The notes beneath the pieces are model-generated. The model was not told where the DNA came from. It saw nothing but the letters and a program-made list of their open reading frames with translations, and searched no databases. DNA of 63,710 nt, from contig JAMPFN010000008.1 in NCBI GenBank assembly GCA_023664445.1, positions 1 to 63,710 of the forward strand. Reading direction: 5' to 3'. This document shows positions 1 to 63,710 of this stretch, piece after piece. Position numbers and translations under genes: made by a program. Positions within the stretch are counted from its first letter, which is position 1; every line of letters begins with the position of its first letter. This DNA is from Clostridium sp. GTDB lineage: Bacteria > Bacillota > Clostridia > Oscillospirales > Ruminococcaceae.

Positions 1-170
1 TGTCAATGAAAGAGCTTCTGCTTATCGCAAAAAAGCTCGGTATCGGCAAATACAACGTGAACGAGGACCGCGTTTTCGGCGACGGTACATTCTTATACCA
101 GAATTACCTAGTATGTCAAAATATAATTTGTAAGTATTTTTCTTCGCCGAAGCTGCACTCGCAAAAATGA
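1..170 (+). CDS. 5'-truncated ORF, unknown product
   Basis: An open frame enters from the left edge and stops with TGA at 168-170. It reads SMKELLLIAKKLGI, then KYNVNEDRVFGDGTFLYQNYL, then a less protein-like tail. The first 35 or so residues look like a genuine coding segment, with good codon use and balanced composition; the last 18 do not. I do not recognise the family. The reading may be cut at about position 110, where an unrelated minus-strand coding-like stretch begins. It would be a neighbour-genome or host gene fragment rather than a phage gene, but that is inference. Confidence 0.3.
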   Translation, partial: SMKELLLIAKKLGIGKYNVNEDRVFGDGTFLYQNYLVCQNIICKYFSSPKLHSQK

Positions 171-232
171 TGATTGCAGTAAGAACGTGCATAATCGCTA
201 AACTAATTATAAACTTTGATTTGATCTTTCAT
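112..232 (-). pseudogene. secreted-peptide gene start, frameshifted
   Basis: An excellent ribosome site (AAGGAGGG) precedes ATG at 232, but that frame ends after nine codons. In the neighbouring frame the same DNA encodes a typical signal peptide: a Lys-rich start, a hydrophobic run (FIISLAIMHVLTAIIIF), and an ASAASA cleavage site followed by KKNTYKLYFD. One base removed near 215-225 would join the ribosome site to the signal peptide. The coding character fades near 110, where the opposite-strand fragment takes over. I read it as the broken 5' end of a small secreted-protein gene; a sequencing indel is the alternative. Confidence 0.35.
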
Positions 233-586
233 AAATAATCCCTCCTTGTATAGATTTAAAACTGAAGATTACGACTAATTCGTCAGAAGTACTTGTTCAA
301 TTTAAATACTATTGAACAACTTATATATATAATAAATTTCACCACCAAAAAATACAAATTTCAAGTATTTTTTCAAATATTTGTGCCGAGGCCTGTAGTG
401 AAAAGGTTTTTATGCAGCATTACATTTGGAATGTAAATTTACTCTTTTTCCAAACATTTCTATTTAATCTTAATTAGGCTTGCATTATTTGGTCGATAGC
501 CATACAAAAGAATTATGCAGTTTTTTAGGCAGAGTATAGAATATTTGGCAACTCCGAAAAAATTTTGAAGTTTTTAAAAAAAAGTA
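233..586. other. AT-rich intergenic stretch, no gene seen
   Basis: About 350 bases with no supportable gene on either strand. The only clear structure is an inverted repeat with 8-bp arms (TTGTTCAA at 293-300, TTGAACAA at 312-319), which could be an operator or weak hairpin for the leader of the gene at 232. The rest is very AT-rich. Confidence 0.5.
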
Positions 587-615
587 TTGACATTGAATTA
601 TTTTTGTGATATAAT
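587..615 (+). promoter_or_regulatory. sigma-A promoter for tRNA-Gln
   Basis: TTGACA at 587-592, a 17-base spacer and TATAAT at 610-615, with TG one base before the -10 (extended -10). This near-perfect consensus faces the tRNA, which starts 36 bases downstream of the -10. No other downstream gene on this strand explains it. Confidence 0.85.
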
Positions 616-650
616 ATTAATGAAATTAAGTGATACTGCTTGTATTATAT

Positions 651-726
651 TGGGGTGTCGCCAAGTGGTAAGGCAGAGGACTCTGACTCCTCCATCCCGT
701 GGGTTCAAATCCTACCACCCCAACCA
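651..726 (+). tRNA. tRNA-Gln (anticodon CTG)
   Basis: A full cloverleaf can be drawn. The acceptor TGGGGTG pairs with CACCCCA, the D-arm is GCC/GGC, the anticodon stem GAGGA/TCCTC holds loop CTCTGAC with anticodon CTG (reads CAG, Gln), and the T-arm is GTGGG/CCTAC with loop TTCAAAT. Discriminator A723 is followed by an encoded CCA at 724-726. It has its own promoter and terminator, so it is an independent plus-strand unit facing the minus-strand phage genes. It could be phage-encoded or a host gene next to an integrated element; I see no second copy of its 3' end in the window to mark an attachment site. Confidence 0.95.
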
Positions 727-801
727 ACACGTTATTATACGAACACAGTTTACCTTGAAAATGGGTTTGTTATGACAATCTGGTTTGTATAATCCAAAAG
801 A

Positions 802-835
802 AGCAGAGGTTCCGTTAAAGGAATCTCTGCTTTAT
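802..835 (+). terminator. rho-independent terminator after tRNA-Gln
   Basis: A 12-bp stem with one G-T pair (AGCAGAGGTTCC / GGAATCTCTGCT), loop GTTAAA, then TTTATTATTT. It lies about 75 bases after the tRNA. Confidence 0.85.
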
Positions 836-844
836 TATTTATTC

Positions 845-985
845 TTAATATTCAGATTCATCATCTGCATATATTTCTGCAACATCATTAATGAATGCTG
901 TTACTTGTGATCTGAGACTGTTAAGGCAGCTCATGTAGGAGAATAACCATGATGTTACAAACTGATCTTCATAAGAATTGCCCTA
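845..985 (-). pseudogene. in-frame readable extension past two stops
   Basis: Directly after the stop of the gene at 986-1507, the same frame reads TGA TAG and then 43 codons of protein-like sequence (GNSYEDQFVTSW, later VTAFINDVAEIYADDESEY) to TAA at 845-847. The only internal ATG (932-934) gives 29 residues and lacks a ribosome site. It could be a decayed C-terminal extension of the upstream gene, a readthrough tail, or a small gene with a non-standard start. No function can be named. Confidence 0.3.
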
Positions 986-1507
986 TCAATCCCACATATT
1001 AAAAATATTATTATCTCTGACGAAATTTTCTAATTCTGCTACGTTCTTGATGTCCTTCATTTCCTTTTCATACTCATTATAAAAATTAAATTCTTGTAAC
1101 AATTCAGAAAATGTAATGCCTTTGCGGAAAAATTCCACAACATCCCCCTCATATATTTCTCGATTCCATACTGCCGCAAATAAAACTTTGTATTTTACAA
1201 AAAACGCTTTCATGTTTCGTATATCTTTATTTGATACATCTTTATCGTTTCTTCCCGGTGTAAATTTCCAATCTCCGTGTAATTCCAATACTCCGAAATC
1301 ACTTTCATTTATTTTAGTATCGTTAAACGACACTTTCACTCTGATTGCATGTGATGCTTTTTGCATAGAGAAATAGAATGAAAAATCAATTTTATCTGTT
1401 TTTACATACTTTCCTCTTAAATTTGACATTCCAAATATATCATCAGGATCATCTTCATAAATAATATCTGCCTTTGGCAATAATTCACCATTCCTGTATA
1501 TTTTCAC
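986..1507 (-). CDS. hypothetical protein, MKIY-type N-terminus
   Basis: A 173-residue soluble protein of unknown family. It starts MKIYRNGELLPKAD, which fits the N-terminal pattern shared by about 20 small proteins in this genome (MK-I/K/R-Y-I/V-K/R-S). The middle is mixed alpha/beta, and the C-terminal third is rich in acidic and aromatic residues (EYEKEMKDIKNVAELENF). It is monocistronic: a sigma-A promoter with flanking inverted repeat lies at 1530-1577. There are no membrane segments or recognisable catalytic motifs. Expression from a host-type promoter suggests an early or constitutive accessory gene. Confidence 0.75.
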   Translation of the reverse strand: MKIYRNGELLPKADIIYEDDPDDIFGMSNLRGKYVKTDKIDFSFYFSMQKASHAIRVKVSFNDTKINESDFGVLELHGDWKFTPGRNDKDVSNKDIRNMKAFFVKYKVLFAAVWNREIYEGDVVEFFRKGITFSELLQEFNFYNEYEKEMKDIKNVAELENFVRDNNIFNMWD

Positions 1508-1529
1508 AATCGAACTCCTATTAATATCA

Positions 1530-1577
1530 AATTTTTCTGCCTACTACAATTATATCGTAAGCAGAAAAATTTGTAAA
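1530..1577 (-). promoter_or_regulatory. sigma-A promoter with flanking inverted repeat
   Basis: On the minus strand, TTTACA (1572-1577), a 17-base spacer ending TACGA, and TATAAT (1549-1554). A perfect 11-bp inverted repeat (arms 1530-1540 and 1561-1571) brackets the -10, which suggests an operator that covers the polymerase site. It drives the gene at 986-1507. Confidence 0.75.
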
Positions 1578-1593
1578 GTATTTTCTTGACTTT

Positions 1594-3597
1594 TTATTCA
1601 ATATCCAACATATCAGCAACGCCGCTCATTATGTAATCCACACATGGAAGAGCAACGCTGTTACCAAGTGCTTTGTATCTTGCAGAATCTGATTCTCCCT
1701 CAGTCCAATTGTCATAAAATCCTTGTAGCCTTTCACATTCTAACGGTGTAAGACGTCTTACTATGGATTTAGGCTTAACTACTATCGGTGGGTCTTTATA
1801 ATCTCTCGCTGATAAAGTAGGTGCTTTATCTTCATTAACCTGTGACCAACAGCCACATGTCATTGTTAATGGTTTTTTATCACCATTATCTTCCGAAGGA
1901 TTTTCAATAACAAAAGGCGTATTATTTCCACCCGTTCCCATAGCGGCAGTTAATGTAGGGCATACATCATCTTTTACTTCAGACCATCTGCAATCCTGAC
2001 TGTGATTTTCAATAAGGACCGCTGTTTTCTGACAGCTCAGAAGTGGTGGTGAAATTTTTTCACCATACGGAAGTACAGGCATACTTCCGCCTTGCTGATA
2101 AGCAAATGCGGCTACATATGGATCAGCATTTTCTACTTGTTCTGTGTATGCAACAGCAGGTCTGTCTACGGTAGTTAATGTGTAGCTCACATCTTTTTTC
2201 CAACCCTTACCGTTGCAGCCGGCAGTATCCGCACGGTCAATACAATTCCCCTGAATACAATAAACAGGTTCTTCCACGACTATATTTCCGCCTTGATTGC
2301 AAGTCGGATTTAATCCGTTTGTATCAAGAGTTTTGCTTTTATCGGTTTCATAAATACCGCTGTCAGGATTGTCGGATTTCATGGAGTTGCTTGATACAGA
2401 ACACAAACCATACACAGTAGATTCTGATTCAGTTACAACAGCCATTTGGTTGTCACCCATTTGAGAAGTTAATGTACCTGCAATACCTTCCCATACATGA
2501 CCGCCTAATCTTGATGCAGCGCCGGGTTCAAATGCAAGCGGTTTTTCAGGTTCATCAAGCACAACATACGGCTTGTTACTTCCGCTTGTACCATTGGCAG
2601 CCGTAAGGGTAGGACATTTATCAATCATTATTTCTGCATTCGCCTGTTGTGTAGCTACACAGATAATACTATCAGATGGTTTATCAAAAACAAAATTATC
2701 TCCGTTGTATGCTCCGGCATTGCCGTTCCACTTGCTGCCATAACAAGCTGTCAGCGTAGATGTCACACTATTTCCTCCTGCTGTTGTTCTATCCCCACTT
2801 GCAGTTCCAACGCCCTTTTCAGTCTTGGCGGCAAATCTTTTCCACGGGACTTTGCACGGCGTAATATGCCTTCGCAGGCTTTCGGGCTTAAAGAGTATTT
2901 CTCCGGCGCTCTGTCCTGTAAAATCTGCGACAAGGAAGATTCTACGGCGACGCTGGGGAACTCCCCAATATTGTGCGTCAAGAGTTCTCCATGCGATGGA
3001 GCAGGATTCTCCCAAAATCTCCCCTGCGTTTGTCCATTTCTCAGGTCTAAACGAAGGAATCCTTTCGCCCACGAGCTTGCAGAATTCTTGGAGGACGCAG
3101 AAGAAGTCGTCTCCGTTGTTACTGCTAAGTGCTCCTGAGACATTTTCCCAGATAACAACTTTTGGATAGCATTCATTTGTTTTTTCCCTCATTTCTCTGA
3201 TAATTCTTATCTGTTCCATAAACAGACCACTTCGTGTAAATTCAAGCTCAGTACCACATTTAGGGCAGTTCTGCATATCATCAGCAAACTCAACGAGAGT
3301 TCCGCAGTTCTCACATTTAAGCTTGATACCGCTTTGTTTTCCGGCGGCTGACAAATCCTGACATGGACTTCCGCCGGTAAGTACATCAACAGGTTCTATT
3401 TTATCACCATGAATCTTTGTTATATCGCCGATATGGTTCATATTCGGGAAGTGCTTGCTTGTAATTCTTATACAAGCAGGTTCAACCTCACTTGCCCATA
3501 CAGGTTCTATGCCGTACCAGCTCCCGACAAGTTCAAATCCACCTATTCCCGAAAACAGTGAACCTAATTTCAATTTCGTTTCAGACAATCGTATCAA
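1594..3597 (-). CDS. C5-cytosine DNA methyltransferase with repeat-rich insert
   Basis: A 667-residue DNA (cytosine-5) methyltransferase. Motif I FSGIGGFEL is at about 15-24, the catalytic motif IV GGSPCQDLS at about 76, motif VI ENVSGA near 150, motif VIII QRRRRIFLV near 213, IX RRLTPLECERLQGF near 615 and X ALGNS near 645. A four-Cys zinc ribbon (CENC, CPKC) is inserted after motif IV. Between VIII and IX lies a region of about 370 residues with seven or eight degenerate repeats around TLTA-xxG and P-x-VV; this is where the target-recognition domain belongs. It is about twice the size of a simple Dcm enzyme. It heads a cluster of modification genes (3604-9774), likely to protect phage DNA from restriction. 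Confidence 0.92.
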   Translation of the reverse strand: MIRLSETKLKLGSLFSGIGGFELVGSWYGIEPVWASEVEPACIRITSKHFPNMNHIGDITKIHGDKIEPVDVLTGGSPCQDLSAAGKQSGIKLKCENCGTLVEFADDMQNCPKCGTELEFTRSGLFMEQIRIIREMREKTNECYPKVVIWENVSGALSSNNGDDFFCVLQEFCKLVGERIPSFRPEKWTNAGEILGESCSIAWRTLDAQYWGVPQRRRRIFLVADFTGQSAGEILFKPESLRRHITPCKVPWKRFAAKTEKGVGTASGDRTTAGGNSVTSTLTACYGSKWNGNAGAYNGDNFVFDKPSDSIICVATQQANAEIMIDKCPTLTAANGTSGSNKPYVVLDEPEKPLAFEPGAASRLGGHVWEGIAGTLTSQMGDNQMAVVTESESTVYGLCSVSSNSMKSDNPDSGIYETDKSKTLDTNGLNPTCNQGGNIVVEEPVYCIQGNCIDRADTAGCNGKGWKKDVSYTLTTVDRPAVAYTEQVENADPYVAAFAYQQGGSMPVLPYGEKISPPLLSCQKTAVLIENHSQDCRWSEVKDDVCPTLTAAMGTGGNNTPFVIENPSEDNGDKKPLTMTCGCWSQVNEDKAPTLSARDYKDPPIVVKPKSIVRRLTPLECERLQGFYDNWTEGESDSARYKALGNSVALPCVDYIMSGVADMLDIE

Positions 3598-3603
3598 CCT
3601 CCA

Positions 3604-4143
3604 TTAAAATAATTTCCTCGGTTTTATATGTACATCACTTGTTTTTATTTCAACTGTACAAATTGTATCGTTCCTATTACCCCCATGCGGAACAAGTAAT
3701 ATTCTTGTCATCTCAAATCCTCTATTTATTCCGCATCCCATGCTGTTCCAACCAAAACAAATAGCTTTACCCCCGATTTTCAATATTCTGGATATTTCAT
3801 CTTTTAATCCACTCCAAAATGTTGTTTTACCATCCCACTTAATTTCACCATTGATTCCGTCATAACATTCTCGTACTTGTCTTGGAGAATACGGCGGATC
3901 GAATAGTACTCCATCTATAGATTGATTTTCAAACATTTTGAGAAAATCGATAGCCTCCATATGATAGTTAGTTTTTCTTTCCACATTCAAGTCATTTGTA
4001 ATTGTTGCAGGACTATTCATTCCAGCAAATGGATCAATCCATATAGACTTACTTATATCTAACTCTTCTTTTAACAATGATGCGATTGGGGGGATAGTAA
4101 ATGTCCACTTATTTGGCATAGCCCAAACCCTCTCTATTTTCAT
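3604..4143 (-). CDS. adenine-type DNA methyltransferase, small
   Basis: A 179-residue SAM-dependent methyltransferase of the N6-adenine/N4-cytosine amino group. Motif I-like WIDPFAGMNSPA is at about 36-47 and the catalytic DPPY (FDPPYSPRQ) at about 82. ILKIGGKAICFGWNS matches the later strand motif. It ends six bases before the C5 methyltransferase start. Its last residues, KPRKLF, match the C-termini of three other proteins here. Short for the family: there is no separate target-recognition domain, so specificity cannot be guessed. Co-transcribed with 4152-5105. Confidence 0.85.
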   Translation of the reverse strand: MKIERVWAMPNKWTFTIPPIASLLKEELDISKSIWIDPFAGMNSPATITNDLNVERKTNYHMEAIDFLKMFENQSIDGVLFDPPYSPRQVRECYDGINGEIKWDGKTTFWSGLKDEISRILKIGGKAICFGWNSMGCGINRGFEMTRILLVPHGGNRNDTICTVEIKTSDVHIKPRKLF

Positions 4144-4151
4144 CTGTTATT

Positions 4152-5105
4152 TTACCTCCTGATTTTATAATTTGTAATAAACACTTCTTCTGCCATAGAA
4201 TTTCCTTTTCCACAGGCTGAATATGTATGAGAAGAAAAATTATGAACATAGAAATGATTATACTTGCTCCAATCAATCAAAGACTGATTTGTTTTTACTT
4301 TATTACAGAATACATTGCTCATTCCAAATTTGATATTTCTTTCATTCAGAGATTCACATAACCGATATAATGCATTTTCATCTGTTTCAGACCAGCCTGC
4401 ATATCCATTCCGACCTTCCGTATATACGGCAAGGGTTATTAAATACGGCGGATCTATGTACACATAATCTGATTCAGTAAGAGAACTTATGTCAAAATCC
4501 CTGAAATCCACATTCATGATCTCAACATTTTGATCATGAAAGAAATCACAGCCGTCTATAACAGCTTGTTTCTGGTAATCAGAGAAATGATCATTACCGC
4601 AAGGCATATTGAAATCTCCGTCTGCATTGAATCTGAACTGCTGTGAAAACGAAAAGTACATCAATGTACAAAAATCAAATACAGATTTTGTTGTGTTATA
4701 TTCATTTCTGAGATTTATATAAGCGCTTTTATACTGCTTGATTTTCTCAGTGTTTTGATAAACATTACGTTTCGTACTTTCCGTTGCAAGACCGAATTGC
4801 TCAATTCGATTATCAATATGCTGTAAAATCTCATCTGCTGAATACTCTTTAAACAACCGATAAAGTTCAATTAAATGAGTATCAATATCATTAAGAATAA
4901 TGTGATCAGCTTTTGTGTTCATTGATACGATTCCGCTTCCCGCAAATAAATCTACAAACGTATTGATCTTATTCGGAAACATACTTATCAGTCCTTTATT
5001 TATAAGCCTTTTCTTGTTCCCCATATATGGAATAGGACTGATAATTGTTTTATCAGACACCCTTGCTGAATCTGATTTTGATTCAAATAATCGTATTGGA
5101 TTCAT
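4152..5105 (-). CDS. D12-class (Dam-like) adenine DNA methyltransferase
   Basis: A 317-residue N6-adenine methyltransferase. The N-terminal PIPYMGNKKRL motif, FVDLFAGSG (about 50-58), ILNDID (about 70) and catalytic DPPY (IDPPYL, about 221) are the classic D12-class order. Length and layout are typical of Dam/DpnM-type enzymes. It is first in a three-gene run with 3604 and 1594, spaced 8 and 6 bases. Upstream lie a ribosome site (GGGAGGG), one TATATAAGGT element and one AATCGTTATTAT motif, so it is expressed with the phage programme. Confidence 0.92.
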   Translation of the reverse strand: MNPIRLFESKSDSARVSDKTIISPIPYMGNKKRLINKGLISMFPNKINTFVDLFAGSGIVSMNTKADHIILNDIDTHLIELYRLFKEYSADEILQHIDNRIEQFGLATESTKRNVYQNTEKIKQYKSAYINLRNEYNTTKSVFDFCTLMYFSFSQQFRFNADGDFNMPCGNDHFSDYQKQAVIDGCDFFHDQNVEIMNVDFRDFDISSLTESDYVYIDPPYLITLAVYTEGRNGYAGWSETDENALYRLCESLNERNIKFGMSNVFCNKVKTNQSLIDWSKYNHFYVHNFSSHTYSACGKGNSMAEEVFITNYKIRR

Positions 5106-5131
5106 GAAACTATTTCACTCCCTCCCAATAA

Positions 5132-5141
5132 TATATAAGGT
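5132..5141 (-). promoter_or_regulatory. TATATAAGGT element in 5' leader
   Basis: Minus-strand ACCTTATATA lies 27 bases upstream of the start of the D12 methyltransferase and downstream of the 5185 motif. One of eight non-coding copies in the window. Role unknown. Confidence 0.45.
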
Positions 5142-5184
5142 CTGTTTAATTTACTTGAAATTTGACATTTACACTCTTATATCT

Positions 5185-5196
5185 ATAATAACGATT
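5185..5196 (-). promoter_or_regulatory. phage promoter motif AATCGTTATTAT
   Basis: A perfect copy on the minus strand, with TTTTTGATTTC upstream so that GATT...AATC forms a small inverted repeat. It lies 80 bases before the D12 methyltransferase start, at the head of the three-gene methylase run. Confidence 0.6.
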
Positions 5197-5250
5197 CCCT
5201 GAAATCAAAAAATACTGCATCAAGTAAACACTTAATGCAGTATTTCCAAA

Positions 5251-5415
5251 TTAAAATAATTTTTTGGCGGTTCTTTCAAATGTTTTATGACTTGGTTTAA
5301 CAATAAAATCATCTGATACTTCGTTTCCCCAACAGTCCCAATCAGGATATTTCTGCCTTGCAAAATATTTATATGTATTATAACGATTGTCAAAATCACA
5401 AAAAATAAAGTCACT
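5251..5415 (-). pseudogene. C-terminal coding fragment ending AKKLF
   Basis: An open frame with no usable start codon reads FDNRYNTYKYFARQ, then PDWDCWGNEV, and ends FERTAKKLF before TAA at 5251-5253. Composition is convincingly protein-like, and the ending matches the KP(K/R)(K/R)LF tail of other phage proteins. A copy of the AATCGTTAT motif (5377-5388) lies inside it, encoding NRYN. It probably is the remnant of a gene whose 5' part was removed when the ATPase at 5460 was inserted; a non-ATG start is the alternative. Confidence 0.4.
5377..5388 (-). promoter_or_regulatory. variant phage promoter motif
   Basis: AATCGTTATAAT on the minus strand, just after the terminator of the ATPase gene. 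Its position after a terminator is typical of the motif, but it overlaps a coding-like fragment and has no clear gene start behind it. Confidence 0.35.
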
Positions 5416-5443
5416 TCAAAAATTTATCTGAAGTGACTTTATT
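5400..5443 (-). terminator. terminator after AAA/DUF4143 ATPase
   Basis: A perfect 15-bp stem (5404-5418 with 5429-5443) with a 10-base loop, followed on the minus strand by a T run. The stem is symmetric enough to work in both directions. Confidence 0.85.
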
Positions 5444-5459
5444 GAATATTTTGATAAAA

Positions 5460-6641
5460 TTATTGTAATAAGAAATCAATTATATTGATAATTTTGATTC
5501 CCTCTTCATCCATTGGTAGTTCATCCATTGTGATGATATACTTGGGGTAGTTATCCTGAACACGCTTCAATGGCGTGATTTCTCTCTGAAAGGTGTTCTC
5601 ATCAATTATAGTTGCAGATACTTGATAATATATCCTTTCACCGTTATGTTCTGCAACAAAGTCAATTTCTAAGTCGCCGACCTTTCCGACGCTTACCTTG
5701 CAGCCGCGGCGGATCAGTTCCAAATACACGATGTTTTCAAGAACATGACCGATGTCCTGTCTGCGGTTACCAATCAATAAACGACGAAGCCCAATATCCA
5801 CAGCGTAATACTTTTCCAGTGATTTTAAATGCTGTTTGCCCTGAACATCATACCGTTCTGTCTTGTACAGAATGAAAGCGTCTGACAGTGCAGTGATATA
5901 GTTTTCCACCGTTACAGGTGTTGTTTTTCTGCCGAAAGAAGTCAGGCTGTCTGCAATCTTTTTGGAAGATACAATATTTCCGATGTTGTCAAACAGAAAT
6001 TTTACAACACTTTCCAACAGTCTGATATCATTTATACGTTTTCTTGCTGCTATATCCTTAAGCAGTACCGTATGATAAATACCGATAAGATAATCGGCTC
6101 TGATTTCATCATCAGTTATCTGAACTGCATAGGGGAAACCGCCGTATTGAAAATAGTTCTGCCATGCAGTGCGTTTATCAAGGTTGGATAATTCGAGATA
6201 TTCTGCAAATGATAACGGAAGCATCGGAATTTCAATATATCTGCCTGAAAGCAGAGTAGCAAGCTCTCCGGACAGTAAATGTGCATTGGACCCGGTAATA
6301 TAAATGTCCGTCTGTTCGCGGATAAACAACGAATCCACAGCTTTTTGGAAATCCGGAACAGCCTGTATTTCGTCAAGGAAGATGTATGTCATCTTATCAG
6401 TCTGCAAATGTTCAATTACATAGTCATGTAAAGCGTGGTATTCAAGAAGATGCTCATTTGCAACATCTTCAAAGTTAATTGTAATGATTTGTTCGGAATC
6501 CACACCGGATCTCAGAAGATATTCCTGAAACTGTTTCAGCAATGTGGATTTTCCGCATCGTCTTACGCCTGTCACCACTTTGATGATCTGCTGATTTTGT
6601 AGTTTCTTAATTTTATTCATATACTGTTTACGTTCAACCAT
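5460..6641 (-). CDS. AAA ATPase with DUF4143 domain
   Basis: A 393-residue P-loop ATPase. Walker A GVRRCGKST is at about 23-31, Walker B YIFLDEIQ near 86, sensor-like TGSNAHLLSGELATLLSGR near 116, and LPLSFAEYLEL is a signature of the AAA_14/DUF4143 family. The C-terminal half has the DUF4143 nuclease-like features (LENIVYLEL, then DLEIDFVAE). Family members are common in bacterial chromosomes and mobile elements; the biochemical role is not settled. ATG at 6641 is chosen for its AGAGGTG site. The gene has its own sigma-A promoter, a 44-bp palindrome and its own terminator, so it looks like a moron gene dropped between phage operons. Confidence 0.88.
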   Translation of the reverse strand: MVERKQYMNKIKKLQNQQIIKVVTGVRRCGKSTLLKQFQEYLLRSGVDSEQIITINFEDVANEHLLEYHALHDYVIEHLQTDKMTYIFLDEIQAVPDFQKAVDSLFIREQTDIYITGSNAHLLSGELATLLSGRYIEIPMLPLSFAEYLELSNLDKRTAWQNYFQYGGFPYAVQITDDEIRADYLIGIYHTVLLKDIAARKRINDIRLLESVVKFLFDNIGNIVSSKKIADSLTSFGRKTTPVTVENYITALSDAFILYKTERYDVQGKQHLKSLEKYYAVDIGLRRLLIGNRRQDIGHVLENIVYLELIRRGCKVSVGKVGDLEIDFVAEHNGERIYYQVSATIIDENTFQREITPLKRVQDNYPKYIITMDELPMDEEGIKIINIIDFLLQ

Positions 6642-6658
6642 GCTATCACCTCTGTTAT

Positions 6659-6688
6659 AGTATACCACAAAAAATCTATAAAAGTCAA
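6659..6688 (-). promoter_or_regulatory. sigma-A promoter of the ATPase gene
   Basis: TTGACT (6683-6688), an 18-base spacer and TATACT (6659-6664) with TG before the -10, on the minus strand. The -35 lies in one arm of the palindrome at 6681-6724. Confidence 0.7.
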
Positions 6689-6724
6689 TAGTTTTTGAAG
6701 TATACTTTAAAAACTATTGACTTT
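6681..6724. repeat. 44-bp near-perfect palindrome
   Basis: Arms of 16 bp (6681-6696 and 6709-6724) are exact reverse complements. The 12-base centre is itself palindromic (AAGTATACTT) apart from its outer pair. It overlaps the -35 box of the ATPase promoter and so could be an operator or a cruciform-forming site; it could also be the scar of a mobile element. Confidence 0.85.
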
Positions 6725-6781
6725 AATCTTTTATAAATACGGATCAAGGCTTATGATTCTATCAATTTTTCTTTATAGAGA

Positions 6782-7156
6782 CTAATCCTTTCTCCACTCA
6801 TTATCAAGATAGCACTTATAATGCTGACTGTTATCATATCGGATTATCGGTTCACTGCGTAATCCAAACTCAGATTTGATCAAGGGAATAAATTCATCAT
6901 CAACATTGGGATTCATATAGATGATTGGCTTTCCCTTGTTAGAAATATCAACTCTTCCTCTTGGATAGTAGTTATATGGTTTATTGCAGCCACGAGGTTT
7001 AACATCGTTCCATAACTTTTTATGATTATATGTGTTTCCGGATTTTGCAACACCTTCAAGGGAGTCGTCCATAAATGGAAATGCCAGAAGTTCATCATTA
7101 ATTACCCAGAATACACCTCTGGACATTTCCTTTGCTGATTTAATATATACTTTCAT
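6782..7156 (-). CDS. hypothetical protein, paralogue of 31095-31568
   Basis: A 124-residue protein starting MKVYIKSAKEMSRG, one of the shared N-termini. It aligns with the protein at 31095-31568 through G-x-FWVI-(N/D)-DEL, a central H-x-x-W, and YYPRGRV / YFPRGRV followed by a conserved patch ending in the Ile-rich C-terminal third. The two therefore belong to one unnamed family that was duplicated or acquired twice. No catalytic motif is recognised. It has a sigma-A promoter at 7196-7224 and lies alone between the ATPase and the PP-loop gene. Confidence 0.75.
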   Translation of the reverse strand: MKVYIKSAKEMSRGVFWVINDELLAFPFMDDSLEGVAKSGNTYNHKKLWNDVKPRGCNKPYNYYPRGRVDISNKGKPIIYMNPNVDDEFIPLIKSEFGLRSEPIIRYDNSQHYKCYLDNEWRKD

Positions 7157-7195
7157 ATTTCTATACCTCTTATTTGTCTTTATATCTCACATATA

Positions 7196-7224
7196 ATTAT
7201 ATCGTACTTAATATTATTTGTAAA
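7196..7224 (-). promoter_or_regulatory. sigma-A promoter, TACGA subclass
   Basis: Minus-strand TTTACA (7219-7224), a 17-base spacer ending TACGA, and TATAAT (7196-7201). Almost the same as the promoters at 1549 and 28701. It drives the gene at 6782-7156. Confidence 0.75.
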
Positions 7225-7235
7225 GATATTTTATA

Positions 7236-8279
7236 TTATTTCAGCTCAAATAATTTCTTAGGTTTCTTAACAGGCTTATAATCCACACCTATGTAATCAA
7301 GAACCTTACCAAGCCCCAAGCCGTCTTTTGACGGCTGCCACACACCATCTGCTTCCTCACCGCCATTAATGCAATAGTTATATATTTTCGGATGTGTTTC
7401 TGCAAGTTTCTGAAAGCGATTTTCAGGCTTTTCAAGGTGACAGCCAAACATACAGAACATACAGCCTGTCCTTTCAGCGCCTGTTGTATAATACTTCCCG
7501 TTTTTATCTTTTAAGATTTCACCATATACAGAGGCATAATCAAGATCATATTTAACTATATACTCCAGCACATCTTGTTCAGTCCAGAATGACATAGGCT
7601 GAGAAGATTTTCTACTTCCTTCAAAAGCATTGCAGCCATGTTGAATCCACCATTCAAATCTTAATTTTGATTCACAAGCCATAGTTGCTATAAATGGAAC
7701 TCCGCCGGTTTTCTTTTCATATTGCTTTGCAGGATTTTTCTTCATTACCGTGCAGCATTCCGCAGAACAGTTAAATGGAGCTTCAAGTAAAAACTTCCAC
7801 CTTTCACAGTTATATTGACTTTTATTACCGCTTTTATCTAAAGACAATCCGCAAAGTTTAAGATAATCTCCATGATTTTGTTCTCTGCCCTCTGCAACGG
7901 CTTTCTTAGCATACTGTACTCTGCGTGAAACTTCTTTTGAAATAACAGGATAGCCGTATTTACGAATAACTTGTTTGAATGATAGTGACGGTCTTATAAT
8001 TTTAATATTATCTCCCTTATCTTTGCACTTCTGCACAAATTGACGAATTTCCGGATATTCAAGTCCCGTATCGATAAACACAGACGGTACGTCATAAACG
8101 CCCGGCGTATTTTCAATTATATGCTTTAAAACCGTACTATCCTTTCCGCCGCTAAATGATAAATATACATCTCCTCCAAAATGATCATACCAATCTTTGA
8201 TACGTCTCTGCGTCATGATTACCTTAATCTCTAATGGAAGACTCTGCATTTGAGCAAGATCAGACACCTGATGCCTCAT
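7236..8279 (-). CDS. PP-loop PAPS-reductase-like protein
   Basis: A 347-residue member of the PAPS reductase/ATP pyrophosphatase superfamily. The PP-loop SFSGGKDS is near residue 43, with a FIDTGLEYPE motif near 72. A Cys-rich second half (CSAECC near 173; CMFCMFGC near 282) would bind a metal or iron-sulfur cluster. True PAPS reductases are shorter; phage homologues of this size resemble DndC-like or thiolation-type enzymes, but the reaction cannot be stated. ATG at 8279 is taken for its spacing from GGAG. The C-terminus KKPKKLFELK carries the KLF tail seen in the neighbouring methyltransferases, so it is probably part of the same DNA-modification block. Confidence 0.85.
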   Translation of the reverse strand: MRHQVSDLAQMQSLPLEIKVIMTQRRIKDWYDHFGGDVYLSFSGGKDSTVLKHIIENTPGVYDVPSVFIDTGLEYPEIRQFVQKCKDKGDNIKIIRPSLSFKQVIRKYGYPVISKEVSRRVQYAKKAVAEGREQNHGDYLKLCGLSLDKSGNKSQYNCERWKFLLEAPFNCSAECCTVMKKNPAKQYEKKTGGVPFIATMACESKLRFEWWIQHGCNAFEGSRKSSQPMSFWTEQDVLEYIVKYDLDYASVYGEILKDKNGKYYTTGAERTGCMFCMFGCHLEKPENRFQKLAETHPKIYNYCINGGEEADGVWQPSKDGLGLGKVLDYIGVDYKPVKKPKKLFELK

Positions 8280-8370
8280 TGAAATCACTCCACTTCATAT
8301 CAAAATACTCATCTGCTATATCAGGAAAATCTTCTTCTGTCTTTAGCAATGACTTTACTGCTGCTTTCAT
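8260..8370 (-). CDS. small acidic protein, 36 aa
   Basis: ATG at 8370 follows a strong site (GGGAGGG) and opens 36 codons (MKAAVKSLL, then EEDFPDIADEYFDMKWSDF) to TGA at 8260. It overlaps the start of the PP-loop gene by 20 bases and the end of the Cys-rich gene before it, in typical phage translational coupling. Acidic and aromatic. No family is recognised. Confidence 0.55.
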   Translation of the reverse strand: MKAAVKSLLKTEEDFPDIADEYFDMKWSDFNEASGV

Positions 8371-8539
8371 TTTTAATCCCTCCCATATCCGATTTAAAAG
8401 GTACCCTAAAAATACAGCCTTGTACACCATTATGATAACAATTTACATTAAGAAACTGATTTACAAACTGAAAGTGTTCACACCATATACATCTTTTTCT
8501 TTTATAACAATTATTACAATCACAGGATCTAACACACAT
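8321..8539 (-). CDS. small Cys-rich protein, possible zinc binder
   Basis: 72 residues with seven Cys, five of them in the first 20 (MCVRSCDCNNCYKRKRCIWC), arranged as C-x-C-x2-C plus C-x2-C. This suggests a zinc or other metal site. The C-terminal half is basic (KVIAKDRRRF). ATG at 8539 follows AAAGGGG. It lies between a methyltransferase and the PP-loop gene with overlapping ends, so it is co-translated with them. Function unknown. Confidence 0.6.
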   Translation of the reverse strand: MCVRSCDCNNCYKRKRCIWCEHFQFVNQFLNVNCYHNGVQGCIFRVPFKSDMGGIKNESSSKVIAKDRRRFS

Positions 8540-8553
8540 AATTTTATACCCCT

Positions 8554-9774
8554 TTAAAATAACTTCTTCGGTTTGCCGCAGTTTACAGCTTTTACACGCT
8601 GTGTTCCGACATTACAATACGGATCAGTTTCCGTATTCATTAATTCAATATCTATCCATTTCAAATGATAACCGCTGTCACGATTCAGTTCTTCACAAGC
8701 TACTGCATGAGTACAGCTTCCTGCCGTTATATCAATAGTTGTACCATCGATCGGCGTCAGCAGCTTAATAAGCCATTTGATAAGTTCTATTGGTTTTACT
8801 GTAACATGAGGATTTCTTTCACCATCCGGAAGTTTACGTTCATTAGGCGATACCTTTGGACAATATTTAATTATTGGAAAATATCGGCTTCCTCCACCTG
8901 TATCACCATATCCACCAAGTGAATCATTTATATAATTTGCATTAGTTTTATCCTGATAAGCTCCATATACACGTTTCGCTCTCCCAGTTCTTGATAATTC
9001 ACCACTTCCACCGGTGGACTTTGTTAAACCCGTCTGCTCATCAAGCATCTCTGCAGTACCTTCATCTAAAATCAGATTAGGCGGAAATCTTCCTGAATCT
9101 TTAATACAGCATTTTGCCTGCTCCAAAGGCGTAGTTCCGTCACCATAAATATCTGTACCATTACCAAATCCACGGCTATGATCAGAAGCTTCTGTAAAAT
9201 TGGTCTTTGCTTTTGCTGTTTGAATATCCTGTTCACTCTGAAACGGAACTCTGCAAGCGTCTATATTCATAGCTCCGCAGCCATATTTTTCAATATTCTG
9301 AATATATGTACCTTCAAGAGGTTTTTGAAAGATAGTGATCGGTTCATGTGCAGGTTTTAACCCGGCTGTTTTATATCCACCATATTTATCAGCTGCTGCC
9401 TTATTTCCTGATTTATCAAACAGTTTTCCAATGTCCTGATTTTTAGGCATTCCGGTAGAATATATCCAATCTATCTCCTCAACGATCTTGAATCCCACAT
9501 CTTCAAAAGCGCATTTCATTCTATGATTTGTCTTAGGATGTCCGAATATTGCCGCATATCCACCCGGTTTCAAAACCTTGAACAGCAATTCCGCACGCTT
9601 AAAGCACCAATCATAGAAGTTATTATTAAAATCCCAGTTCTTTCCCATAAATTCAATTGCATATGGAAAATCAGATATGCAGCTGTCTACAGACGTTTTG
9701 TCTAATTCGGTAAGTACGTCAACATTATCACCATGAATAATCTTGCCATTGTTATTATCATAAATAATTTCCAT
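8554..9774 (-). CDS. site-specific DNA methyltransferase (amino group), DFPY variant
   Basis: A 406-residue methyltransferase of the N4/N6 class in beta-like order: the catalytic motif first (SDFPYAIEFMGK, about 34-45), then LKPGGYAAIFGHPKT, and motif I near the C-terminus (VTVKPIELIKWLIKL, then TIDITAGSCTHA). Two key motifs are unusual: DFPY in place of DPPY, and TAGSCTH in place of F-x-GSGTT. A central insertion of about 150 residues (roughly 130-290) may be the recognition domain. ATG at 9774 follows GGAGGAAATT. It ends GKPKKLF. It overlaps the upstream gene by 17 bases. Confidence 0.88.
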   Translation of the reverse strand: MEIIYDNNNGKIIHGDNVDVLTELDKTSVDSCISDFPYAIEFMGKNWDFNNNFYDWCFKRAELLFKVLKPGGYAAIFGHPKTNHRMKCAFEDVGFKIVEEIDWIYSTGMPKNQDIGKLFDKSGNKAAADKYGGYKTAGLKPAHEPITIFQKPLEGTYIQNIEKYGCGAMNIDACRVPFQSEQDIQTAKAKTNFTEASDHSRGFGNGTDIYGDGTTPLEQAKCCIKDSGRFPPNLILDEGTAEMLDEQTGLTKSTGGSGELSRTGRAKRVYGAYQDKTNANYINDSLGGYGDTGGGSRYFPIIKYCPKVSPNERKLPDGERNPHVTVKPIELIKWLIKLLTPIDGTTIDITAGSCTHAVACEELNRDSGYHLKWIDIELMNTETDPYCNVGTQRVKAVNCGKPKKLF

Positions 9775-10105
9775 TTTCAATTTCCTCCATCATTTCTTTA
9801 TAGGAAATACCGCCGGTCAATCCGGGAGATGCATCGCTGTCCGTAGGTGTATATTCAGCGTCCTTAAATGACGGATGCTTGAATTCAATCATTGCAAAAT
9901 TAGCAATGTCTACAAGATATTCTGTATTATGAGTTTTCTCATAAAGTTCCAAACGCTCTTTGATACTTTTATAAGCCTGAGCTAATTCTGGATATGTCTG
10001 AGAACACCATCCGTATTTATAATGTGACATAACAATAGCATTCTGCATTTTAGAAATAAACTCTTTTGAAAAATCTCTATTCAGTATTTGTTCTTTTGTA
10101 TCCAT
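9758..10105 (-). CDS. hypothetical phage protein
   Basis: 115 residues, mostly alpha-helical. Start ATG 10105 (MDTKEQILNRDF) is preferred over two nearby ATGs because GGAG lies 10 bases before it. The segment TEYLVDIANFAMIEF resembles the closing helix of nucleotide-metabolism proteins of the MazG-like/Nmad type (DL-ANYA), but the pyrophosphohydrolase motifs are not complete. It follows its own terminator-promoter pair (10139-10192) and is translationally coupled to the methyltransferase at 8554. Confidence 0.65.
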   Translation of the reverse strand: MDTKEQILNRDFSKEFISKMQNAIVMSHYKYGWCSQTYPELAQAYKSIKERLELYEKTHNTEYLVDIANFAMIEFKHPSFKDAEYTPTDSDASPGLTGGISYKEMMEEIENGNYL

Positions 10106-10138
10106 GATCATCATACTCCTTTTCAGATAGTTACATAG

Positions 10139-10150
10139 ATAATAACGATT
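10139..10150 (-). promoter_or_regulatory. phage promoter motif AATCGTTATTAT
   Basis: A perfect 12-base copy on the minus strand, immediately after the nrdD terminator and 34 bases before the ATG at 10105. Confidence 0.6.
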
Positions 10151-10154
10151 CTGA

Positions 10155-10192
10155 TAAAACAAAATCAGCTGATACTTTTACATATCAGCTGA
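10155..10192 (-). terminator. terminator after nrdD
   Basis: A 10-bp stem (TCAGCTGATA at 10165-10174 with TATCAGCTGA at 10183-10192), then TTTTGTTTT on the minus strand. Confidence 0.8.
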
Positions 10193-10200
10193 CTTTAAAA

Positions 10201-12375
10201 TTATAGATGAAGCACTCTTTCCTTGATTTCCTGAGTACGTCCCTGATTCCAATACTGCGTACCGATATAACCGCAGGTCCTTCTTGCGACATTCATTTTA
10301 TCCTGATCTCTGTTGCCGCACTGAGGACACTCCCATACAAGCTTTCCGTCATCATTATTGACAATTTGTATCTCGCCGTTAAATCCGCATTCCTGGCAAT
10401 AATCCGATTTTGTGTTAAGCTCGGCATATATGTTGTTTTCATAAATATGCTTCATCACCGCAAGTACGGCGTCAATGTTATTCTGCATATTTGGGACTTC
10501 AACATAGCTTACAGCTCCGCCCGGCGAAAGCTTTTGAAACTCAGCTTCAATTGAAAGCTTTGTAAAAGCGTCAATTTCTTCCGTGACATGAACATGATAG
10601 CTATTGGTAATATAATTTTTATCTGTAACGCCTTCAATAATACCGAAACGCTTTTTCAGGCATTTTGCAAACTTATATGTAGTTGTTTCAATAGGCGTAC
10701 CATATAAGCTGAAATCAATGTTGTGTATTTCTTTCCAATGCTGACAAGCGTCATTCAGTCGCTGCATTACCTCTAATGCAAACGGCATTGCCTCCGGGTC
10801 GGTATGTGATTTGCCGGTCATGTATCTGGTGCATTCATATAATCCTACGTATCCAAGCGAAATGGTTGAATATCCGCCAAATAAAAGCTTATCGATTTTC
10901 TCGCCCTTTTCAAGTCTTGCTAATGCTCCATGCTGCCATAAAATAGGCGCTACATCAGATGGAGTACCTAACAAACGATTATGTCTGCACATCAACGCTT
11001 CGTGACACAATTCAAGCCTTTCATCAAGTATCTTCCAAAATTTATCCATATCCTTTTCAGAAGAACAAGCCGCGTCTACAAGATTGATTGTAACAACACC
11101 CTGATTGAATCTGCCGTAGTATTTAGGCTTTCCGCTTTCATCAACATAAGGAGTAAGGAAACTTCTGCAGCCCATACATACGTAACAATTTCCATTTCCG
11201 TTTTTATCAATTTTATACTCAAGCATTTTCTTTTCGGAAATATAATCGGGAACCATTCTTTTAGCCGTACACTTTGAAGCAAGCTTTGTAAGATACCAAT
11301 ACTTTGAATCTTCTGTAATGTTATTTTCTTCAAGTACATAGATAAGTTTCGGAAAGGCTTGCGTGATATACACGCCCTTTTCATTTTTAATTCCCAATAT
11401 TCTCTGGATAAGAACTTCTTCAATAATCAGCGCAAGATCGTCTCTGAGCTTACCCTCCGGCACTTCGTTCAAATACATGAACATTGTAACGAAAGGAGCT
11501 TGTCCGTTAGTTGTCATTAATGTTATTATCTGATATTGAATTATCTGTACTCCTCTTTTAATATCTTCCTTCACACGTATTTCAGCGACTTCGTTTACCT
11601 TGCTATCGTCAAATTCAAATCCGGCAGTTTCAAATTCATCTCTCACTGCCTTTCTGAATTTCTGACGACTTACGTCAACAAAAGGTGCAAGATGTGAAAA
11701 AGTGATACTCTGACCGCCGTATTGATTACTTGCTACCTGTGCAATGATCTGAGTGATAATATTACAGGCGGTTGAAAACATATGAGGCTTTTCTATGAGC
11801 GTTTCACTTATGACTGTTCCGTTCTGGAGCATATCTTCTAAGTTAATCAAACAACAGTTATGCATGTGCTGAGCGTAATAATCGGTATCGTGAAAATGTA
11901 TGATACCTTCTTCATGTGCTCTGACTATATGTTCCGGCAAAAGAAATCTTTTGGTAATGTCTCTGCTGACTTCTCCCGCCATGTAATCTCTTTGCACGCT
12001 GTTGATTATCGGGTCCTTATTTGAATTTTCCTGTTTAGCTTCCTCATTATTACATTCAATAAGACTTAAAATCTTTTCATCAGTAGAATTGCTCTGTCTT
12101 ATAAGCGAATGCGTATAGCGGTACGTAATATATCTTTTAGCCAAATCATGATTTCCCGAATCCATCAGCCTATTTTCAACCATGTCCTGAATATCCTCTA
12201 CAGAAGGTATTCCTTTCAGTTTAAGACACTCTGATTGTATACCATAAGCAATAGATTCGATCTGCTCTTTTGTCAGTTCATACCTGTTATCAACAGCATT
12301 GGCTTTTGAAATTGCAGATATGATCTTGTTTACGTCAAACTGTTCCTCAGAACCGTTTCTTTTCATAATAATCAT
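10201..12375 (-). CDS. nrdD: anaerobic (class III) ribonucleoside-triphosphate reductase
   Basis: About 724 residues. The N-terminal ATP-cone (MKRNGSEEQFDVNKI to about residue 95) is the allosteric domain. A long barrel follows, then two zinc-binding Cys pairs (CQECGF near 665; CPQCGN near 690), and the glycyl-radical loop RRTCGYIG near the C-terminus, whose Gly carries the radical. It makes dNTPs from NTPs under anaerobic conditions and needs the radical-SAM activase NrdG, which is not in this window, so the host or another phage locus must supply it. ATG 12375 is chosen; GTG 12384 is possible. Length is normal, with no intein or intron. Confidence 0.95.
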   Translation of the reverse strand: MIIMKRNGSEEQFDVNKIISAISKANAVDNRYELTKEQIESIAYGIQSECLKLKGIPSVEDIQDMVENRLMDSGNHDLAKRYITYRYTHSLIRQSNSTDEKILSLIECNNEEAKQENSNKDPIINSVQRDYMAGEVSRDITKRFLLPEHIVRAHEEGIIHFHDTDYYAQHMHNCCLINLEDMLQNGTVISETLIEKPHMFSTACNIITQIIAQVASNQYGGQSITFSHLAPFVDVSRQKFRKAVRDEFETAGFEFDDSKVNEVAEIRVKEDIKRGVQIIQYQIITLMTTNGQAPFVTMFMYLNEVPEGKLRDDLALIIEEVLIQRILGIKNEKGVYITQAFPKLIYVLEENNITEDSKYWYLTKLASKCTAKRMVPDYISEKKMLEYKIDKNGNGNCYVCMGCRSFLTPYVDESGKPKYYGRFNQGVVTINLVDAACSSEKDMDKFWKILDERLELCHEALMCRHNRLLGTPSDVAPILWQHGALARLEKGEKIDKLLFGGYSTISLGYVGLYECTRYMTGKSHTDPEAMPFALEVMQRLNDACQHWKEIHNIDFSLYGTPIETTTYKFAKCLKKRFGIIEGVTDKNYITNSYHVHVTEEIDAFTKLSIEAEFQKLSPGGAVSYVEVPNMQNNIDAVLAVMKHIYENNIYAELNTKSDYCQECGFNGEIQIVNNDDGKLVWECPQCGNRDQDKMNVARRTCGYIGTQYWNQGRTQEIKERVLHL

Positions 12376-12403
12376 TTTTATCACACCCAGTTAAATAGCA
12401 AAT

Positions 12404-12434
12404 AAGATGATCAAACAGTAAATTCAATCATCTT
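12404..12434 (-). terminator. hairpin between structured RNA and nrdD
   Basis: An 8-bp stem AAGATGAT/ATCATCTT with a 15-base loop, followed on the minus strand by ATTTGCTATTT. A weak terminator or an RNA 3' boundary for the ncRNA at 12472-12899. Confidence 0.45.
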
Positions 12435-12471
12435 ACAGCGGATATATTGTTCATTATTCATAATATGAACA

Positions 12472-12899
12472 TGGTCAAGATAGTAAGGATTGAACTCACC
12501 ATCTTGATATGATACATCAGCGTCTATGAGCGGTAGGTATATTTACCGTTTGAAGTACCCTCATAGACCTGCCAAAGTTGCGATCTTTGTTATCTATAAC
12601 AGTTGCTGATGTATAAAATTGACTTAATTAATAATTAAGTCAGTCAGGATATCCCCACCTGACAACGGAAGATGAATGTTACTGAGTCATTCTCCTTTCT
12701 TATTTCAGCTTACACGATCAGTTCTCAGAAACTGCGGCTGGGGATTCCTTTTCATCAGGCGTATCAGCAGAAGCTCATCATTCACTTAGTACCGTAACTT
12801 GAACGGCGCTGACCGATTAGCCTGATGTTCGGGCAAGTATTACCCACCAAGTTTTACGACATTGACAAGTCGGCTATTCTTTAGTCTCGCTCTATCTTA
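12472..12899 (-). ncRNA. structured RNA closed by a tRNA-like end
   Basis: A 428-base non-coding interval. Its ends pair as a 7-bp acceptor (TAAGATA at 12893-12899 with TATCTTG at 12476-12482). The 3' strand is preceded directly by a T-arm (GTGAG, loop TTCAATC, CTTAC) and followed by discriminator A and CCA, which is exact tRNA/tmRNA geometry. Inside are long stems: CATCAGGC/GCCTGATG, an 8-bp GACTTAAT/ATTAAGTC hairpin, a 10-bp ATACATCAGC/GCTGATGTAT stem enclosing GTCTATGAG/CTCATAGAC, and smaller hairpins. There is no tmRNA tag or D-loop consensus and no obvious anticodon arm. It starts three bases after the stop of 12902-13150. Confidence 0.6.
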
Positions 12900-12901
12900 G
12901 A

Positions 12902-13150
12902 TTAATGTTCCGCACAATAATCTACTAACCTTTTGGCTAATATCTCATCTTCATCAGTTAAAATACAAGTTTCCGTCATCAAGAATATGAGCTTATCCAG
13001 AATTTCATCACGAGATTCCGTGTCATATTCTACAGCAGATAAAGCATACTTATCAATAAAGTAGTTAATTAATGTGGAGACTTTCCACTTGCAATTCTCA
13101 TTAACTTCAGGTATTGACATACTATAATCTACTTGTAAACCTCTGCTCAT
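12902..13150 (-). CDS. hypothetical small protein
   Basis: 82 residues from ATG 13150, which follows an ideal GGAGGAATAAT site. Helical, acidic C-terminal half (DILDKLIFLMTET-like helix, then DEDEILAKRLVDY). No family is recognised. It sits between two structured or tRNA-like RNA elements and shares their transcription from the promoter motif at 13530. Confidence 0.65.
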   Translation of the reverse strand: MSRGLQVDYSMSIPEVNENCKWKVSTLINYFIDKYALSAVEYDTESRDEILDKLIFLMTETCILTDEDEILAKRLVDYCAEH

Positions 13151-13212
13151 ATTATTCCTCCTGACTTTATCATAAACAACGTCTGGTGCAGTGTGCAGGT
13201 CCTGCCCCTGCC

Positions 13213-13252
13213 GGTGGTTATTCACTGAGTAAACCACCTATTCCCAGTGAAT
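13213..13252 (-). promoter_or_regulatory. two interlocked, mutually exclusive hairpins
   Basis: Two perfect inverted repeats overlap in pseudoknot order: GGTGGTT/AACCACC (7 bp) and ATTCACTG/CAGTGAAT (8 bp). With zero or four bases between strands they cannot easily coexist, so they would switch. They lie in the 5' region of the gene at 12902-13150. A nearby TGACA...TGTCA-closed structure (about 13275-13315) adds GCAGG/CCTGC and an adjoining CTGCATATATGCAG palindrome. Confidence 0.45.
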
Positions 13253-13364
13253 TGAATGCACATCATCTTGCTGCGCTGACACTGCATATATGCAGGTCTT
13301 TCCCTGCTGTCACCATTTACTATTCAGTTTTGAGAGTCGTATGTAAATGATAATCAGTAGACTC

Positions 13365-13450
13365 TGGTACCGAAGATTGGACTCGAACCAATATTTTTAT
13401 GTGCAGAGCTATAGTACACATATACCTCTTGCCAATTGGGCTACTCCGGC
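13365..13450 (-). tRNA. atypical tRNA or tRNA-like element
   Basis: The acceptor GCCGGAG (13444-13450) pairs with CTTCGGT (13369-13375). Discriminator A and encoded CCA (13365-13367) follow. The T-arm ATTGG/CCAAT with loop TTCGAGT is perfect, and the D-arm has GCC...GG with the TTGG of a D-loop. The middle is abnormal: in place of a 5-bp anticodon stem and 7-base loop there is an 8-bp stem (TATGTGTA/TGCACATA) with a 9-base loop CTATAGCTC, so no anticodon can be assigned. Total 86 bases. It is either a degenerate phage tRNA or a tRNA mimic. Confidence 0.65.
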
Positions 13451-13529
13451 TTGTCTGCCGTCAACCCGCAGACGGCAGTATTCTGTTCATTACAGATTCC
13501 CTGTACAGCTGTTATAAGCTGTACCACTT

Positions 13530-13541
13530 ATAATAACGATT
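13530..13541 (-). promoter_or_regulatory. phage promoter motif AATCGTTATTAT
   Basis: A perfect copy with upstream TTGATTT on the minus strand. It follows the stop of 13545-13847 and precedes the tRNA-like element, the gene at 12902 and the structured RNA, which it probably transcribes. Confidence 0.6.
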
Positions 13542-13544
13542 TGC

Positions 13545-13847
13545 TTAAATCAAGTTTCTGACCTCATATTCAGTCAGCAGCATCAGGCTATAATTAGCAA
13601 GATCGAGCAGCGTATCCATTACAGATTCATTGACCTGCGGTTTATCTGCATTATTAAGCAAAAGTGATCTTACACAGTTCATCTTATCGTCCATACGGAC
13701 AATTGCAGAAGTATAACCCATATTGTCAATACCTTTTGCGAAAGAATCATCATAATCGGTATTCTTGGCACGATAGATACCGTTGAGCTTGTCACAATAG
13801 GATTTATGAATATCATATTTTTGTTCAAGTTTTGCTATATCAGACAT
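13545..13847 (-). CDS. DUF1599 / nucleotide-modification-associated domain 1 protein
   Basis: 100 residues. The pattern NTDYDDSFAKG (about 30-40), IVRMDDKMNCVRSLL (about 49-63) and VNESVMDTLLDLANYSLM (about 74-91) matches the Nmad1 (DUF1599) family, which is found in phages and linked to nucleotide or base modification. The conserved acidic residues are present. The family is usually 80-170 residues, so this is complete. It is last in the run 16488-13545 and is followed by a promoter motif. Confidence 0.82.
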   Translation of the reverse strand: MSDIAKLEQKYDIHKSYCDKLNGIYRAKNTDYDDSFAKGIDNMGYTSAIVRMDDKMNCVRSLLLNNADKPQVNESVMDTLLDLANYSLMLLTEYEVRNLI

Positions 13848-13862
13848 TTCCTGTTTCCTCCG

Positions 13863-14156
13863 TTAAGATAATTTTCGCACACGAACCTTGATTTTTCTGT
13901 TATCCGTATCTCCGGTTTCGGAAATCTCAATTCCCAGCTTATGTATTCTCTCCATAAGCGAATCCAACACCGGATCATACTTTTCATGAATCTTATCAAT
14001 TTCAGATTTGAAAGCTTCATAATTTTCATTGAAAAGCTTTATGACCTGCGTGGCATTTGCGATTATCTCATCATTTTCAGCCTTTACAGCTTTATCATAA
14101 GTCGGATAATATTTACCCGTTTCGGTTGAATAATAAATAGGTCTTTTCTGGATCAT
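13863..14156 (-). CDS. hypothetical helical protein
   Basis: 97 residues from ATG 14156 (MIQKRPIYYSTETGKYYPTY), chosen for GGAG 11 bases upstream. After a short beta-like N-terminus it forms a long charged helix (about 30-80), likely a coiled coil, and ends in a basic tail (KIKVRVRKLS). It lies between the S1 protein and the Nmad1 gene with short gaps. Unknown function. Confidence 0.65.
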   Translation of the reverse strand: MIQKRPIYYSTETGKYYPTYDKAVKAENDEIIANATQVIKLFNENYEAFKSEIDKIHEKYDPVLDSLMERIHKLGIEISETGDTDNRKIKVRVRKLS

Positions 14157-14179
14157 AAAATATATCACTCCATTTTTTA

Positions 14180-14617
14180 TTACTTTCTATGATTTCGTTT
14201 GTGACTTCCATTGTTCTTGGAATGCATGGCTTTCATCTTTTCCTTAAGACACTGATCAGCAGCCGCGATCATATCATCAAGATTCTTTTCCTTAGCTATA
14301 TCAGTAATCAATTCCGTATCAACATAACTTATATTGTTCTTAGGTTTGAGGTGCAGATGATGCAAAGAAAGTTCGCCATTATTTTCGGTAACTCGCTTGT
14401 CATCAATACTTTTAATTCCCATAGCGGTCAGCTCATCGCCAACGCTTACAAAATCATTTATGTCTGAAATAAATGAATCAGCTATTTTTGAAATGTGAAT
14501 AAATTCAGTAGTCCCGGAATCCTCAATCAAAACTATAATGCCTTTTGTAAGTATCTTGACTACTTTTACATTGTAAATATCGCCTTCCCTGATATGTATT
14601 CTTTGTATACCTTCCAT
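14180..14617 (-). CDS. S1-domain RNA-binding protein
   Basis: 145 residues. The first 75 or so form an S1/OB-fold: GDIYNVKVVKILTKGIIVLI, then TEFIHISKIAD, then VSVGDELTAMGI, which is the classic S1 spacing including FIHIS. The second half is a charged helix and a basic Ser/Asn/His-rich tail (SHKRNHRK) that could also bind nucleic acid. Clear AGGAAAAT-type site. Possibly binds phage mRNA or competes with host ribosomal S1; that role is inference. It is in one operon with the Rad50-like gene. Confidence 0.85.
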   Translation of the reverse strand: MEGIQRIHIREGDIYNVKVVKILTKGIIVLIEDSGTTEFIHISKIADSFISDINDFVSVGDELTAMGIKSIDDKRVTENNGELSLHHLHLKPKNNISYVDTELITDIAKEKNLDDMIAAADQCLKEKMKAMHSKNNGSHKRNHRK

Positions 14618-14643
14618 ATTTTCCTCCGACAGATAGTAAAAGT

Positions 14644-16488
14644 TTAACCGACTTCAATAACAAATTCCTCAGCCTTTGGATGTGTACACTGCTGTACGCC
14701 GACAAGAAGTATTTGTATACTGTCAATATTATATAAGGTTTCAAAGCAATCCTTGATCCTTACAGTATCAAGGTGGTCAAGCAGATCGTCTATCATCACA
14801 AGCTTCAACGGCGAATCCGATTCATCAACAATGCTTATCAGCAAAGCAAGCGTATACAGGCATTTTTCACCACTTGAAAGCAAGTCAAACTCAATATATT
14901 CATTACTTTTATCAAGCACGCCAAAGCTAAAACTGTTTGCTTTTTCCGAAAGATGAAATTTAGCTGTTGAGAATTTTTCAGTACCGGAAAAGAATTTCTG
15001 AAGATATACCGTCATCTTATCGGCAAGCTTTTTAAACGGCGCTTCCATAAGCTGAGACTGCAAACCGTTTACGTCAGTAAGCTTTATCCACACTTTCAGA
15101 ATCTCAATATTCTGCTCTGTTTTGTATTTATCATTGGTAAGCCTGTCGGTAAGTTCTTCATACCTTTTGTTTGCTTCAAGCTTTATAATAGTGTCATTAT
15201 GCTGCTTAATTTTGGATTTAAGAGAAACTATTTCGGCAGTAATTTCATCTTCTGTTATGTCTGTAACATCTGTATTCATCTGCTTTGAAATGAGTTCGTA
15301 TTGAGCATAGGCTTTTTCGATTTTCTGCATATCTGCAAGCTTGCTGTTGATTTCAGACTTCAAAGCCGTAATTTTATCATCAAGCTCAGTCACCTGTAAA
15401 GTTAAGCTGTGAATTTTTTCTTGAAGTTTTTCCATTTCCGTATTATAAACAGAAATTAACGCTGTAATAGAAGCACAATTTTCACATGTATAAGGACACT
15501 TTCCGCTGCTTTCGGCAACACGTTTCTTTTCCTTGTACTCAATATTTGCTTCGGAAATCTGCTTTTCAAGCATCATTTTTCGTTCTTCAAGAACAGCGAG
15601 TTCTTTTTCAGCTGCTTCGACAGATTTCTTTGAAGAATTATAAGCCGAATCCTCATTTAAGGACGGAGCAGTAACGACAGATTTTATGGATTTCATACTT
15701 TCAGCCAATTTATGGTTCTGCTGAATTTTGAGCAGCTTGGTATTCATATTGTCAATATTCAGCTGCATAGCCTGAATATCGGATTTCAGAGAATCAACAC
15801 TCTGAGAATTATCGCACTCGCTGTAGTAAATAAGGCTTTGTACGGTATTCTGTAATCTTGAAAGCTCTGCCTTGTAATAAGACTGCTGTTCTTTCAGATA
15901 TGTATTGAAATCTCTCACCAATTTTACGCCGTGATCCTGCTGTGCTTTATCGGTAATGTGAGAAATTACTCCGTTGATAAATTCCGGATCAAGAATCTTT
16001 CCGAAATCTGCAATAGAATCATTCAGTATGCTCTTCCAGTCAAGTTTACTGTCAGCAGCCGGAAGAAAATTGATGAACCAATCCTTCAGCTTGTTTGCAG
16101 TCATGCCGATAAACTCTGAAAAGTTGAATACCGGAAGTTCAAGACCGCCGATAATTCCCTCAACGCTGTATATTGAAGGTTCAATGCTGAAACCTGCTAT
16201 AATAGACGCGCCTTTCTTATACCACTTCCTCATAATGGTAATAGGATTTCCGTTGTCGTCAATAATGAGCTTAACAAACATTTCAGGTGAATTTGAATGC
16301 TTGAAGACAGCGCTCTTGTTTTTATCCGTTCCGGGAATGTAGCCTAAAAGCGCAAGCTGAATCGCCTGCATAACTGTTGATTTTCCTGCTCCGTTTTCTC
16401 CGTGAAAATATCGGAATCCCGAAAGATCATACGTCTTATCTTTGACCTTATGCATTCCCTTGATTGTAATAGATGAAAGCTTCATCAT
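14644..16488 (-). CDS. Rad50/SbcC-like recombination ATPase
   Basis: 614 residues in SMC/Rad50 layout. Walker A FHGENGAGKST is near 29-39; two long coiled-coil arms run about 190-310 and 330-460; a hook CPYTCENC with the Rad50-type Cys pair is near 325; the ABC signature LSSGEK is near 535 and Walker B LVMIDDLLDHLD near 563. This matches T4 gp46 and SbcC-type proteins that, with an Mre11-like nuclease, process DNA ends. No Mre11/gp47 partner is in the window. It starts ATGATG after AGGAGG and is driven by the motif at 16518. Confidence 0.9.
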   Translation of the reverse strand: MMKLSSITIKGMHKVKDKTYDLSGFRYFHGENGAGKSTVMQAIQLALLGYIPGTDKNKSAVFKHSNSPEMFVKLIIDDNGNPITIMRKWYKKGASIIAGFSIEPSIYSVEGIIGGLELPVFNFSEFIGMTANKLKDWFINFLPAADSKLDWKSILNDSIADFGKILDPEFINGVISHITDKAQQDHGVKLVRDFNTYLKEQQSYYKAELSRLQNTVQSLIYYSECDNSQSVDSLKSDIQAMQLNIDNMNTKLLKIQQNHKLAESMKSIKSVVTAPSLNEDSAYNSSKKSVEAAEKELAVLEERKMMLEKQISEANIEYKEKKRVAESSGKCPYTCENCASITALISVYNTEMEKLQEKIHSLTLQVTELDDKITALKSEINSKLADMQKIEKAYAQYELISKQMNTDVTDITEDEITAEIVSLKSKIKQHNDTIIKLEANKRYEELTDRLTNDKYKTEQNIEILKVWIKLTDVNGLQSQLMEAPFKKLADKMTVYLQKFFSGTEKFSTAKFHLSEKANSFSFGVLDKSNEYIEFDLLSSGEKCLYTLALLISIVDESDSPLKLVMIDDLLDHLDTVRIKDCFETLYNIDSIQILLVGVQQCTHPKAEEFVIEVG

Positions 16489-16517
16489 GTGTACCTCCTG
16501 TGTTTTTTATTACGTTT

Positions 16518-16529
16518 ATAATAACGATT
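16518..16529 (-). promoter_or_regulatory. phage promoter motif AATCGTTATTAT
   Basis: A perfect copy with TTTTTGATT upstream, 30 bases before the Rad50-like start. It points away from the plus-strand promoter at 16558, so the two are divergent. Confidence 0.6.
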
Positions 16530-16557
16530 CTCATGAATCAAAAATTTTTGGAAACTA

Positions 16558-16586
16558 TTGACAACACTAACATTATATAGTATAAT
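16558..16586 (+). promoter_or_regulatory. sigma-A promoter of plus-strand RNA
   Basis: TTGACA (16558-16563), a 17-base spacer and TATAAT (16581-16586): full consensus. It points into a gene-free interval that ends in a plus-strand terminator. Confidence 0.88.
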
Positions 16587-16688
16587 AAATATAGGAGATG
16601 ATCTTCTCTCCGTTTAAGATTAGACATAGAGCATTGTCTAAGTAAAAATAAAGAAAGCTCATAACTATAGAAAGATGGAATTACTTTC

Positions 16689-16784
16689 AAATATTTGTCG
16701 CCTTTGAATATGCGACTGACAAATTATTCGATTTAAATGTTTGCCGCTTCCGGACATGCGTCTGATAAATTGTCCGGTTCAAAT
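16689..16784 (+). repeat. two 46-nt tandem repeats (plus partial third)
   Basis: Units at 16689-16734 and 16735-16780; AAATG at 16781 begins a third copy that ends at once. Each unit has the loop core ATGCG-x-CTGA-x-AAAT inside a 7-bp stem. In unit 2 the stem is CCGGACA/TGTCCGG; in unit 1 it is TTGAATA/TATTCGA. Most differences are compensated on the other arm. Confidence 0.85.
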
Positions 16785-16846
16785 GCAAAGTCTCACAATT
16801 TGTGTGAAGTTTTAGTTTTTATAAATTTTGTAAAGATACTAATAGT

Positions 16847-16940
16847 AGGTTACAGAACCATTATAAACTGTATTTAATAGGGGTTACAGAACCGTCATAA
16901 ACTGTTTTTATAGGGGTTGCGAAACCGTCATAAATCGTCT
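16847..16940 (+). repeat. three 33/34-nt tandem repeats with pseudoknot pattern
   Basis: GGTT boxes stand at 16848, 16882 and 16915. Each unit reads GGTT-4 bases-AACC-8 bases-4 bases. The two tetramers after GGTT and after the spacer pair as ACAG/CTGT in units 1 and 2 and GCGA/TCGT in unit 3, so both strands changed together. Confidence 0.85.
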
Positions 16941-16987
16941 TAATAGTATCTTTAAAGGATTTAATAATAATTTGATTTTAGTCTAAT

Positions 16988-17028
16988 ATATGCCTTACTT
17001 CTTTTTACAGAGGTAAGGCATATTTTTA
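16988..17028 (+). terminator. terminator of plus-strand RNA
   Basis: An 11-bp stem (16988-16998 with 17013-17023) followed by TTTTTAT on the plus strand. It stands between the RNA and the 3' end of the helicase gene and may also stop minus-strand transcription. Confidence 0.85.
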
Positions 17029-17035
17029 TAAGATG

Positions 17036-18622
17036 TTACACATTCAGCTCGGAATCATAAATAACCAATTTTTCTTTAGCTCTGGTACAGCCAACATAGA
17101 ATAAATTCTGCTGTTCTTCATTCTTATTAACAGGGAAGGACTTGCCGTTCACGCCTACCAGATGTACGCAGTCATATTCAAGTCCTTTTACAGAATGGAT
17201 CGTACCGACATAAATACCCGTTTCTTTTGAAAGAGAATCAGCAAGCTGTATAAGGTAATCTATCACGCCATTGTCATCATCTGATTCAAGCTTTATAGTA
17301 CCTTGAGGAATATTCAGAAGCTCACTGATCGCCGTGATTTTACCATAGACAAACTGCTCTCTGTGAAGTACTTCACGCACTTGCATAATGATTTTTATAT
17401 AGGATTCAAGCGAATGATGATATAACTCCATAAATCCTACTTCCGTGCTATAGCCGCTGTCAATAGAACAATACCTGATGTAATTGTTATATTCATTTGC
17501 AGACAGCTTATTTGAAAGCCAGTCAACACAGAAATGACTATCAACAGCACTTTTCAGAATACCACTGACATCTGTATCGGTATGCTTGCTGTTAAACGGT
17601 ATATTGAGCTGTTCAAGCTTATCCTTTATCTCTGTGGCTTCATAGTTGGTTCTGCAAAGAATAGCCGTAGACTTTCCGTCAGCAGAATCACTCACTATAT
17701 TTAATATATCCTTATTATTATGAATATCTAATGCGCCACGCTCTATGACCTGAACTCCGATTCTGTCGCTCAGAATATCAAGATCATAAGCGCTTCCTTT
17801 CCAACTCTTATGGATCTCATTGGAATAATCACATATCTCTTTTGTTGAGCGGTAGTTTTCTGAAAGTTTGATAGTTACCCATTCAGGATTTTCGGCAAGA
17901 GATTTTATAATTGAAATGTCAGCGCCACGGAAGCTGTAAATGGCTTGTTTAGCGTCGCCGCATACAAAAATATTTGAATTTGTGAATGATGAAACAAATT
18001 CCCACTGTTTCGGGTCTGTATCCTGAAATTCGTCAACAAATACATATTTAAATCTCAGTTTTTCAGGGTCTGCAACAGGGTTATTATCCGAAAACAGCTT
18101 GCTTACGCCATAACACATAATATCGAAAGTGATGTAATTTTCTTCACGCAGCAGTTTGTCATACTGTTTCCAGAATATATCATACTGAAATTTCTCATTT
18201 GGTTTTAAAGGCATTTTACCGTTAAGCTTATCATCAGATATTTTTGTACCGCACTGCTGTCTGCAGCGTGTATGAATCTTACGTATCGTCATATCGTCTG
18301 CAATGGCGGGAGTATCTTTATAATAACCAAGATTTCTCGCTACAGCGCTGTTTCTGGATATAAGAGAATAGCAATAGCTGTGGAAGGTGCAGAACATCGG
18401 AATAGTCTGCCCCTTATGGGTTCTGCGGAATCTTTCACGCATTTCACAGGCTGCTGCATTTGTAAACGTAAGTACAAGAATACTTGAAATATCTGCTCCG
18501 TCCTCAATCAGCCTGTTAATTCTGGAAATTACGCAATGGGTCTTGCCTGTACCCGCACCGGCAAGGCATAGTATTTTCTCAGCGTCACAATTGACCGCTT
18601 GCTTCTGTGCTGTATTTAACAT
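17036..18622 (-). CDS. UvrD/PcrA-like SF1 DNA helicase
   Basis: 528 residues with the SF1A helicase motifs in order: Q-like LNTAQKQAV at the start, Walker A AGAGTGKT (about 21-28), Ia VLTFTNAAA, II VFVDEFQDTD (about 191), III GDAKQAIYSFRGAD, IV SENYRST (about 255), V TIHSVKGLEYD (about 478) and VI YVGCTRAK (about 510). It is a 3'-5' helicase/translocase, shorter than host PcrA (about 730), as is usual for phage copies. Likely works in replication or recombination with the Rad50-like protein next door. It has a leader hairpin with T-run (18642-18682). Confidence 0.93.
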   Translation of the reverse strand: MLNTAQKQAVNCDAEKILCLAGAGTGKTHCVISRINRLIEDGADISSILVLTFTNAAACEMRERFRRTHKGQTIPMFCTFHSYCYSLISRNSAVARNLGYYKDTPAIADDMTIRKIHTRCRQQCGTKISDDKLNGKMPLKPNEKFQYDIFWKQYDKLLREENYITFDIMCYGVSKLFSDNNPVADPEKLRFKYVFVDEFQDTDPKQWEFVSSFTNSNIFVCGDAKQAIYSFRGADISIIKSLAENPEWVTIKLSENYRSTKEICDYSNEIHKSWKGSAYDLDILSDRIGVQVIERGALDIHNNKDILNIVSDSADGKSTAILCRTNYEATEIKDKLEQLNIPFNSKHTDTDVSGILKSAVDSHFCVDWLSNKLSANEYNNYIRYCSIDSGYSTEVGFMELYHHSLESYIKIIMQVREVLHREQFVYGKITAISELLNIPQGTIKLESDDDNGVIDYLIQLADSLSKETGIYVGTIHSVKGLEYDCVHLVGVNGKSFPVNKNEEQQNLFYVGCTRAKEKLVIYDSELNV

Positions 18623-18641
18623 TATCGGTTCCTCCGGAAAT

Positions 18642-18682
18642 AAAAAAATTAGTCTATGCAGTATTACTACTACATAGACTAA
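18642..18682 (-). terminator. leader terminator/attenuator before the helicase
   Basis: A perfect 10-bp stem TTAGTCTATG/CATAGACTAA with seven Ts on the minus strand, located between the promoter motif (18679-18690, which it overlaps by four bases) and the helicase ribosome site. If the motif is a promoter, the new transcript meets this hairpin at once. Confidence 0.65.
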
Positions 18683-18690
18683 TAACGATT
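18679..18690 (-). promoter_or_regulatory. phage promoter motif AATCGTTATTAG
   Basis: 11 of 12 match on the minus strand, with TTTGATTCC upstream. It lies 57 bases before the helicase start. Confidence 0.55.
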
Positions 18691-18819
18691 TTCGGAATCA
18701 AACTTATCCATAGGTTTATTTATAATAAACAATAAATTTATTTGGCTTTACTATTTGCCGATATGCACGTAGCGAACATAGTGATCGAATGCGTGGGGCA
18801 TTTTTAATTCTGCTATAAG

Positions 18820-19341
18820 TTAAAACTGTTTTTGAATAAATGACTTATTATCTTTATTAAGAATTTCTATTGCCCTATCAACATCTGCATCTGATAAAGT
18901 ACGTTTCCAACTGTTATACCTCTCATCATCAAGTGTTTTGATTCTCGTAATTACCAAAAATTGAGACAACCATTTCCAGCAATAGAAGTCATCATCATCT
19001 ATTATACAAAATGTTTCAACATTTTCATTGCTTGCTAACCATCTGCGGATTTCAAATGGACGACTTTCAGGTCCAGAACGTTCAGTATAATCTGTTCTTC
19101 CCGATACTTTCATCCCGTACTTTTCAAAGTGATTATATAAATCTAAAATTTCCTTTTTGTCAGTCTGAAAGTTGTTTTCTACGAAATTCCAATAATTAAT
19201 TCTCCATGAAGAAGAAAGAATGATTTCTGCATTTGTTGCATCAACAATTCTTTTTAGACGTACAAAACATTCGTCTTTAAATTCTGCATCGTAATCTTCT
19301 TCTTTCAACACACCATCAATGTCTAAAAAAATAGCCTTCAT
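18820..19341 (-). CDS. HAD-superfamily hydrolase-like protein
   Basis: 173 residues. The HAD nucleophile motif FLDIDGVL is at 5-12 (first Asp is the nucleophile). ILSSSWR near 41 and CIIDDDDFY near 112 match the HAD group found in RNA-repair-associated and phage proteins. It may be a polynucleotide phosphatase; substrate is unknown. It has a sigma-A promoter (19388-19417). The lysine before the acidic loop is not obvious, so activity is not certain. Confidence 0.82.
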   Translation of the reverse strand: MKAIFLDIDGVLKEEDYDAEFKDECFVRLKRIVDATNAEIILSSSWRINYWNFVENNFQTDKKEILDLYNHFEKYGMKVSGRTDYTERSGPESRPFEIRRWLASNENVETFCIIDDDDFYCWKWLSQFLVITRIKTLDDERYNSWKRTLSDADVDRAIEILNKDNKSFIQKQF

Positions 19342-19387
19342 AAATATTCCCTTCTATTCAGTCAGTAAATATAATTTCTCTACTATA

Positions 19388-19417
19388 ATTATAAACGATT
19401 ACAGACAGTTATGTCAA
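19388..19417 (-). promoter_or_regulatory. sigma-A promoter of HAD gene
   Basis: TTGACA (19412-19417), an 18-base spacer and TATAAT (19388-19393) on the minus strand. The spacer also contains AATCGTT, so it partly resembles the phage motif. Confidence 0.7.
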
Positions 19418-19434
19418 GCTGCCTGTAAATATAT

Positions 19435-19815
19435 TTATAATTTCTTCGACTGGATATAAGCTTCAACATACCTCTCTACAACATCAGAAACCTCTATACC
19501 ATTATCGATAAAAGAGTTCTTAGTCGTATCAAGCAGATTTGTAACCGTCTCATTTACTACGCTTTCAAGTACGTCACGCTGAGATTCAGCATTCCACTCA
19601 CCGGCTGCTTTCAGTCTTGCAACGGCAGTCTGCTCATATTTATTTACAGATGTCTGTACAGTTGTTGTGATATCTGATATTACCGACTGTAATTTTTCAT
19701 TTTCTGTTTTGGATCTCAGCCATGCAGAAAGTGCGGGTATAAGTATAGAGCTTCCAACGGCTGCAACGATCGAAAATATAAGGCAGATCAGTTCATTCAT
19801 TATTGTATCGGTCAT
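19435..19815 (-). CDS. holin-like protein (LLH family type)
   Basis: 126 residues with one N-terminal membrane helix (about 8-30, LICLIFSIVAAVGSSILIPAL), then a long amphipathic helix with Gln/Thr/Glu repeats and a C-terminal helix. This single-segment plus coiled-coil layout is that of LL-H-type phage holins that form membrane lesions and release the endolysin. It is paired with another one-helix protein (19834). The endolysin gene is far away, at 34.5 kb. Confidence 0.75.
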   Translation of the reverse strand: MTDTIMNELICLIFSIVAAVGSSILIPALSAWLRSKTENEKLQSVISDITTTVQTSVNKYEQTAVARLKAAGEWNAESQRDVLESVVNETVTNLLDTTKNSFIDNGIEVSDVVERYVEAYIQSKKL

Positions 19816-19833
19816 ATTAAGTACCCTCCATTT

Positions 19834-20286
19834 TTACGGTTCATATTCTGAAAAATATGTATTCATAAGTTCATGAACAAGCGGGTTATTATCCTCGCCG
19901 GCTTTTTCAATGGTATCATTGAAATATATTCTGCCCTGACTGTTATAACCGCAAAGATAATACTCCCTGTATAAAATGATAAGCTGTTTTAACTCTTCCG
20001 AATAATCAGTATCGCCCTTATCAATTGCAAACTGTATATATTTGCAGTCTTCAAGAATATGCGTTTGCAGACTTGCTCTTTGAGCAGACTGTAATTTATC
20101 CATGTGTTCAGTCAGCGCTTTAACCTCTTTCTGAGTTTCCAGTGCAAGCCCTTCTGTTTTCTGCATACTTTCAACAACTTCTTTAAGATGTCTTTTAGCA
20201 GGATTTATTTTATCCCAGTTGTTGAACACAGCAACAAGGACAGCCGAGATCACAGGAAGAACAGCAATAAGAATGTTATATCCCAT
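19834..20286 (-). CDS. single-pass membrane protein, holin-associated
   Basis: 150 residues. N-terminal membrane segment about 4-21 (NILIAVLPVISAVLVAVF), then a coiled coil (about 35-75) and a soluble C-terminal domain with several Tyr. It ends 18 bases before the holin-like gene, so the two probably act together at the membrane. It could be a second holin, antiholin or membrane-anchored structural factor. No enzyme motif. Confidence 0.7.
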   Translation of the reverse strand: MGYNILIAVLPVISAVLVAVFNNWDKINPAKRHLKEVVESMQKTEGLALETQKEVKALTEHMDKLQSAQRASLQTHILEDCKYIQFAIDKGDTDYSEELKQLIILYREYYLCGYNSQGRIYFNDTIEKAGEDNNPLVHELMNTYFSEYEP

Positions 20287-20302
20287 ATATATCCCTCCTC
20301 GC

Positions 20303-20650
20303 CTAAATATCTTTTATTACCCATTTAAGATACTGGTCTGTTTCCTTGTCGCAAAGAGGACATGTACCTGATATCTTCTCAACGTCCTGATCTGATTCTG
20401 TAAGCGCTGAAATAAATATTCCATGACAGTTATCGCATTCTGCAATGTAATGATTTCCGATATTGTTATCAAGCTCAATGTCCACATCATCTTCCTGGAT
20501 ATCGTCAATGGAATCCTGAATATCCTCTACATCATCTGCAAGGTCGTCGATAGTTTCGCTGAAATCATAATCGTCTGTATCATAATTTTCATCAGCGGCA
20601 ACGATCCTTGCGGACGACTTGATACTTCTTTTTCGTTTCACTATCTTCAT
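20303..20650 (-). CDS. acidic zinc-ribbon protein with basic leader
   Basis: 115 residues. A very basic start (MKIVKRKRSIKSSARIVAAD) is followed by an acidic stretch (about 22-65, many Asp/Glu) and a C-terminal zinc ribbon (CDNCHG near 77, CPLCDK near 102). The leader ends in the (I/V)xA(A/S) pattern discussed for other proteins. The sharp basic-acidic boundary fits a removable leader. Function unknown. Confidence 0.7.
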   Translation of the reverse strand: MKIVKRKRSIKSSARIVAADENYDTDDYDFSETIDDLADDVEDIQDSIDDIQEDDVDIELDNNIGNHYIAECDNCHGIFISALTESDQDVEKISGTCPLCDKETDQYLKWVIKDI

Positions 20651-20669
20651 TACTGATCACCTCAATTTT

Positions 20670-20713
20670 AAAAAAATAACAGCGACAATACCAATGCGTA
20701 TCATCACTGTTAT
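20670..20713 (-). terminator. terminator with TATATAAGGT element
   Basis: Minus-strand stem ATAACAGTGA/TCGCTGTTAT extended by GATAC/GTATT, then seven Ts. It stands after the gene at 20721 and directly follows ACCTTATATA. Confidence 0.8.
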
Positions 20714-20720
20714 ATAAGGT
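20711..20720 (-). promoter_or_regulatory. TATATAAGGT element after stop codon
   Basis: Minus-strand ACCTTATATA begins right after the TAA of the gene at 20721 and runs into the terminator stem. Confidence 0.5.
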
Positions 20721-21290
20721 TTATTCATTTTCAGTAAATTTTCTTTTTCGTGTTTTCTGTATCATTTTTTCAAAGCCCTCTATAGATATTTCTATAGTAT
20801 CCATACAAGATTCATAAGAATCATAATCTGTTGTAACAAATTGATATGAATGTGTTCTGCTTGCGCCGTCTTTACTTTCTGTAACATTCATCTCAATAGA
20901 ATTTTTTCCTCTAAGTTTCTTACTTTCTTGAGGATGATCGGAAACTCGGATATTACATTTCAGCTTAAACACAGATCTGTTTTCCTTATCTAAGATAGAA
21001 CATTCAAATGAAAAATACATCGATGCTGATTTATTTGATTTATGACACTTATACTTTTCATAGTTCAAATTAGACAAATATTCTTTAAGTTCATCAATAA
21101 AATCCAAATATTCCTGATAGCTTTTTTCGTCTATAATGTTTCCATATTTATCAACCACTTCAGACAAATACATTTCATCATCAGCATATACAGCAGAAGC
21201 ACGTATCATTTTTAGATTGTAGATAACAATGTCAATATCAAGTGTTGGAATATCATAGTCATGTGAGCCTCTTACATAAATTTTAGACAC
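20721..21290 (-). CDS. hypothetical protein, KIYVRG N-terminus
   Basis: 189 residues from GTG 21290 (read VSKIYVRGSHDYD), chosen because AGGTGA lies 5 bases upstream and because it puts KIYVRG at the N-terminus like the other leader proteins. A beta-rich body follows, and a very basic end (MIQKTRKRKFTENE). No known family. It lies in the accessory block after a membrane-protein gene. Confidence 0.65.
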   Translation of the reverse strand: MSKIYVRGSHDYDIPTLDIDIVIYNLKMIRASAVYADDEMYLSEVVDKYGNIIDEKSYQEYLDFIDELKEYLSNLNYEKYKCHKSNKSASMYFSFECSILDKENRSVFKLKCNIRVSDHPQESKKLRGKNSIEMNVTESKDGASRTHSYQFVTTDYDSYESCMDTIEISIEGFEKMIQKTRKRKFTENE

Positions 21291-21326
21291 AATAATCACC
21301 TACAAATCCTCTTATATATGATTTCT

Positions 21327-21941
21327 TTATCTTTTCAGTACATCGCTTGTGCTTTCATATTGAAAAATAACACTTTCAAATTTAGATACATCAAGCATGA
21401 CTGCTATATGATTATCAGCAGTGTAATCTTCTATCAAATCATCATCTTCATAATCACGCCAGTATTTATAGTGTATCAGTACAACTTTCGGAGTATTTGT
21501 ATATTCTTCACATATAAATATTTCACCGAAATATCGTTCCTTTGTTTGCATATTTCTCAAATCTAAAAATGTACCTCCTTTAGTATCCAACATATCATCC
21601 ATAATATAAGATTTTCTTGTCCTATGAATACCTATACGATTCATAAAATTGTCCCAGCATTTCAGAGAGTATATTTTACCAAATATGAATGATATAATTA
21701 TGGTGCCAATAAGCATAATCAAATATTTTACAGCTGTATTATTCAGCAATTGAATCTTCCCAAGCGATATAACTTCCCACGCCGTATCTATAATATATCC
21801 AACAAGAAGAGATTCAAATATAACGTGTTCATACTCTTCAGAATTTTTTATTGTATTTGCATATCTGAATATATGCAGAAATATATAGCCCAAAGTAAAA
21901 TATGTAAATATTTGCGGCATATAAGTTATCAATTCTTTCAT
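21327..21941 (-). CDS. membrane protein, DUF6338-like
   Basis: 204 residues. Two to three membrane segments in the first half (ITYMPQIFTYFTLGYIFLHIF; a mid-segment about 45-60; LIMLIGTIIISFIFGKIY about 73-90). A cytoplasmic C-terminal domain reads TFLDLRN, then VVLIHYKYW, then NHIAVMLDVS, the pattern of the DUF6338 family of bacterial and phage membrane proteins. Function unknown. It overlaps the TGATTAATG junction of the small gene upstream. Confidence 0.7.
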   Translation of the reverse strand: MKELITYMPQIFTYFTLGYIFLHIFRYANTIKNSEEYEHVIFESLLVGYIIDTAWEVISLGKIQLLNNTAVKYLIMLIGTIIISFIFGKIYSLKCWDNFMNRIGIHRTRKSYIMDDMLDTKGGTFLDLRNMQTKERYFGEIFICEEYTNTPKVVLIHYKYWRDYEDDDLIEDYTADNHIAVMLDVSKFESVIFQYESTSDVLKR

Positions 21942-21944
21942 TAA

Positions 21945-22079
21945 TCAATCTCCTTTATTTACTTTATCTTTAGTTTTCTTAGGTATAGGTTTTTCAGAAA
22001 CTTTTTCCGTAGGTTTAGGCAGCTTTGTACTACCTTTTATATAAGTCTTTTTATACATATCTTTATTATTGTTTGACAT
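21945..22079 (-). CDS. small basic protein, 44 aa
   Basis: ATG 22079 follows AAGGAG by nine bases and opens 44 Lys-rich codons (MSNNNKDMYKKTYIKGSTKL, then a Pro/Lys/Thr tail) to TGA at 21945. KKTYIKGS recalls the shared leader motif. It is first in a two-gene unit with the membrane protein and has a consensus sigma-A promoter upstream. Likely disordered. No family is known. Confidence 0.65.
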   Translation of the reverse strand: MSNNNKDMYKKTYIKGSTKLPKPTEKVSEKPIPKKTKDKVNKGD

Positions 22080-22110
22080 AGTTTTAAACTCCTTATATGT
22101 AATATAAATC

Positions 22111-22140
22111 ATTATATCACACAAATGAAAATAATGTCAA
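22111..22140 (-). promoter_or_regulatory. sigma-A promoter
   Basis: TTGACA (22135-22140), an 18-base spacer and TATAAT (22111-22116) with TG before the -10, minus strand. It drives 22079-21327. Confidence 0.78.
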
Positions 22141-22239
22141 ATAGCAATGTTCCATTTATACCTCATAATTATTTTCAAATCAATGCAGAGGAATTTGTAA
22201 AGTCATATTTTGTATTTAATCTCTTGCAACCATGGCATC

Positions 22240-22283
22240 ATATGTGTTACCTACATATGCATATCGTCACTGTTATATAAGGT
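22240..22283 (-). repeat. 3' element, copy of the ACCTTATATAACAGTGA repeat
   Basis: After the TAA of 22284-22814 the minus strand reads ACCTTATATAACAGTGACGATA, the same first 20 or so bases as at 20711. Here the hairpin is replaced by ATATG/CATAT and there is no T run, so this copy seems to have lost terminator function. Confidence 0.5.
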
Positions 22284-22814
22284 TTATTTACGGTTAAGTT
22301 TGTCACATTTCTTCTGCAAATTAAGGAATTTCTTCTTTATCGCTTCAAATGCATCATCATAATCATCATAGTGGTCTCCATTAACTATCACCTCTATTTT
22401 TCTATGGCTCTGATTTTCTTTTTTATCTTTTGGTCGTTTATATTTCTGTGCAGTTTCAGGATAGTATTTCGGAAAAGGGTTTCTTTGCCTGCTCTGCCTT
22501 TCATGAGTTGAAATTCTCAGAAAGTACAAATTCTCATAGCAAACGTCATAATCAGAATCCGTAGGATAGAATGTATAATAATATGAAGCGGAATCAGTGT
22601 ATCTACTTGGATGTTCTTCCATAATCTCAAACTCAAAAGTTTCCATAAGTTCACCGACATCTTCTATAAAATCTGTAAAATCTACTCTTTCCTGCGGTGT
22701 AAGATTCATCTTTCCAACAGGAACAGTCTTTGCACCTTCAATAATACTTCCTGAAAACTCAACAACAATATCAATATAAATTGGTTCTGTAGCAGATTTA
22801 ATATATATTTTCAC
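22284..22814 (-). CDS. hypothetical protein, VKIYIKS N-terminus
   Basis: 176 residues from GTG 22814 (VKIYIKSATEPIY), chosen for GGAGGTAATT directly upstream. The first half is beta-rich with a conserved-looking core (VPVGKMNLTPQERVDF). A Lys/Arg-rich linker is followed by a C-terminal helix with KKKFLNLQKKCDKLNRK. No family is recognised. It has its own sigma-A promoter. Confidence 0.65.
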   Translation of the reverse strand: MKIYIKSATEPIYIDIVVEFSGSIIEGAKTVPVGKMNLTPQERVDFTDFIEDVGELMETFEFEIMEEHPSRYTDSASYYYTFYPTDSDYDVCYENLYFLRISTHERQSRQRNPFPKYYPETAQKYKRPKDKKENQSHRKIEVIVNGDHYDDYDDAFEAIKKKFLNLQKKCDKLNRK

Positions 22815-22860
22815 AATTACCTCCATAAAATGAGCATTCCGAAATATATTCTTTATACCT

Positions 22861-22889
22861 ATTATACACCATTTATATATACATTTCAA
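22861..22889 (-). promoter_or_regulatory. sigma-A promoter
   Basis: TTGAAA (22884-22889), a 17-base spacer and TATAAT (22861-22866) on the minus strand, 47 bases before the GTG at 22814. Confidence 0.72.
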
Positions 22890-22937
22890 TTATCACAATG
22901 CCTAAATTACATTACGGGTACTGTATATAGTATTTAC

Positions 22938-22975
22938 AAATGCCATGCTTCGATATAAAGCATGGCATTTTATTT
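22938..22975. terminator. bidirectional-looking terminator hairpin
   Basis: A 13-bp perfect stem (22938-22950 with 22958-22970). The T run is on the plus-strand side; on the minus strand it directly follows the 3' end of the gene fragment at 22976. Confidence 0.7.
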
Positions 22976-23281
22976 TTACAGTCTTACGGTATTTGCATCA
23001 GCAGAATTTCCTACATACAGTTCACCGGTATCATTATCAACTATGAGAATGTCGAAACGATAGTCATTGGTTTCATTCCATGAGATTCCGATAATATCAT
23101 AGTTCATCTCCATAGGGTCAAATGTACCACCAAGGTCATAGGCTATTCCACTGTCAACCATATACTTCGACTCTTTACGTGTGAATAGATACTTGTCAAG
23201 GAATCACCGTGTCTGCTTACTGTATGATTGTCTGTTAGGAGCTTTCCATGCTGTACTCGTAATTGAAGCGCTTGCATTAAT
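22976..23281 (-). pseudogene. interrupted accessory gene with in-frame TGA
   Basis: The 3' part reads a convincing 76-codon protein (KYLFTRKESKYMVDSGIAY, later ISWNETNDYRFDILIVDN). Upstream in the same frame is a TGA (23204-23206), then NASASITSTAWKAPNRQSYS, which resembles the xASAS sites of the leader proteins, back to the TGA of the gene at 23282. The first ATG (23161) has no ribosome site. So this looks like a leader-type gene that lost its start and gained one stop. Confidence 0.4.
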
Positions 23282-23596
23282 TCAATTATCCAAAAGTTCG
23301 GGAATAAGCGTGGTTTCTGCATATTCCATAGCTTCTCTCGGATTTGTAAACTGATCCTCTACAATATCCATACCCTCGTATCCACTGAATAGCACCAACT
23401 CATAATATAGAGTATCTGTACTGCTATTATATGTTGGGAGAATTTCAAGGGTATAGTAATCATCAATATACGCCTTATATTTTGAGTACCACAGTTTCTC
23501 GCCATCAATATATATGCATATATCGGATTCATACCATGAGCTGAACTTTGAATAGTCACGACGGCTATTGTAGTTTGAACGTATGTAAATCTTCAT
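23282..23596 (-). CDS. hypothetical protein, MKIYIRS N-terminus
   Basis: 104 residues starting MKIYIRSNYNSRRD, a model copy of the shared leader, then a Tyr-rich beta domain (DICIYIDGEKLWYSKYKAY) and a short C-terminal helix (NPREAMEYAETTL). GGAG upstream. It is last in the run of small accessory genes 25332-23282. No known family or motif. Confidence 0.7.
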   Translation of the reverse strand: MKIYIRSNYNSRRDYSKFSSWYESDICIYIDGEKLWYSKYKAYIDDYYTLEILPTYNSSTDTLYYELVLFSGYEGMDIVEDQFTNPREAMEYAETTLIPELLDN

Positions 23597-23610
23597 AGTA
23601 TATCATCTCC

Positions 23611-23859
23611 TCAATCATCAAGCTGTTCAAAGTCACGATATCCGGTAACGGCATAGAGTATATCACACATTGTCTGTTCATTGTAGCCGTTGATATTGGT
23701 TACAACTTGCAGGGTTTCTTCGGATACGCCGACATAATCAAGCAGATAATCCCACATCTCGTCTAATGACATACCGGTAGACGCTGTAATTCTTCTTCCT
23801 CTTGCAGAGGTCATAGCAGATACACCTCTATAATTTCTTCTTTTAATATACTTCTTCAT
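23611..23859 (-). CDS. small protein with basic leader
   Basis: 82 residues. The leader MKKYIKRRNYRGVSAMTSAR then GRRITASTG is strongly basic and contains two Ala/Ser sites. The remaining 50 residues form a small helical domain (LDEMWDYLLDYVGVSEETLQ, then GYNEQTMCDILYAVTGYRDF) of a type seen in Firmicutes mobile elements as a stand-alone protein. This suggests that a leader was added to a pre-existing small domain. Confidence 0.7.
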   Translation of the reverse strand: MKKYIKRRNYRGVSAMTSARGRRITASTGMSLDEMWDYLLDYVGVSEETLQVVTNINGYNEQTMCDILYAVTGYRDFEQLDD

Positions 23860-23873
23860 AATATTTTCATCCT

Positions 23874-24101
23874 TTAGTAGTTAAGCAATTCAACGCAGAT
23901 ACCATCGTCCAAAAAGACGAATTGACCATTTATGTCCATATCTCTGCCATATGATTCATAGTCGAAATATCGCTCCAAGATTTCTTTATCCATGTGCTCT
24001 ACACCGCCTACCATATCAACCACCTGATAAGCTACATCTGTCATGTCAACACAGTCATAATATGCCGAAATATCGTCACAACGTTCAATAGCTTCATCCA
24101 A
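23874..24101 (-). pseudogene. ArdA-like antirestriction protein, C-terminal part
   Basis: 75 residues from a TTG with no ribosome site. LDEAIERCDDISAYY, then DVAYQVVDMVGG, then ILERYFDYESYGRDM is the C-terminal domain of ArdA, the DNA-mimic inhibitor of type I restriction. Full ArdA is about 165 residues. The frame stays open only to 24146 (reading QLLGVSAYLEYGSD), so the N-terminal two-thirds is missing. It is either a truncated gene or one whose N-terminal part was replaced by the unrelated upstream gene. Confidence 0.55.
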
Positions 24102-24155
24102 ATCTGAACCATATTCAAGATAAGCTGATACGCCTAATAGCTGGCATTATTTTTC

Positions 24156-24548
24156 TCATGATTCGTAGCCTGAAATAACGTAGTTGATTGCATCATAGAT
24201 ATTTCCGAAATTTTCATCTTCATATATATCATTATACATACGGAACATATTTTCTTTTGGCTCATTATAAATGAATGCATAAACCGAACCAAAATCCCCA
24301 GATAAATCTAAATCAATAAGTGTTATACCGCCCACATAATCGCAACCATCATAAACAAATAATCCGACATCCCAGTATGAACCGGAACGATCTATTTGAT
24401 TTATATTTATACATAATTGATACCAATTGTCTATTAAATAAGCACCGGGTTTACTCTTGTTTTCTTTATAGCCGGCAGATTTTAAAAACTCTTTAACTGC
24501 TTGCAAAACAGGATTAATTTCATTGTTTCCTTTAATATAAATTTTCAT
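24156..24548 (-). CDS. hypothetical protein, MKIYIKG N-terminus
   Basis: 130 residues from ATG 24548 (MKIYIKGNNEINPV), selected because GAGG lies at the right distance. A helix (LQAVKEFLKSAGY) is followed by a beta-rich domain with YLIDNWYQLCININQ and DVGLFVYDGCDYVGGITLID. No known family. It is spaced 14 bases after the gene upstream. Confidence 0.68.
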   Translation of the reverse strand: MKIYIKGNNEINPVLQAVKEFLKSAGYKENKSKPGAYLIDNWYQLCININQIDRSGSYWDVGLFVYDGCDYVGGITLIDLDLSGDFGSVYAFIYNEPKENMFRMYNDIYEDENFGNIYDAINYVISGYES

Positions 24549-24562
24549 ATCAATCATCCTCG

Positions 24563-24940
24563 CTATACATCTGCACCGAGATCACACAGATACTCCACAT
24601 CTTCTTCATCCCAACTATCAGGATCGCTCATATACTCAGCAACAAGGTCTTCAAGAAATCCCTCGTAACCGGAATATGGAGTTGTGTACCATGATTCCAA
24701 GCGACCGTCTACCACCATGCACACCTGATACTCAGAGTTAGTAAGAAAAACACTGCCGCTGTTCCTGTTAAACATAGGAACAACTTCATTATCATAAAAA
24801 TTGTCCGGAAGTCCGCTTGATTCCCATGCTTGTAAAATTTCGATCAGCTCATGACGTTCTCTTGCACCAAAATCAGCAAGATTAGTAGTCGTCGGGTCAT
24901 TAGAGCTTGCATTGATATTTTTGTTAGAATAAATTTTCAT
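24563..24940 (-). CDS. mobile-element conserved protein with leader
   Basis: 125 residues. After a short leader (MKIYSNKNINASS) comes a domain common in plasmids and phages of Firmicutes: DFGARERHELIEILQAW, then NSGSVFLTNSEYQV, then SGYEGFLEDL. The family has no established function. The leader ends in INASS, so cleavage there would release the domain exactly. It is spaced two bases after the upstream gene's stop. Confidence 0.72.
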   Translation of the reverse strand: MKIYSNKNINASSNDPTTTNLADFGARERHELIEILQAWESSGLPDNFYDNEVVPMFNRNSGSVFLTNSEYQVCMVVDGRLESWYTTPYSGYEGFLEDLVAEYMSDPDSWDEEDVEYLCDLGADV

Positions 24941-24942
24941 AA

Positions 24943-25332
24943 TTAATAATCCTCCTCGTCAAACGATTCGTCAGAAACTTCACCGGTTTCATCATCATAG
25001 TAAAGACCGACCATTTCATAGATATGTTCCGGTTCAAACCAGAGCAAGTCATTAAGTTCTGTTTCATTGATAACGCCTTCGCCCATTCCTTCATTGTAGT
25101 ACACTTCATCTATGTACTGTTCAAGGGCGTTAAGCTTGCCAAACTTTTCTAAGGTCTCCCACGTTTCAACAGCGCCGGACCACGGCTGATAATTGTCGAA
25201 ACCATCTGTATACAACTTAGCAGCTGTTACAGCTCTGCGTCTACGTTTTCTTGATGACGTTTTAACATTTCTTGAAGCCTTAATGCCGATTTTCTTTCGT
25301 CCGTCAGGGCTTACCGTATACTTTCTTCTCAT
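24943..25332 (-). CDS. mobile-element conserved protein with basic leader
   Basis: 129 residues from ATG 25332 (MRRKYTVSPDGRKKIGIKAS), chosen for CCAAGGAG. A basic leader of about 40 residues contains IKAS and RRAVTAAK sites. The body (LNALEQYIDEVYYNEGMGEG, then LNDLLWFEPEHIYEMVGL) matches a small family seen in Firmicutes mobile elements, where NDLLWFE is typical. The acidic end (DESFDEEDY) contrasts with the leader. Confidence 0.7.
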   Translation of the reverse strand: MRRKYTVSPDGRKKIGIKASRNVKTSSRKRRRRAVTAAKLYTDGFDNYQPWSGAVETWETLEKFGKLNALEQYIDEVYYNEGMGEGVINETELNDLLWFEPEHIYEMVGLYYDDETGEVSDESFDEEDY

Positions 25333-25393
25333 TGTAATACCAACTCCTTGGATAATAATTTCAAGTCTCACACTGCAATAGTGTTTACATATA

Positions 25394-25403
25394 TATATAA
25401 GGT
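25394..25403 (-). promoter_or_regulatory. TATATAAGGT element
   Basis: Minus-strand ACCTTATATATATATG lies 13 bases after the stop of 25417-26313 and 60 bases before the start of 24943-25332. Confidence 0.45.
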
Positions 25404-25416
25404 TACTTTAAAATCC

Positions 25417-26313
25417 CTAATAATTTGCGGATGCAAGTTGGTCAGCAAACTGAAGAAGATGTATCATGGGATATGTTTCTTCTGCATTGCAAAGGTCTAC
25501 AAGTTCCTTATCTGCCGCATTCCAGCGTGCCATATGCCACCTTACAGATAATGCCTGTTCGGTTGAAAGCTTAAAAAACTTCTGAGCTATGAACATTGAT
25601 GTTACGCCATGTCCGAACGGTAATGAAGAACCTTTGCATTTGTAGGAAGGCACTTTGTTCCATACTCCTGTTGTTTCGTCCTTGACATTTTTCATGTACT
25701 GTTCATAGAAGTCTATCTTGCACCAATCATGTACAAGAGCGGTAAGTATTGCTTCATGATAGTTCACCATTGAAAATGACGGAAGTGCAAGCAGCTCTGT
25801 CATCTTATCAGTCACTTTAAGCGAATGTCTGAGCAGTCCGCAAGGTTCAGCGTCATGATATACGGTTGAACCAGGCGCTATGTAAAAATCCGTATTTGAA
25901 AGCCAGTTAAGACAGCGTTTTGTAAGTTTTTCTGCTTTTTCATCATCATAAGTCAGATAATAAATACCTGCTATAAGCGTGTTGTACATATCACGCATTT
26001 CAAGCATTGTTTCTTCATTGACCGGTGATGCTGAGATCAATCTGTTGTCAATATGTCTGCCGACCATATATTCAGGTCTGCACTCAATGAAAGCAGCAAA
26101 TTCTTCCTTAATACTGAACATCATTTCCTCATGGGAATCTGCGTCAATGTCACTGTTTCCTATATGTACATTAACATCATCACTTGTTTCCGTCAGTATT
26201 CCAACAGATTCACGTGCTTCATTATTGGCAACTACCGTCCATTTGTCTCCTGACAGCCGTTCAAACCAATAAGTAAATTCGGAACGTTCCTTTACCTTTG
26301 ATACGTCAAACAT
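25417..26313 (-). CDS. HD-domain phosphohydrolase
   Basis: 298 residues. HD motif residues are in order: H near 173 (GLLRHSLKV), HD near 204 (TALVHDWCKID), and a later GHGVTSM plus VRWHMARW. This is the layout of YpdH/HD-superfamily phosphohydrolases in mobile elements. Likely substrate is a nucleotide or nucleic-acid phosphoester. The N-terminal 100 residues are a separate domain. A perfect AATCGTTATTAT motif and AGGAGG are upstream. Confidence 0.85.
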   Translation of the reverse strand: MFDVSKVKERSEFTYWFERLSGDKWTVVANNEARESVGILTETSDDVNVHIGNSDIDADSHEEMMFSIKEEFAAFIECRPEYMVGRHIDNRLISASPVNEETMLEMRDMYNTLIAGIYYLTYDDEKAEKLTKRCLNWLSNTDFYIAPGSTVYHDAEPCGLLRHSLKVTDKMTELLALPSFSMVNYHEAILTALVHDWCKIDFYEQYMKNVKDETTGVWNKVPSYKCKGSSLPFGHGVTSMFIAQKFFKLSTEQALSVRWHMARWNAADKELVDLCNAEETYPMIHLLQFADQLASANY

Positions 26314-26342
26314 CTATTTAAACCTCCTGTTTCTTTATACAG

Positions 26343-26354
26343 ATAATAACGATT
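26343..26354 (-). promoter_or_regulatory. phage promoter motif AATCGTTATTAT
   Basis: A perfect copy on the minus strand, 30 bases before the HD-domain gene. Confidence 0.6.
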
Positions 26355-26379
26355 AGGACATTTATGTTTTATACAGTAA

Positions 26380-26760
26380 TCAATAATACCATTCATCAGT
26401 TTCAGCGTCATACTGCCATTTATCAAAATCAAAAACAAATCTGTTTATTTCTGTAATGTACTTTCCAAGGTCAGCCCATCTATTAAACTGATATTCAACA
26501 AAGTCCGCATAATCGTCTTCATTCCGTGTAAGTTCAGGGAATTTAAGCGTTGGTGTAAGATACAGATACTTACCATCACGAACCGTTTTAATTGTGATAT
26601 CGGGCATATATGCATCAGGTTTTGTTACTGATATACCGATGCTCTCACCGTTCAGTGTTGCATTTATGAGATATCCGTATCTTTCAAGTTCAGATACAAC
26701 AGAAGCGACGTTTTCCATTGCATACAAGTTGATATTTCCTTTTGTTGATGTGTTAGTCAT
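26380..26760 (-). CDS. hypothetical protein
   Basis: 126 residues: an N-terminal helix (YAMENVASVVSELERYGYL), a beta domain (ITIKTVRDGKYLYLTPTL) and an aromatic C-terminus (FDFDKWQYDAETDEWYY). No known family. It overlaps the RecU-like gene by four bases (ATGA-type coupling), so the two are made together. Confidence 0.7.
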   Translation of the reverse strand: MTNTSTKGNINLYAMENVASVVSELERYGYLINATLNGESIGISVTKPDAYMPDITIKTVRDGKYLYLTPTLKFPELTRNEDDYADFVEYQFNRWADLGKYITEINRFVFDFDKWQYDAETDEWYY

Positions 26761-27224
26761 AGTTCAAATTCTCCTTTATAGTCAAGAAACACTTTTTTAC
26801 TCGGAACGGTTTCAATTTCCCTATATTTGATATTCCACTTATCAATTTTCTTGATATTAATGGATTTTTTACCATTAGATTTAAGCTTGTCTATTTCATT
26901 TATATCTACTATAAAAGCACGTTGTTCAGCTGCAAACAAGACGATAATAACACCATAGACATTTGAAATTTTTGATTTTTTCAACAGATTAGTATATTGA
27001 TAGTCGCTGATCATGCTGAAATCAAATCTGTCAGACCATGTTGCTTTGGATTCTATATAATAAAAGTTCGGCGACTTGAATAATGTAAAATCACATATGT
27101 TTTTAGAACCGTAAAATCCTGTCATCTGGTCGGGGAGTCTGTCAAAGCAATAACCCTCTGTTGGTCTGTTGAGCCATTCACGTATTTTCTGTTCAGCCTT
27201 TTTGCCTAAATCATCATGAATCAA
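26757..27224 (-). CDS. RecU-like Holliday-junction resolvase
   Basis: 155 residues. GKKAEQKIREWL, then a catalytic-type Asp (NICDFTLFK), then YYIESKATWSDRFDFSMI (E-x-K) is the PD-(D/E)xK nuclease arrangement of RecU-type resolvases; the Q-Y-x-x-L helix and SNVYGVIIVLF strand also fit. RecU is about 200 residues, so this is a compact phage form. It would cut recombination intermediates, fitting the Rad50-like and UvrD-like genes. A TATAAT preceded by TACGA is at 27286-27291. Confidence 0.75.
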   Translation of the reverse strand: MIHDDLGKKAEQKIREWLNRPTEGYCFDRLPDQMTGFYGSKNICDFTLFKSPNFYYIESKATWSDRFDFSMISDYQYTNLLKKSKISNVYGVIIVLFAAEQRAFIVDINEIDKLKSNGKKSINIKKIDKWNIKYREIETVPSKKVFLDYKGEFEL

Positions 27225-27285
27225 ATTGCATCACCTTGTTTTATCAATATCTTTCACTAATAATTGTTTTTCTTTCAGCATCATT

Positions 27286-27291
27286 ATTATA
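27286..27291 (-). promoter_or_regulatory. -10 box with TACGA, weak -35
   Basis: Minus-strand ACTACGATATAAT matches the accessory promoter class, but the sequence 17 bases upstream is only weakly -35-like. It lies 62 bases before 27224. Confidence 0.4.
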
Positions 27292-27371
27292 TCGTAGTTG
27301 AATACAAAAATCTATCGACTTATCGAACAAAGATTCGACGTTCTTTTCGAGCGTTACGCACAATTTCCATT

Positions 27372-27413
27372 ATCACAAAAAAAATAACAGTGACGATCTG
27401 TTATTTCAGACTA
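27372..27413 (-). terminator. terminator related to the ACAGTGA repeat
   Basis: Minus strand: TGACAGTGA ... TCACTGTTA with an inner TCTG/CAGA pairing and eight Ts. The flanking ACACATATGACAGTGATAG is a diverged copy of the 3' element at 20711 and 31011. Confidence 0.75.
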
Positions 27414-27448
27414 TCACTGTCATATGTGTTGTTTTATTCGGTTTTATT

Positions 27449-27868
27449 TTACAGCCATATCAATTCATTGTCAATATCAGTTGAACCGTTTATATTAAGA
27501 CTATTATGTGATCCGATATCCAACAGTATCACTTCTTTGTTATCATGATCATAGTCAAACAGTATCACCAAATCATTGTTATTGTTAGTACCTCCACCGG
27601 GTACATGTATATCATACGGATTCCTATATTTAATCCCGTCAACTGTTATTGTATAATTATTCAGTTGATGAAAGCTTAATCTGGACTTTAATATGTCCAT
27701 GTCAGATTCATCACATAACATCTGTATGGCTGAAAATATAGCTTTTCTGATTTTTGGAGTTGAGAGCTTCTTATATTTTGAAAATCTTCTATTAAACCTT
27801 GAACTCTTATATACTTTATAAACATCTGCATTCTTTATCTGTATACCACAATATACATTATTGTACAA
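27449..27868 (-). CDS. RelE/YafQ-like toxin-fold protein
   Basis: 139 residues. The C-terminal half (GIKYRNPYDIHV, then DLVILFDYDHDNKEVILLDI, then GSHNSL) has the ending of RelE/YafQ mRNA-interferase toxins (LL-x-IG-(S/T)-H). It is a paralogue of the protein at 52242-52683. The N-terminal 45 residues are extra and basic. It may pair with the small gene at 27874, five bases upstream. Catalytic residues of YafQ are not all visible, so activity is uncertain. Confidence 0.6.
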   Translation of the reverse strand: MYNNVYCGIQIKNADVYKVYKSSRFNRRFSKYKKLSTPKIRKAIFSAIQMLCDESDMDILKSRLSFHQLNNYTITVDGIKYRNPYDIHVPGGGTNNNNDLVILFDYDHDNKEVILLDIGSHNSLNINGSTDIDNELIWL

Positions 27869-27873
27869 TTAAA

Positions 27874-28071
27874 TCAACCCCATTCTTTATTCAAAAAGAA
27901 ACAATGTTCTACAATATCTCCTACTTCTGGATCATCATATTCCGGATCGGAATTAACATAATCAAGAAATTCCTGTGCATCCTGCTCCGTGTCAAATTCA
28001 TAACTGTTATACGGTGTTTCAACCGTTACTTTCTCGGAAGTTGCCGTTGCAGTTTTTATATATTTTTTCAT
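27874..28071 (-). CDS. small acidic protein with MKKYIK leader
   Basis: 65 residues: MKKYIKTATATSEKV, then an acidic domain (FDTEQDAQEFLDYVNSDPEY, then VEHCFFLNKEWG). It is encoded just before the RelE-like gene with a five-base gap, so it could be its antitoxin or an unrelated leader protein. No DNA-binding motif is seen. Confidence 0.6.
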   Translation of the reverse strand: MKKYIKTATATSEKVTVETPYNSYEFDTEQDAQEFLDYVNSDPEYDDPEVGDIVEHCFFLNKEWG

Positions 28072-28116
28072 GTTAAGCCTCCATAGAAATCATTACTATT
28101 ATATGTGGATTTGTTT

Positions 28117-28338
28117 TTACATCCATATAATTTCATTATCATCATTGTCTAAGATATCATCAGCGGAAGTCACAGAATCAATGTTTCTGAACAATCCGAT
28201 AGGGTATAAATAGTCTTCTCCGGTTTCATCGATAACACGACACAACTGAATGTCTTCAAGAACCTCAATACATTCATATAACTTTCCTTTTATCAATGAT
28301 AATGGGCTACTTTTACTACCGATATATTTTACTTTCAT
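28117..28338 (-). CDS. small SH3-like protein
   Basis: 73 residues, MKVKYIGSKSSPLSLIKGKL, then a pattern ending DETGEDYLYPIGLF typical of a small beta-barrel protein family frequent in phages and plasmids (LT-x-GK-x-Y ... DE-x-G-x-x-Y-x-YP). It ends in NEIIWM, like the LIWL ends of the RelE-like proteins. It overlaps the upstream gene by four bases. Confidence 0.65.
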   Translation of the reverse strand: MKVKYIGSKSSPLSLIKGKLYECIEVLEDIQLCRVIDETGEDYLYPIGLFRNIDSVTSADDILDNDDNEIIWM

Positions 28339-28652
28339 TGTAATACCTCTTTCAATTTGATTTCGTATTTTCGACCTCTTGCCTCATACCAGTGAAGTTC
28401 CACACGTACATTTATCCCGCCTATAACTATTAATGACTCTCCACGAACTTTCTGCCATTCATCAGCAGGAATATGATAATTTGATTCTAAATATGTTGCA
28501 TTCCTTATTGGAGTATTTGTACCCCTGCCTGCAAATGCTTTAATTTTCGTTATCTCTGCACCTATAGAGAATTTAGTAGTACCCCCATCAGGTAAACGTA
28601 TAGGATAATTCTTTCCGGCAAATATATTTCTTGCCGATCTATAAATAATCAC
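28335..28652 (-). CDS. hypothetical protein, toxin-50/minor-capsid-tail-like fold
   Basis: 105 residues from GTG 28652 (VIIYRSARNIFAG), chosen for AGGTG spacing and for the IYRS match to the shared leader. The body (EITKIKAFAGRGTNTPIR, then YHIPADEWQKVRGES, then VELHWYEARGRKYEIKLKE) resembles the C-terminal domains found in polymorphic-toxin-type and phage minor-head proteins, where HWYE and YEIK are conserved. Function unassigned. Confidence 0.6.
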   Translation of the reverse strand: MIIYRSARNIFAGKNYPIRLPDGGTTKFSIGAEITKIKAFAGRGTNTPIRNATYLESNYHIPADEWQKVRGESLIVIGGINVRVELHWYEARGRKYEIKLKEVLQ

Positions 28653-28683
28653 GAGGAACACCTACTTTTCATTTTATAGCATT

Positions 28684-28729
28684 ATCCTCTGTACACTTAT
28701 ATTATATCGTATACAGAGGATTTTGTAAA
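28684..28729 (-). promoter_or_regulatory. sigma-A promoter with flanking inverted repeat
   Basis: TTTACA (28724-28729), a 17-base spacer ending TACGA, and TATAAT (28701-28706). A perfect 10-bp inverted repeat (28684-28693 with 28712-28721) brackets the -10, as at 1530-1571 but with a different sequence. Confidence 0.75.
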
Positions 28730-28757
28730 GATTAAATTACAGAAATATCAATGAATT

Positions 28758-30710
28758 TTAGAAATTCGGCATAACAGCGCTCCAGACACAACCATACAAC
28801 TCTTCGGTATCGGCAGTAAGGTCATCCCAATTGGGAGAAATCTGGTCAATAGGTTGAATATACACAACCTCAGAATCAATGCTGAATGTAATTGCAGAAT
28901 CTGAAATGTCATATGTCAGATTAACAACATCGCCGTATTCTGCATCCATTTCCATTACTACAGCGTCAGCAAGGGTAATTAAGTAGTCACGATCATTTTT
29001 ATTGGTATCAGCATTTGCCGTTACTGTAGAAGATACAATAGAATCATCATATGAAACCTCATCTTCATAATATTCTTTAAGCTCTTCAGCGATAGCATTG
29101 CGAGTAGCCTCATTCAGAAATCTGAGAGAACCCTTACCGGAACCGAATTCTTTATCATATCTACGTACGCCTTCTTTTGCTAAATGAAGCCAGCCTTTGA
29201 CAGCAAGGTTATCATTATAGTCGCCGTTTTCACGCTTGCGTTTCATATTCTTGATGATAGGCTTAGCTATTTGGCGGTATAAATTTCCGTCATTTACTAT
29301 GTAAAGAACAAGTTCGTCAACGTCGTCTTGAGAAACAGTATTGTCTGCTGCGCTGATACTTGAAGCCTTTACAGCATTTTTCTTTTTTGTCTGTACAGAA
29401 CCGACAACAATACCCGTATCTTCCTCAAATACATCATAAATTAAATCTTCAAGTATATATTCAGGCGTACTTCCGTGCTCGTGAGCACCTTCAAAATAAG
29501 AACCGTCAGTTATCATATCTATAATTCCTAAAAATGCATCAGTTGAAAGCTTGCAGTGATACTCACTTTCCAGTTCTTTGATGAGATTTTCTGCAAAGGT
29601 TTGAAGCTCATATTTATTGACAGTTTCAGATGCAGCATTTACAGTAAACTTTCTTTTGGCAGAAACTGAAGCTACCACTTCATCTTTAGCATAAGACACC
29701 ACAAATCTAATGTCACTGTGTTGATTCCCGTACATGGATATTTCAACAGAAAAGTCTTCATCGACCTCAGCAACCTCTTCCCATTTACATGTAATAATAT
29801 CCACAACCAATTTGGGCACATCTGCATCTGTCGGCTCGTTTTCAACATAATCAAGCAGCCAATCCTTAAATACTCTGAGATTTTCGCTATCTTTGCAGAG
29901 AGTCTTGATTGTATGATAAAAACTGACATCATAAACAGAACCGGAATACACTTTCTCTGAGTTACGATATATTACAATGTCATAATCCTCCATAGAGTAT
30001 GATTCAGAGGAACCTTTTACAGTAAACTTTCTTTTAGAATCAGCAGAAGATTTTACATTCTTGCAATAATCAGGAAACTGAGTCAGAACATCAGCTACAG
30101 TTTTACCCTTATTTCTATTGACTTCTACAAAATCATCAATACTTACTGCATTACCTTCACACATTGCCGGAGAAAGTCTGACATATTCACCTGATTCCTC
30201 ATTTGTAAGTTTTACTGTACAGCCGTTCATAAGCTTTTCCCATGCAAAAGATTCCAACTCAGAATAGTCGTCAGTTTCAATACTGTCTTCAACGCCTTTA
30301 TAATCCAAACCATAATAGGACGTACCTTTATAGTCATAATCACTGTAAACAGCATTCTTTGAAGCCTTTACAGTAAACTTACGCTTAGTGCTGATAGAAG
30401 CCGCAATTCCATACTTTTTCATAAGCGTAGTGTTACGAGTTTCAGGAATAATATCATAGTGATCAAGTTCTTTCGTGGACAACGGTCTGTCAACATAGAT
30501 TACCGTCATATAATCATCAAGGTCTTCCCAGTTTACAAGATTTACATCTTTCGGGAGCGTACCGGGACCAATACCATGTTTTGTGAAATACATATAAGGT
30601 CTGTCAGCATTTCTCTTTGATTCAAAAGGACTTGCCGACATTATTCTGTGGTTTTGGCTTGCAGAAGCCCTTACAAAACGTCTTGGTTTTCTTGAACAAA
30701 TAATTTTCAC
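28758..30710 (-). CDS. putative virion polyprotein with repeated cleavage-like linkers
   Basis: 650 residues from GTG 30710 (VKIICSRKPRRFVRASASQN). Four near-identical linkers, KRKFTVKAS, KRKFTVKGS, KRKFTVNAAS and KKKNAVKAS, occur near residues 109, 226, 352 and 442, each after a Ser/Ala-rich turn. They divide the protein into five unrelated modules of about 90-210 residues. The last module contains LVLYIVNDGNLYRQIAKPI, a domain found alone in Firmicutes mobile elements. The linkers match the end of the N-terminal leader (FVRASAS, IMSAS). I infer a chain of separate proteins joined by protease sites, possibly cut by the prohead protease. Confidence 0.7.
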   Translation of the reverse strand: MKIICSRKPRRFVRASASQNHRIMSASPFESKRNADRPYMYFTKHGIGPGTLPKDVNLVNWEDLDDYMTVIYVDRPLSTKELDHYDIIPETRNTTLMKKYGIAASISTKRKFTVKASKNAVYSDYDYKGTSYYGLDYKGVEDSIETDDYSELESFAWEKLMNGCTVKLTNEESGEYVRLSPAMCEGNAVSIDDFVEVNRNKGKTVADVLTQFPDYCKNVKSSADSKRKFTVKGSSESYSMEDYDIVIYRNSEKVYSGSVYDVSFYHTIKTLCKDSENLRVFKDWLLDYVENEPTDADVPKLVVDIITCKWEEVAEVDEDFSVEISMYGNQHSDIRFVVSYAKDEVVASVSAKRKFTVNAASETVNKYELQTFAENLIKELESEYHCKLSTDAFLGIIDMITDGSYFEGAHEHGSTPEYILEDLIYDVFEEDTGIVVGSVQTKKKNAVKASSISAADNTVSQDDVDELVLYIVNDGNLYRQIAKPIIKNMKRKRENGDYNDNLAVKGWLHLAKEGVRRYDKEFGSGKGSLRFLNEATRNAIAEELKEYYEDEVSYDDSIVSSTVTANADTNKNDRDYLITLADAVVMEMDAEYGDVVNLTYDISDSAITFSIDSEVVYIQPIDQISPNWDDLTADTEELYGCVWSAVMPNF

Positions 30711-30727
30711 AAATATCACCTCATAGT

Positions 30728-30937
30728 TTAATTTAAAATCATATCCGATATTGACATTTCAATCGGACTAAGCGCCTCACTTAATTCATCAGCAATGCGT
30801 ACAGCGTCCTTTTCAAATCCCATTCTGGTTAATTTCTCCAGACCGTCAATAATATAATCAAAATCCGCTTCTATGTCATCAATCTTATCATCTAAAACAG
30901 AATCCGAATCAGAAGCGGCATGAATGTAACGTTTCAT
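30728..30937 (-). CDS. small helical protein with MKRYIHAAS leader
   Basis: 69 residues: MKRYIHAASDSDS then an acidic two-helix body (DDKIDDIEADFDYIIDGLEK, MGFEKDAVRIADELSEAL). The leader is the shortest example of the shared N-terminus and ends in AAS. It is followed 17 bases later by the polyprotein gene and driven by the motif at 30956. Confidence 0.7.
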   Translation of the reverse strand: MKRYIHAASDSDSVLDDKIDDIEADFDYIIDGLEKLTRMGFEKDAVRIADELSEALSPIEMSISDMILN

Positions 30938-30955
30938 GTTATCACCCCTTAATAT

Positions 30956-30967
30956 GTAATAACGATT
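30956..30967 (-). promoter_or_regulatory. phage promoter motif AATCGTTATTAC
   Basis: 11 of 12 match on the minus strand, directly after a terminator and 19 bases before the ATG at 30937. Confidence 0.55.
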
Positions 30968-30975
30968 GACAGCAT

Positions 30976-31020
30976 AAAAATATCAGCAACGCCATACAAA
31001 CCGTCACTGATATATAAGGT
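30976..31020 (-). terminator. TATATAAGGT element fused to terminator
   Basis: ACCTTATATA (31011-31020) flows into a 12-bp stem ATATCAGTGACG/CGTTGCTGATAT (31002-31013 with 30980-30991) with TTTTTAT after it, minus strand. The second of two tandem terminators after 31095-31568. Confidence 0.75.
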
Positions 31021-31037
31021 TTATTTGAAATTATAAA

Positions 31038-31067
31038 TAAAAAACGACAGCCTATATTAAGCTGTCG
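31038..31067 (-). terminator. first terminator after 31095-31568
   Basis: Minus strand: CGACAGC/GCTGTCG stem with a nine-base loop, then TTTTTTATTT. Confidence 0.8.
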
Positions 31068-31094
31068 CTGTAAAAAACTTAATTATGATAAAAT

Positions 31095-31568
31095 TTATCT
31101 GCACATATGACAAGTATAATGTGTACCGTCAATTGAAAGCTGCCCTTCATATATTACTTTACAGGTATTTAGGTACAAACGGAACATATCTTCAATTTCA
31201 TCTTGAATTTCAGGCTCGTCAATTATACATTTATCACCGTATATATAACAGTCATAATGATCAAATTCACCCGAATTGTTCCAGATAGGCATTACCATTA
31301 CTCTTCCTCTCGGAAAATAATCATACTTAACTGCCTTACCATCAACTTTATATTGATTTTTTATACTTTTCCATGCATTGATGTGAAGAATATCATCACA
31401 TTCTGATCCATGTGTATTAACATTATCACTTACAACAACCAATTCGTCATCAATTACCCAGAATATACCGCCCTTTGGATTATTTGTTCCGGCTGATATT
31501 TTGGTTGTTGCAAAAACACGTCTTATTCTGTCAGGTCTTTTTTCAGAATTTTTTACATAAATTTTCAT
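31095..31568 (-). CDS. hypothetical protein, paralogue of 6782-7156
   Basis: 157 residues from ATG 31568 (MKIYVKNSEKRPDRIRRVFA), chosen for its GGGGGT site. A longer basic leader with VFATTKISAG is followed by the domain shared with 6782-7156: GGIFWVIDDELVVV, then HINAWKSIK, then YDYFPRGRV, and a final segment with four Cys/His (TCHMC). The two copies differ mostly in the leader. It has a TTGACA-17-TATAAT promoter. Confidence 0.72.
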   Translation of the reverse strand: MKIYVKNSEKRPDRIRRVFATTKISAGTNNPKGGIFWVIDDELVVVSDNVNTHGSECDDILHINAWKSIKNQYKVDGKAVKYDYFPRGRVMVMPIWNNSGEFDHYDCYIYGDKCIIDEPEIQDEIEDMFRLYLNTCKVIYEGQLSIDGTHYTCHMCR

Positions 31569-31633
31569 AGTAATAATACCCCCAAGACTGCAACTTATAT
31601 GTTTTAAACTGATAAAATTCAATCTGTATATTA

Positions 31634-31662
31634 ATTATATCGTACTCCTTATAAGTTGTCAA
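31634..31662 (-). promoter_or_regulatory. sigma-A promoter, TACGA subclass
   Basis: TTGACA (31657-31662), a 17-base spacer ending TACGA, and TATAAT (31634-31639) on the minus strand, overlapping the end of the SNF2 gene leader region. Confidence 0.78.
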
Positions 31663-31663
31663 A

Positions 31664-33475
31664 TTATATTTTACTATTACCAAGCAATTTCTCAAACAGT
31701 TCCGGATTTCTTCTGAGATCAAGCTTGCCGTCAACTATAAAGTTGGAGATATCCTGTTTATCATAAACGATCTTATGTACTGTTTCATCAATAGTTCCCT
31801 TTGTAATAATTGTATAGATATTTACCGGAGCGTCTGCTCCGATTCTATGCGTTCGATCTTCACACTGAACTTTATCTGCCGGAGTCCATGGCTCATCAGC
31901 AAAAATAACATTATTTGCAGCTGTAAGGGTATGATTCACACCCAAAGCGCCTACCGTACCAAGCATAACCTTATAATCAGGATTATTGATAAAAACTCTT
32001 TTGTGCTTCTGCCTGTCGGATTCCGACATTGAACCGGTAAAGCAAGCCGTTTTGTATTTAGCTGAAACAAACTTATATACAGGCTTTAAAGCGCCTACCC
32101 AATTTGAAAATATAACTACTTTTTCACCGCGTTCAACTACCTCATCAACTAATTCCAACAGACGAACCAATTTTGCATTTTTGCTGAGGTATTTATCATC
32201 AAACTTAATATTGTTATCTATCAGTTCAGGGCAGCCGTTTACCTGGCGTAGCCTGAGCATTTCAGTGAGCGGATTCATAGATTCAAGTATTTCATCTTTA
32301 TGCTCAAGCATATCCCACTGAATATCACGATAAAGCTTCTGCTGTACGGGCGTATTTTCTACATACTCCGTATAATATATTTTCGGCGGAAGGTCTAAAA
32401 CATCCTTTTTCAAGCGTCTGAGCATATTGTTCTGAAGCATATCTTTCAGATAAGGAATATTTTTGTATGCCATGATCTCATGACCGCCGTATCCCCCAAA
32501 AACGCAGAATTGCTGACACCACAGCCAATAGCTTTTCATAGAATGACCGTTTACAAGTTTCAGCGGCGTGTAAACATCTGTAGGTTTATTCACTATCGGA
32601 GTACCTGTCATGGGAATCCACTCAATTGAATTGCCTGTTTTCTTCTTGATTTCCAAAATAAGTTTACCCTGTGTAGATTTTGGCGACATATTTTTATGAA
32701 CTTCGTCAATGGGCATCATCTGAAGTTCATTATTCTGTGCCATATTTATTATTTCCTCTGCAAGAGTATATTTTCTTCCATTTTTTGTTCTGAGGGATTC
32801 AATATTCGTTATAAGAAAGTACGGCAGCTTCGGAGCTGAAATATCTCCGTACATATGACCTGTTTTTAAGTCGTCAACCTTGTCTGCTCCTGTGGTATTT
32901 AACTTTAAATCGCCGTTTTTCTTTAACCTTGTTCCCAATATGTATGCCTGCTCCATGCCGTTCGTATGGTTGAAGATGTCCTCTTGCCAACTGAATTTGG
33001 CTGAATTTACGCAGGTAATAATAAGACAATGCCTATAGCTATACTTTTTCCGCATATATAAGGCATAGTTCATCACTTCCAAAGTTTTGCCGAGTCCCTG
33101 TTCATCAGATAAAATAAATCCTCTGCCGGCTCTGTTTTTTGCATATTTCAGAAAATCTATCTGGTGAGAATACAGATTATAACCTCGCTTAACGTGCTGC
33201 TCCATATCCGAAATGTCGATCTCAGGAATGCTGTTTGTAGAATCAAGACTTGCATTCTCATTAAGATTTTCCTCTGACTGAATCTGAACGGCATTTTCAT
33301 ATTCAGTACCTTTTATTTCATTCAACAGCCAACCGAGGTGTTCTTTTGGTATTGTCCAGAATTTTTCTTTCGGATTCCATTGTCTGCCGGGTACATTCTT
33401 TACATAAGATATCAGAACAGGATCATATCTGAATTTGAGTATATAAGAATTACCCTCCTGAATTACATATAACAT
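31664..33475 (-). CDS. SNF2-family helicase/ATPase
   Basis: 603 residues. A HARP-like N-terminal segment (VPGRQWNPKEKFWTIP) precedes helicase motifs: Walker A SDEQGLGKT (about 130), motif II as DEVH (about 257), motif III TGTPI (about 292), and in the second lobe IFSNW (about 455), ADEPWTPADKVQCEDRTHRI (about 550-568). This is the SMARCAL1/ZRANB3-like SNF2 group often found in phages, acting as a double-strand DNA translocase in fork remodelling or replication. Motif II is DEVH in place of DEAH. Complete length. Confidence 0.92.
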   Translation of the reverse strand: MLYVIQEGNSYILKFRYDPVLISYVKNVPGRQWNPKEKFWTIPKEHLGWLLNEIKGTEYENAVQIQSEENLNENASLDSTNSIPEIDISDMEQHVKRGYNLYSHQIDFLKYAKNRAGRGFILSDEQGLGKTLEVMNYALYMRKKYSYRHCLIITCVNSAKFSWQEDIFNHTNGMEQAYILGTRLKKNGDLKLNTTGADKVDDLKTGHMYGDISAPKLPYFLITNIESLRTKNGRKYTLAEEIINMAQNNELQMMPIDEVHKNMSPKSTQGKLILEIKKKTGNSIEWIPMTGTPIVNKPTDVYTPLKLVNGHSMKSYWLWCQQFCVFGGYGGHEIMAYKNIPYLKDMLQNNMLRRLKKDVLDLPPKIYYTEYVENTPVQQKLYRDIQWDMLEHKDEILESMNPLTEMLRLRQVNGCPELIDNNIKFDDKYLSKNAKLVRLLELVDEVVERGEKVVIFSNWVGALKPVYKFVSAKYKTACFTGSMSESDRQKHKRVFINNPDYKVMLGTVGALGVNHTLTAANNVIFADEPWTPADKVQCEDRTHRIGADAPVNIYTIITKGTIDETVHKIVYDKQDISNFIVDGKLDLRRNPELFEKLLGNSKI

Positions 33476-33507
33476 TTATATAACACTCCTAATATTATTC
33501 TATATTA

Positions 33508-33519
33508 TATATAACGATT
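33508..33519 (-). promoter_or_regulatory. phage promoter motif, AATCGTTATATA
   Basis: A good match with ATGATTTTT upstream, 33 bases before the SNF2 start and just after a terminator. Confidence 0.55.
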
Positions 33520-33528
33520 TTAAAAATC

Positions 33529-33566
33529 ATAAAAACCGCCGTACATTGTGCTGTACAGCGGTTTTT
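33529..33566 (-). terminator. terminator after 33570-33785
   Basis: A 12-bp stem (33534-33545 with 33552-33563), T run on the minus strand. Confidence 0.8.
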
Positions 33567-33569
33567 TGT

Positions 33570-33785
33570 TCAGAATAATCTTTTCGGTTTAGTCTTGTCC
33601 GACTTTACAAGCATTGTACCACCAATCAATTCATGAACCTTGTCATAAGCAGATACCTTATTATTTACCTTGCAGCAGTAACCGGCGCTGCATATAGCTT
33701 TTAATTCACTGAGAGCCGGAATACAATCTATTGAATCAGTCCACATAATAACTTGTCCGTTCTTATTGACTACCTCAAATTTCAT
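33570..33785 (-). CDS. small conserved phage protein ending KPKRLF
   Basis: 71 residues: MKFEVVNKNGQVIMWTDSID then SELKAICSAGYCCKVNNK, a small alpha/beta protein type known from Firmicutes phages and plasmids without assigned function. The C-terminus KTKPKRLF matches the KP(K/R)(K/R)LF tails of the methyltransferases 30 kb away. Good AGAGGGTGG site. It ends the SleB/endolysin run. Confidence 0.72.
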   Translation of the reverse strand: MKFEVVNKNGQVIMWTDSIDCIPALSELKAICSAGYCCKVNNKVSAYDKVHELIGGTMLVKSDKTKPKRLF

Positions 33786-33809
33786 TTTTCCACCCTCTGT
33801 TCATAAATT

Positions 33810-34382
33810 TTATTCATACTTTGCTTTCAGTTCGGGATCATAGCTGAAATATGTATTTTCATATTGCTTATACCCTACAAGTCCGCCCCATTCATGATAC
33901 CATCCGCTGCGGAAATATGTGACATAAACAGGAAGTGTGCAGCCATTTTCAACTATGTATCTCACAGCTTCCAGCTGTTCATCTGTCGGTTCTGTGTATG
34001 GTATCATATTTGCCGGAGAAAATTGTCCGTCCTCATATATTACTTCACTCAATGATTTATCCTCGATCATCATTCTGTTTATCACAACGCTGGCTACATC
34101 TTTCTGACAATCCATACACTCTATACCTACTTCAAGGTAAACAAGCGAAGCAAGCTCATATATTTCTGATTCATTAAGAATAAAGTCATCAGATATGTCC
34201 GTAGGTTCCGTACTTACAACAGTTGTTGAAATTTCAGTACATACTGAAGGAATATCGGTATATACGCAGTTATTTTCTGTAATGTCTTTACAAGCATTAT
34301 TTACAGTATATATTCCGCCTGAACCCATTGCCGCAATAGAAATAAAGCTTAAAATCCCTTTGCATATTCTGTACTTATCCAT
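33810..34382 (-). CDS. SleB-like cell-wall hydrolase, membrane-anchored
   Basis: 190 residues. An N-terminal signal/anchor (about 8-28, GILSFISIAAMGSGGIYTV) and a Thr/Ser-rich linker lead to a Hydrolase_2 (SleB-type) domain: the catalytic Glu region ELASLVYLEVG, then VASVVINRMM, then QFSPANM. SleB enzymes are lytic transglycosylases or amidases of spore cortex and cell walls. Here it would help wall degradation during lysis or entry. It follows the endolysin gene, with an AATCGTTATTAA motif in front. Confidence 0.85.
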   Translation of the reverse strand: MDKYRICKGILSFISIAAMGSGGIYTVNNACKDITENNCVYTDIPSVCTEISTTVVSTEPTDISDDFILNESEIYELASLVYLEVGIECMDCQKDVASVVINRMMIEDKSLSEVIYEDGQFSPANMIPYTEPTDEQLEAVRYIVENGCTLPVYVTYFRSGWYHEWGGLVGYKQYENTYFSYDPELKAKYE

Positions 34383-34452
34383 TTTTTGTTCTCCTTTACG
34401 TTTATTTGTAATTAATGATCATGAAGAATTTTATTTTCAGATCATTACAATG

Positions 34453-34464
34453 TTAATAACGATT
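34453..34464 (-). promoter_or_regulatory. phage promoter motif AATCGTTATTAA
   Basis: 11 of 12 match on the minus strand, between the endolysin terminator and the SleB-like gene start. Confidence 0.55.
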
Positions 34465-34471
34465 TGATGTA

Positions 34472-34507
34472 AAAAAAATAAACGCCGACACTATTGCACC
34501 GACGCTT
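34472..34507 (-). terminator. terminator after endolysin
   Basis: A 12-bp stem that includes several G-U pairs only possible in the minus-strand RNA (34496-34507 with 34480-34491), then a T8 run. The wobble pattern fixes its direction. Confidence 0.75.
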
Positions 34508-34537
34508 AAAATTTATTAAAGGAGGACAATTGCATAT

Positions 34538-35566
34538 TTATAAAAGCTTGTTTACTGCCGATTGGACCTCAGAATAATTGTATCCTGCCGCTTCAAGCCG
34601 TTTCTTACGGTCTGTGCCGTTACCCCATTTTCCCTGAATCACCTCTTTAGCAATTTCAGTTACAGATTTCTTGTCATAGGTAGTGCCGTAAAGAAGCTTA
34701 TTGACCTCAGCCTGTACGCCCTCGGCATTGTAACCGGCGGCTTTAAGCTTATTGATACGGTCGTTTCCGTTGCCCCACTTACCGGCAATTACTTCTTTTG
34801 CAATATCTGTAATCGATTTCTTACCGGAAGATGCCTTGACATTCTTAGCCTTACAAATCCATGCTCCCGGAGCTGATTTATTCACAGTCACATTAACTGC
34901 AGTACTCGTTTCATTGTAGATATAGTATGTACCGGCAGTGACTGTACGCTTACGGTTTTTATCATTAACAGCGTCTGCAGCCGTTGTATAGCCGTAAAGA
35001 TTTGTAACGACCTCATATTTCTTACTTTCAGATGACTGAGGTTTTGTTTCAGCTGATTTTGAACCAAGAAGCTTATTCACCTCTGTGCAGATATAGTTGA
35101 TTTTAGACTTTATGTATGGTCCTGGACAGCTTGTAGACGCAAACATTTCATGAAGCGTCAAACTGCCATTTGGCGTTCCGTCATAGTAAAGCTTTGGAAT
35201 ATTATTTCTTTTACAAACATCTGCACACCACTTTATCAGCATTGCAAGGTCTGCGTCTGAAATAGGCCACTGACCTCCGCATGATGAATTTGCAACTTCA
35301 ATTGTAACCGCTTTATGATCGTTTTCAGCATTTCCGGAAGTCCAGGCTCTGTTCTTTTCCTCTACGCAAAGCCCAAGCTTACCGCCGCTAAGAACATAAT
35401 TTGCGGACACTTCACGAGATGTAGTTGATATGTAATTGAGCAGATTTTCCATAGACATACAGCCTGCAGCATGGTGAATAGTAATTTTAGTGATCGGATA
35501 TTTACGTGAATTGCATTTATCTGTAAGCTGTTTTTTAGATACAAGGGAACTGTTTGTATATCCCAT
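34538..35566 (-). CDS. endolysin: N-acetylmuramoyl-L-alanine amidase with two CW_7 repeats
   Basis: 342 residues. The N-terminal Amidase_2 domain (about 1-165) has zinc ligands in ITIHHAAG (His about 31), TIEVANS and the SCPGPYI region (about 150). A linker domain follows, then two CW_7 wall-binding repeats (DIAKEVIAGKWGNGNDRINK, then EIAKEVIQGKWGNGTDRKKR), each ending in AGYN...VN-KLL. CW_7 repeats are known from Cpl-7 lysozyme and bind peptidoglycan. It has no signal peptide, so it needs the holin. It overlaps the small gene before it (TAATG). Confidence 0.95.
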   Translation of the reverse strand: MGYTNSSLVSKKQLTDKCNSRKYPITKITIHHAAGCMSMENLLNYISTTSREVSANYVLSGGKLGLCVEEKNRAWTSGNAENDHKAVTIEVANSSCGGQWPISDADLAMLIKWCADVCKRNNIPKLYYDGTPNGSLTLHEMFASTSCPGPYIKSKINYICTEVNKLLGSKSAETKPQSSESKKYEVVTNLYGYTTAADAVNDKNRKRTVTAGTYYIYNETSTAVNVTVNKSAPGAWICKAKNVKASSGKKSITDIAKEVIAGKWGNGNDRINKLKAAGYNAEGVQAEVNKLLYGTTYDKKSVTEIAKEVIQGKWGNGTDRKKRLEAAGYNYSEVQSAVNKLL

Positions 35567-35694
35567 TATTCCTCACCCTTTCCGTTTGAAAATTCAGCTG
35601 ACATTTCCTCTGTCAGATTTTCGTCAGTAATATCTTCACTGATGATCTCACTGATACCATTTTCACCTGTGAGAACTTTTACATCATCTTTCAT
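35566..35694 (-). CDS. small acidic protein, 42 aa
   Basis: ATG 35694 follows GGGTGATAAATT and opens 42 acidic codons (MKDDVKVLTGENGISEIISE, then EEMSAEFSNGKGEE) whose TAA overlaps the endolysin ATG. It lies six bases after 35701-36069. Translational coupling suggests a real gene. No family is known. Confidence 0.65.
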   Translation of the reverse strand: MKDDVKVLTGENGISEIISEDITDENLTEEMSAEFSNGKGEE

Positions 35695-35700
35695 AATTTA

Positions 35701-36069
35701 TCACCCAACCTTTATATCCGATATGTTTACCCAACCGATTATACGGTCGGCTCTGCCGACTCCGGACGGCGAATCTGTCAGACGTATTCTGCCGTTGACT
35801 ATTTCATCGTTCCAGATATAAAATTTCCCCTTGATACCGCGGAAATGCTTTGGCGCAGCGGAAGAATTGTACAACAATATAAGAGATGTTTCAAAAACAC
35901 CGCCTGTTTCAAGCGTGGTACCGGATACCTCATCTATGATCTTTTTGCTGCGTCTACGTGATTTCTTTTCAGAAGTTTCTGTTATCCGGTCGACTGCTGT
36001 TTCAGCTGTCTGCTCCTGTTCAACCGCAGATTCAGCGGAAGTTTCAAGTATTTCTTTACTTTCAGACAT
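35701..36069 (-). CDS. hypothetical head/virion-associated protein
   Basis: 122 residues. A Glu/Ala/Thr-rich, then basic N-terminal arm (about 1-50, with KKSRRRSKKIIDEVSG) precedes a small beta domain (TGGVFETSLILLYNSSA, then FYIWNDEIVNGRIRLTDSP, then IGWVNISDI), which resembles a bacterial SH3-like wall-contact module. The position between head genes and endolysin fits a virion decoration or wall-interacting protein. That is inference. Confidence 0.65.
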   Translation of the reverse strand: MSESKEILETSAESAVEQEQTAETAVDRITETSEKKSRRRSKKIIDEVSGTTLETGGVFETSLILLYNSSAAPKHFRGIKGKFYIWNDEIVNGRIRLTDSPSGVGRADRIIGWVNISDIKVG

Positions 36070-36081
36070 TAGTTATACCTC

Positions 36082-36480
36082 CTATGCGTAAATAAGTCTG
36101 TACCACAGCATTCTTGTAAGAACCCTGATACGCGCTTGCTTTCCGGGCTCTGAAACGCTGTTATATATAAATATAAGGTTTTTATTTTTCTTGCTTTCAT
36201 AGAACGAATCATATACGGCATTGCAGACCTCCTTATCTTCTATGTAGCAGAAAAGCTCTTTTATCTGATTTGCTGTATATTCATCCCGGAAATCTTCTAT
36301 ATAGTTGAAATTCGGCTTTGTTCCGTGAATGACATATGTAATAGCCTCTGAATGCAGTATTTTGTTATCATATTCAGCGGCAACCTTTCTTGCGGAAGCT
36401 GACACATTTCTGATTTCCGAATATATATTTGGCGAAGTTTCAAGCCGTCTGCGAAATTCTGAATCATCTTTTAAAGACAT
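36082..36480 (-). CDS. hypothetical protein, helical
   Basis: 132 residues from ATG 36480 (MSLKDDSEFRRRLETS), chosen because TTGGGGTG precedes it and the longer frame start overlaps the promoter motif at 36516. It contains NVSASARKVAAEYDNK, again an Ala/Ser-rich basic site, and a helical C-terminus. It lies next to the head genes. No known family. Confidence 0.65.
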   Translation of the reverse strand: MSLKDDSEFRRRLETSPNIYSEIRNVSASARKVAAEYDNKILHSEAITYVIHGTKPNFNYIEDFRDEYTANQIKELFCYIEDKEVCNAVYDSFYESKKNKNLIFIYNSVSEPGKQARIRVLTRMLWYRLIYA

Positions 36481-36515
36481 TACAAACACCCCAAATACTG
36501 ATATTGTTTGTAATG

Positions 36516-36527
36516 TTAATAACGATT
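36516..36527 (-). promoter_or_regulatory. phage promoter motif AATCGTTATTAA
   Basis: 11 of 12 match on the minus strand with CTGATATACATTG upstream, 35 bases before ATG 36480. Confidence 0.55.
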
Positions 36528-36536
36528 CAATGTATA

Positions 36537-37301
36537 TCAGAATCCGCCCAAAGCCCCTGTTGAACAATTATTTATCCCGTCAATCAACCTGTCAGCCTCA
36601 AGCTGTTCTTCATACGAGAAATTTGAATAATAAAATTCAAGCATATCCACCAGATTTCTTGCCTCCGAACAAAAATTTTCATAGGTCCTTTTCACACTAT
36701 CCATAGCGTCTGTTATATCGAATTCCGATATAGACTGTATGTCAAACTCATCTTCATTGTCGGTTATTTCAAAAGAAACAGGTTCCTCAGATATTTTATC
36801 AAGAAATTCTTCATTATCAAGAACTGTTTCCAGAGTTTCATTAGCTTCATATATATCATAATTTGCCGTAACAGCTGTCAGATTTATTACCGATTCTTTG
36901 GCAGATGTGACTTTTTGTAAAGTTACTCTGAGTTTTTTGGAGCTGTTCGTATCTTCTATAAAGTCAATGCCATACTTACTAAGAACTTCGTTTACTTTCT
37001 TACCGACATCATTTTCATTGATGTTTTCAAATACGGAATCTTTTTTGTCATAAGATACAAGAAGATCAATTTTTCCGGTATTTTCATCATCTTCATCTTT
37101 GATCGGTTTAATCATTATTCCAAATTCCTTACCCTCAAATACGCACCAATATTTGTAGCTGCCGTCCGGCAATTCTTCTTCCTTTGTCACTTCAACTCCT
37201 TTTTTAGAAAGATTATCCATAAACTTGAAAAAAGCCTGTGATATTTTCTTAAAGGAATCTGCAATATCTTTCAGCGCTCCTGCCTGTATTTTCTGTTTCA
37301 T
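36537..37301 (-). CDS. hypothetical virion-region protein
   Basis: 254 residues. An N-terminal amphipathic helix (ALKDIADSFKKISQAFFKFM) is followed by a beta domain (EEELPDGSYKYWCVFEGKEF), then an acidic C-terminal half (about 150-220). An LTAVTANYD site lies at about 141-149, between the beta and acidic halves. No known family; position next to head genes suggests an internal or scaffold-like protein. Confidence 0.65.
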   Translation of the reverse strand: MKQKIQAGALKDIADSFKKISQAFFKFMDNLSKKGVEVTKEEELPDGSYKYWCVFEGKEFGIMIKPIKDEDDENTGKIDLLVSYDKKDSVFENINENDVGKKVNEVLSKYGIDFIEDTNSSKKLRVTLQKVTSAKESVINLTAVTANYDIYEANETLETVLDNEEFLDKISEEPVSFEITDNEDEFDIQSISEFDITDAMDSVKRTYENFCSEARNLVDMLEFYYSNFSYEEQLEADRLIDGINNCSTGALGGF

Positions 37302-37317
37302 TGTATACCTCCATTTG

Positions 37318-37354
37318 CTGAAAAGACTTCCGGAAATGTCCTGCCGGAAGTCTT
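37318..37354 (-). terminator. terminator after 37368-37706
   Basis: A perfect 11-bp stem AAGACTTCCGG/CCGGAAGTCTT with a ten-base loop, then TTTTC on the minus strand. Confidence 0.75.
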
Positions 37355-37367
37355 GATTTAATATGAA

Positions 37368-37706
37368 TTATCTGCGTCGGGAAACTCTGCGTACAGTTCT
37401 GCCGGCAGGTCTGCGGATCGTGGACGAAGCCGATACTCTGCGTTTGCCACGGCTGATTCTTGTCTTTGATTCAACGACTTCATCACCGGGTTCAGCGCTG
37501 CATGTGTATGTTTCATCGCCCACGTCAAACTTGACGACCTCGCCGTCAGCAGTAACATCAACATCTTCGCCTGTTGCGTCGGCAAGCAGTTCCGCAACAT
37601 CATCAACCTCAAAAAGCAGATCCGACGCTTCCTCCGCCACATCTGTTTCAGCCATTACACGTCTGTTTCTTGACTTAATAACACGTTTAGAACTCTGGAT
37701 TTTCAT
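37368..37706 (-). CDS. small capsid-region protein with basic ends and acidic core
   Basis: 112 residues. Basic leader MKIQSSKRVIKSRNRRVMAE, a strongly acidic middle (about 20-70), then a very basic tail (RISRGKRRVSASSTIRRPAG, then RTVRRVSRRR). The tail looks DNA-binding, like internal or packaged proteins. The leader and the VSASS site again fit the protease pattern. It lies two genes after the capsid protein and has its own terminator. Confidence 0.7.
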   Translation of the reverse strand: MKIQSSKRVIKSRNRRVMAETDVAEEASDLLFEVDDVAELLADATGEDVDVTADGEVVKFDVGDETYTCSAEPGDEVVESKTRISRGKRRVSASSTIRRPAGRTVRRVSRRR

Positions 37707-37753
37707 AGGAAAATTCCTCCTTGTAATAAAATAAATTTTTCATGCAAGCTTTG

Positions 37754-38464
37754 TCAGTTAAGAACGACAAGCTTACTTTTCTTTGTACTGAGTTCATTAC
37801 GGATAGTTTCAAGCTCCGTATTTGCCTCAGCAAGCAACTGATCTCCATCAAGAGTTACATTTGAACCTTCTATCTTATACTTTGAACGTGATCTGCCCAA
37901 AGCCTTTTTCATATTTGCTTCGCTCATACGCACAAGATAATCGATCCATGTCTGATCTGTTATTTCCGATACATCTTCATATATGGGAACATAACGGATA
38001 GTAACTGCTGACGGAACGGGACTTCGGTGGGTACAATATACTACCTGATTTGGCAGATCATACTTCCACTGAAAATTTGTTGTCAGACAATTCTGCACTT
38101 GTGACAACGCTAATTCCTGCATTATAGGTTCTATGTTTATCTGACCGCTCTGTCCTGTTAAACTTGTGACGTTTACAGACGCTGCGACCTGAAAAACATT
38201 GCCGCTTTCAACAGAGCTTAAAGACAAGCCTAATCTCGGCTGTGCCGCCTGTACATACAGAACATTTACGGTATTTATCCCAACCGCTTTTAAGTCTATG
38301 CGTGTGGAATACGGAACGGTTTTATCAACAGGCGTTTTCATATACCTTTTAAGCTCACGGAACGCAATATTAACGGCTTGCTCAATTTGCAGATTTTCTG
38401 TGTTTTCGTTTGCAGGGAGGCCTAACATAAAAGCTACTTGTTCTACAACTTCCTGCATTGTCAT
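37754..38464 (-). CDS. head-tail connector/neck-type protein
   Basis: 236 residues. N-terminal helices (VVEQVAFMLGLPANENT, then IEQAVNIAFRELKRYMKTP) with a beta middle and a C-terminal helix ending KKSKLVVLN. The layout, size and location two genes downstream of the major capsid gene match head-completion adaptors of myoviruses. Family assignment is by shape and context, not by a clear signature. Driven by the motif at 38487. Confidence 0.6.
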   Translation of the reverse strand: MTMQEVVEQVAFMLGLPANENTENLQIEQAVNIAFRELKRYMKTPVDKTVPYSTRIDLKAVGINTVNVLYVQAAQPRLGLSLSSVESGNVFQVAASVNVTSLTGQSGQINIEPIMQELALSQVQNCLTTNFQWKYDLPNQVVYCTHRSPVPSAVTIRYVPIYEDVSEITDQTWIDYLVRMSEANMKKALGRSRSKYKIEGSNVTLDGDQLLAEANTELETIRNELSTKKSKLVVLN

Positions 38465-38486
38465 ATGTCAAACCTCCTCTGCATTA

Positions 38487-38498
38487 TTTATAACGATT
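38487..38498 (-). promoter_or_regulatory. phage promoter motif AATCGTTATAAA
   Basis: 10 of 12 match on the minus strand with CATGATTTAAAATACG upstream, 23 bases before the start of 37754-38464. Confidence 0.5.
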
Positions 38499-38511
38499 TA
38501 CGTATTTTAAA

Positions 38512-38901
38512 TCATGCCGCTTTTTCGGCAATTGTAACAGTAAAGCCCTGATCTGCAAGCTGTCTGCCGGCTTCTGCATACCAATATGCTTCCATATAGG
38601 TATCTACGGTAAATTCAACTTTCTTGCCGACTACAACTCCCGATTCCTTAACATCTGTACCGACTGTTGCAAGCTTGAACTGAGCAAGCGGTACAGGGAA
38701 CGGGAATGATGTGGACGCATACGGTTCCATAAGGTCAATTTTGCCGAAACCCTTTGTATTGGTGTCATATACTGTTCCCTCATATGCCTTTGTATCAACA
38801 TAGGAATTGTCAGGCGAATAGAAACTGCATATAGGACTTACAAAGTCTATTCTGTCAGGTGCAGCGGGACTTTTATAAGTGATCGTAATAGTATAAGCCA
38901 T
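38512..38901 (-). CDS. capsid-associated protein, possible decoration protein
   Basis: 129 residues, beta-rich (MAYTITITYKSPAAPDRIDF, later GKKVEFTVDTYMEAYWYAEA). It follows the major capsid gene by 47 bases. Small beta proteins in this position are commonly head decoration or stabilisation proteins. No signature is recognised, so the call rests on context. Confidence 0.55.
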   Translation of the reverse strand: MAYTITITYKSPAAPDRIDFVSPICSFYSPDNSYVDTKAYEGTVYDTNTKGFGKIDLMEPYASTSFPFPVPLAQFKLATVGTDVKESGVVVGKKVEFTVDTYMEAYWYAEAGRQLADQGFTVTIAEKAA

Positions 38902-38948
38902 GATTAGTCAACCTCCGTTTTATTATTTATGGTCAGTATAGGCGTATA

Positions 38949-40430
38949 TTAAAATACGCCTATAATTTTACCGGAAACTACTGTAGCAGGGTTTACAACC
39001 TTCATTGCATACATTGTAGCGTAGCCCTGCTGAACGCTTGCGTTTGCAAGACCAATAGCCTGTGTATCAGTGAAAGGCATATACTCGCCGAAAAGTCCTG
39101 AGTTTCTGCGGATATCGTCGCTCTTGCAGCACATTACCCATTTATCAGGATCATAAGAAGGCTCAACATAAACTTCAAATCTGTCAAGACGGCCAAGCTT
39201 GTAAGGTCCTACAGAATCTTCGATATTATCAGCAGTAAAGCCGTTTATCATCTGAATGTATTCTGCCGTATTGGAACCTACGATCAGTCTGTTAGGACGT
39301 GAAAGTCTGGTTTCCTGATAGATGCTTGCGGCAGCCTGTCCGAGTTTGAGCTTGAACATATTCAGATAATCGCCCGGAACTACCGAACCTGAAAGTACAG
39401 GAGTAGCGTCCCAGTTGTACTGCGGTTTGTAGCTTGCAGCCTGTTCAAGAGCTTTGAATCCGTTTGTATTTATTTCAGCAGTAAGTTCGGAAAAGGCAGC
39501 TTCCTTACCCTGATCTGCAATATTAGCTCCATACTCCTGCTGAGCGGCAAATGCTGAATAGATAGACCAGTAGTTTGCGATCTGATGCGCTTCCGCTTTA
39601 AGGTCAAATTCATCAAGTATAAGCTGTCCTTTGCCCATCTGAGCGCCGTAATTGCCTTCCGCATTTGGTCCTACCGTTTCATTATCATACTGATATGTAG
39701 ACTTGACAGTATCGCCGTCTGCAAGCGTTACCGCTGTTGTAAGCGTAACTGTACCGGTTGAATAATCAATAGTACCCTTTGCAGCGCCTGTTGCGTCAAG
39801 AAGATTTCCAAGACCATCATCAACGTAAGGAGTAGATACCTGCGTACCTCCGGTCGTGATATTTGTTGTAAGGGTCACAGAACCGGGGAGTACGGGAAGG
39901 TATGCAAAATTACCTGTTGAGAATGAACCGGATGCCGATTCGACGATTTCATTTTTTACAACTCTGCCTGTAAAGTTCGGATCAAGACCCTGGCGGTTGA
40001 CCATAGGGCTTGAAAGAATATCACCGGCTTTGGTTTCGCCCTTTGTGTTTTCTGCAACATACTTGAAGTACGGAATAAACTGCTGTCTGGACTTCATAGC
40101 TACTGAACCGAATACATCAAGAATAAGAAGCTTCTGTACAAACATCGGCAGATATTCAATGAAATCGGGTCTTGCAGCAATGTTAGATGTATTGGTAGCG
40201 CCCATGACAGCGCCGTTTGCAAATACCTTACCATGATTGCGGCAGTTAGCCTGAATCTGACGTGCAAAATCTGTCTGCTGTTTTGTAAGTCCGGCAAAGC
40301 TGCCCATAATACGCGAATTTTTTCTCATAGCCTGTCTGCTTTTAACTCCGGCGGTAATACTTGTATTGGCAGTTATAGGTCTGCGTGCAGTAATACCGCT
40401 TCTGCGGTTTGTTGTTTTCTTAATTGCCAT
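38949..40430 (-). CDS. major capsid protein (T4 gp23-like HK97 fold)
   Basis: 493 residues. The N-terminal 45 residues are basic with several TA sites (SGITARRPITANTSITAG) and fit a removable prohead peptide. The body has MFVQKLLILDVFGSVAM, QANCRNHGKVF, a Thr-rich Ig-like insertion (about 185-250, IDYSTGTVTLTTAVTLADGD) and a C-terminal FGEYMPFTDTQAIGLA with VVNPATVVSGKIIGVF, the P-domain ending of gp23-type capsids. It is the most strongly expressed gene by expectation; codon use is regular. It lies just after the protease-scaffold gene, the normal order. Confidence 0.85.
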   Translation of the reverse strand: MAIKKTTNRRSGITARRPITANTSITAGVKSRQAMRKNSRIMGSFAGLTKQQTDFARQIQANCRNHGKVFANGAVMGATNTSNIAARPDFIEYLPMFVQKLLILDVFGSVAMKSRQQFIPYFKYVAENTKGETKAGDILSSPMVNRQGLDPNFTGRVVKNEIVESASGSFSTGNFAYLPVLPGSVTLTTNITTGGTQVSTPYVDDGLGNLLDATGAAKGTIDYSTGTVTLTTAVTLADGDTVKSTYQYDNETVGPNAEGNYGAQMGKGQLILDEFDLKAEAHQIANYWSIYSAFAAQQEYGANIADQGKEAAFSELTAEINTNGFKALEQAASYKPQYNWDATPVLSGSVVPGDYLNMFKLKLGQAAASIYQETRLSRPNRLIVGSNTAEYIQMINGFTADNIEDSVGPYKLGRLDRFEVYVEPSYDPDKWVMCCKSDDIRRNSGLFGEYMPFTDTQAIGLANASVQQGYATMYAMKVVNPATVVSGKIIGVF

Positions 40431-40465
40431 TAGTTATCACTCCTATAAAATTATTAATTTCAGAT

Positions 40466-41854
40466 TTACAATGTTATTATATCATTATCATCAGGTTCAT
40501 CATCAATGTACAGAGGTTCAGCCGTTACGGTTGACGGCAGATTTGCAGTATTTGAAGCGGCTGCAATTCTCCTTTGAATATCCGATACGGATGTAGAATC
40601 ACTGAAAGATATGAAATCCGGATCAACGCCAAGCGCCGATGCATATACGCTGATATATGCCGACTGATATGCACGCAAAGCGTTTTTACAAGCACGAAGG
40701 TCGGATTTAAGCCTTCTGTTTTCTTCGTCAAGGTCAGACGCTCCGGATTCAATTTCTGAACTTGCTGTGACGGTTTCACGAAGTTTCTTATGTAATCCGG
40801 AAATAACAGATTCCTTGCTTCTGATCTTATCTGTGCTCGCTTCGATCCTTTGTCTATATATAAGGTTTGTTTTCTGAGCAGCATTTAACTTATCGGTGAG
40901 AATTTCATTTTCTTCGTACAAGTCATCATAAGAGTCTGAAAGCTCACGGTTTTTTCTTTTCAGACTGCTGCATGACGCTGTTACAGAATCCAAACTCCTT
41001 GTAATATCACCGATCTGTGATTCGGTGATCCTTTTTAAAGCTGCGATCTTGCGATTGCATACTGATATAGCTGCCGATTTATCACGCTTCAGTTTTTCGT
41101 TCATTTCAGCATAGGATTCAGCTTCGGCAGACGCTTTTAAGTATAAAGCTGTCATAGCCTCAACCTTTTCACTATCTATATTAAAGGTTTTTTTGGAAAG
41201 TATAATTTTACGCTGATTTTCAAGTGCTTTATATTCTTCTGACTGGGGAGCAAACTGAGATTTAAGCACATCAATTGTAGAACAGCTTGTTATACTGCCG
41301 ACATTTGTTCTTACCGCCGCACATACTTCACTGTATTTCTTTCTGCTTTCCGGATTTGCAGACGCTGCAATTGATGTGAATTTTGGAATAGATTCAGGGT
41401 ATGCCGGAAATGAAACAAGGTCAAAGCCTCTGAATACAAACGTGTCAGGCTCTACGGAATTATTGATTATATCTCCGGCTCCCCTTATTGAAATACCAAA
41501 GGTAACGCCTGCGTCCTGGAACTTCTTTACGATCTGACCTACAGGCGTATCTATCAGATTGAATTTGCCGTAAACCTTTCCGTTATCGTCTATATATCCC
41601 TCTGTCATTACAATGCAGCCGCGTTCAAATTCCATACAATTCGGGTCTTCCGGATGACCGAGATACCCTATAAACCAACCGTATTCGATTCCCTCTTTAT
41701 AATCCTCAGACTCAAATACTGTTTCCATGACCTCTCTTGTTATATCGAGACCGTTTTTATTGGTTATATTTGTATCAAGTATTTCTCCCTCATATGTACC
41801 GAGAATATTGTATGACTGTATATCAGAAGCTGTAATTTTCTTTCTTCTATCCAT
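40466..41854 (-). CDS. prohead protease fused to coiled-coil scaffold
   Basis: 462 residues. The first 170 or so are a T4 gp21/peptidase S80-type protease: catalytic His in GYLGHPEDP (His 67) and Ser in FGISIRGAG (Ser 122), with FRGFDLVSFPAYP after. Residues about 200-410 are a long coiled coil with many Arg/Lys/Glu, a built-in scaffold. The N-terminus MDRRKKITASD and the late TVTAEP carry the same (I/V)-x-A-(S/E) pattern as the leader proteins and may be self-cleavage sites. The gene sits directly before the capsid gene. Confidence 0.88.
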   Translation of the reverse strand: MDRRKKITASDIQSYNILGTYEGEILDTNITNKNGLDITREVMETVFESEDYKEGIEYGWFIGYLGHPEDPNCMEFERGCIVMTEGYIDDNGKVYGKFNLIDTPVGQIVKKFQDAGVTFGISIRGAGDIINNSVEPDTFVFRGFDLVSFPAYPESIPKFTSIAASANPESRKKYSEVCAAVRTNVGSITSCSTIDVLKSQFAPQSEEYKALENQRKIILSKKTFNIDSEKVEAMTALYLKASAEAESYAEMNEKLKRDKSAAISVCNRKIAALKRITESQIGDITRSLDSVTASCSSLKRKNRELSDSYDDLYEENEILTDKLNAAQKTNLIYRQRIEASTDKIRSKESVISGLHKKLRETVTASSEIESGASDLDEENRRLKSDLRACKNALRAYQSAYISVYASALGVDPDFISFSDSTSVSDIQRRIAAASNTANLPSTVTAEPLYIDDEPDDNDIITL

Positions 41855-41869
41855 AATGGCTTATCCCCC

Positions 41870-42796
41870 TTACAAAACATCTTTAAATTGGCTGTAAATA
41901 TACTCAATCGGTATTGATTCAATATCACTATAATTATAGGATATTGAAGAGGGTCTTATAGAGCATAACTGTATTTTCCATACCACTTGTACGACTTGAT
42001 TAACTTTTACTTTCAATATACTCTGTTTAAGAATTTTTCTGTTATTTTCTGCCTGATAAGATGTAATATCTAATTCGCTGTTTTCTTTCATTATATGATT
42101 TTTTTCATCAGACGGTATAATTCGATATCCCGCAAGAAGTCCGTTAGGATTTGATTCAGTATAATTCTTTTGTGACCAAAGTCCGGCTTCTGTAATAAAA
42201 ATATAATCTTTACTGGGTTCACGAAACTGTTTTAATGCGCCAGTTGAAATCATAGCTCCATATACAATGTCTATTGTTTCCGGAAACTCAGCATCTGTTT
42301 CCGGAATTATCTGTCGATATGTAATTGGTGATCTCGGAAATGAATCTGAAATAAGTTCACAATTAACGGGTGATTTTGAATTTGCATTGAAAACCGGACC
42401 TAATCCCAAATACTTTCTGTTGTTATTCTGATTCGGATCATATCCGTCAGCACCATATCCCGGATGCTGATTCATATAATCTGTAAACCGCTTTTCTTCT
42501 GAATCAACCATATTGATACCTATTCCGTTGGGAAGTCCATAAGCATCCTCTTCCTGATTGCATAATCCCATAGTACCTAATGAAATATATTTTGGAATGT
42601 AATTTCCAAGCATAGAATTACCTTGATTAAGAATGCCGTCACCTTTTAGATAATGTGCTATTCCTATAAGCATTGAATCCGTAGATTGATTATGCCCTGA
42701 ATATTCTTTTACAAGTTGTCCCGTGGCAGCATCAAGCACTCTGAAAGTAACATTATGTTCTACAGACATATTTTTAGCAATATCTAATATGCTCAA
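41870..42796 (-). CDS. structural protein of unknown class (tail/neck region)
   Basis: 308 residues, beta-rich. YISLGTMGLCNQEEDAYGLP, DSFPRSPITYRQII and IVYGAMISTGALKQF resemble phage proteins of unknown function found near baseplate genes, possibly fibre-attachment or peripheral baseplate components. No enzyme motif. It lies 15 bases before the protease gene and 18 after the small gene at 42815. Confidence 0.55.
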   Translation of the reverse strand: MSILDIAKNMSVEHNVTFRVLDAATGQLVKEYSGHNQSTDSMLIGIAHYLKGDGILNQGNSMLGNYIPKYISLGTMGLCNQEEDAYGLPNGIGINMVDSEEKRFTDYMNQHPGYGADGYDPNQNNNRKYLGLGPVFNANSKSPVNCELISDSFPRSPITYRQIIPETDAEFPETIDIVYGAMISTGALKQFREPSKDYIFITEAGLWSQKNYTESNPNGLLAGYRIIPSDEKNHIMKENSELDITSYQAENNRKILKQSILKVKVNQVVQVVWKIQLCSIRPSSISYNYSDIESIPIEYIYSQFKDVL

Positions 42797-42814
42797 AATT
42801 TTTATCCCCCATTC

Positions 42815-43045
42815 TTATGGTATTTCCGAATCTCTTGAATTCTCATTATGTACCACCGTTTCAGTTGTACGGTAAGAATCCAATCCATATATACCTACGC
42901 TGATATTTCTGTTTTCCGTATTAACAGATTTTTTTCTATGAAGATTCGGATGGGTAAAACCTGCTTTGTCACGAATTTCCTCTATACTACCTGTTCCAAC
43001 AATTTTCCAACTCCCATTGACGATTGATTCAATACTATCAGCCAT
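42815..43045 (-). CDS. small protein downstream of a leader hairpin
   Basis: 76 residues (MADSIESIVNGSWKIVGTGS, later GIYGLDSYRTTETVVHNENS). Its ATG directly follows the T run of a strong hairpin (43046-43096) and its ribosome site lies inside the hairpin arm, so translation is probably limited or regulated. Unknown function; structural context. Confidence 0.6.
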   Translation of the reverse strand: MADSIESIVNGSWKIVGTGSIEEIRDKAGFTHPNLHRKKSVNTENRNISVGIYGLDSYRTTETVVHNENSRDSEIP

Positions 43046-43096
43046 AAAAACACCACCTTCATCTCACCTATATATAAGGTTATTTATGAAAGTGGT
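43046..43096 (-). promoter_or_regulatory. hairpin hiding a ribosome site, with TATATAAGGT in its loop
   Basis: An 11-bp stem ACCACTTTCAT/ATGAAGGTGGT (43086-43096 with 43052-43062) encloses ACCTTATATATAGGT, itself an inverted repeat, and is followed by GTTTTT and the ATG of 42815-43045. The Shine-Dalgarno AAGGTGG is in the 3' arm. It can act as a terminator or as a translational lock. Confidence 0.65.
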
Positions 43097-43106
43097 AATT
43101 TTTTAA

Positions 43107-44357
43107 TTATTCATCTATATCTACTGAACTTATATTTCCGGAGCTATCTGTTTTAGTATATCTTGTATTTTCATTGTTAAGCGAAATTGCGTTACCCATA
43201 GCCGACATGATCGGATTTACTGTCGGTCTTGGGGTCAGGATATCCTTTGAACGTTTATCATCAACAATTGACACATCATACTCCCCTGCTGAATTTTTCA
43301 TAGTATGGGATTCGTCAAGCCGTCTGTCATAACGGAGATTCCAGTCTTTTTCAGTTTGTATTATGTTTATATAATCATCGGGGTATGTTACAGTAACATT
43401 TTGAGGTTCAAACCCAAGACTGAATATAGGACCTACCAACGATCTTATAATTTCATCATTGTTGCTTATCTGCAATGAATACAAAGCTCTGTAACCAAGG
43501 TTTAAATATGGGCTGGCAGTTGTACCAGTACCGCTTTCATATGAACCGTCACCGTACTCTGTATCTTCAAAATCGCTGTTTCTGTGCCATACTGAATGTT
43601 TTGTATGTTCTATATCATTAACAGATTTCTTATATTCAATACCCTCTATTTCATGTTCTAATTCAACTGCTTTCTGTAGACGTGTATAATCTTCACGCCT
43701 ATAATGTCCAATATGAGTTGGTGCAAAATCCCCTCTCCAACTTATATCTCTATCATCTGTCAATCTTGCATCAATACTTATTTTGGTACGTGCATCAAAT
43801 CTTACTCCTGCATGCTGAAACAAAAACATCCCAAGCGGTCTGACATATTCAATGCAGGCGTCCTTTGGCAGTTCCTTTGAAAAGTACACAACGTCTATAT
43901 ATCCGTAAGGCGTATGCGGCGTAACATAAACTGAATTGACGGGTATAGACGTATCCTCAAGGCGGTTGCTGAATATTTTGTTGCCCTCAACCTTATTGCC
44001 GTTTTCATCTGTATATCCGTTTATTCTGTCATTTATCACAAACTGAGCAAGGTTGACTTCCGCCGCCAATGTCACACCGTCTTTGCTGCCGCGATTGTAT
44101 ATCATAGACATAAAATACAAAAGTACCAGACGGTTGAATGATGTTGGTAACTGCTCCCTGTCATCATATTTATAACCCATTGTATCTGCAAGCAGCCAGA
44201 GCAATTCTTCCGGACAGCGCAGAGGATCATACAGATCAAAAATATTTTCAGTATCACATTGTATTTTCTTTAGTGAACTTTCAAACCACTTGCAGAAAAA
44301 TCTGAAATCGGCGCTTTCCTCATATATCTCAGGTTTTGAAATATCATCGATATTCAT
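43107..44357 (-). CDS. baseplate wedge protein, P2 gpI-like
   Basis: 416 residues. The N-terminal segment IFDLYDPLRCPEELLWLLAD, then YDDREQLP, then NRGSKDGVTLAAEV is the start pattern of P2 gpI-type tail proteins (D-P-x-x-CP-x-x-LL-x-LA ... KG-T). The rest is a long variable region, much larger than P2 gpI (about 176). It follows the J-like gene by four bases, the conserved J-I order. Confidence 0.72.
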   Translation of the reverse strand: MNIDDISKPEIYEESADFRFFCKWFESSLKKIQCDTENIFDLYDPLRCPEELLWLLADTMGYKYDDREQLPTSFNRLVLLYFMSMIYNRGSKDGVTLAAEVNLAQFVINDRINGYTDENGNKVEGNKIFSNRLEDTSIPVNSVYVTPHTPYGYIDVVYFSKELPKDACIEYVRPLGMFLFQHAGVRFDARTKISIDARLTDDRDISWRGDFAPTHIGHYRREDYTRLQKAVELEHEIEGIEYKKSVNDIEHTKHSVWHRNSDFEDTEYGDGSYESGTGTTASPYLNLGYRALYSLQISNNDEIIRSLVGPIFSLGFEPQNVTVTYPDDYINIIQTEKDWNLRYDRRLDESHTMKNSAGEYDVSIVDDKRSKDILTPRPTVNPIMSAMGNAISLNNENTRYTKTDSSGNISSVDIDE

Positions 44358-44361
44358 AACA

Positions 44362-46302
44362 TCACCTCTTATCCGACAGAACCCATTCGGGAGCTATTCT
44401 TATATTATCATAGTTAACGCCAATATCTTCATACCGTGCAAAAGAAATCGGATTGAAATATGATATATCAAACTTTTGGATCACTTCCGTTGTTCCTGCT
44501 TGATAAAGTTCACCGTAATTGATGATAGGATTTGTAAGGCTGCCGGAATCAAAATATCTTATTTCGGAATGAGCATTTTCAATAACCTCAACTACTTCCA
44601 TAACCGTAGGCTTTTGACCGAATTGCCTGTTGGCAGGCGCAAAATATAAAGCGAGAGCTTCCTTTACTTTAGCAACAATATTTTTGGCTTTGTCCTTTGA
44701 TACCATTGTTTTCGGATATATCTGTCCTACAACATACCAGGGAAAAATTCTTGCATATCCAAATTCAAGTTCAACTGACATTGCCTGCAAGGGTCTGAAA
44801 TCGGCATTCACGGCGTCAAGGAATGCCTGCGGCGCCTTGTATCTCTTATACTTTACATTGTCAAGATATTCAAACTTAGAATCCTTTACAGATACAGAAT
44901 CATAATCGCCGCTGTCATTAAAATCATTATGAATAACATAGCACATAGCCGTATACGTTCTGAAATTACATTCAAAGGGGATTTTGCTATCATTTTCTTT
45001 GAGGTCAATGATCTCACGCCAGTTGAAATACTCAACCTTATTGAGCGGAAAATCCTCAGACGTTAAATACATATGACTTTTTTCAATATCAGTCAGACTG
45101 CTGTCATGATATATTGCAAGATTTATCTCAAGGGCTTTCTGGCAGTCTATGACCATACCACAGTCAACTCCGGCTTCACGTCTTATAAATCTGTTGAAGT
45201 CAGGCACTGTAATGAGGCTGTCCCATGTATTGATATAGTTCCTGCTGTTGAAATAAGCTTCTTTGGCAGTTTCGGGACTTTTACCCGTTACCGTATATGA
45301 ATGAGGCAGCTCAACAGTATTTGAAAGATTGGAAATTGTCAATGCGTCCGTATTATCTGTGTTTTCATTCGGTTTTGCCGGTTGAAAATTGGTCAGAACA
45401 TCAGCGCTTACAGAACCGATCAGACCTGTACATTCAATCCAGTAAACTATCAGCGTATTATCAGAATAATTTTCAAGCTCATTGAGGTAGTTTGAAATTT
45501 GAATCTGCGCATTGCTGTAATTATCATAGGTCACGGCAAATCTTGGTTCAGGTACGATAAATTCGGCAACAGACGCAACCTGGACCCACTGCGTCATTAC
45601 ATCCGAATTTTTGCTGTTTTTAGCCCTTATCCATACGGCTGTCGTATCAAGGTGCTGTGACGGAAGCTTGATAATACAATTATTCTTTTTAACATCTTCA
45701 ACGCTTACAGACCAATTTCTGAGTTCTCCCTCGATCACAACACGAGTTACGCTTTCGCCGGGATCAAGCGTCACCGGGTCACTGTCGGCAAAAACGTTTG
45801 TACCAAATGTTTTGATATCACGCTTGCTTCTTGTGTCTTTAGCGCCGTATTTATTGGTATTAGGAAGAATATTGTATGTAATTACTCTTGACTGACCGGT
45901 TATATCAGTATAAGTATTAAGCGTGGAGAAATTTGAACCGTTAAAACCAAAATCAAGTTTTATAGGCGAGTCTTCAAGATTATTGGTAAACGTGACCTCA
46001 GTTCTTGCAGCAGTATACCAACCGAGATCATAACCTATAAGCGCAAACAGCTTTTCTGCATTCTTACGCTGCGATACGGACGGAGCAAATATCTCATTTA
46101 CAACCCAATCAAGATTTACACTCAGCATGTCGGCAATGCTTGCAAGAAATTTTCCCAATACTACACCAGGGTCTGCGTCCGCTTCCGGTTTCCACAAATC
46201 AGTTAATTTGGGAACTAAATCCCAGAATTCTTTCATGATCGAATTATAATCCCTGCTTGTATACCTTATCATACCATGAGGTCTTTCAGACTGATTCATC
46301 AC
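44362..46302 (-). CDS. baseplate wedge protein, gp6/gpJ-like
   Basis: 646 residues. The N-terminus IRYTSRDYNSIMKEF, then DPGVVLGKFLASIADMLSVN, then VSQRKNAEKLFALIGY is typical of baseplate J/T4 gp6 proteins. The C-terminal half contains the KAKNIVAKVKEALALYFAP and VMEVVEVIENAHSEIRYFD helices of the gp6 family. It forms the ring of wedges around the hub. It overlaps the gp25-like gene by four bases. Confidence 0.88.
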   Translation of the reverse strand: MMNQSERPHGMIRYTSRDYNSIMKEFWDLVPKLTDLWKPEADADPGVVLGKFLASIADMLSVNLDWVVNEIFAPSVSQRKNAEKLFALIGYDLGWYTAARTEVTFTNNLEDSPIKLDFGFNGSNFSTLNTYTDITGQSRVITYNILPNTNKYGAKDTRSKRDIKTFGTNVFADSDPVTLDPGESVTRVVIEGELRNWSVSVEDVKKNNCIIKLPSQHLDTTAVWIRAKNSKNSDVMTQWVQVASVAEFIVPEPRFAVTYDNYSNAQIQISNYLNELENYSDNTLIVYWIECTGLIGSVSADVLTNFQPAKPNENTDNTDALTISNLSNTVELPHSYTVTGKSPETAKEAYFNSRNYINTWDSLITVPDFNRFIRREAGVDCGMVIDCQKALEINLAIYHDSSLTDIEKSHMYLTSEDFPLNKVEYFNWREIIDLKENDSKIPFECNFRTYTAMCYVIHNDFNDSGDYDSVSVKDSKFEYLDNVKYKRYKAPQAFLDAVNADFRPLQAMSVELEFGYARIFPWYVVGQIYPKTMVSKDKAKNIVAKVKEALALYFAPANRQFGQKPTVMEVVEVIENAHSEIRYFDSGSLTNPIINYGELYQAGTTEVIQKFDISYFNPISFARYEDIGVNYDNIRIAPEWVLSDKR

Positions 46303-46730
46303 TTTACATATCCTCCTAACTCATTTTCAAATATTTCGCTTGCGGCAGATTCAATTTCCAATTTGTCACCAAAAATAGTCTGAACTGCGACAGTCATTTT
46401 CAGCTTGTTGGGTTCCTGAGAAGAGAGTTCGTCTCCGCCCGAAAAAAGCAATCCGTCTGCAAACTGCGTTTTATCAGCGTCGCAGCAAGGTTCATGCAGA
46501 CGCAGTTGTTCAATTATTCTGTCTTTTATAATAGCCTTTTCATTTTCAGTATTATACTGCCATAAATGACGTTTTAATCCCACTCCAAAATCGGGATTAT
46601 TATAAAGCTCCGTAGGTTCAGTCATTATAAGCAGTCTTGTTCGGTTCACAATTGACATATTATCTTCAAGCACACCTACACAGTTATTTGCAATGTTAAA
46701 CATATTCGGAAAAGCAAGAGAATTTGTCAT
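46299..46730 (-). CDS. baseplate wedge protein, gp25/gpW-like
   Basis: 143 residues. LLIMTEPTELYNNPDFGVGL, then WQYNTENEKAIIKDRIIEQL, then KMTVAVQTIFGDKLEI is the gp25/gpW lysozyme-like wedge fold with the EPR-type core (TEP-x-E). It initiates sheath assembly at the baseplate. Complete length. Placed between the spike and gp6-like genes as in T4-type and P2-type baseplates. Confidence 0.88.
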   Translation of the reverse strand: MTNSLAFPNMFNIANNCVGVLEDNMSIVNRTRLLIMTEPTELYNNPDFGVGLKRHLWQYNTENEKAIIKDRIIEQLRLHEPCCDADKTQFADGLLFSGGDELSSQEPNKLKMTVAVQTIFGDKLEIESAASEIFENELGGYVK

Positions 46731-46734
46731 AATA

Positions 46735-47034
46735 TCACCCCTTCAAATTTGTAGCTCCGTTCTGATAGCTTCCGCCTGTAAGACCTATCACTATAAAATC
46801 GTTGTTGGACGTGTTCATTGATGATAAGGCTACTACCTCACCCTCATTGGGCAAATGCGGAAGCAGTACGGATGGATACCACGGCAGATCATTATCAAGC
46901 GTGTAATTCTTTACGCTTTTACCCATGTAATTACTTTGATCATAAGCGCCGTGTATAGACGGCACACGTACCTGAACAAGCAGCGTACCGTCGTTTGTAT
47001 AATGATATCCTTTAGCATAACCGTATGTGATCAT
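46735..47034 (-). CDS. baseplate spike/hub OB-fold protein
   Basis: 99 residues from ATG 47034 (MITYGYAKGYHYTNDGTLLV), chosen for AGGAAATAA upstream and a start just past the preceding gene. VQVRVPSIHGAY, then LPHLPNEGEVVALSS, then DFIVIGLTGGSY is the OB-fold of gp5/gpV-type spikes. It has no lysozyme or needle domain, so it caps the tail tube and carries the tip. Confidence 0.75.
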   Translation of the reverse strand: MITYGYAKGYHYTNDGTLLVQVRVPSIHGAYDQSNYMGKSVKNYTLDNDLPWYPSVLLPHLPNEGEVVALSSMNTSNNDFIVIGLTGGSYQNGATNLKG

Positions 47035-47050
47035 TCTTATTTCCTGCTTT

Positions 47051-49165
47051 CTATATTTTATATGTACCGCCATTGATTATTTTCTTGACTTTCTTACCTT
47101 TCCAGCCGGTTAAATCTATTTCGGAGGGGTGAGAAACAAGTGCCTCCCATTCAATAACATCTACTAAATTTGTAGGATATACATAATGACCATATTTATT
47201 TCCATTCTCGCCATGCTTGGATGGATCATCACCTTTTGAATCTCCAAGTATACAGTTTATGGTAGTATTATCTTCCAATACAACTGAAATCTTATCGCCT
47301 GTTGTTCCGAAAATTAAAGTTACTGCACACAAATAATAACCATCTAATGTTGCTATATTTCTATTCGACGGCTTTCCTGATGAAACCCATTTATCATACA
47401 GTTTTCTTTGAACCGATCCGGAACCCCAATTTCTATCATAATATGTATAATTTCCTAAAATTCCATATTGAACTGAAAATGGAATTACCATCTCTGCCCC
47501 TTTCATAGGCGCAGTGTTCATAGATGATGAACCGCCGGAAGTTATTTGTATTACTATCTTTGACCATAATTCATCAGCAGTTTTTTGTCTTACCTGCGAC
47601 TGATGATCTATGTTCGCAGGTACTTCAAATTTTCTTAAAAATGCGTCAGCAGCGGTTTTAGCTCCGGATTCTGTATTCGGAACAGTTGTAAGTATATTCA
47701 TAAGCGCAGGATAATCTGATTGGAGTTCATACCATAAAAAATCTACCTGTCCGGTCAGATTATTTCTCCAGTTATCGCCTACAAATTTAACCATGTTTGT
47801 CTTTCTTCCTGTAGATGAACTTCTCGGATAATTTGTCCATTGGCATAATCCGGCTCCGCCATTGTAGAAAGAATAACCGTATTCGATTACGTCTGTTCTG
47901 AAACCGCTTTCATGACTTATGTTTGCGGCTATCCCTATAGCTGCCGCAGCGTTAAGTCCCTTATCCATAAGACGTTCAATGACAGCTCTTGCATTTGCGT
48001 TTTCTATTCCGTCAAGAATGACATTTTCACCGGAACTGCCTGCTAAACCCGGAACAAGTAAATTATCCATGACCGCTGACATCATAGTTGTATAATTGAT
48101 AACGGATAATCTGATCTTACTTTTTGCGGTTGTAGGTTTATAACCGGATGACAGATAACCGACCTCACGAATAGTGGCGTCCTCTTCAGTATTTTCCGTA
48201 TCATAAAACTTGCCTAATCTGCCGTATCCGCTTGTCATTTGTGATTGATTATTTTCAACCTTTGACCAATCAGGTCTGTAATATCCGCTGATCATGCTGC
48301 TGCCGATTTTATATGTCTTTGATTCGACCGTTTCTTTTGATGTTCCCTGTATAACGGTTATCGTCTTGCCCTTAACACGCTCGACTATACCGATTTCATC
48401 ACATTCATACTTTGATCTATATATTTTTATCAATGCAGTACGTATGAGTATTATATCACCGGATTTAGGCGTTTTATTAGCTTCTACAAAAGTACCCATG
48501 TTTCCTTTAATACCCTTTTCAGCAAATTCTGTTGAATTTTTGCAATCAGGAATTATTATACCTATCAAACCGCCTACTTTCTTTGCACAGGCAGCAACAA
48601 AGGCGGCAGACCATTTAGTATTGTTATTCGGCAATATCCAATCGACCAAGGTTTTCCTTTTTTCATTTATGTGCGACTTAGCTTCTTTGATAAAATCTTC
48701 TATGAGCTGCGTGTCTTTTACCGCCGGATTGTAAATAAATCCCTGCAGAATAAAACTGCTGCTCCATGTGTATTTTGGAGGATATAAAGTCTGGGTATAA
48801 AATCTTTTTCCGCCATAAGAGCTATTTGATGTAACAATAGAACCGTCTGCGTTTATCTGTTCAACAATTGCTACATGCCCTGCATCGCCCGGATTCTCCC
48901 AGCATATTACAGCTCCAAGTTTAGGAGTACTTCCACGCTTATAACCATCTGAGGTGTTACCATACCATCTCCATGCATTGTTAATGGACAAATTACAGGA
49001 CGTTGTACCCATTATTTCCATAAAACGTCCGTAAGCATACCCCACACAGTTGCTGAGCACGGAATTACCAGATATGTATATACATTTGTTATATCCGCCG
49101 CTGCCTGTCTGAATCCAATATGGATCGTCATATGACGGCTCTGTTAATCTTGGTTTATATCCCAT
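47051..49165 (-). CDS. multidomain baseplate lysin: CHAP, degenerate CHAP, phage lysozyme
   Basis: 704 residues. Domain 1 (about 15-145) is a CHAP amidase/endopeptidase with catalytic Cys (SNCVGYAYGR) and His (DAGHVAIVE). Domain 2 (about 165-305) has the same layout (KWSAAFVAACAKKVGG ... GIVERV) but Ser replaces the expected catalytic Cys, so it is probably inactive. Domain 3 (about 385-545) is a Phage_lysozyme2-type muramidase with the catalytic Glu in NISHESGF and GGAGLCQWTNYP. The C-terminal 150 residues are a tail-attachment domain. It would open the wall during entry. Confidence 0.85.
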   Translation of the reverse strand: MGYKPRLTEPSYDDPYWIQTGSGGYNKCIYISGNSVLSNCVGYAYGRFMEIMGTTSCNLSINNAWRWYGNTSDGYKRGSTPKLGAVICWENPGDAGHVAIVEQINADGSIVTSNSSYGGKRFYTQTLYPPKYTWSSSFILQGFIYNPAVKDTQLIEDFIKEAKSHINEKRKTLVDWILPNNNTKWSAAFVAACAKKVGGLIGIIIPDCKNSTEFAEKGIKGNMGTFVEANKTPKSGDIILIRTALIKIYRSKYECDEIGIVERVKGKTITVIQGTSKETVESKTYKIGSSMISGYYRPDWSKVENNQSQMTSGYGRLGKFYDTENTEEDATIREVGYLSSGYKPTTAKSKIRLSVINYTTMMSAVMDNLLVPGLAGSSGENVILDGIENANARAVIERLMDKGLNAAAAIGIAANISHESGFRTDVIEYGYSFYNGGAGLCQWTNYPRSSSTGRKTNMVKFVGDNWRNNLTGQVDFLWYELQSDYPALMNILTTVPNTESGAKTAADAFLRKFEVPANIDHQSQVRQKTADELWSKIVIQITSGGSSSMNTAPMKGAEMVIPFSVQYGILGNYTYYDRNWGSGSVQRKLYDKWVSSGKPSNRNIATLDGYYLCAVTLIFGTTGDKISVVLEDNTTINCILGDSKGDDPSKHGENGNKYGHYVYPTNLVDVIEWEALVSHPSEIDLTGWKGKKVKKIINGGTYKI

Positions 49166-49169
49166 ATCA

Positions 49170-50252
49170 TCACTTCTTTTTCAGCATAAAAAATTCAGGC
49201 GTGAGTATTTTTTCTATTTCAGATATGTCTGAAACATGGTCTATGAGCAGTAAAAGAAAACTATCCTTCCATTTTGACCAGGTGATTTTTTCTAATTGAT
49301 CTCTTGTAACATAAAATCCCATTTTACCGTAAAAGCCCGCATTTTCTAAAACTTCCTTGTATCTTGCTATGATTTTATCATTTACAGTTTTGGATTTTGA
49401 CAAATTCAGAGTCAGCCATATCCCTAACGGCGGCGTATATTTTGAAGCATAAATTCTGAGCATACTCAATTCTTTATTTGCTTCTTCTATTGTACGTGCG
49501 CGCACATCTGCATACAAGCCATATGTAATTTCATGCTTTACAGCTTCTCTGACCTGTGAATCGAGTTTCGGGCTGACATAGACTTCTTTTTCCTTATGGG
49601 TAACGTCATACAGACCGCCTTCTTCGATCATAGCGCCGATCACACCGATTTCTTTCAGCTTATCATAATCAACTTTTCCTGAGTTTCTGTCAAGGGTTAT
49701 GATGAAACAATCGATATCTTTATAATCCGGCTCAACTGATACCAAAGAACCGGATTCTGCATAATCAAAGGCATTTGTACTGAGAGAAGATGTGTCGCCT
49801 GTAAATTCATCTTTTCCTGTATAGCGTAATGCGCAGATCCAACCGCCGTTGTACCAGTTTCCGACTCTTACCTCTTTACCGGTCTGATCTCCGGACTGTC
49901 CGCCTATGATACCGCCGTTTTCATTCTGAGAAGCCTTTACCAGCTGACCATTTCCTATGTACATTTCGGTATGACCGTTTGAAATGACAACATCTCCGCG
50001 GATAAGTCCGGCTCCGGTACTATGATTCCAATTACTTACCTGTTGGAAACCGGTTTTAGTAAAAACCGAAACCATATTACTGACGACCGTCGCACCATTT
50101 GTTTTTACAGGAATACCGGCCTTTTCATAAGCTGTTATAATAAGTGAGGAACAGTCATAATCGGGTCCCCAGCGATTTCCCTGATCATATCCATGTGAAT
50201 CGTCATTTGCAATGGATACAGCCCACTGTACAGCATATTCGACCTTTGTCAT
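49170..50252 (-). CDS. NlpC/P60-type hydrolase with GH25-like C-terminal domain
   Basis: 360 residues. N-terminal cysteine peptidase: YDCSSLIITAYEKAGIPV (Cys about 33) and SNGHTEMYIGNG (His about 95). The C-terminal part (about 175-360) reads DIDCFIITLDRNSGKVDYDK, then GVIGAMIEEGG, then ITYGLYADVRA, a TIM-barrel outline like GH25-type lysozymes, though the usual DxE catalytic pair is not clear. It overlaps the M23-like gene by four bases. A second wall-cutting protein of the baseplate. Confidence 0.78.
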   Translation of the reverse strand: MTKVEYAVQWAVSIANDDSHGYDQGNRWGPDYDCSSLIITAYEKAGIPVKTNGATVVSNMVSVFTKTGFQQVSNWNHSTGAGLIRGDVVISNGHTEMYIGNGQLVKASQNENGGIIGGQSGDQTGKEVRVGNWYNGGWICALRYTGKDEFTGDTSSLSTNAFDYAESGSLVSVEPDYKDIDCFIITLDRNSGKVDYDKLKEIGVIGAMIEEGGLYDVTHKEKEVYVSPKLDSQVREAVKHEITYGLYADVRARTIEEANKELSMLRIYASKYTPPLGIWLTLNLSKSKTVNDKIIARYKEVLENAGFYGKMGFYVTRDQLEKITWSKWKDSFLLLLIDHVSDISEIEKILTPEFFMLKKK

Positions 50253-50683
50253 ACCTGACCACCTGTTATCTTCATCGGATCATGCTTATAATACGTTTCT
50301 GTCCCGATTCTTACAGACCACATTGAATTATCCTTGCTTTTCGTGACATACTCAAAATGAACGTATTTATCCGCAGCGCCTATATTGAATCCGGCTTGTA
50401 CTGCTTGTCCGGCACTGACAGAAACTGTCATGAGATTGAGATAGCGCAAAGCTATATTGGAATCATACTGAACGGTAACGGCATAAAATTTATCGGTTTT
50501 TCCTACGCTTATAACCACGCCTGATGCAAAGCTGTAAACATTATCTGCATATATATCTATCCCGGTATGATATCCGTTTTCTTTATATAGGCTATCTTTT
50601 TTATCATCGATCCATGGAAGTCGGATACCTTTATCTGAATCGGTAATTCCGGAAAATTTTTGAAAATCAGTATACATAACCAT
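50249..50683 (-). CDS. M23 peptidase-like baseplate protein
   Basis: 144 residues. YHTGIDIYADNVYSFASGVV is the H-x-x-x-D metal-binding start of the lysostaphin/M23 fold, and ADKYVHFEYV is the end, but the first His of the usual H-x-H is Tyr. One zinc ligand is therefore missing and it may be a structural relic. It sits between the hub and NlpC-type genes. Confidence 0.72.
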   Translation of the reverse strand: MVMYTDFQKFSGITDSDKGIRLPWIDDKKDSLYKENGYHTGIDIYADNVYSFASGVVISVGKTDKFYAVTVQYDSNIALRYLNLMTVSVSAGQAVQAGFNIGAADKYVHFEYVTKSKDNSMWSVRIGTETYYKHDPMKITGGQV

Positions 50684-50688
50684 ACCTC

Positions 50689-52143
50689 TTACAAATTTGT
50701 TGCCATATGCTCAAATGTAGGATACATTGTTCCGAAATCGACCTTATACGGCGTAATAATGTTTTTTGAAACTGTATATGCACTATCAGAATAATTTCCG
50801 CTCCCTCTCACCAGTATACCTTGTGAAGATGCTACCTGATTAGCACTGCTCATTACAAGTCTCTGCAGTTTCAGTGTTGTAATGAACGTGCTTGATATGG
50901 TATGTGAGACAGAAATAACATTGTAAATTCCCGTTACAGGCGATATTGTATTTCCGGTCAGAACAAGCAGTGACACAGGCTGAGCGAGATTATATGTCTT
51001 GACTGAACCGGCTATCTGTACCGTAAAATCTCCGCTGAACTGAGTTGCAAGCGCATTTATATCATTTATGATATTTACCGATTGAAATGTATCTGCAAGA
51101 GAACTGCTCCAGCTGTTCACAATTTCAGCGCCCTGAGCTATTGTATTTCCGCTGCCATCTACTGCAAATCCCACCTGAGAGAAATTCATATCCGACATAT
51201 TGTAGGCAACTCCGTTATATGAACCTTGAAGCGACAGGATATTCGTCTTTGACGTACCGTATTCCAACACTTCCAGACTTTGTGATGACTGCAGTCCGGC
51301 ATTGCTTTTGTAGTGAATAGTACCGGGTTTTGTCATGGTTGGTTCATCGACCCAATATGAAAATGAAGCGCATTGAGGCGTGGTATCGGTATTGCTTTTC
51401 TTCATAAAATCAGACAGGGGAGTTACATTTGCATTATTCATAACCTGACTTAATTTTTTATAACCGCTTTTCAAACCGGCAGCGTCCCTTGAATTGCTGT
51501 AGGATTTAGACAGCGGAAGCAATCCCGGAAAATTATCATAGTCGTCTTCTGCTGAAAATTCCCCACGGACATATTTATTAAAGCTTGTAGTCAATGCTCC
51601 GTGATTAATTAATGTAGGCGCGTCATTGTGGTCTATATCAAGCTCATAATAGGAAGTCGCTTTCGTGGCTACAGCTAACGCTTCCGCTACTGCTGACGGC
51701 TGAACAAATCCGCTCACAGCAGGTATTCTCAGTACAGGCATACTGCTTTGCAGTGAAAGAGAAGCATAGCCTGTTACTTTATATGTCATGTATAACCCTG
51801 TTGTGGAAACTGAAAATTTAAGAGTAAATCCCTGATATGAAATATATTCTTCTACATTTCCATATTCATCAAGCCACCCGAAAACAAATGATACGGGAAT
51901 ACCGCTTGAATTCGGATAGCTGTTTGCAGATTGTGCAGCGCTGTATAACAAAGCCTCAAATGCCGCAATATTTATCTTTTTAGATGAATCCCCACCGACA
52001 ATACAGTTCAGCGTCCATGCTGTCATAGAAGTTATTTCACTGTTTGTTATCTCCAATGACGCAAACGGACTTGGTATCTTCAAACCAAATTCAGTAATAG
52101 ATACACCTGCTAAACAAAAATTGCAGAAGCTTTGTTTTTTCAA
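50689..52143 (-). CDS. baseplate hub protein, gp27/gpD-like
   Basis: 484 residues. The N-terminal region (FGLKIPSPFASLEITNSEI) and C-terminal VSLLVLTGNTISPVTGIYNV, then SSTFITTLKLQRLVM match the tube-like barrels and closing strand (T-x-LKLQR) of hub proteins in the gp27/late-control-D group. It forms the trimer connecting tube and spike and holds the lysins encoded next. It has an AATCGTTAATAG motif upstream. Confidence 0.75.
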   Translation of the reverse strand: MKKQSFCNFCLAGVSITEFGLKIPSPFASLEITNSEITSMTAWTLNCIVGGDSSKKINIAAFEALLYSAAQSANSYPNSSGIPVSFVFGWLDEYGNVEEYISYQGFTLKFSVSTTGLYMTYKVTGYASLSLQSSMPVLRIPAVSGFVQPSAVAEALAVATKATSYYELDIDHNDAPTLINHGALTTSFNKYVRGEFSAEDDYDNFPGLLPLSKSYSNSRDAAGLKSGYKKLSQVMNNANVTPLSDFMKKSNTDTTPQCASFSYWVDEPTMTKPGTIHYKSNAGLQSSQSLEVLEYGTSKTNILSLQGSYNGVAYNMSDMNFSQVGFAVDGSGNTIAQGAEIVNSWSSSLADTFQSVNIINDINALATQFSGDFTVQIAGSVKTYNLAQPVSLLVLTGNTISPVTGIYNVISVSHTISSTFITTLKLQRLVMSSANQVASSQGILVRGSGNYSDSAYTVSKNIITPYKVDFGTMYPTFEHMATNL

Positions 52144-52162
52144 TAGGATTCACCTCTCATTT

Positions 52163-52174
52163 CTATTAACGATT
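52163..52174 (-). promoter_or_regulatory. phage promoter motif AATCGTTAATAG
   Basis: 10 of 12 match on the minus strand, 20 bases before the hub gene and after a terminator. Confidence 0.5.
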
Positions 52175-52183
52175 TGTTATGAA

Positions 52184-52231
52184 AATAAAAATAGTGATAA
52201 CTCAAAAAGAGCTATCACTATTATATAAGGT
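52184..52231 (-). terminator. TATATAAGGT element fused to terminator
   Basis: ACCTTATATA (52222-52231) runs into a 14-bp stem (52209-52222 with 52190-52203, one G-U pair) followed by TTTTTATTTT on the minus strand. Confidence 0.8.
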
Positions 52232-52241
52232 TATTCGGTTG

Positions 52242-52683
52242 TTATAGCCAGATCAATTCATTACCTATCAGCGTTTCACCCCTAAGTCCAAAAAGATAGT
52301 CATGCGTACCAATATCTAACAATTTAATTGTTTGGGTATTGTGATCATATACATACAGAATAAGAAGATTATTTTTACTTTCTTTAGTTCTTATTGTAAT
52401 ATGAACATCTATAGGATTATTATACTTTACACCTGAAACTACTCTTGTTTCACTTTTAAGCGGATGATACTTCAACGTTGCTTGAAGAGTTTTCAAATCT
52501 GATTCTGTTCTAAGTATTAAAATTGTATCTTCTATAGACCTCAAAATTTTTCTTGGGAAATACTTTTTAATTTTTTTCAATATTTTTCTTGAATTTTGGT
52601 GAACGCCACTCCCTATATTCGATATTTGATTTTACTTTTACTCCTTGTGCTTGACCTAATATCCTTGTTTTATAAATTATCAT
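52242..52683 (-). pseudogene. RelE/YafQ-like protein split by a frameshift in A7
   Basis: ATG 52683 opens MIIYKTRILGQAQGVKV to KFKKNIEKN and stops; the +1 frame then continues KKIKKYFPRKIL to IGTHDYLFGLRG and ends LIWL at 52242. The break is in seven As (52571-52577). With six As the two parts join, and the joined protein aligns without a gap to 27449-27868 through this point (SRFNRRFSKYKKLSTPKIRK beside PKFKKNIEKIKKYFPRKILR). So this is one gene with a one-base insertion, a phase-variable tract, or a +1 frameshift site. ATG overlaps the stop of 52683-52841. Confidence 0.7.
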
Positions 52684-52841
52684 TAATTATCACCGAACTC
52701 TCCCCAATATATTTCTCCTAATGATTTCCAATATTCATCATCTGAATCAGATTCTGCACAAGAAATAGCTTCTAACTGAGTGTTAGTGGTATCATATATA
52801 TCATCTTCATACAGATTATCATTTTTAACATATCTTTTCAT
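52683..52841 (-). CDS. small acidic protein with MKRYVK leader
   Basis: 52 residues: MKRYVKNDNLYEDDIYDTTN, then a Ser/Asp/Glu-rich end (SDDEYWKSLGEIYWGEF). A strong GGAGGTGAGGTT site precedes ATG 52841. Its TAA overlaps the ATG of the RelE-like gene, the same arrangement as 27874/27449, so it may be the partner of that toxin-like protein. Confidence 0.65.
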   Translation of the reverse strand: MKRYVKNDNLYEDDIYDTTNTQLEAISCAESDSDDEYWKSLGEIYWGEFGDN

Positions 52842-52856
52842 AACCTCACCTCCGGA

Positions 52857-52904
52857 TCATACTTCATCTTTACTTATCAGCTTATACCTTTCAATAAATT
52901 CATG
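52857..52904 (-). pseudogene. relic 3' end of a second antitoxin gene
   Basis: The frame ending TGA at 52857-52859 reads HEFIERYKLISKDEV, matching PKFIERYKLITKMSD at the end of the XRE gene 53624-53899. 25 bases (52876-52900 and 53643-53667) are identical. Nothing else of a second copy remains. Confidence 0.6.
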
Positions 52905-52912
52905 GCTTAAGA

Positions 52913-53605
52913 TTATTCAATTTTGTCTTTATATGGCTTATAATCCTCTTTATCTGTGTCATGAAATGAGATCACTGCGATTACATCATCTGTATCTGTC
53001 AAGTCGATCTTAATATAAATACAAAAGTTATTAAGCGTTTTACCATTGGATAATACAAAATCGCCCTTTGGCATAAATACTATGATATCATTCCCCAAAT
53101 ATTTCCTATCAATACTTTTTGTACAATTTACATAGTCGCTGAGATCAAGTTCATGAATGATATCAAGATAATCCTGCATTTTCAATCCATGTTTAACTTC
53201 AAATGCTACGTTTTTATCACGACGAACACGATAAAAACTATCACATTTCTTAAGTCGGTTCAAGATTTCCTTAACGTCAGATTTATCTATAATAACTTTT
53301 GTTCTATACTCATCTCTCAAAAGGTTTATTTGCTGTTGTGTCAATAAACTTTTATCAAGCTTTCTTATTCTGTCAAGTACATCCAAATCATCTATTAACT
53401 TTAATTCTTCAGAAGGAAGTTTTATCAATTCATTATCTGAGTAGTCCATATAATCTACATAGTCAATGTCTTCTTCCTCTGAAGCCGTTATAGTAGAATA
53501 CCTAAAATCCTCAATATGATCAGCATATACTATAGATATGATTTCATCAAATAAATCTGTCAGGTGTACAGCCTGTTCTGAATTGCTTCTTATATAAATC
53601 TTCAT
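52913..53605 (-). CDS. putative toxin, MqsR-like C-terminal domain
   Basis: 230 residues: MKIYIRSNSEQAVHLTDLFD leader-type start, a helical acidic middle (about 40-140), then a C-terminal domain with DLSDYVNCTKSIDRKYL, FCIYIKIDL and DDVIAVISFHD, the strand order and closing SF-(K/H) of MqsR-type mRNA interferases. It follows the XRE gene by 18 bases, as in a toxin-antitoxin pair. The extra N-terminal 140 residues are unusual. Toxin assignment is by distant resemblance plus context. Confidence 0.5.
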   Translation of the reverse strand: MKIYIRSNSEQAVHLTDLFDEIISIVYADHIEDFRYSTITASEEEDIDYVDYMDYSDNELIKLPSEELKLIDDLDVLDRIRKLDKSLLTQQQINLLRDEYRTKVIIDKSDVKEILNRLKKCDSFYRVRRDKNVAFEVKHGLKMQDYLDIIHELDLSDYVNCTKSIDRKYLGNDIIVFMPKGDFVLSNGKTLNNFCIYIKIDLTDTDDVIAVISFHDTDKEDYKPYKDKIE

Positions 53606-53623
53606 ATCATACCTCCAAAGGGT

Positions 53624-53899
53624 TTAATCTGACATTTTAGTAATCAGCTTATACCTTTCAATAAATTTCGGGTCTTCCCTTATAAGAGAGATCAATCTTG
53701 CGGAAGAACCGGACGGTCTGTTGATACCGATTTCCCATGAAGCGACGGTTCTTGGAGAAATGCCGAGGACTTCCGCAAATTTAGCCTGCGTCAGACCAAC
53801 GCTTTTACGGATAGTCTTTATTTCATCAACGGTCAGCTCCGGTACGGGCTTAACAGCATAATTGTTTGAATTTATTATAGTTTTTTCAGATGTATTCAT
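53624..53899 (-). CDS. XRE-family regulator, probable antitoxin
   Basis: 91 residues. The helix-turn-helix reads LTVDEIKTIRKSVGLTQAKF, then AEVLGISPRTVASWEIGINR, then SSARLISLI, the HigA/MqsA-type domain of antitoxins. The first 25 residues are a short arm. A TTGACA-17-TAAAAT promoter with the palindrome TACTATTTGATAGTA filling its spacer lies upstream, the expected autoregulatory operator. It interrupts the baseplate operon. Confidence 0.85.
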   Translation of the reverse strand: MNTSEKTIINSNNYAVKPVPELTVDEIKTIRKSVGLTQAKFAEVLGISPRTVASWEIGINRPSGSSARLISLIREDPKFIERYKLITKMSD

Positions 53900-53918
53900 A
53901 ATTTCACTCTCCCTTTAT

Positions 53919-53947
53919 ATTTTATACTATTTGATAGTAATTGTCAA
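53919..53947 (-). promoter_or_regulatory. promoter and operator of the XRE/toxin pair
   Basis: TTGACA (53942-53947), a 17-base spacer and TAAAAT (53919-53924), minus strand. The spacer's 15 bases 53925-53939 form a perfect inverted repeat with 6-bp arms (TACTAT, ATAGTA) and a three-base centre. A repressor there would block polymerase directly. Confidence 0.8.
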
Positions 53948-53985
53948 TGAATTTCACTCAATATTCGTAATTTGTTCGTAAACAG

Positions 53986-54423
53986 CTATTCTGTTCCGAG
54001 ATTGAGCGTCAGCGCCGGAATAGAAGCCAATAATTCGCCTTTATTAAATAAGTCGGTGAAATTTTCAAGTATCTTCAATCGCTGCCCCTCTGTTACGGTA
54101 AAACCGTCTTCAATATTATTGAAGTAACTTATTATCCAGCTGTATTGAGCTGAACCGAAAAATTTATTGGCTATAAGGTCAAGCCTGTTTTCCTCCGACG
54201 CCGGTACGTCATAATAACGGAATTTTGCATTGGTTATGATCGGATTAGGAGTTTCCAATGCTACAAATCTGTCCGTTTCCTGTGGGTTATGTACGACCTG
54301 TCTTAATCCCATATTTCTGCTTATGTGATCATAATCACGGCATACCGTATACTCTATACCTGTATGTTCTACAACGCCGTAAGGCTGCAATGTGTCATAA
54401 TATATAGGTTTGACATAACTCAT
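53986..54423 (-). CDS. baseplate wedge protein, gp53-like
   Basis: 145 residues. FRYYDVPASEENRLDLIANK, then AQYSWIISYFNNIEDGFTV, then GQRLKIL is the gp53 signature (R-L-D-x-IA-x-x-x-(Y/F)G ... W-x-I-x-x-x-N ... I). It joins wedges in T4-type baseplates. It overlaps the upstream LysM-type gene by four bases. Confidence 0.82.
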   Translation of the reverse strand: MSYVKPIYYDTLQPYGVVEHTGIEYTVCRDYDHISRNMGLRQVVHNPQETDRFVALETPNPIITNAKFRYYDVPASEENRLDLIANKFFGSAQYSWIISYFNNIEDGFTVTEGQRLKILENFTDLFNKGELLASIPALTLNLGTE

Positions 54424-55427
54424 CCTATCAATCCTTTCTGCTGTACGGTTTCATAAGTCAATACTTCCTCCGATACCTCAGTAATTGTAATTGACAATGT
54501 AAGATGCAGATAAAATCCGTCAAGTCCAATGGGACTTTCATCATCCCAGTTCACCTTAACATTAGTCATTATGCCTGTTATATGCTTCTTGCCGGCTATG
54601 TATAAAGTGACTGTGCTTGTCTGTACAGAAGCGCCCTGAAATTTCGGATAGCAGTTTGACTGACAGAATCTTATCAATTCATTGCACTTTCCGTCTCTAT
54701 GATCTCCGGACCACATATCCCTATGAATATCAAAATCATATGTATTTGTACGGGGACCGGAGCTTTTGTATATCTGCCAAGGTTCATACTGATATAATGT
54801 TTCGGGCATGGTTTCATAATTTGCCTGTGTGCTGTCATCAATACCTTTGGGATATACTGGGAAATCAACAGATTTTCCGCTCAGTGAAGAGCTGAGAGTG
54901 ATTTTGCCCCAGGGAAGCTTAAACCACTGTGTAGGAACAGACGCAGATACGGTATCTATAATTTGTGAACCTCTGCCTGAGCTATAGGAATTAAAGGCAG
55001 AAGGATCAATATCCTGATCGTTATTCAGAGCAGTCATGGTCTTTTCATAAACTGCCTTTGAGATGCCTATACCGGAACCGCCAAGAATATTTACCGAATC
55101 AGGAAGTTTGATTGTTTCAGGAATCCTCAGCATACCAGGCATTGTTCCAAGCGCTGACAAGGCTTTCCAACCGTCAGTATTTTGAAATGCAGCGGTCTCA
55201 AAAACGTCTGCATCTGAAGTAAAGGTATTAAGAATTGTGATTTTTTTCTGATTATCTACGCTGCTTATTTCAGATATCTTATTATTCATCAGCTTGTCAA
55301 ACTGCTTTCCGATATCCGGTGTACGCGATAAAGAATTCAGATTAAGAATACTGTCGACATTTCTTGCCCCGACTTCATTACTGAGATCAGACAATGTTGT
55401 ATTTTTTGTTATTTTTAAAAATTGCAT
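54420..55427 (-). CDS. tail/baseplate protein with LysM-like N-terminus
   Basis: 335 residues. The first 45 residues (TLSDLSNEVGARNVDSILNL) resemble a LysM motif, frequent in the protein between the tape measure and the hub. The rest is beta-rich with YDFDIHRDMWSGD, then CNELIRFCQSNCYPKFQG and a closing LTLSITITEVSEE strand, like tube-initiator or tail-completion barrels (gp48/gp54 role). Assignment by context. Confidence 0.6.
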   Translation of the reverse strand: MQFLKITKNTTLSDLSNEVGARNVDSILNLNSLSRTPDIGKQFDKLMNNKISEISSVDNQKKITILNTFTSDADVFETAAFQNTDGWKALSALGTMPGMLRIPETIKLPDSVNILGGSGIGISKAVYEKTMTALNNDQDIDPSAFNSYSSGRGSQIIDTVSASVPTQWFKLPWGKITLSSSLSGKSVDFPVYPKGIDDSTQANYETMPETLYQYEPWQIYKSSGPRTNTYDFDIHRDMWSGDHRDGKCNELIRFCQSNCYPKFQGASVQTSTVTLYIAGKKHITGIMTNVKVNWDDESPIGLDGFYLHLTLSITITEVSEEVLTYETVQQKGLIG

Positions 55428-55439
55428 ATAATCACCCCA

Positions 55440-56048
55440 TTATGCTAATGGCTGCTGATCTAACCGAACGCTCTTGATAACATGAGGTTCGCCGAAAATT
55501 GTGGGAGGTCTGAGCTCAATGATATCTTCCGGCGAAAAAAGAGTATGCGGAAGTTTCAGCTTTTTTATATCTCCCTTTGTTATAGTATAGGTCTCAGTCA
55601 GCTTTGTTTTACGTATCCATTCTTTACTTACCTTATAACAGGCTGCATACTGTGATCCGCCGAATTCATCATCAAGATTATCAACGCCTAACGGAGTTAT
55701 CAGATCGTGAATATCAAGGGTATTACTTTTCGGACCTATAACAACGCCAAGCATATAGGAATATATCCAGTCGGGTAATGTAAAATCAATATTTTCCGAA
55801 TGTTTAAGCTGACACAGGTAAAAAACTATGGTCTTTTCAAGATCGTCCCACGCTTTCATAACCTCTGACGATAAATTGTTACCGAAGGGTTTAGGATATG
55901 CAGTATAGAAATATCCGCTGCATACCCCGTTGACTTCATATTTTATAAATGCGTCGCACATTTCCGAAATTGATATCATATGATAAGGATAATTCGGTAA
56001 ATATCCCTCATTTATAAGCTTTATTTTTATTAAATTCTGAACAAGCAT
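55440..56048 (-). CDS. baseplate protein, unknown class
   Basis: 202 residues. Helical N-terminal half (LINEGYLPNYPYHMISISEM, LEKTIVFYLCQLKHSENIDF) and a C-terminal segment KKLKLPHTLFSPEDIIELRP. No signature. It lies between a large tail protein and the LysM-type protein with 12-base gaps, so it is part of the same baseplate run. Confidence 0.55.
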   Translation of the reverse strand: MLVQNLIKIKLINEGYLPNYPYHMISISEMCDAFIKYEVNGVCSGYFYTAYPKPFGNNLSSEVMKAWDDLEKTIVFYLCQLKHSENIDFTLPDWIYSYMLGVVIGPKSNTLDIHDLITPLGVDNLDDEFGGSQYAACYKVSKEWIRKTKLTETYTITKGDIKKLKLPHTLFSPEDIIELRPPTIFGEPHVIKSVRLDQQPLA

Positions 56049-56060
56049 GGTTCACACTCC

Positions 56061-58790
56061 TTAATACACTGCCGTACCTTCAAAACTATGGTATGAATCT
56101 GTTCCCCAAACATCGATTATTTCAGGATTTTCAGCGTCGATAAGGCAGGAATCAATAAGGAATGCTATCTCGCCTTTAACCAACTGATAACCAGATTCCG
56201 GATCATAATATTGAGTATTCAATGAAAAACTCGTTTCCTGAATATTATATTTTCCCTGAACAGAGTCGTAGCAGGATATGAAATGACCTGTCACCTTTAT
56301 AGGTCTTTTGAAACGTCTTTGCGGATATTTCAAGTTTCCCTGCGGCAATTCAAAATTCTTATCATGGATGACGCGCTTTCCATTCAACACCACATTATTG
56401 GTGGAACTGTTGTTTACTAATACGGAACACCCTGAAACATATCCGCCTGATGTAAATGTAATGCTTTGCAGCATTATTTTGAAGTGGTTATCATTAGGAG
56501 TTTCAGGAGACCAGTATTCATTGGAGGAGATACTGTAATCTGAGCTGAACGACCCTGCGTTTTGTGCGATAGTTACTGTCATGCCGTCAACTATAAGTTT
56601 CGGATCAGTATCAGACAGTTTACTGTACCACAATGACATATCACTGATGATATTAAGAGTATTGAGAATACTGGAATCATAATAAAGACAGGAACGGTAA
56701 AGATTTATTTCAGGACTGCCACCTATGGAAGGATTGATGATCACTCTTGAACAATCACTGATATTTATTTTGACCTTGCTGTCGGCAGTACCGAATATGT
56801 TAAGTCTTACTGCCGTCTGGAATCTGCTGTCAATATCATAAATATTAATTTCCTTTGGTTCGTCTGTCTCATCATCTGCCGGGGACAGAGTGAGCGTTAT
56901 ATCAATGATATTGGGATTTTCAGCCGTCTGGGAATGGTTTATATTAGGAAACGCAACGCGCTGATTTACATATTCATCAAGATAGGACTGTATTTCTGTA
57001 ATACTCAATCCGGCGGGTACTGTAAAGTCTTCTCCAAGCTGATACGCAAGAACTCCCGAACGAAGCAGTTCATAATCAAGCAGACGTAAATGTCCGGTAT
57101 CATCAAGATATACATAACCCTTGTCTAATGTGGAATCAGGAACATTGAGGAAACCTCCTACAGTCTCTTCCGAGGCATACGGGATCTGAGCAGTGAGCTG
57201 GATAGCTTCTGAATATACCTGAGTTTTGTCAGTAACACTTACTGTGTAATAATAATAAACAGGTTTATCCTCTGAACCGTCATCATTGATCTTTGTATAC
57301 ACATAAGTGAAATAATCTTCATTAACAATACCACGAGGAGAAATTTCTGAGGTTAAATCCCAGTAGGAGTTATATATGTCTTTGGAATGTATATCTACAA
57401 CAGGCACTTCATTTTTATATATTCTATCAAGTTCAACTCCATTTGGCTTTGTTCCGCCACCTACAATGGAAGGCTCGATTTCGGTAACTTTTCCCGGCAG
57501 TACAACATACATGCTTGCGGGCGGATTTATACCTTGCTCTTCATTTATCCCATTTGACAAAGTGTAATCCTTGCCTACAAGAATATAATCACCGGGTTTC
57601 CAGTTTTGATTGAGAGGAACTTTCTCTGCTATTGATTCATCTTCTCCCAATTCCTCAATGTACATTTTTTGTTTTCCGTTTGTCAATGTCTGGAGCGTAT
57701 CTATTTTTGAGATAACATATTTAACCTCTTCTGTGTATGATTTATCTACAATTCCGGGAGTGCCGGTTGCATAATCGGCTACCGGTAATTCCAATGCTAT
57801 TGGCTTGTAGCGCTGTATATTTCCATTTGCGTCTTTCATGTCATAATCAAGCTGCTTGTGCGGAATCCATAATTTCACTTTATTTCCATCTATAATAAAA
57901 GAAGCTCCGCCGTAGGATCGAACGGCTTCATCGATTATCCTTGCCTCATCTACAGTTTCAGTCTTACAAGGATTTTTGTCCCATATCATAAGAGAATCAA
58001 GCGCATTGCACCATGTATCAAAATTTTCATATTTTCCTCTGCCGGCAAACACATACAGTTTTTCAGGGTCAAGATTACTGCCCTTGATATATTCGCTTGA
58101 AATGATACCGTTTATATTGCCGATACGGGTTGCGGGAAGCATCTGACATTTCTCAGGATAATTATTCTTTATATCTGTAATTATACCATTACTGTTTGAA
58201 TATGTAAATGCTGCAAGAAGTATATGCGCCGTGACTTTGTTTTTGTTTTCATATATACCGCAATCAATGTCAACGCCGTTTTCTTTGTATACGTCTGTAG
58301 GCAGGTGAAACTGATCAACCGGAAGTATTACGACCTGTATGCCTTCAAAATATTCTTTATTTTCAGCAAGGATAGAGCCTGCCATAGTCTGTTCTGTACT
58401 ATACATGATCCTCAGACCTACTGCAAGATTGCCTTCGAGTTTCTGATCAGGCTGAAGTTTTCCGTTTACTTCAGCAAGGTCAATAGTCATAGGCACAAGG
58501 TTCTCTATAAAATGCCCGTCAATAACTCCTCTGCCGGGCGCAATCTGGAGAGTACTTGACGATATATCAGGAGAATCTGTGAAAAAATTACTGCCGCCCT
58601 TTAATGCCGTAACATAAAAATCTTCTTCTGCATGTACATATGAAGGACCGCATGTATATTTTACTGATTCATAATATGCTGCGCTTTCTCTCGATTTGAG
58701 ATTAAACTCTGTTACAAGCTGACCGCCCTTAGTTGAATTTGCTATGGGAAATATGTTTGTGGTATCAACCGAAAATGTTTTAAAATCCAT
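56061..58790 (-). CDS. large tail/baseplate protein, possible fibre-type
   Basis: 909 residues. N-terminal FSVDTTNIFPIANSTKGGQL and the VTALKGGSNFF-type region resemble attachment domains of baseplate proteins. The middle is mixed; the last 300 residues are beta-rich with Ser/Asn/Asp runs (SSILNTLNIISDMSLWYSKL, SCSVLVNNSSTNNVVLNG), as in receptor-facing or fibre-like proteins. It lies directly after the tape measure. No enzymatic motif. Could bind the host surface; that is inference. Confidence 0.55.
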   Translation of the reverse strand: MDFKTFSVDTTNIFPIANSTKGGQLVTEFNLKSRESAAYYESVKYTCGPSYVHAEEDFYVTALKGGSNFFTDSPDISSSTLQIAPGRGVIDGHFIENLVPMTIDLAEVNGKLQPDQKLEGNLAVGLRIMYSTEQTMAGSILAENKEYFEGIQVVILPVDQFHLPTDVYKENGVDIDCGIYENKNKVTAHILLAAFTYSNSNGIITDIKNNYPEKCQMLPATRIGNINGIISSEYIKGSNLDPEKLYVFAGRGKYENFDTWCNALDSLMIWDKNPCKTETVDEARIIDEAVRSYGGASFIIDGNKVKLWIPHKQLDYDMKDANGNIQRYKPIALELPVADYATGTPGIVDKSYTEEVKYVISKIDTLQTLTNGKQKMYIEELGEDESIAEKVPLNQNWKPGDYILVGKDYTLSNGINEEQGINPPASMYVVLPGKVTEIEPSIVGGGTKPNGVELDRIYKNEVPVVDIHSKDIYNSYWDLTSEISPRGIVNEDYFTYVYTKINDDGSEDKPVYYYYTVSVTDKTQVYSEAIQLTAQIPYASEETVGGFLNVPDSTLDKGYVYLDDTGHLRLLDYELLRSGVLAYQLGEDFTVPAGLSITEIQSYLDEYVNQRVAFPNINHSQTAENPNIIDITLTLSPADDETDEPKEINIYDIDSRFQTAVRLNIFGTADSKVKINISDCSRVIINPSIGGSPEINLYRSCLYYDSSILNTLNIISDMSLWYSKLSDTDPKLIVDGMTVTIAQNAGSFSSDYSISSNEYWSPETPNDNHFKIMLQSITFTSGGYVSGCSVLVNNSSTNNVVLNGKRVIHDKNFELPQGNLKYPQRRFKRPIKVTGHFISCYDSVQGKYNIQETSFSLNTQYYDPESGYQLVKGEIAFLIDSCLIDAENPEIIDVWGTDSYHSFEGTAVY

Positions 58791-58809
58791 AATTTACCTC
58801 CAGATCGTG

Positions 58810-61800
58810 TTATGTATTTACAATGCCGAGCGACAATCCCGCTATTGTATCGGCTAATGAGATAGACGCTCCTGCATCTTTTGACTGTTCTAAAATAGCA
58901 ACTGCTACTTTTAATATCTGCGCTAATAAAGCGTTTGTCTGTACTGTCGGGTCGAGCAGCAGCTTTACATCATTCTGAGTAAGCGCGTCTGCAAGCGCAT
59001 AAACAGCAGTTTCTGAATTTTCCTTTTCCTGTCTTGCGATCTTATCATACTGTTCATGAGTAAAGGTACTGTTGTATACTTCGTGGTCTATGAAATACTT
59101 TGTCCATTCCGTAAAATAGTCCTCAAATTTCTTGAAAATGTTCTCAGTATGGGTATTAATGCTTTCAAGCCATTCCGTAGTAGTTGTAAGAAGATTTGTA
59201 TTGTTTTCCCAGAATGTTTCCTCTCGTTTTTCACGTTCAAGCTTTTCCTGAGCAGCGACTTGTGTTTGTAATGTATCAAATTGACCTTTTACCGATTCTA
59301 TTGTTAATCCGGCTCCTTCGACAGCAGCTTTAAAATCGCCCCCATCAAAGAATTTTTCACTTACATGCTTTTCCCAGTCGTCATAAGTATATTTACGTTC
59401 AGTATCATTTTTTACAAAATCAGACATACTGCCAAGCGCTTTGTTGACTTTTTCGTTTACTTCGTTTTGTACTTTTTCTGAATTACTCAGAGTAGCGGCA
59501 GATGTATTGGATAGATCGGATATCTTGGCAAACATAGACGAACCGCTTGGCGTAGACGCAGTTAAAGCGTTTGCCGTACTTTTTCCTATAGTTCCCCAGC
59601 TATACGCCGATTTACCGGTGAATTCGTTACTGCCTATAGACAACCCTGCTGCAACCGCACCCTTAATAAGATCAGCTTCTGCCCTACGAAGTGATGTAAA
59701 GGGATTATTCAATGCATTATTCAGTTTTGTAAAACCGGAAACGGCTTCATAAGCCGAATGACCGCCCATAAGATCAACTATGCTGTCTGTTAAATTAAGA
59801 TCACGGTTTCTTGTCGTAAGCTGATACAGCGCTTCTGCTGAACCTGAACCGACCTTTCCGGCTTCGAGCAGTCCGGTTATATCGGCTTCTAATGCTACGC
59901 CCTCTGCGGCTGACGCTCTGAGATTGGCAATTTTTCCGAGCAATTTAAATGGGTTTAAAAATCCCAGGATATTATCTATTGTCTGTCTGATGCCTTCTAG
60001 AAATTCTAAGGCGGCGCCTTGTATCTCTACGCCGTATGTAGCCTCCATAATATCTCTTGCGATCTGTTCATCCCACATATGCTGCTGTATAACTCTTGCC
60101 GTTTCATTATCAAGCACATATGCAAGTCCTTCATCAAGCATATACTTGTTGATCTGCTGCATTTTCAGCTGCTCTGCATTTGTTGTGGTTTCACCGGAAA
60201 CGAGCAAAGCCATATTTTCAGACAAAGAATTGTTTGTAGTGTTCATTGACGCAATGGCTTGTGCAAGATATGCAAAATCCACTCTTGCAAAGGCGTCCAT
60301 TGACACGCCGAATATACTCGAAAGTCCCTCGGCAACTTCCATATAGGCGTCTTCTGACATATTCTGTCTTTTTGAAAGCTCAGAGAAAAGATTTACAAAA
60401 ACTTCTTTGGGATTTGCAGATAATTGTCTTAAAAATTCCGTGTTGGAAGCATTTATTCCGGCAAGAGAACGCAATGCTACAATTTCAGAGCTGTTTCCGC
60501 CTACTGCCGCTTTGTATACTGCGTCGGTCATTGCATTCGCAAGGTCGGGGGCTATAGCCCCTGTTACAGCGGATACGGCTGTCATTACTCCGGATATTTC
60601 CGCAGCATTATTTGTCTTTGCCGCCTGCGCTATCTGCACCGACTGCGTAAACAGGCTTTCAGCGTTTTTCAGACCTGTAGTAAATCCTCCGGCTACTTCA
60701 CGTCCGGCATATAACAGATTACCTGCGAACAACTCCAACTGTGAATTTGCATAGGATATAGCGTCCGACTGTGATTTGCCCTCACGGACTGCATTTGCGG
60801 CAATCGAAGCATAAGTATCAACATAACTGAAGAAATCCTGTGTAGGAATAGCGGCATTCAGTTTTGTGGCTGTATATGCAAATTCTTCTGCGATCGTTCC
60901 GCTGAGACCGGCTTCAAGTACCTTTGTAAGATTATCTGTAATATCGGCAGAGCTTACTACATTTGTAAGATTTTCCTGTCTTAATCTTTCCGCAAACGAA
61001 CCTGTAAGGGATTGAAGTTCCGCTTTGTTGTATCCCTGCGTACCGTTTATAACACGTAGGTTATTATCCCACGTATCATACCATTTCTGAGCGGCCTTAT
61101 CAAGAATCTCAAAAGGAGCTTTGATCATGGATTCTACATCATCAGTAAGGCGTTTCTGTGCAAGCTCCAGGTTCTTCTTCTGACTTTCATTATAACGATT
61201 CTTCGCTTTACTTGCAGCTTCATATACTTTCTTAGCGCCCTCGATAGCCGGACTTAAAGCGTCAAGAGCTTTCTTTACAACTACCACAGCGGCAACAGCG
61301 CCCAACAAATATGGTCCTAACACAGACGCTGCCGAAGCAACGCCGGATAATGCAGCGCTTGCTCCTGCCGCACTGCCGCCTGCTGCAGTATATGCAGAGG
61401 CATATTTAGCCCCTGCGTCACTTAAAATACCGCCAACCTTAGACTTTAAATTCCCTATAATTTCTCCGCCGATCTGAGATTCCTTAATTGTTCCGAACAG
61501 CTTTTTTCCTAATTCCTTACCAAGCTCTCCGGATATGTTATTCAAATCCACGCCCATATCAGACGCAAGCTTCTCAAATCCGCCTTTTATTGTATTTTTA
61601 AAGTCAGAACCTAAAAATCCCTCTAAAAGCTGATCTGTAAATGCTTCTTTAAATTGCGACATACTGTCTTTGGGAGAATTTAAACCGAATCCAAATCTAT
61701 CGCGGCTGTTTCTGCTGCCGGATCCGTTTCTGCTGTTATTGAATCTGGAATTACTCCCATTGGCATTGGACATTGACATATCCTTGCATACTTTAAGCAA

Positions 61801-61902
61801 TTCCGCTACATTACTGTCGATAGAATCCAATGCTGCTCCTTGTAAGAATGATTCATCTTCCATAGCAAGCAATTGAGATAATATATCAGCAACATCAGGC
61901 AT
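58810..61902 (-). CDS. tail tape measure protein
   Basis: 1030 residues, the longest protein here. Long helical stretches, Gly/Ala-rich hydrophobic segments near 170-215 (AYTAAGGSAAGASAALSGVA, LLGAVAAVVVVKKAL) and many Asn/Ser/Gln repeats are characteristic. It sits after the tail tube and chaperone-like genes. By the usual 1.5 angstrom per residue rule it would give a tail of roughly 150 nm. No lytic domain is seen. Confidence 0.85.
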   Translation of the reverse strand: MPDVADILSQLLAMEDESFLQGAALDSIDSNVAELLKVCKDMSMSNANGSNSRFNNSRNGSGSRNSRDRFGFGLNSPKDSMSQFKEAFTDQLLEGFLGSDFKNTIKGGFEKLASDMGVDLNNISGELGKELGKKLFGTIKESQIGGEIIGNLKSKVGGILSDAGAKYASAYTAAGGSAAGASAALSGVASAASVLGPYLLGAVAAVVVVKKALDALSPAIEGAKKVYEAASKAKNRYNESQKKNLELAQKRLTDDVESMIKAPFEILDKAAQKWYDTWDNNLRVINGTQGYNKAELQSLTGSFAERLRQENLTNVVSSADITDNLTKVLEAGLSGTIAEEFAYTATKLNAAIPTQDFFSYVDTYASIAANAVREGKSQSDAISYANSQLELFAGNLLYAGREVAGGFTTGLKNAESLFTQSVQIAQAAKTNNAAEISGVMTAVSAVTGAIAPDLANAMTDAVYKAAVGGNSSEIVALRSLAGINASNTEFLRQLSANPKEVFVNLFSELSKRQNMSEDAYMEVAEGLSSIFGVSMDAFARVDFAYLAQAIASMNTTNNSLSENMALLVSGETTTNAEQLKMQQINKYMLDEGLAYVLDNETARVIQQHMWDEQIARDIMEATYGVEIQGAALEFLEGIRQTIDNILGFLNPFKLLGKIANLRASAAEGVALEADITGLLEAGKVGSGSAEALYQLTTRNRDLNLTDSIVDLMGGHSAYEAVSGFTKLNNALNNPFTSLRRAEADLIKGAVAAGLSIGSNEFTGKSAYSWGTIGKSTANALTASTPSGSSMFAKISDLSNTSAATLSNSEKVQNEVNEKVNKALGSMSDFVKNDTERKYTYDDWEKHVSEKFFDGGDFKAAVEGAGLTIESVKGQFDTLQTQVAAQEKLEREKREETFWENNTNLLTTTTEWLESINTHTENIFKKFEDYFTEWTKYFIDHEVYNSTFTHEQYDKIARQEKENSETAVYALADALTQNDVKLLLDPTVQTNALLAQILKVAVAILEQSKDAGASISLADTIAGLSLGIVNT

Positions 61903-61962
61903 GATCTCACCCCTTTACAACTACAGGGACACGATTCAGAACGATCATATCCCTGTCAAGCT

Positions 61963-62184
61963 TTATTTTTGTTTACTATCCAACCGTTTTTTACGTTCCT
62001 GTAATTCCTTGGTAAAGGATTCTACATACTTTTTACGGATAAATACAGGCTGTTCCATTAACCATTCCGCAGATACAGAACCCTCTGACGCTCTTGATAC
62101 AAACAAGGTTTCGTCAATTATATTTTCATACAGCTGCTGTCTTAATTCCTGGAATGTCTTTAGCTTTCCCTGAATTTCTATCAT
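61963..62184 (-). CDS. putative tail-assembly chaperone, second frame
   Basis: 73 residues (MIEIQGKLKTFQELRQQLYE, later FTKELQERKKRLDSKQK), helical and charged. It overlaps 62126-62941 by 59 bases in the +1 frame, just before the tape measure, exactly where the T frame of tail chaperones is found. Its own ATG has GGAG only two bases away, so it may mainly be made by frameshifting from the upstream gene at TTTTTTC (62218-62224). Confidence 0.6.
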   Translation of the reverse strand: MIEIQGKLKTFQELRQQLYENIIDETLFVSRASEGSVSAEWLMEQPVFIRKKYVESFTKELQERKKRLDSKQK

Positions 62185-62941
62185 CTCTCCATTTGCGGAG
62201 ATCTCCCACGGTCGGACGAAAAAATCTGTCGTCAGTCAATGCAATGAAGCTGGCTTCAAGGCTGCGGCATTTAGGGCACTGCGCAGTACCGCCGGCTCTT
62301 AATCCGTAATTGGTAAGTTCTGTAACCTTATCTTTAAGCAGTATATAATCTGCCGAGCTTAATTCATTCTGAATGATCAGCTTGATCTCAACAGGATTAA
62401 GATTAGACTTACCCTTTATTGAAGTTATCATATAGCATATCTTAGCCAGTTCATTATTCGCCTTGTCGTCATTGATTTTAAAGGCTTTATCCTTGTATGC
62501 AGTAAGTATCTGCTTGATAGTAGGAAGCTTCAGCCTTATTTCTCCGTTAAAATCAATAAATTCTTCTTTTCTGATCATAATATCATTTATAAATCCTTCC
62601 GGAAGAGGATAGCAGTCTACCGTATTCAGATTTACCTGATATTCTCCATATGAAACCTTGCCGCAGTCAGTGCAGTAAATAGCATTGGTCGTGTAGTAAG
62701 GTCCGTAGTTTAAAATACGCAGACAGCGGCATATCCACTGATAATCAAGCTCAAGCAGTGAATAGCAGTCAATATCTTCCTCAATTGCTGAGGGAAGTAT
62801 CGTTTCAAGCATTACACGGTCAAAATCTTCACTCCCCACGTAATCAAGCTCTGATGCAGTAGGAATACTCTTTAGTGTAAGTACGTCCGGAATGGATTCA
62901 TATAATCCTTTTCCGAGAAGTGTTATTTTTTCTGATATCAT
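62126..62941 (-). CDS. tail-assembly/baseplate hub protein with zinc sites
   Basis: 271 residues. Two Cys clusters (CTDCGK near 90; CPKCRS near 227) suggest zinc binding; a helical middle has LKLPTIKQILTAYKDKAF and ITSIKGKSNLNPVEIKLIIQ, reminiscent of T4 gp26-type baseplate hub assembly proteins found in many myoviruses. It lies between the tail tube and tape measure, so it may also serve as the first half of a tail-assembly chaperone pair. Motif at 62992 upstream. Confidence 0.6.
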   Translation of the reverse strand: MISEKITLLGKGLYESIPDVLTLKSIPTASELDYVGSEDFDRVMLETILPSAIEEDIDCYSLLELDYQWICRCLRILNYGPYYTTNAIYCTDCGKVSYGEYQVNLNTVDCYPLPEGFINDIMIRKEEFIDFNGEIRLKLPTIKQILTAYKDKAFKINDDKANNELAKICYMITSIKGKSNLNPVEIKLIIQNELSSADYILLKDKVTELTNYGLRAGGTAQCPKCRSLEASFIALTDDRFFRPTVGDLRKWRDDRNSGKAKDIPGIKTAAV

Positions 62942-62991
62942 ATTTTTCTCTCCTTAAAGTTTAAGTAAGATTTATAAAGAATCTCATATTT

Positions 62992-63003
62992 ATATTAACG
63001 ATT
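62992..63003 (-). promoter_or_regulatory. phage promoter motif AATCGTTAATAT
   Basis: 11 of 12 match on the minus strand with CTGATTTTAGGTA upstream, at the very end of the tail-tube gene and 51 bases before 62941. Confidence 0.5.
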
Positions 63004-63548
63004 TACCTAAAATCAGAAGGTTTCATATAGATAGCTCTGGAAATGATGAACGGCACTTTTACTTTTACAACATCTCCGCCGGTCTGATTCATAGCCCCAT
63101 TGTCAAGCGCACCTATCCAGGTACCCGGACATTTGATAACATCACGCACATTACCCTGTCCGTCATACTTGATAAAATATACCTGTTTCATATAATCAGA
63201 AGGCAAGCCCATCTTTTCAGTATCAGGATCGTATACCAGTTTACGCCATGCACGAAGTGATTCTAACACATTCGGTTCACAATAGCAATTAAGCGTCCAG
63301 TCTACATTGGAAAATGTGACCTTGCTTGGAAATTTGATAAGCCCATTGCCGTAATGAACAACGATCGCGTCCTGTTCCTCCTGTATGGAACCTACTTCGT
63401 CTGTTGAAAGAGTGAGCAGATCGGAAAATTCTGTCGGCGCTGAACCGTCCATATTGTAGACCCTTACTTCAAAGTTATTTGTTGTAAGCGGTACAAACTG
63501 GTCGATACCGAGCATATGATTTGTACCCATATATAAAGGTGAGAACAT
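63003..63548 (-). CDS. tail tube protein (gp19-like)
   Basis: 181 residues. MLGIDQFVPLTTNNFEVRVY, then VHYGNGLIKFPSKVTFSNVD, then LESLRAWRKLVYDPDTEKMG is the tube-protein fold of contractile tails (K-x-P-x-x-x-x-F ... L-x-x-W-R-x-x-V-x-(D/N)). Length is typical. The sheath gene should be immediately upstream, beyond the right edge or lost at the junction near 63650. Confidence 0.85.
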   Translation of the reverse strand: MFSPLYMGTNHMLGIDQFVPLTTNNFEVRVYNMDGSAPTEFSDLLTLSTDEVGSIQEEQDAIVVHYGNGLIKFPSKVTFSNVDWTLNCYCEPNVLESLRAWRKLVYDPDTEKMGLPSDYMKQVYFIKYDGQGNVRDVIKCPGTWIGALDNGAMNQTGGDVVKVKVPFIISRAIYMKPSDFR

Positions 63549-63611
63549 ATTACCATTCCTTTCGTTTTTATAAATGCAGTTTCGTAACTCATCTATGAAT
63601 GTCTCTATTTA

Positions 63612-63621
63612 TATATAAGGT
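63612..63621 (-). promoter_or_regulatory. TATATAAGGT element in tail-tube leader
   Basis: Minus-strand AAACCTTATATATAAATAGAG, 64 bases before the tail-tube ATG. The last of the eight non-coding copies. Confidence 0.45.
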
Positions 63622-63648
63622 TTTTCTGAAAATATAAAAATGCCGACC

Positions 63649-63710
63649 TGCAAAATGAAATGCTCCCCTTTTGTTAGACAATGTGGTATAATATAAGTAT
63701 ACCGAAAACG
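63649..63710 (+). mobile_element. possible insertion-sequence left end
   Basis: From about 63649 (TGCCGACCTGCAAAATG) base use changes, and CCCCTTTTGTTAGACAATG followed by an extended -10 promoter (TGGTATAAT at 63684-63692) points out of the window on the plus strand, against all phage genes. This layout recalls the end of IS3-type elements with an outward-in transposase promoter. On the minus strand GGTCGGCATTTTT looks like the right half of a terminator whose left half is absent, which supports a junction here. No transposase is visible, so this is tentative. Confidence 0.35.

Follow-up and report, generated by a model that had tools for sequence, protein, structure and literature searches.

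The window analysed here is one whole contig of 63,710 bases from an assembly of 157 contigs, and no repeat was found between the contig ends. With a gp23-like capsid protein (PF07068), a prohead protease (PF03420), an SbcC-like ATPase, a UvrD-like helicase and an anaerobic ribonucleotide reductase among its products, the contig appears to be a portion of a T4-like phage. The long open reading frames of the contig lie on the minus strand. Between the SbcC-like and helicase genes, a transcript is predicted on the plus strand from a promoter and a terminator (Table 1). The sequence-only reading had described such a promoter, a gene-free stretch of about 435 nt and a terminator, all opposite to the flanking genes, and each of these elements was recovered; an open reading frame search of the interval gave no notable reading frame in the roughly 435 nt between promoter and terminator.

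Table 1. Positions of the predicted RNA, its antitoxin-like units and the flanking genes, in window coordinates
Feature	Position	Strand	Evidence or details
SbcC-like ATPase gene, flanking	14644..16488	-	PF13476, phrog_77
Promoter TTGACA-17-TATAAT	16558..16586	+	12/12 consensus match
Predicted transcript	16593..17028	+	inferred from promoter and terminator
5' hairpin GGAGA...TCTCC	16594..16611	+	sequence, fold
TenpI-like unit	16617..16667	+	stem 1 16620-16626/16635-16641; pseudoknot stem 16629-16632/16657-16660
CptI-like unit 1	16686..16731	+	stem 1 16697-16701/16712-16716; stem 2 16704-16709/16726-16731; R2 28.5 bits, E 7e-6
CptI-like unit 2	16732..16777	+	stem 1 16743-16747/16758-16762 (one mismatch); stem 2 16750-16755/16772-16777; R2 31.9 bits, E 7e-7
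Closing partial CptI repeat TTCAAATG	16778..16785	+	sequence
Perfect 10-bp helix enclosing ToxI-like array	5' arm 16832..16841, 3' arm 16944..16953	+	fold, sequence
ToxI-like unit 1	16841..16871	+	stem 1 16848-16851/16856-16859; stem 2 16852-16855/16868-16871; R3 E 0.23, weak alone; layout
ToxI-like unit 2	16876..16905	+	stem 1 16882-16885/16890-16893; stem 2 16886-16889/16902-16905; R3 E 4e-5
ToxI-like unit 3	16909..16938	+	stem 1 16915-16918/16923-16926; stem 2 16919-16922/16935-16938; R3 E 0.0024
Closing partial ToxI repeat TTAATAG	16940..16946	+	sequence; same end in G237
Terminator	16988..17023	+	15-pair stem, then T's
UvrD-like helicase gene, flanking	17036..18622	-	PF00580, phrog_1967

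Promoters that match the consensus at all 12 positions numbered six in the whole window, against a mean of 0.13 in 30 Markov-shuffled windows. Another of them lies 35 nt upstream of a plus-strand tRNA-Gln gene (window 587-726), so the contig has more than one plus-strand RNA gene behind a perfect promoter. A third plus-strand promoter of this quality (window 5162-5460) is followed by a strong fold (z -5.0) in a stretch with no Rfam match of weight; it was considered as a second antitoxin locus and set aside, as no recognisable antitoxin lies behind it.

Family models were built from toxin-linked bacterial arrays with the window excluded, namely R1 for TenpI, R2 for CptI and R3 for ToxI. Read along the plus strand, positions 16617-16946 held one TenpI-like, two CptI-like and three ToxI-like units, and the three family-specific models matched within 330 nt on one strand with the unit spacing of each family. 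R1 and R2 each reached E 7e-7 in the window, where nothing else fell below E 0.1 save the second unit of R2. All units fit H-type pseudoknots, and paired changes relative to the bacterial units were present in all three types. The sequence-only reading had taken the repeats for orphan type III antitoxin units, and on this point the models and the toxin-linked relatives agree with it. Its two tandem arrays also stood, as two 46-nt units matched by R2 (array 1) and a repeat of period 33 (array 2). Its count of two antitoxin types has to be replaced by three families, because it had overlooked the TenpI-like unit. The model search of the interval that it had proposed gave matches to R1, R2, R3 and, below the gathering score, to Rfam family RF02925.

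RF02925, named 6A RNA, matched the TenpI-like unit over its full length of 51 nt at 35.6 bits (E 1.7e-5 in one search and 3.4e-5 in another), short of the gathering score of 41.2, and had no other match elsewhere in the assembly. R1, which was built from 10 units, scored the phage unit at 35.4 bits, with the next match in the window at E 1.3. Five of 391 genomes of the class held RF02925, the phage locus being among the five. At the other four loci (L065-L068), two or three adjoining units, the second of L068 detected by R1 alone, lay less than 80 nt upstream of a gene of 135-151 aa, and in all four this gene was a TenpN over the cut-off (NF047358, 131-151 bits). Because the repeats precede TenpN at four of four loci examined, 6A RNA, which Rfam classes as an sRNA gene, appears to be the TenpI repeat. 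When the phage unit was aligned with the TenpI units, 99.2% of cells paired, with both-sided changes at 7/7 pairs of stem 1 and at 2/4 pairs of the pseudoknot stem (GAGC-GCTC, GGGC-GCCC, GAAC-GTTC); alignments A1 and A4 omit one duplicate L065 unit. The phage unit is thus related to TenpN-linked 51-nt repeats and shares their pseudoknot. R1 found it as a single unit, with no tandem repetition in the window, and no published repeat number sufficient for TenpI was found.

The two CptI-like units are 46 nt each and abut; Tandem Repeats Finder did not report this array. R2 was made from 15 units of eight CptN loci (L107, L108, L110, L112-L116), omitting both 51-nt units of L109, which are in alignment A2 only, as well as L111 and L117-L120. 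Its next match in the window, at E 0.38, was on the reverse strand of the CptI-like site. CptN (NF047359) occurred in 12/396 host-family genomes, in nine of them over the cut-off, and an upstream array with a period of 45-51 was reported by Tandem Repeats Finder at five of the 12 loci, with units recognised by eye in L113-L116. In the alignment of 38-nt cores (A7; 12 rows, units of L108-L110, L112-L115, L193 and L196 left out), 98.5% of cells paired, and stem 2 was paired in all 12 units with paired changes at 5/6 pairs; the count of further pair types was reached in 65/500 shuffles. The short first loop (one to two nt) and the long second loop rich in A are as in the CptI crystal structure given in the available text of PMC4627078, and the arrays of L107 and L123 close like the TTCAAATG end of array 1. 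Array 1 is therefore CptI-like by its units of about 45 nt, its short first and long A-rich second loop, and its kinship with CptN-linked arrays.

Array 2 was reported by Tandem Repeats Finder with period 33, 3.2 copies and a score of 119. When the interval was compared with 396 host-family genomes, 27 had matches at E 0.001 or below, which with few exceptions were short and lay in the promoter region. An array in genome G237 was 78% identical to array 2 over 107 nt (E 2.3e-16; query 291-399, which is window 16840-16948), and this array precedes a 192-aa ToxN gene (PF13958, E 2.9e-40; AbiQ in PADLOC, E 3e-16) with a terminator in between. ToxN was found in 23/396 host-family genomes, 22 of them over the cut-off, and a tandem array lay within 500 nt upstream of ToxN in 26 of 30 fetched loci. 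Two of the loci, L042 in G237 and L047 in G136, have arrays that resemble array 2 and toxins that resemble each other, and R3 consists of their five units. There is some circularity in R3, since it was the likeness of L042 to the window that led to this locus; the E 2.3e-16 of the G237 match is free of this circularity. Scanning genome contigs with the ToxI-clade pattern gave 10 loci, all from Ruminococcus, Hungatella or Clostridia bacterium. A ToxN over the cut-off stood behind the array in five (L180, L182 (R. bicirculans 80/3), L185, L187 and L188, the last inferred to be the G237 locus), broken toxin pieces were seen by eye in L181 and L186, the contig ended in L184, and no ToxN frame was seen behind the array in L179 and L183. 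The units of these last two Clostridia assemblies (L183 3345-3376 and L179 5653-5750) may reflect either solitary bacterial antitoxins or toxin loss.

As judged from the sequences, array 2 is most closely related to the antitoxins in ToxIN loci of Ruminococcus. In the phage, two units have the form GGTT-ACAG-AACC...CTGT and one has GGTT-GCGA-AACC...TCGT, and the bacterial units of this clade mostly have ACGA...TCGT. Over 12 units of the clade (A8; L047, the middle units of L182 and L185, L179 and duplicates left out), 95.8% of cells paired. Stem 2 was paired in 12/12 units with paired changes at three of its four pairs, one pair of stem 1 was open in 4/12 units, all of them bacterial, and further pair types did not go beyond shuffles (107/500). 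Phage units 2 and 3 share 25/30 and 27/30 bases with one L185 unit, and array 2 is related in sequence to toxin-linked arrays. The main-clade ToxI profile had no match in the window.

The chance of such layouts was estimated over 368 nt, where ToxI, CptI and TenpI pseudoknot layouts numbered 3, 2 and 2 against 0.12, 0.07 and 0.05 expected, the layouts having been drawn up with the units already seen; across the whole window their number did not exceed that in shuffles. Of the two TenpI layouts, the one at 16803 was rejected as a unit. A control over 43 bacterial loci (L055 and L117-L120 left out), which measures cross-reaction and not sensitivity, showed that R1 matched the four TenpN loci alone, R2 nothing but L068 and eight of the ten CptN loci (those that it was built from), and R3 no locus apart from the two that it came from. 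In L068 the CptI matches precede a second toxin, a CptN at 125.5 bits, so TenpIN and CptIN stand side by side there, and there was no cross-reaction of the models between ToxN, CptN and TenpN loci. On the minus strand of L068 (241-1602), a complete TenpIN is directly followed by a complete CptIN, and in a host of this type a two-family decoy would be of advantage to a phage. A search of 16490-17035 up to E 5 gave no match to the abiF RNA (RF03085). Among the matches listed for the interval against named-phage DNA (60 records, E up to 10), the best had E 0.2 and none covered 80% of the interval; a short match in Bacillus phage phiBsKO1-1 was dismissed as a unit and had no Rfam match.

Profiles of ToxN, CptN and TenpN gave no match in six frames of the window, in agreement with the sequence-only reading that no toxin gene is adjacent. 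The locus is thus not a complete type III toxin-antitoxin locus; its neighbours are the helicase and SbcC-like genes, which lie at most 548 nt apart and therefore leave no space for a toxin gene. In the rest of the host assembly neither ToxN nor CptN matched, and TenpN gave one match of 21 bits, below the cut-off and within a 786-aa frame, so the targets of the phage RNA would sit in other strains. Host-family genomes with toxin loci whose repeats resemble the arrays, for which that reading had proposed a search, do exist. ToxN loci in G237 and G136 correspond to array 2, and the host-family genome G136 combines ToxN of the array-2 kind (L047) with CptN (L112) behind repeats like array 1.

Units of about 33, 46 and 51 nt in tandem, H-type pseudoknots, a promoter and a terminator are shared with the known ToxI, CptI and TenpI antitoxins, as described in the available parts of PMC5086642 and PMC4627078; the phage locus differs from these bacterial loci in having no toxin gene, in joining three families in one predicted transcript and in lying on a phage. 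The nearest precedent is the pseudo-ToxI of phage PhiTE, which likewise consists of phage-borne intergenic RNA repeats similar to a type III antitoxin, and by which ToxIN-mediated abortive infection can be suppressed (PMC3475682, in part). According to the same portion of that paper, the wild-type pseudo-ToxI has 1.5 repeats and no full unit, and abortive infection was suppressed only once it had expanded or recombined. In the present locus, too, a phage has an antitoxin-like RNA but no toxin to go with it. In contrast to the one specificity described for PhiTE in the accessible sections of PMC3475682, it has three families with full, ready units. The RNA anti-CRISPRs (Racrs) also are phage RNAs that mimic the repeat RNA of a defence system, but from the available text of PMC10651486 they are solitary repeats directed at CRISPR-Cas. 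TifA of T4-like phages is a phage counter to ToxIN as well, but a protein that binds ToxN and RNA (PMC10853763, available part). AbiF/RCd22 of the C. difficile phage phi027 is a phage repeat RNA antitoxin from a Clostridium relative, but forms a complete toxin-antitoxin pair, and its hairpin motif RF03085 is unmatched in the phage locus (PMC12373285, in part). In the literature searched, mostly outside subscription journals, neither a natural multi-family antitoxin array nor 6A RNA as TenpI was found, and PhiTE pseudo-ToxI was the only RNA mimic of a type III antitoxin that we found in print.

We favour, with a probability of about three in four, a reading in which one predicted RNA with one TenpI-, two CptI- and three ToxI-like units binds host type III toxins of several families during infection and keeps them silent. 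For ToxIN, once the phage shuts off host transcription, the unstable antitoxin runs out and the RNase is set free (PMC10853763, available part). By the mechanism proposed here, such a shut-off would remove the short-lived host antitoxins and release the toxin RNases, and the phage, by transcribing its RNA from a promoter of its own, would replenish the antitoxin pool. Each toxin would cut the phage RNA at the repeat junctions into monomers, which would re-occupy their cognate toxin, and abortive infection would fail. With three specificities in one RNA, the locus would be of use in hosts with any or several of ToxIN, CptIN and TenpIN. The closing partial repeats seen in bacterial arrays are kept in array 1 (TTCAAATG) and array 2 (TTAATAG), which would fit cutting into monomers by the toxins. 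In the available text, 2.5 of the 5.5 repeats of ToxIPa are within the working range (PMC5086642) and one repeat of CptI gave full antitoxicity (PMC4627078), and the repeat numbers of the ToxI-like and CptI-like arrays of the phage lie within these published ranges. If this reading is true, a standing three-family array would mean that type III systems press phages enough in nature to select a broad RNA counter-defence; the toxins that a phage can silence would become predictable from sequence, and the Rfam 6A RNA would gain a function.

The same RNA could have another opponent and shield the phage, or a host cell that it infects or lysogenises, against type III loci on competing prophages, plasmids or satellites instead of the bacterial chromosome. 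The viral contigs L104, L123 and L124 do contain complete TenpIN or CptIN loci, but the closest relatives of array 2 are in bacterial assemblies and the exact ToxI-clade pattern was found in no viral contig, and we consider this opponent unlikely. The complete loci in viral contigs would also be in line with a remnant, in which three type III loci once borne by the phage lost their toxins and their RNA now drifts. However, the three families share one perfect promoter and terminator, the unit pairing is kept with paired changes, and the flanking genes leave no room for a toxin, of which no piece was found in six frames; drift from lost loci is thus less probable still. A structured or antisense RNA with another role, for example in control of the helicase or SbcC-like genes, and with no more than a likeness to antitoxins, would suit its position opposite two replication genes and its folding energy relative to shuffles (z -3.2, and -4.7 on the other strand, so the plus strand was not singled out), but is very improbable given that three family models match in 330 nt on one strand with family-true spacings.

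Scans of viral contigs with R1 covered 80 and 33 loci, and those with R2 covered 34 and 33. Orphan units were found in ten distinct viral contigs (L144, L147, L172, L154, L083, L082, L193, L191, L194 and L196). Duplicates were counted once, namely L152, with the same scores as L144, and L192, with the sequence of L191; L121 and L195 were left out of the count as their contigs end where the toxin would begin. No toxin was found in the fetched stretches of the ten contigs, and for ToxN the search covered those stretches only. TenpN and CptN were each found in 0/6 whole records (L144, L147, L172, L083, L082 and L154), some of which may be fragments, in a search whose controls gave no match; the same TenpN and CptN models do match in bacterial genomes. 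Two of the ten orphan contigs mixed families. L193 has two CptI matches followed by two TenpI matches 48 nt on, and L144 has two TenpI units, a CptI unit about 720 nt on and then a ToxI-looking stretch, which was the best match of the main-clade ToxI profile (77 loci), 26 nt behind the CptI unit, at E 1; as a ToxI unit this stretch is suggestive only. We find it reasonably probable that phages carry natural polyvalent antitoxin arrays, in which mimics of ToxI, CptI and TenpI are joined in one RNA and would forestall all of the classic type III toxin-antitoxin families, with the present locus as a trivalent case and L193 and L144 as independent mixed cases.

Several other candidates in viral contigs were discarded. 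A pattern TAGAGCA...AAAGAAAGCTCA gave 34 stretches, most inside genes by eye, and these were accepted as units only where R1 agreed. The R1 match in L164 (E 0.06) was inside a 962-aa frame and the R2 match in L189 (E 0.15) was also inside a frame; the R1 matches in L200, L201, L204, L205 and L208 (E 0.013) were not counted, and L213, L032 and L030 had no CptI unit. Compared with named phages, the arrays of L193, L104 and L123 gave one 21-nt match, none and none, respectively.

The sequence-only reading had named homologues with conserved flanks but unconserved repeats as a refuting outcome, and the result of this test speaks against a core role. Nine loci of distant phage relatives found through the flanking genes (L003-L008, L010, L012 and L032; 36-47% identity) contained no units. 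In L007 the order of the helicase and SbcC-like genes is kept with a 371-nt gap between them that has no array, and the locus is thus accessory and not core.

The units of L144 are in a long stretch without clear genes (6400-8000) of a 122-kb viral contig, with a tRNA at 8126. In L193 (800-1040), L154 (349-447) and L196 (2709-2802), the units adjoin related genes of about 400 aa (24-29% identity), which in L193 and L154, the two tested, code for a phrog_284 exonuclease; the spot beside these genes is perhaps a recurrent anti-defence site. Within the window, a protein of the HAD_SAK type (Swiss Army Knife RNA repair, PF18143) is encoded on the minus strand at 18820-19341 with its own 12/12 promoter and terminator, and might be relevant to RNase defences.
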